Below are positions 1 to 9,131 of a DNA stretch of 9,131 nt, in pieces. The stretch's first letter is position 1. Each line of letters begins with the position of its first letter. The DNA is from Oscillospiraceae bacterium. Lineage in GTDB: Bacteria; Bacillota_A; Clostridia; Saccharofermentanales; Saccharofermentanaceae. Location: assembly GCA_902803365.1 (NCBI GenBank), contig CADCPU010000262.1, forward strand, positions 1 through 9,131. Reading direction: 5' to 3'. Below the pieces are notes generated by a model. That model was not told the DNA's origin and made no database searches. It worked only from the letters and a program-made list of their open reading frames with translations. The translations under genes were made by a program, and so were the position numbers.

Positions 1-738
1 ATTCTCTCTTTCATAGTCCTTATGATCAGGATCAATAAGACATATAAAGAAACATTCAAAGAAGCCGCTTTGTTCTCGAAAACGGCTTTTTCCGGACTTG
101 TTAAGATGTCCGTTCCGAGCATCCTCCAGCAGGCTTTTGTCTCTGTCGGTAATCTTTTTATCCAGTCTTTTGTCAACAGTTTTGATTCTTCTGTTGTTGC
201 AGGATATACGGCTGCGATAAAGCTCAATACTTTTGCGCTCGTCTCAAGTTTCACATTCGGAAACGCCATGTCTACCTACACGGGACAGAATATCGGTGCG
301 GGACGCATCGACAGGATCAAGAAGGGCCTTAAGTACAACATCTTAATGAATGTCTTTCTCGGAGTATGCTTTACTGCTCTGTTCCTGATCTTTGCGAGAC
401 CCTTGGTATCCATGTTCATGGAGAAGGGATCGGGCGGGCTTGCTACGGAGACAGGCATTAACTTCATAAGGATAGTCACTCCGTTTTATATGGTCGTATG
501 CGTAAAACTTTCCTCGGACGGTGCGCTTCGCGGTTCAGGTAATATGACGGCATTCATGATTTCGACCTTTATGGATCTGCTTTTGCGTATCGGCTTTTCG
601 GCTCTGTTTATGAGAACTTACGGTGCTACGGGAATCTGGATGTCATGGCCGACTGGCTGGACTCTGGGCTGCGCAATATCGATAATCCTTTGTATACGCG
701 GTATCAAAAAGCTTGAGATGAAGACTCTCAGACAGTGA
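1..738 (+). CDS. MATE-family multidrug/sodium efflux transporter, C-terminal part (5' end outside window)
   Basis: This is an integral membrane exporter of the MATE (multi-antimicrobial extrusion) family, which moves drugs or metabolites out of the cell in exchange for Na+ or H+. The reading frame is open from base 1 (I-L-S-F-I-V-L before the first Met at base 22), so the gene starts upstream and 245 residues are visible. The visible part matches the second half of a MATE protein. A short amphipathic linker leads into the typical repeat start 'VPSILQQAFVSVGNLFIQSF', followed by 'VAGYTAAIKLN', 'TGQNIGAG', 'LRGSGN' and a final hydrophobic helix ending in basic residues. There is no sign of damage. 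The substrate cannot be read from the sequence. The next gene has its own promoter beginning just after this stop codon, so the two are probably separate transcription units. Family assignment is firm; substrate is unknown. Confidence 0.9.
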   Translation: MLSFIVLMIRINKTYKETFKEAALFSKTAFSGLVKMSVPSILQQAFVSVGNLFIQSFVNSFDSSVVAGYTAAIKLNTFALVSSFTFGNAMSTYTGQNIGAGRIDRIKKGLKYNILMNVFLGVCFTALFLIFARPLVSMFMEKGSGGLATETGINFIRIVTPFYMVVCVKLSSDGALRGSGNMTAFMISTFMDLLLRIGFSALFMRTYGATGIWMSWPTGWTLGCAISIILCIRGIKKLEMKTLRQ

Positions 739-772
739 TTTGAGTTGTTTTTTCATCAAGTGTGATAAAATG

Positions 773-781
773 TGCTATAAT
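773..781 (+). promoter_or_regulatory. Extended -10 promoter (TGCTATAAT) for the parvulin-like foldase gene
   Basis: The sequence TGC followed by a perfect TATAAT (776-781) is an extended -10 element of the housekeeping sigma factor type. The best -35 candidate is the weak TTCATC at 752-757 (18-base spacer), and extended -10 promoters tolerate a poor -35. Transcription would start near base 788, giving a leader of about 25 bases that contains the GGGAG ribosome binding site at 801-805. The site lies in the 73-base gap after the MATE gene stop. Confidence 0.6.
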
Positions 782-811
782 TCACGCAATTCGAAAAAAC
801 GGGAGAACAAT

Positions 812-2311
812 ATGAAGAATATATCCAAGGCGCTTATCAGCGCTGTTATGACATTTGCTCTTTTGGGCGGTAATCTTGTATGCGCAGACATCATTGATTT
901 CGATGAGACAACTACAACTGCTGATCAGACTGTGGAATCAACAGCTGAGTCAACAGCTGAGTCAACAGCTGAATCAACGGAAAAACCGGTGGCTCAGACG
1001 AATGAAAATGGCGAGTATACGATCGAAGGAAAAACATTCGAGACTATGTACGGAAGCCAGCTCGGTGTATACCTTAATCATCAGTATTACTATGATCTTA
1101 AGGAGATCCCTATCTCTGAGGCAAATTTTTATTTTATCCATACATTTTCGGATATGTCTCAGACAGCGATGCAGGGTTCTTATCCTGTAACATCCGAGGG
1201 ATTTATCGATCTTGCTTATGACCTTCCTAATGCAGAAAACGAAGGTCTGTCTTATTCATATTTTGGCGAATTTTTCAAGGAATATGCTGAAAATCAGCTC
1301 CTCAGCACTTATATCGTACTCGATATGGCTGAAGAGGACGGCATTGTCCTGTCTGATGAATATGTAAGCATGATCGATGGTTACATGGATACGCTCGTAG
1401 GTATCGCAGAAGGCTACGGACTTACGCTCGATCAGTACCTGCAGATCTTCTACGGAGAAGGTTGTGACGGTGAAACGTTCAGAGGTATCATGGAACGTTA
1501 TTATCTCTCATCGGTTTATTCCGAAGAATACATCAATAAGTACGAGTTTACTGATGATGAGCTCTATGTGCCTTCGGTCGTTCATGCTCTCTTTGCACCT
1601 GAGGATGCTTCGCAGGATTCATTGGCTGCGGCTAAGAGTGCTGCTGAGGATTTCCTCGCGTCATGTACTTCACCTGAAGATGTCAAGACAAAAGGAACTG
1701 AACTTGCTCAGAGCGGTGTCGTCAAGGAATGTGCGGATTATACCGTTTCCAAGGGTGTATTCGTATCCGAGTTTGAAGATTGGGCATATGATCCTTCACG
1801 TAAGGAGGGAGACCTCGGCATAGTTCAGACTGCATACGGTTATCACGTTATGGGTTACTATGGTCTTGGTGAGATCGATGACAGCGAGAAGCAGAATATT
1901 GCCCTCAAGGCATTGAACGACGAGGTCGGTTCGATCGCTATGTCCGATGTTCATGAATTCTATACAAACGACACTATTGAAAAGCCTGTACAGGTCGCAC
2001 CTGCTGAGAATACGGAGACTTCCGAGACAAGCGAGCCTGTGATCTCTCTTCCTCTTGATGAAGAGGGAAACATCTCTCTTGAGACAACTGCAGGCGAGGA
2101 AGCTCAGATCACTGCAGAGCCTATGAAGACTCCTAAGTCGCTGAGCGTAACGAGAAAGGTAACTATCGCTCTTGCAGCGATCGTGCTCGTAGCGATCATC
2201 GTTGTTGCTATCGTAATGGTTGCAAAGAGCAGAAAGCAGCAGGAAGCAGTCATCAAGGCTGCAGGAAAGCAGAAGCTGCCGGATGATGAATCCGAAGACG
2301 ACGAGGAGTGA
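812..2311 (+). CDS. Secreted, C-terminally membrane-anchored parvulin/SurA-like peptidyl-prolyl isomerase (foldase)
   Basis: This is probably an extracytoplasmic folding helper (PrsA/SurA type) acting on exported proteins at the membrane surface. I chose the ATG at 812 (499 residues) because GGGAG lies 6 bases upstream and a signal peptide follows directly: basic start, hydrophobic core, likely cleavage after V-C-A (residue 25). The longer frame back to TTG at 740 would include the promoter. Residues 42-56 are an E-S-T-A repeat linker. Residues ~70-245 resemble the helical chaperone domain of clostridial SurA-like proteins. Residues ~255-350 are parvulin-like, with His258 in 'VVHALF', then 'FEDWAYDPSRKEGDLG' and 'QTAYGYHVMGYY' containing His345. 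A Thr/Glu-rich stretch leads to one transmembrane helix (~450-471) and an acidic tail. The first half of the parvulin fold is degenerate, so isomerase activity is less certain than a chaperone role. The cardiolipin synthase gene follows after 50 bases with no terminator visible. Confidence 0.8.
   Translation: MKNISKALISAVMTFALLGGNLVCADIIDFDETTTTADQTVESTAESTAESTAESTEKPVAQTNENGEYTIEGKTFETMYGSQLGVYLNHQYYYDLKEIPISEANFYFIHTFSDMSQTAMQGSYPVTSEGFIDLAYDLPNAENEGLSYSYFGEFFKEYAENQLLSTYIVLDMAEEDGIVLSDEYVSMIDGYMDTLVGIAEGYGLTLDQYLQIFYGEGCDGETFRGIMERYYLSSVYSEEYINKYEFTDDELYVPSVVHALFAPEDASQDSLAAAKSAAEDFLASCTSPEDVKTKGTELAQSGVVKECADYTVSKGVFVSEFEDWAYDPSRKEGDLGIVQTAYGYHVMGYYGLGEIDDSEKQNIALKALNDEVGSIAMSDVHEFYTNDTIEKPVQVAPAENTETSETSEPVISLPLDEEGNISLETTAGEEAQITAEPMKTPKSLSVTRKVTIALAAIVLVAIIVVAIVMVAKSRKQQEAVIKAAGKQKLPDDESEDDEE
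935..979 (+). repeat. In-frame 12-base tandem repeat (three full units plus a partial one)
   Basis: Three consecutive units of GARTCAACAGCT (935-946, 947-958, 959-970) are followed by a 9-base partial copy. They encode E-S-T-A repeats in the linker just after the signal peptide of the foldase. Units differ only at GAA/GAG. Because the unit is 12 bases, gain or loss of copies keeps the frame and only changes linker length. Confidence 0.85.
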
Positions 2312-2361
2312 TCTTCGCCGATAACGGATATTCAAGGAAAACAGGGGATCAGGGGAAATAA

Positions 2362-3915
2362 GTGGAGCAGTACAAAAAGCAAAAGAAACAGAACGGGATA
2401 ACCAGAGCTATAGTGTTCGGATCATCCATCTTGGTACAGATGGTCTGGCTCGTTGTACTGCTGATCTTGCTGCAGGGCTATTATCCGGTCGTTTCCATCG
2501 CTTTTTCGATAGCGGCACTCATAGTGGCACTCTATGTGTTCGGACAGAACATGAACTCCGCTTTTAAGTTCCCTTGGCTCATACTGATCCTGGCTTTCCC
2601 GATCGTCGGATTATCGCTTTACTTCCTGACGGGTCACTCCGCTCTCAACAAGAGACAGATAAACCGATTCAATACGGTAGCCGAATGGATAAGAGCATTC
2701 GGTGAGAAGTTTACTCACGATAAGACAAAGTTCAGCCCGGATGCACAGGTCATCGCCAATCAATCGGGCTATATCTCAAATATCGCGCATTATCCTGCGC
2801 ACTTCGGAAGTAAGGTTCAGTATTATTCTGATGCCGCCTCGTGCTTTAAGGATATGATCGAAGAGATAAAGAAGGCGGAGAAGTTCGTCTTCATGGAATA
2901 TCACGCTATAGAAGACTCGGAATATTGTGCTGCTCTTTTCGATGCATTGGAGGACAGAGCCAAGCACGGTGTTGACGTAAGGCTTATCTATGATGAGGTC
3001 GGAAGCCTTGTCTTTATCGATCAGGAATTTGCCAGGAAGATGGAACGCCGCGGTATATCATGCCGTATCTTTAACCCGATAATGCCTACCATCAATATCC
3101 TTATGAATAACAGAGATCACAGAAAGATCACCGTTATCGACGGTATTGTCAGTTTTTCGGGCGGATTTAACCTTGCGGATGAGTATTTTAATCTCATCGC
3201 ACCATACGGCTACTGGAAGGATACCGGTATCAAGATCACGGGTGATGCATCCCTTAACCTTACGACGATCTTCCTTGAGATGTGGAATCAGATAAAGCAG
3301 ACTGATACTGAAAGTGCCATCAAGGGCTTTCTTAAAGCATCCAAGAATTCGGTCTCGGATCCGAACGGATATCTTGTTCAGCCGTATGCCGATTCACCGC
3401 TCGATAATGAGACGGTCGGTAAGAATGTCTACCTCAATATAATCGCAGGTGCCCAGAAATACATCTGGATCTCAACGCCGTATCTCATCATCGATGATGA
3501 GACATTCGGTGCACTTACTCTTGCTGCGGGCAGGGGAGTTGACGTAAGGATAGTCATCCCGGGCATCCCTGATAAGAAGATCGTCTACAGGGCGACAAAG
3601 ACATATGCCACATGGCTTGCCAAGAACAACGTCAAGATATACACATATAAGCCGGGCTTTAACCATGCCAAGCAGATCTTGTGCGATGACGCTCAGGCTT
3701 GTTGCGGCACGATAAACTTCGATTACAGAAGTCTTTATTTCCACTTCGAAAACAGTGTCTTCTTCAACGACCGTCAGGCTATGAATGACATGAAGAAGGA
3801 TTTTAAGCAGATGTTCTCAGACTCTGAAGAGTCTACTGAAAAATTTGCGAACAGACTTAAGGTGAGGAATATCCTCTACGATAACATCATAAGGCTCATT
3901 GCGCCGTTGTTTTGA
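2362..3915 (+). CDS. cls: Cardiolipin synthase (two-HKD phospholipase D superfamily)
   Basis: This membrane enzyme joins two phosphatidylglycerol molecules to form cardiolipin and glycerol. The GTG start at 2362 is supported by AGGGGA about 6 bases upstream, and the 517-residue product matches the usual family length. Residues ~14-38, 43-61 and 70-90 are hydrophobic; the last, 'FPWLILILAFPIVGLSLYFL', is the typical N-terminal segment of Gram-positive Cls. The first catalytic motif is H253-x-K255-x4-D260 ('DHRKITVID'), with 'FSGGFNLADEY' after it. The second is H435-x-K437-x4-D442 ('NHAKQILCDD'), followed by 'GTINFDYRSL'. The C-terminus 'IIRLIAPLF' is also family-typical. Both active-site halves are intact. 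It may be transcribed with the upstream foldase gene. Its last 20 bases overlap the end of the convergent carboxypeptidase gene. Confidence 0.95.
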   Translation: MEQYKKQKKQNGITRAIVFGSSILVQMVWLVVLLILLQGYYPVVSIAFSIAALIVALYVFGQNMNSAFKFPWLILILAFPIVGLSLYFLTGHSALNKRQINRFNTVAEWIRAFGEKFTHDKTKFSPDAQVIANQSGYISNIAHYPAHFGSKVQYYSDAASCFKDMIEEIKKAEKFVFMEYHAIEDSEYCAALFDALEDRAKHGVDVRLIYDEVGSLVFIDQEFARKMERRGISCRIFNPIMPTINILMNNRDHRKITVIDGIVSFSGGFNLADEYFNLIAPYGYWKDTGIKITGDASLNLTTIFLEMWNQIKQTDTESAIKGFLKASKNSVSDPNGYLVQPYADSPLDNETVGKNVYLNIIAGAQKYIWISTPYLIIDDETFGALTLAAGRGVDVRIVIPGIPDKKIVYRATKTYATWLAKNNVKIYTYKPGFNHAKQILCDDAQACCGTINFDYRSLYFHFENSVFFNDRQAMNDMKKDFKQMFSDSEESTEKFANRLKVRNILYDNIIRLIAPLF

Positions 3916-4756
3916 TCGTTACGAAAACGTATCCGAGACCGTCTTCGCTTAATGTTACGTTATCGTACTTGTTCGGGATCTCGATCTTATCCATAGGCAT
4001 CCTTGCGATAAGGTAACCTTCTCGCTCATAATACTTTCCTATATCATAAAGGGCAGCGTAATCGTCAAAGACCATATTGTTGTCTGCGATTATCTTGCTG
4101 TGCGGAAGGCCGACATATCTGATATGCCATGGCTCGTAATCAAATCCGGTCTTTTCCTGCTGACCGTAAGGATATCTGATGATGAATCCGAAGTCCTGGC
4201 AGTTGCTGTTTACGTATTCGCCCGCTTCCGTCTCGATAAATCCCGATCCGGCGTGCTCGAAAACATATACGTCGAGCGCAAGTCCTGTCTGGTGCTCTGA
4301 TGTTCCGGGAAGAGCAGCTACCTCAGCTCCTTCTTCTTCGTAGACTCTTTCCTGATCTTCGTAACTTCTGTAACTGCTCATGACAAAGAGCTTGTCATTG
4401 CATTTTTCCATAACAGAAGCAGATAAAGCGGCATAGGCATCCGTTATGCATGTATTCATGAGAACGCCCGTATCCTTGTAATCTGCGAGCTTGGGCTCGA
4501 AGTCCTTATCGAGAGTGTATTCGGTATTAACGAGACGAAGCGCGTCATTTACGGTGTACTTTTCTTTTGCTTCATCAAATGTGTAGATCGTCGATCCGGA
4601 ATCGTCAGCGGGTTCTTCCACTTTCTCCAGAGACTCTGAGGCTTTTTTGATGCCTCGTTTGTTGACTTGATCAGGTGCAAAGTATATCTTCATGCCCAAA
4701 AGTATGAGGGCGATGATAAAAAGTCCTATGAATATCGAACTGATTGTCTTTTTCAT
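3896..4756 (-). CDS. VanY-type D-alanyl-D-alanine carboxypeptidase (peptidase family M15B)
   Basis: This membrane-tethered zinc peptidase likely removes the terminal D-Ala from peptidoglycan stem peptides outside the cell. The 286-residue protein has one N-terminal transmembrane helix (~5-26), a charged linker, and the VanY domain at ~65-225. The zinc motif SxHxxGxAxD is intact (S153, H155, G158, A160, D162). The ExWH motif supplies E208, W210 and the third zinc ligand H211, followed by 'IRYVG'. R130 in 'SSYRSYEDQ' is the usual substrate-binding arginine. A ~45-residue tail follows, as in some clostridial homologues. The ATG is preceded by AAGGAG, but with a long 13-base spacing. The gene stands alone on the minus strand, divergent from the amidotransferase genes. 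Despite the VanY name there is no vancomycin-resistance cluster here, so a housekeeping wall-remodelling role is more likely. Confidence 0.92.
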   Translation of the reverse strand: MKKTISSIFIGLFIIALILLGMKIYFAPDQVNKRGIKKASESLEKVEEPADDSGSTIYTFDEAKEKYTVNDALRLVNTEYTLDKDFEPKLADYKDTGVLMNTCITDAYAALSASVMEKCNDKLFVMSSYRSYEDQERVYEEEGAEVAALPGTSEHQTGLALDVYVFEHAGSGFIETEAGEYVNSNCQDFGFIIRYPYGQQEKTGFDYEPWHIRYVGLPHSKIIADNNMVFDDYAALYDIGKYYEREGYLIARMPMDKIEIPNKYDNVTLSEDGLGYVFVTIKTTAQ

Positions 4757-4759
4757 TGT

Positions 4760-4787
4760 TTGAAGCAGGCTCCTTATTCTATATAAT
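4760..4787 (+). promoter_or_regulatory. Candidate promoter for the gatCA-gatB unit
   Basis: TTGAAG (4760-4765) and a perfect TATAAT (4782-4787) are separated by 16 bases. Transcription would begin near 4794, giving a leader of about 35 bases with GGAG at 4819-4822, seven bases before the gatCA start. That leader is too short for a T-box or other tRNA-sensing element. The promoter overlaps the ribosome binding site region of the divergent vanY-like gene (AAGGAG, complement of 4770-4775), so transcription of one gene may affect the other. Confidence 0.6.
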
Positions 4788-4829
4788 CTTAATGAAGTTT
4801 AGCAGAAAAAAACGGATCGGAGACCAAGA

Positions 4830-6179
4830 ATGATCAATAACCTTTTGGACAAACTTTTGGTACTTTCACAACTCGAACTGTGCAACAAAGAACGGGCTTC
4901 GATCGTTACGGAACTTGAACGGCTCCAAGAGTTCATTGGAGTCATAAGAAATGCAGAGGTCTTATCGGATATCAAGTTGTCTGATGCAGGGGCTTACTGC
5001 GGAAATGCCGAGTATTCCAAGATCATCTATCCTGACAGCTGCGATACAGATTGTTTTATCGAAAGATTCGACGAATCTTATGACAGCGTAGCAGTAAAGG
5101 ATAACATTCTCATAAAAGACAAGAACATAACGGCGGCTTCAGATATGCTCAGAGATCACATCGCAGCTTATGATGCCGTATGTATCGGAAAGCTTAAGTC
5201 ACAGGGAATGAGCTTCGCCGGAAGGACCAATATGGATGAATTTGCCATGGGGTCTTTTTCTGATACCGGTATTTACGGAAGAGTAAACAACCCGTTTGAT
5301 CTGCAGAGGACGGCAGGAGGGTCTTCCGGCGGAAGTGCCGCTGCGGTCGCAGGCGGGCTGTGCAGATGGGCTCTCGGAAGCGACACGGGCGGATCTGTCA
5401 GGCTTCCTGCATCTTATTGCGGTATCGTCGGACTTAAGCCGACATACGGCAATGTCTCAAGGCACGGTCTTATAGCTTATGCATCTGCCTTTGATCAGAT
5501 AGGCACGATGGCAAGGACACCTGAGGATGCCTTGGATCTTTTTGAGATGATCTCAGAGAGACGATCTGACGAAGGCGACGGCAGGATCAAGAGGATACTG
5601 ATACCTCGTGACCTGACGGAAAAGTCATACGCATCAGATCTTATCTTCGGACTTCCGAGGGTGATGGGGATCAGTGACGTGAAGGTTTTCGATATGCCGT
5701 GCATGGATGAACTTGCCGCGTGCTACTATGTCATTGCCTGTGCTCAGGCATCTTCCAATCTGGCTCGTTATGATAAGGACAGATACAGAAAGAGGAGCGA
5801 AGGCTTCGGCTCTGAAGTCAAAAAGCGCATCATTCTCGGTAACTATGTGCTGTCAGAAGGTTTTTATGATGATTACTATAAGCGTGCGCTCGATATCTGC
5901 GGCGCTTTAAGATCTCTCTTTGATAAGATCACGGATCCCGAGACAGCGATCCTCATGCCTGTATCTTCGACTCTTCCTGTGAGATGGGAGGATCGTGATC
6001 AGTATAAGGCTTATGGTGACGATGTATTTAACGTGCCTGCCAATATCCTCGGATATCCGTCTCTCGCTTTCCCTGTCGGAATGCTTGGCGGACTTCCTTC
6101 AGGTGTGCAGCTCATGGGTCATCCTGGTTGTGAGAAGAGGCTCTGCGAAGCGGCGGAACTGTTTTATAAGGGGGCATAG
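4830..6179 (+). CDS. gatA: Compact GatA-type amidotransferase subunit with a GatC-like N-terminus (apparent GatC-GatA fusion)
   Basis: GatA is the glutaminase subunit of GatCAB. It releases ammonia from Gln so that GatB can convert mischarged Asp-tRNA(Asn) or Glu-tRNA(Gln). The body is a clear amidase-signature protein: K90 in 'AVKDN', S165 in 'AGGSSGGSAAAVA', nucleophile S189 in 'GSDTGGSVRLPAS', then 'GLKPTYGNVSRHGLIAYAS'. The K-S-S spacing (75 and 24) is the same as in ordinary GatA. R333 ('EVKKRI') and D398 ('GDDVFNVPAN') match residues I recall as contacting glutamine in Staphylococcus GatA. Unusually, residues ~1-50 ('LVLSQLELCNKERASIVTEL' and following) read like the GatC helical hairpin, while the normal GatA opening helices are missing. 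The region between S189 and R333 is ~36 residues shorter than usual, and conserved 'AEASSNLARYDG' is 'AQASSNLARYDK' (Q306). The product is 449 residues against about 485. The start ATG has GGAG 7 bases upstream. gatB follows 2 bases after the stop. Confidence 0.9.
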   Translation: MINNLLDKLLVLSQLELCNKERASIVTELERLQEFIGVIRNAEVLSDIKLSDAGAYCGNAEYSKIIYPDSCDTDCFIERFDESYDSVAVKDNILIKDKNITAASDMLRDHIAAYDAVCIGKLKSQGMSFAGRTNMDEFAMGSFSDTGIYGRVNNPFDLQRTAGGSSGGSAAAVAGGLCRWALGSDTGGSVRLPASYCGIVGLKPTYGNVSRHGLIAYASAFDQIGTMARTPEDALDLFEMISERRSDEGDGRIKRILIPRDLTEKSYASDLIFGLPRVMGISDVKVFDMPCMDELAACYYVIACAQASSNLARYDKDRYRKRSEGFGSEVKKRIILGNYVLSEGFYDDYYKRALDICGALRSLFDKITDPETAILMPVSSTLPVRWEDRDQYKAYGDDVFNVPANILGYPSLAFPVGMLGGLPSGVQLMGHPGCEKRLCEAAELFYKGA

Positions 6180-6181
6180 AT

Positions 6182-7585
6182 ATGTATGAAGTAATGATCG
6201 GACTTGAAGTCCATGTTGAGCTCCTGACGGAACATAAGATCTTCTGCGGATGCAGGAACAGTTTTACGAGACAGATCAACAGTAATACCTGCGAGATCTG
6301 CACGGGACTTCCCGGAGCTGTCCCTGTATTTAACCGCGAGTGCATAAAGCCTGCAGTTACCGCAGGCAAGATCTTGGGCTGCAGGATAAACAGCAGATCT
6401 TCTTTTGACAGGAAGAACTACTTTTATCCGGATCTTCCGAAGGGGTACCAGATCACGCAGTTTTACGATCCGATATGCGGAGAGGGCAGCATATACCTTC
6501 CTGTCTCTGATAAGACGATAAGGATCAGGGAGATACACCTTGAAGATGATGCCGCCAAGATATTAAGAGATGAGAACGGCATCACGGTAGACTATTGCCG
6601 CTGCGGTGTCCCTCTTATCGAGATAGTCACATACCCTGACTTTGTAAGCGGGGAAGAGGCTGTCGAGTTCCTTGATATCTTAAGAAGAGACCTTCGTGCC
6701 TCGCATGTTTCCGACTGTAAGATGGAGGAAGGCTCCATAAGGGCCGATGTTAACCTGTCCGTCAGAAAGCCCGGGCAGGAGCCGGGTACCCGTACGGAGA
6801 TGAAGAACCTCTCATCGTTTAAGTCTGTCCTGAAAGCATGTGAGTATGAAGCTCAGAGGCAGATCAGCGTGCTTGAAGAGGGCGGCACTATAATCAGGGA
6901 GACCAGAAGATTTGATGAAGACAACGGCGTGACGTTGTCCATGAGGAGCAAGGAGGATTCAGCCGATTACAAATACTTCCCCGAGCCTGATATCCCTGAT
7001 GTCATCGTAGAGGAGCAGGAGATCTCCGAGATCTTTTCTTCCATGCCCGAGCTTCCGTCGCAGAAGCAGAAAAGGTTTGAGGAGATGGGCGTCAGAAGGG
7101 AAGATGCGTATAATCTCTGTACCGAAGATCATATAGCGGAGCTTTTCGAGATAGCAGCCGAAGTGTCATCCGAGCCGCAGAAGACGGCTTCGTTCATATT
7201 GACCAATTACCTTAAGCTTTGGAGGGACAACCCTGTAAAGGCTGAACCCGAAGCTGTCGGAAATATCGTAAGGCTCGTCTGTTCCAAGACCATTACGGCT
7301 TCTTCTGCCAAGACGATACTTGAAGCGATATGTGAAAACGGCGGGGATCCCGAGATCTATGCCAGTGAACACGGTCTCATACTTGAGCGTTCGGTCGATG
7401 CCGTAAGGGCGGCGGTCGATAAGGTCTTTGAAGCGCCCGAGAATGCCAAAGCCGTTAAAGAATTCTACGAAGGCAAGGAGAAGGTCAGGGGATTTTTGAC
7501 CGGTAAGGTCATGAAGGAGACGAAGGGAACGGCGGATCCTGAAGTCGTTTCTGAAATTCTTGATGAGAGGCTATTTCGCAAATAA
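6182..7585 (+). CDS. gatB: Asp/Glu-tRNA amidotransferase subunit B
   Basis: GatB binds the mischarged tRNA, phosphorylates the side-chain carboxylate of its Asp or Glu with ATP, and transfers ammonia delivered from GatA. The protein has 467 residues, close to the usual ~475. The cradle domain begins with 'VMIGLEVHVELLT' (E9, H11) and a four-cysteine zinc cluster (C22, C24, C37, C40). It continues with 'FDRKNYFYPDLPKGYQITQF', 'IHLEDDAAK' (H119, E121), 'GVPLIEIV', 'EEGSIRADVNLSVR', 'EMKNLSSFKSV' and 'DYKYFPEPD'. The C-terminal tRNA-contacting tail ends in 'GKVMKETKGTADPEVVSEIL', as in typical GatB. Oddities are C139 and C141 in 'DYCRCG', where nearly all GatB proteins have DYNRAG, and Ala for Gly in 'DAAK'. 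An AAGGGGG ribosome binding site lies in the end of the preceding gene, so translation is probably coupled. No terminator is seen after it. Confidence 0.95.
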   Translation: MYEVMIGLEVHVELLTEHKIFCGCRNSFTRQINSNTCEICTGLPGAVPVFNRECIKPAVTAGKILGCRINSRSSFDRKNYFYPDLPKGYQITQFYDPICGEGSIYLPVSDKTIRIREIHLEDDAAKILRDENGITVDYCRCGVPLIEIVTYPDFVSGEEAVEFLDILRRDLRASHVSDCKMEEGSIRADVNLSVRKPGQEPGTRTEMKNLSSFKSVLKACEYEAQRQISVLEEGGTIIRETRRFDEDNGVTLSMRSKEDSADYKYFPEPDIPDVIVEEQEISEIFSSMPELPSQKQKRFEEMGVRREDAYNLCTEDHIAELFEIAAEVSSEPQKTASFILTNYLKLWRDNPVKAEPEAVGNIVRLVCSKTITASSAKTILEAICENGGDPEIYASEHGLILERSVDAVRAAVDKVFEAPENAKAVKEFYEGKEKVRGFLTGKVMKETKGTADPEVVSEILDERLFRK

Positions 7586-7603
7586 CATTATATGATGTAT
7601 AAT
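7575..7603 (+). promoter_or_regulatory. Candidate promoter for the corC-like gene
   Basis: TTCGCA (7575-7580, matching TTGACA at four positions) and a perfect TATAAT (7598-7603) are spaced by 17 bases. The -35 lies inside the last codons of gatB. Transcription would start near 7610, giving a leader of about 105 bases before the GTG start at 7715. Read-through from gatB is also possible, since no terminator separates the genes. Confidence 0.5.
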
Positions 7604-7618
7604 AAGTAATTATTTTAT

Positions 7619-7667
7619 GAGACTACAAGGCTCGTTTTGTAAGGAACGACGCGAATGCACAGTCTCT
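7619..7667 (+). promoter_or_regulatory. Foldable 5' leader element upstream of the corC-like gene
   Basis: GAGACT (7619-7624) pairs perfectly with AGTCTC (7661-7666), enclosing an inner hairpin. In that hairpin GC (7630-7631) pairs with GC (7651-7652), C7650 is bulged, and TCGTT (7632-7636) pairs with AACGA (7645-7649) around an 8-base loop. It starts about 10 bases after the predicted transcription start. No run of T follows, so it is not a simple terminator for gatB. The rest of the leader (7668-7701) has only short possible pairings (GACC with GGTC). I do not recognise it as a known riboswitch class, and a fold of this size could occur by chance. Confidence 0.3.
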
Positions 7668-7714
7668 GGAGGACCGGGTGTTTGATAGGTCTTCGGAAAG
7701 GATAGGAGTAAAAA

Positions 7715-9073
7715 GTGCCTGACGGCGTGAGTAAAATCATTATTGATTTGGTAGTCGTTTTTGTTTTTATCTTGATAAATGCTTTCTTCGCGGGAACGGA
7801 GATGGCAGTCATATCCCTCAATGATGCCAAGATGCATAAGATGGCCGAGGAAGGCCACAAGGGTGCAAAGAGGATATTGAAATTCATTAATAATCCCGGA
7901 ACTTTTCTAGCGACAATTCAGGTCGGCGTAACACTTGCAGGATTCTTGTCATCGGCTTTTGCTGCCAATAACTTTTCCGCAATGCTCGCCGGAGCGATAG
8001 ATCCCAAGGGGACTCACGGCTGGGTGCATCCTGCAAGTACCGTCCTCATTACGGTAGTACTCTCTTATTTCTCACTTGTTTTGGGTGAACTCGTCCCTAA
8101 GCGCGTAGCTCAGAAGTATCCTGAGAAGTGGGCTTTTGCTGCAGCAGGTATCGTCAGGACATTCGGAGTACTCGCTACTCCGTTTGTAAAATTTCTCACG
8201 GCTTCCACCAACGCGATCTTAAAGCTCCTCAAGATCGATCCGAAGGATAAGGATAAGGAAGTTACGGAAGAAGAGATCAGGATGATGGTCGATGTAGCTT
8301 CCGAGTCGGACAGTATCGAAGACAATGAGAAGAAGATGATCGAGAACATCTTTGAGTTCAACGACAAGGATGTTGCGGAGATAATGACTCACAGAAAGAA
8401 GATCGTATCCCTGCCTGACGATGCTCCGTATGAAGATGTTATTAGGATCGCCAAGAGCGAGAAATATACGAGGATCCCGGTATACAGCGGTACGATCGAC
8501 GATATCGTCGGTATCCTTCACATCAAGGACCTTCTGGGTCTTTCCGAGACTGAGATAAAGAATTTCAAGCTTTCAAAGTTCATGCGTGAGCCTCTCTTCG
8601 TACATGAATCGAAGAAGATCTCGTCTCTTTTCAGCGAGATGAAGAACTGCGGTATGCAGATGGCTGTCGTTCTGGACGAATACGGCGGAACGATGGGTGT
8701 TGCAACGATCGAGGATATGGTCGAGGAGATCGTAGGCAACATCTCCGACGAGTTCGATGAAGAAGAACAGGAATGCATCAAGCTCTCGAACGGTGACCTT
8801 ATCGTTGCAGGTGACATGACTTTGTCGGATCTCGAAAACGTTATCGACATCGAACTTACTGATGATGAGTATGATACGATCGCAGGTCTTGTGATCCAGC
8901 TTCTGGACAGAGTTCCGGAGGAGAGGGAAAAGCCCGTGGTTTCCTATAAGAACCTCGACATCAAGGTCCTTCAGGTTCAGGAAAGAGCCATAACCAAGGT
9001 AATGATCCATATCAATCCGGTCGAAGTGGAATCCGATGACGGTGAGGAAGATAAGGAGAAGGAACAGGATTAA
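7715..9073 (+). CDS. CorC/HlyC (CNNM-type) membrane protein with DUF21, CBS pair and CorC-HlyC domain
   Basis: This is a four-domain-style membrane protein of the family linked to Mg2+ (and other divalent ion) efflux and historically called 'hemolysin'. The GTG start at 7715 is set by AGGAG six bases upstream. The DUF21 membrane domain spans residues ~1-190, with hydrophobic segments near 6-30, 64-85, 107-127 and 138-160, the family motifs 'NAFFAGTEMAVIS', 'NPGTFLATIQVGVTLAGFLS' and 'LGELVPKR' (123-130). 'IMTHRKKIV' (223-231) opens the first CBS domain, and 'FVHESKKISSLFSEM' to 'DEYGGTMGVATIEDMVEEIVG' (295-341) forms the second. The CorC_HlyC associated domain runs ~355-435, and a very acidic tail ends the protein. 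The 452-residue length is normal. CBS pairs in this family bind adenine nucleotides with Mg. Transport has been shown for some relatives only, so the substrate here is inferred. Its stop codon overlaps the next start (TAATG). Confidence 0.92.
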   Translation: MPDGVSKIIIDLVVVFVFILINAFFAGTEMAVISLNDAKMHKMAEEGHKGAKRILKFINNPGTFLATIQVGVTLAGFLSSAFAANNFSAMLAGAIDPKGTHGWVHPASTVLITVVLSYFSLVLGELVPKRVAQKYPEKWAFAAAGIVRTFGVLATPFVKFLTASTNAILKLLKIDPKDKDKEVTEEEIRMMVDVASESDSIEDNEKKMIENIFEFNDKDVAEIMTHRKKIVSLPDDAPYEDVIRIAKSEKYTRIPVYSGTIDDIVGILHIKDLLGLSETEIKNFKLSKFMREPLFVHESKKISSLFSEMKNCGMQMAVVLDEYGGTMGVATIEDMVEEIVGNISDEFDEEEQECIKLSNGDLIVAGDMTLSDLENVIDIELTDDEYDTIAGLVIQLLDRVPEEREKPVVSYKNLDIKVLQVQERAITKVMIHINPVEVESDDGEEDKEKEQD

Positions 9074-9131
9074 TGGCAAGATTCGATTGCGTTTTATATG
9101 ACTTTGACGGCACTTTGGCCGACTCGGTCCC
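9073..9131 (+). CDS. HAD-family phosphatase, N-terminus only (3' end outside window)
   Basis: Nineteen residues are visible, beginning M-A-R-F-D-C-V-L-Y and then 'DFDGTLADSV'. This is motif I of the haloacid dehalogenase superfamily, with nucleophile D10 and acid/base D12 in DxDGT. The form DFDGTLADS is typical of phosphoglycolate phosphatase or pyrophosphatase-like (Gph/PpaX) members. The ATG overlaps the preceding stop codon by one base (TAATG), and AAGGA at 9059-9063 gives a suitable ribosome binding site, so it is probably co-translated with the corC-like gene. The substrate cannot be judged from this fragment. Confidence 0.8.
   Translation, partial: MARFDCVLYDFDGTLADSV

What the first reader, a model, noticed from the sequence alone, without database searches (positions are those of the whole stretch)
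4830..5099. Apparent GatC-GatA fusion in which the GatC-like hairpin replaces the usual first helices of GatA
Seen: the 89 residues before catalytic Lys90 do not contain the usual GatA opening (the 'S-x-E-L ... A-x-x-x-R-I ... N-A-F' helices). Instead residues ~6-45 ('LLDKLLVLSQLELCNKERAS' and on) follow the GatC pattern: L-A-x-L-E-L, then E, then x-x-E-L-x-x-I-x-x-F. No separate gatC lies next to the genes; upstream is an unrelated minus-strand gene. Known: GatC is normally a separate ~95-residue protein that wraps around the GatA-GatB interface. Inference: this gene makes a two-polypeptide amidotransferase with GatC function built in, at the cost of the GatA N-terminal helices. A swap rather than simple end-to-end joining is unusual.
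Basis: partly seen in the sequence, partly recalled or inferred. Interest (0 to 1): 0.72.

Follow-up and report, generated by a model that had tools for sequence, protein, structure and literature searches.

The report
GatA enzyme with built-in GatC hairpin
In a small lineage of clostridia-like bacteria, the small helper protein of an enzyme that finishes glutamine and asparagine tRNAs appears as just its first two helices, fused onto the front of its big partner, and no separate copy was found in four related genomes.

Summary
Window ORF 4830-6179 (449 aa) is a GatA-type amidase whose first ~44 residues are a GatC helical hairpin; gatB follows at 6182. The window protein alone is borderline (TIGR00135 E=0.22). 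Its family of 12 sequences is not: profile-profile probability to GatC is 96.8% (score 57, against at most 19.7 in 150 shuffles and 17.3 in 52 decoys), and the first four PDB hits are GatC or GatF chains. In four related genomes a profile of free GatCs finds one place only, the start of this gene; in two sister genomes with separate genes it finds only the free gatC. Eubacterium sp. has a related fusion (whole GatC plus a similarly shortened GatA). The four genomes also carry AsnRS, AsnA and AsnB (4/4) and GlnRS (3/4), so the enzyme looks dispensable for Asn/Gln coding, which is unexplained. Best reading: a two-chain GatCA-GatB tRNA amidotransferase; activity untested. New variant of a known kind.

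The parts
4819..4823 (+). GGAGA, ribosome-binding-site-like, 6 nt before the ATG
   Evidence: read directly from the sequence
4830..4961 (+). residues 1-44: GatC-like helical hairpin
   Evidence: hhalign family vs GatC prob 96.8%, score 57 vs <=19.65 in controls; PDB profile hits 3h0l_C, 3kfu_G, 4n0h_F, 2df4_C; AF2 helices 2-13 and 19-40
4962..5045 (+). residues 45-72: divergent linker in place of GatC's interface-crossing loop and C-terminal strand
   Evidence: HMM matches of the members end at GatC position 57 or before; AF2 pLDDT means 61-68 for residues 51-80
5046..5069 (+). residues 73-80 (DTDCFIER): remnant of GatA's first strand ('N-A-F')
   Evidence: AF2 strand 76-78; weak hhalign match (prob 10%) of residues 61-80 to GatA N-termini; structural alignment to GatA chains begins at model residue 69-71
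5085..6176 (+). residues 86-449: GatA amidase core; K90, S165, S189 match the Lys-cisSer-Ser triad (triad positions recalled)
   Evidence: PF01425 E=8.2e-91; TIGR00132 349 bits, cut-off 481; K90, S165, S189 invariant in 12 of 12 rows
6182..7585 (+). gatB, 467 aa, starts 2 nt after the gatCA stop codon
   Evidence: PF02934 E=5.6e-107 and PF02637 E=1.3e-28; TIGR00133 474 bits over cut-off 314.8

Best explanation
The gene encodes GatCA: a truncated GatC (its N-terminal helical hairpin only) fused in frame to a GatA that has lost its own first helices. With the GatB made from the next gene it most likely forms a two-polypeptide glutamine-dependent tRNA amidotransferase. The GatA core would release ammonia from glutamine and pass it to GatB, which activates and amidates the misacylated tRNA. 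The tethered hairpin would clamp GatA to GatB as free GatC does, without the GatC belt. Shown: the domain make-up, the conserved active-site residues, the partner gene, and no second gatC found in four related genomes. Inferred: origin by an in-frame deletion from within gatC to within gatA in an ancestor whose gatC and gatA overlapped, as in sister genome G490; assembly; activity; tRNA substrate.
For: GatC identity of the hairpin. Genome-wide, the only match at E<=10 of a 37-sequence free-GatC profile is this N-terminus in 4 of 4 member genomes (E 1.3e-7, 4.0e-5, 1.6e-4, 3.2e-3), while 2 of 2 sister genomes match only at a free gatC. Pfam GatC hits, free or fused to AspRS, pass the cut-off in 154 of 188 genomes of the order and in none of the 4 members. 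The 12 rows are one clade in the GatA-core tree, 100/100, bootstrap not fully settled, and the 5 GatBs available are one clade, 100/99. Gene order cls-type PLD, vanY(-), gatCA, gatB is shared by the window and four relatives. K90/S165/S189 invariant in 12 of 12. Sister G490: the last base of gatC is the first base of gatA.
Against: The window sequence alone is borderline for GatC. The GatC belt and its invariant Arg/Asp are absent. Member genomes carry AsnRS (4/4), AsnA (4/4), AsnB (4/4) and GlnRS (3/4), so the usual need for GatCAB is not evident. The GatBs of the clade depart at 8 of 98 otherwise conserved columns. Completeness of the four genomes is not known, and the window's own genome is not held.
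Confidence: 0.72

Rival explanations
1. The hairpin is not GatC but GatA's own first two helices, shortened and drifted to a GatC-like pattern.
For: Short-N-terminus GatAs with a helical-looking start right before the N-A-Y strand exist, for example the MITLKEAL type; some score up to 9.3 bits with the GatC HMM.
Against: hhalign to 131 ordinary GatA N-termini: prob 10%, and only to the strand region; to 29 short-type GatA N-termini: prob 2%. The leading PDB profile hits are GatC/GatF; no GatA chain is among the 10 hits at E<=10. No free gatC was found in the members. A ~30-residue linker separates hairpin and strand.
Confidence: 0.04
2. A decaying GatCAB: since AsnRS, AsnA, AsnB and GlnRS make it dispensable, half of gatC was lost by deletion and the fused gene is on its way to loss.
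For: Apparent redundancy; long branches in the clade and its sister in the GatA and GatB trees.
Against: Frames are open and K90/S165/S189 invariant in all 12 rows, down to ~43-46% identity to the window; gatB is kept beside it in the window and in 4 of 4 member genomes. That suggests long-standing selection; no dN/dS was computed.
Confidence: 0.1
3. A repurposed amidotransferase: GatCA-GatB amidates another substrate, or only corrects rare Asp-tRNAAsn or Glu-tRNAGln made by the synthetases. (Overlaps with the best explanation, so the odds do not add up to one.)
For: Redundancy as above; loss of the GatC belt; GatB changes at 122, 125, 129 and 151, in the stretch that holds the MEED and LIEIV motifs (Fisher p 0.03-0.07, uncorrected, related sequences).
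Against: GatB still matches both Pfam domains, including the C-terminal one, and is over the TIGR00133 cut-off. Other divergent GatBs depart from conserved columns about as often (up to 13, members 10-14).
Confidence: 0.22

Closest known systems
Bacterial GatCAB (S. aureus 2df4, A. aeolicus 3h0l)
   Same: GatA amidase core, GatB, and a GatC hairpin matching in register
   Different: Two genes instead of three; GatC belt and its invariant Arg/Asp missing; GatA opening helices missing
Yeast mitochondrial GatFAB (4n0h/4n0i, PMC4027206; passages read)
   Same: A divergent GatC-type subunit with the hairpin; the structural match to yeast GatA starts at chain residue 13-16
   Different: GatF is a separate protein with its own N-terminal domain and keeps the encircling part
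M. smegmatis gatC-gatA fusion mutant (PMC7541841; abstract, section list and one results section read)
   Same: GatC fused in front of GatA
   Different: Selected mutant in which an insertion removes the gatC stop codon and fuses GatC to GatA; linked to mistranslation. Here the fusion is natural, shared by a clade, and lacks GatC's C-terminal strand
Eubacterium sp. GatC-GatA fusions (P0193/L031 579 aa, P0195 617 aa, P0194 376 aa, partial)
   Same: GatC in front of a GatA lacking its first helices and starting at the same strand ('NAFI', 'NIFI')
   Different: Whole GatC incl. R-E-D motif and C-terminal strand, long linker; different lineage in the GatB tree
AspRS-GatC fusion (PRK12820 type, NF009460)
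   Same: GatC joined to a partner of the same pathway, in the same order of bacteria
   Different: GatC at the C-terminus of AspRS, followed by a gatA with an ordinary opening

Membership tests
GatA (TIGR00132 / amidase signature) | Amidase signature core with Lys-cisSer-Ser triad | tested here: met
   PF01425 E=8.2e-91; K90, S165, S189 invariant in 12/12 (triad positions recalled)
GatA (TIGR00132 / amidase signature) | Score over the NCBIfam equivalog cut-off (481.1 bits) | tested here: not met
   349.2 bits; 307-358 bits in four relatives
GatA (TIGR00132 / amidase signature) | Ordinary N-terminal helices before the first strand | tested here: not met
   hhalign to GatA N-termini prob 10%, strand region only; structural match to GatA chains begins at model residue 69-71
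GatC (PF02686 / TIGR00135) | N-terminal helical hairpin | tested here: met
   At family level. Member by member it is weak: TIGR00135 for 9 of 10 N-termini at E<=1, best 4.2e-5 (cut-off 47.1 bits; the scores shown are 23 or less); PF02686 for 2 of 10, best 0.1
GatC (PF02686 / TIGR00135) | C-terminal belt with invariant Arg and Asp (R64, D66 in S. aureus, PMC4027206) | tested here: not met
   R66 and D68 invariant in 37 free GatCs; profile matches stop at GatC position 42-54 in the member genomes; R-x-D at a comparable place in one relative only (L129, read by eye)
GatC (PF02686 / TIGR00135) | Separate ~95-aa protein | tested here: not met
   No free GatC found in 4 of 4 member genomes; window genome not held
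GatCAB tRNA amidotransferase | GatB partner encoded with GatA | tested here: met
   gatB at 6182-7585 and next to gatCA in four relatives
GatCAB tRNA amidotransferase | Glutamine-dependent transamidation of Asp-tRNAAsn or Glu-tRNAGln | not testable with these tools
   needs biochemistry
AspRS-GatC fusion (PRK12820) | GatC fused to AspRS | tested here: not met
   The window fusion partner is an amidase

The most novel reading that the evidence does not exclude
A natural two-chain amidotransferase that works with only the GatC hairpin and without the GatC belt, kept in bacteria that do not need it for Asn or Gln coding, and therefore turned to another task (correction of mischarged tRNA, or amidation of a new acceptor).
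Probability: 0.25. Interest if true: 0.8.

Novelty: new variant of a known kind. Interest (0 to 1): 0.52.

Why it matters
If the enzyme is active, it separates the jobs of GatC: the hairpin would suffice for assembly, and the belt with its invariant Arg/Asp would be dispensable. Such a minimal two-subunit enzyme is a natural test of why GatC exists. It also gives a clade in which GatCAB looks redundant (AsnRS, AsnA, AsnB, mostly GlnRS) yet has been kept, so what else GatCAB does can be asked directly. In the listings of five paper searches (open-licence PMC only, lists capped) the only gatC-gatA fusion whose title or abstract I saw is the M. smegmatis mutant; I saw no natural one of this build.

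Tried and rejected
Single-sequence HMM searches of the window N-terminus were inconclusive (Pfam IL5 E~0.04 and GatF E~0.1; NCBIfam biotin synthase E=0.089); I did not rest on them. The GatA-core tree places the Eubacterium fusions next to the window clade plus its sister (99/97, bootstrap not settled), against the GatB tree, which puts L031 with Lachnospiraceae (96/90). The branches are long, so I treat two origins as likelier but not shown. AspRS was looked at by eye in five genomes ('RDLGG' type); what that means for tRNA specificity rests on recall and I draw no conclusion. Structural matching aligned the models from residue 65-73 on for nearly all listed rows; residues before that are barely tested, and only plant FAAH rows reached further in (from residue 2-16). 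So the position of the hairpin on the GatA-GatB surface was not determined; no complex could be predicted (single chains only). Foldseek also ranked GatA chains first. The clustering of GatB changes at 119-155 (4 of 8; Fisher p 0.03-0.07 for three choices of range) is suggestive at most. My note wrongly says 5 of 8, and my note wrongly calls the M. smegmatis mutant a deletion (it is an insertion).

Full report
WHAT IS THERE. ORF 4830-6179 on + encodes 449 aa and is followed 2 nt after its stop codon by gatB (6182-7585; PF02934, PF02637, TIGR00133 474 bits). Pfam Amidase begins at residue 87. TIGR00132 gatA gives 349 bits against a cut-off of 481. Residues 1-86 have no recognised GatA opening. 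Alone they are borderline for GatC: in Pfam only IL5 (E~0.04) and GatF (E~0.1), in NCBIfam no GatC at E<=1 with 90 residues and E=0.22 with 86.

THE FAMILY. A protein search gave seven relatives that align over the whole length including the N-terminus (P0001-P0007, 98 to 46% identity) and a fragment (P0008). After them scores fall from 358 to 309 bits; most of the other listed hits cover about 80% of the query, and four that cover 90-97% (P0036, P0041, P0051, P0116) have ordinary GatA openings. A profile search of the same database added none among the 120 best listed. In 391 genomes drawn from the class of a Lachnospiraceae genome one member was found, G339. In the 188 held genomes of its order four were found: G499, G525, G528, G339 (518-769 bits, next 440). 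The 12-row alignment A3 has about 10 distinct members, since P0001 is nearly the window protein and L127 nearly P0004. The window and the four relatives share the order cls-type PLD, VanY (minus), gatCA, gatB, then a CNNM/CorC-type gene; in the relatives a gene that reads like rpoB lies a few genes further on (relatives' neighbours named by eye).

THE N-TERMINUS IS A GatC HAIRPIN. (a) NCBIfam gatC is the only hit at E<=1 for the N-termini of P0004-P0007 (E 0.0057, 7.4e-5, 1.3e-4, 0.013); P0003 has none. Of ten N-termini nine list TIGR00135 at E<=1; in Pfam seven list GatF and two GatC. (b) A GatC HMM built from the fetched loci found three of the four member proteins among all ORFs of 60 aa or more of those loci (E 4.6e-7, 8.2e-5, 1.3e-4; G499 not at 1e-3). 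With a GatC-only HMM the 12 N-termini score 9.8-29.4 bits; among 184 other GatA-type proteins the best is 9.3 bits, so window (11.3) and P0001 (9.8) are close to that background. (c) hhalign, 12 N-termini against 93 GatCs: probability 96.8%, score 57.0, window residues 1-44 on GatC 1-46. Controls: 150 column shuffles, maximum 19.65; one reversed 15.7; 52 real segments of GatB and GatA, maximum 17.3. The eight rows outside the window subclade give 96.1%, the four inside 86.3%. (d) A profile of ten N-termini against 177,635 PDB sequences puts GatC, GatC, GatF, GatC first (E 0.00097, 0.0017, 0.0032, 0.027); the next, ribosomal protein S2, has 0.88. (e) Against 131 ordinary GatA N-termini hhalign gives 10% and aligns only the strand region; against 29 short-type GatA N-termini 2%.

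NO OTHER gatC FOUND. A profile of 37 free GatCs (no fused one) matches, at E<=10, one place in each of the four member genomes: the start of gatCA (E 1.3e-7, 4.0e-5, 1.6e-4, 3.2e-3). In the two sister genomes G490 and G491 it matches only a free gatC (1.4e-18, 1.5e-19). With Pfam GatC, 154 of 188 genomes of the order pass the cut-off, AspRS-fused GatCs included; of the four members three have only a weak match (0.28-0.94) and G499 none; for G339 that weak match is the gatCA start. The other 30 of the 34 genomes below cut-off were not looked into. Completeness of these genomes is not given, and the window's own genome is not held. The only full GatA-type gene found in the four is gatCA; G528 has one further amidase that is not GatA by score (215 bits), and G525 and G499 have one partial match each below the cut-off.

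SHAPE. AlphaFold2 models of the window protein (pLDDT 76.6, pTM 0.83) and of the G525 protein (72.7, 0.81) show two N-terminal helices (2-13 and 19-40; 4-11 and 17-38), a poor linker and the amidase core. In the window model there is a strand at 76-78. Alignment of that model to GatA chains begins at model residue 69-71 and chain residue 30-35 (yeast GatA 15-16), so the first strand appears kept and the helices before it are not seen. The position of the hairpin against GatB was not determined. GatC's later part is missing: R66 and D68 (numbering of the first row), invariant in 37 free GatCs, have no counterpart in the window protein.

HISTORY. GatB tree of 47 rows: the five fused-clade GatBs form a clade (100/99) whose sister is G490+G491 (99/98). 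GatA-core tree of 94 rows: 12 members one clade (100/100), same sister; bootstrap not fully settled. In G490 the last base of gatC is the first base of gatA. An in-frame deletion from within gatC to within gatA would give the observed chimera in one step; this is inference. A second natural fusion appeared: Eubacterium sp. L031/P0193 (579 aa), P0195 (617 aa) and a partial P0194, with whole GatC, a long linker, and a GatA that also starts at 'NAFI' or 'NIFI' just before the core. The GatB tree sets L031 with Lachnospiraceae, the GatA tree sets these fusions next to the window clade, so independence is likely but not shown. Of 254 other GatA-type proteins fetched with a recognisable motif, 46 have 52 or fewer residues before it (a few are fragments; the set is not random), so GatA's opening helices look dispensable more widely.

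WHAT IT IS FOR. K90, S165 and S189 are invariant in 12 of 12 (triad recalled), so an active amidase is expected. But the four member genomes have AsnRS over cut-off (4/4), AsnA beside it (4/4), AsnB (4/4) and GlnRS (3/4, G499 none). In Bdellovibrio, which has both synthetases but neither Asn synthetase, GatCAB is thought kept for making Asn; the same paper notes that most bacteria with AsnRS and GatCAB also have an Asn synthetase (21% of genera), where GatCAB may not serve Asn (PMC4206432, passages read). So the odd point here is GlnRS on top of these. The redundancy is also seen in sister G491, which has a free gatC, so it does not by itself explain the fusion. GatB in the clade departs, in at least 4 of 5 rows, from 8 of 98 columns that are at least 90% conserved in 40 other GatBs, four of them between 119 and 155; other divergent GatBs depart about as often. 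In modelling of M. smegmatis GatCAB, GatC's C-terminal hairpin packs on a GatB hairpin near the tRNA CCA end, and fusing GatC to GatA was modelled to loosen it (PMC7541841, section read). The clade has lost that GatC element altogether, so altered tRNA handling is a testable expectation.

VERDICT. The architecture is real and well supported as a family. It is a new variant of GatCAB: two genes, hairpin-only GatC at the head of a shortened GatA. Activity, complex and substrate are untested, and the redundancy is unexplained. Literature: in the capped listings of five searches in open-licence PMC I saw no natural fusion of this build; subscription papers were not searched.

Noticed in passing
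L031 368-2107 (Eubacterium sp. RUI433); P0194, P0195: A second natural GatC-GatA fusion: whole GatC, long linker, GatA lacking its opening helices; the source names P0193 and P0195 simply as subunit GatA.
   Followed up: partly
Same order as the window family.
   Followed up: partly
G039:C25:1405-1620 (class sample): A GatC match in a 545-aa open frame in a genome that also has a second GatC; what it is fused to was not looked at.
   Followed up: no
genomes G499, G525, G528, G339, G491: GatCAB-type genes together with AsnRS, AsnA and AsnB (5 of 5) and GlnRS (4 of 5): the tRNA pathway looks redundant. G491 has a free gatC, so the redundancy is not tied to the fusion.
   Followed up: partly
window 5766-5819 (about residues 313-330): The family lacks a loop of roughly 8-25 residues that most compared GatAs carry between 'RYD' and 'EGFG'; P0052 is also short there.
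   Followed up: no
window gatB residues 122, 125, 129, 151: GatB positions at least 90% conserved in 40 other GatBs are changed in 4 or 5 of the 5 fused-clade GatBs.
   Followed up: partly
L135 2953-4419 (G528): A second, full-length amidase-signature protein in one member genome, best NCBIfam match a general amidase; function not pursued.
   Followed up: no
window 740-2311: Probable PpiC-type rotamase protein (PF00639 E=7.9e-5) with a C-terminal membrane segment by eye; similar genes sit before the PLD gene in the relatives.
   Followed up: no
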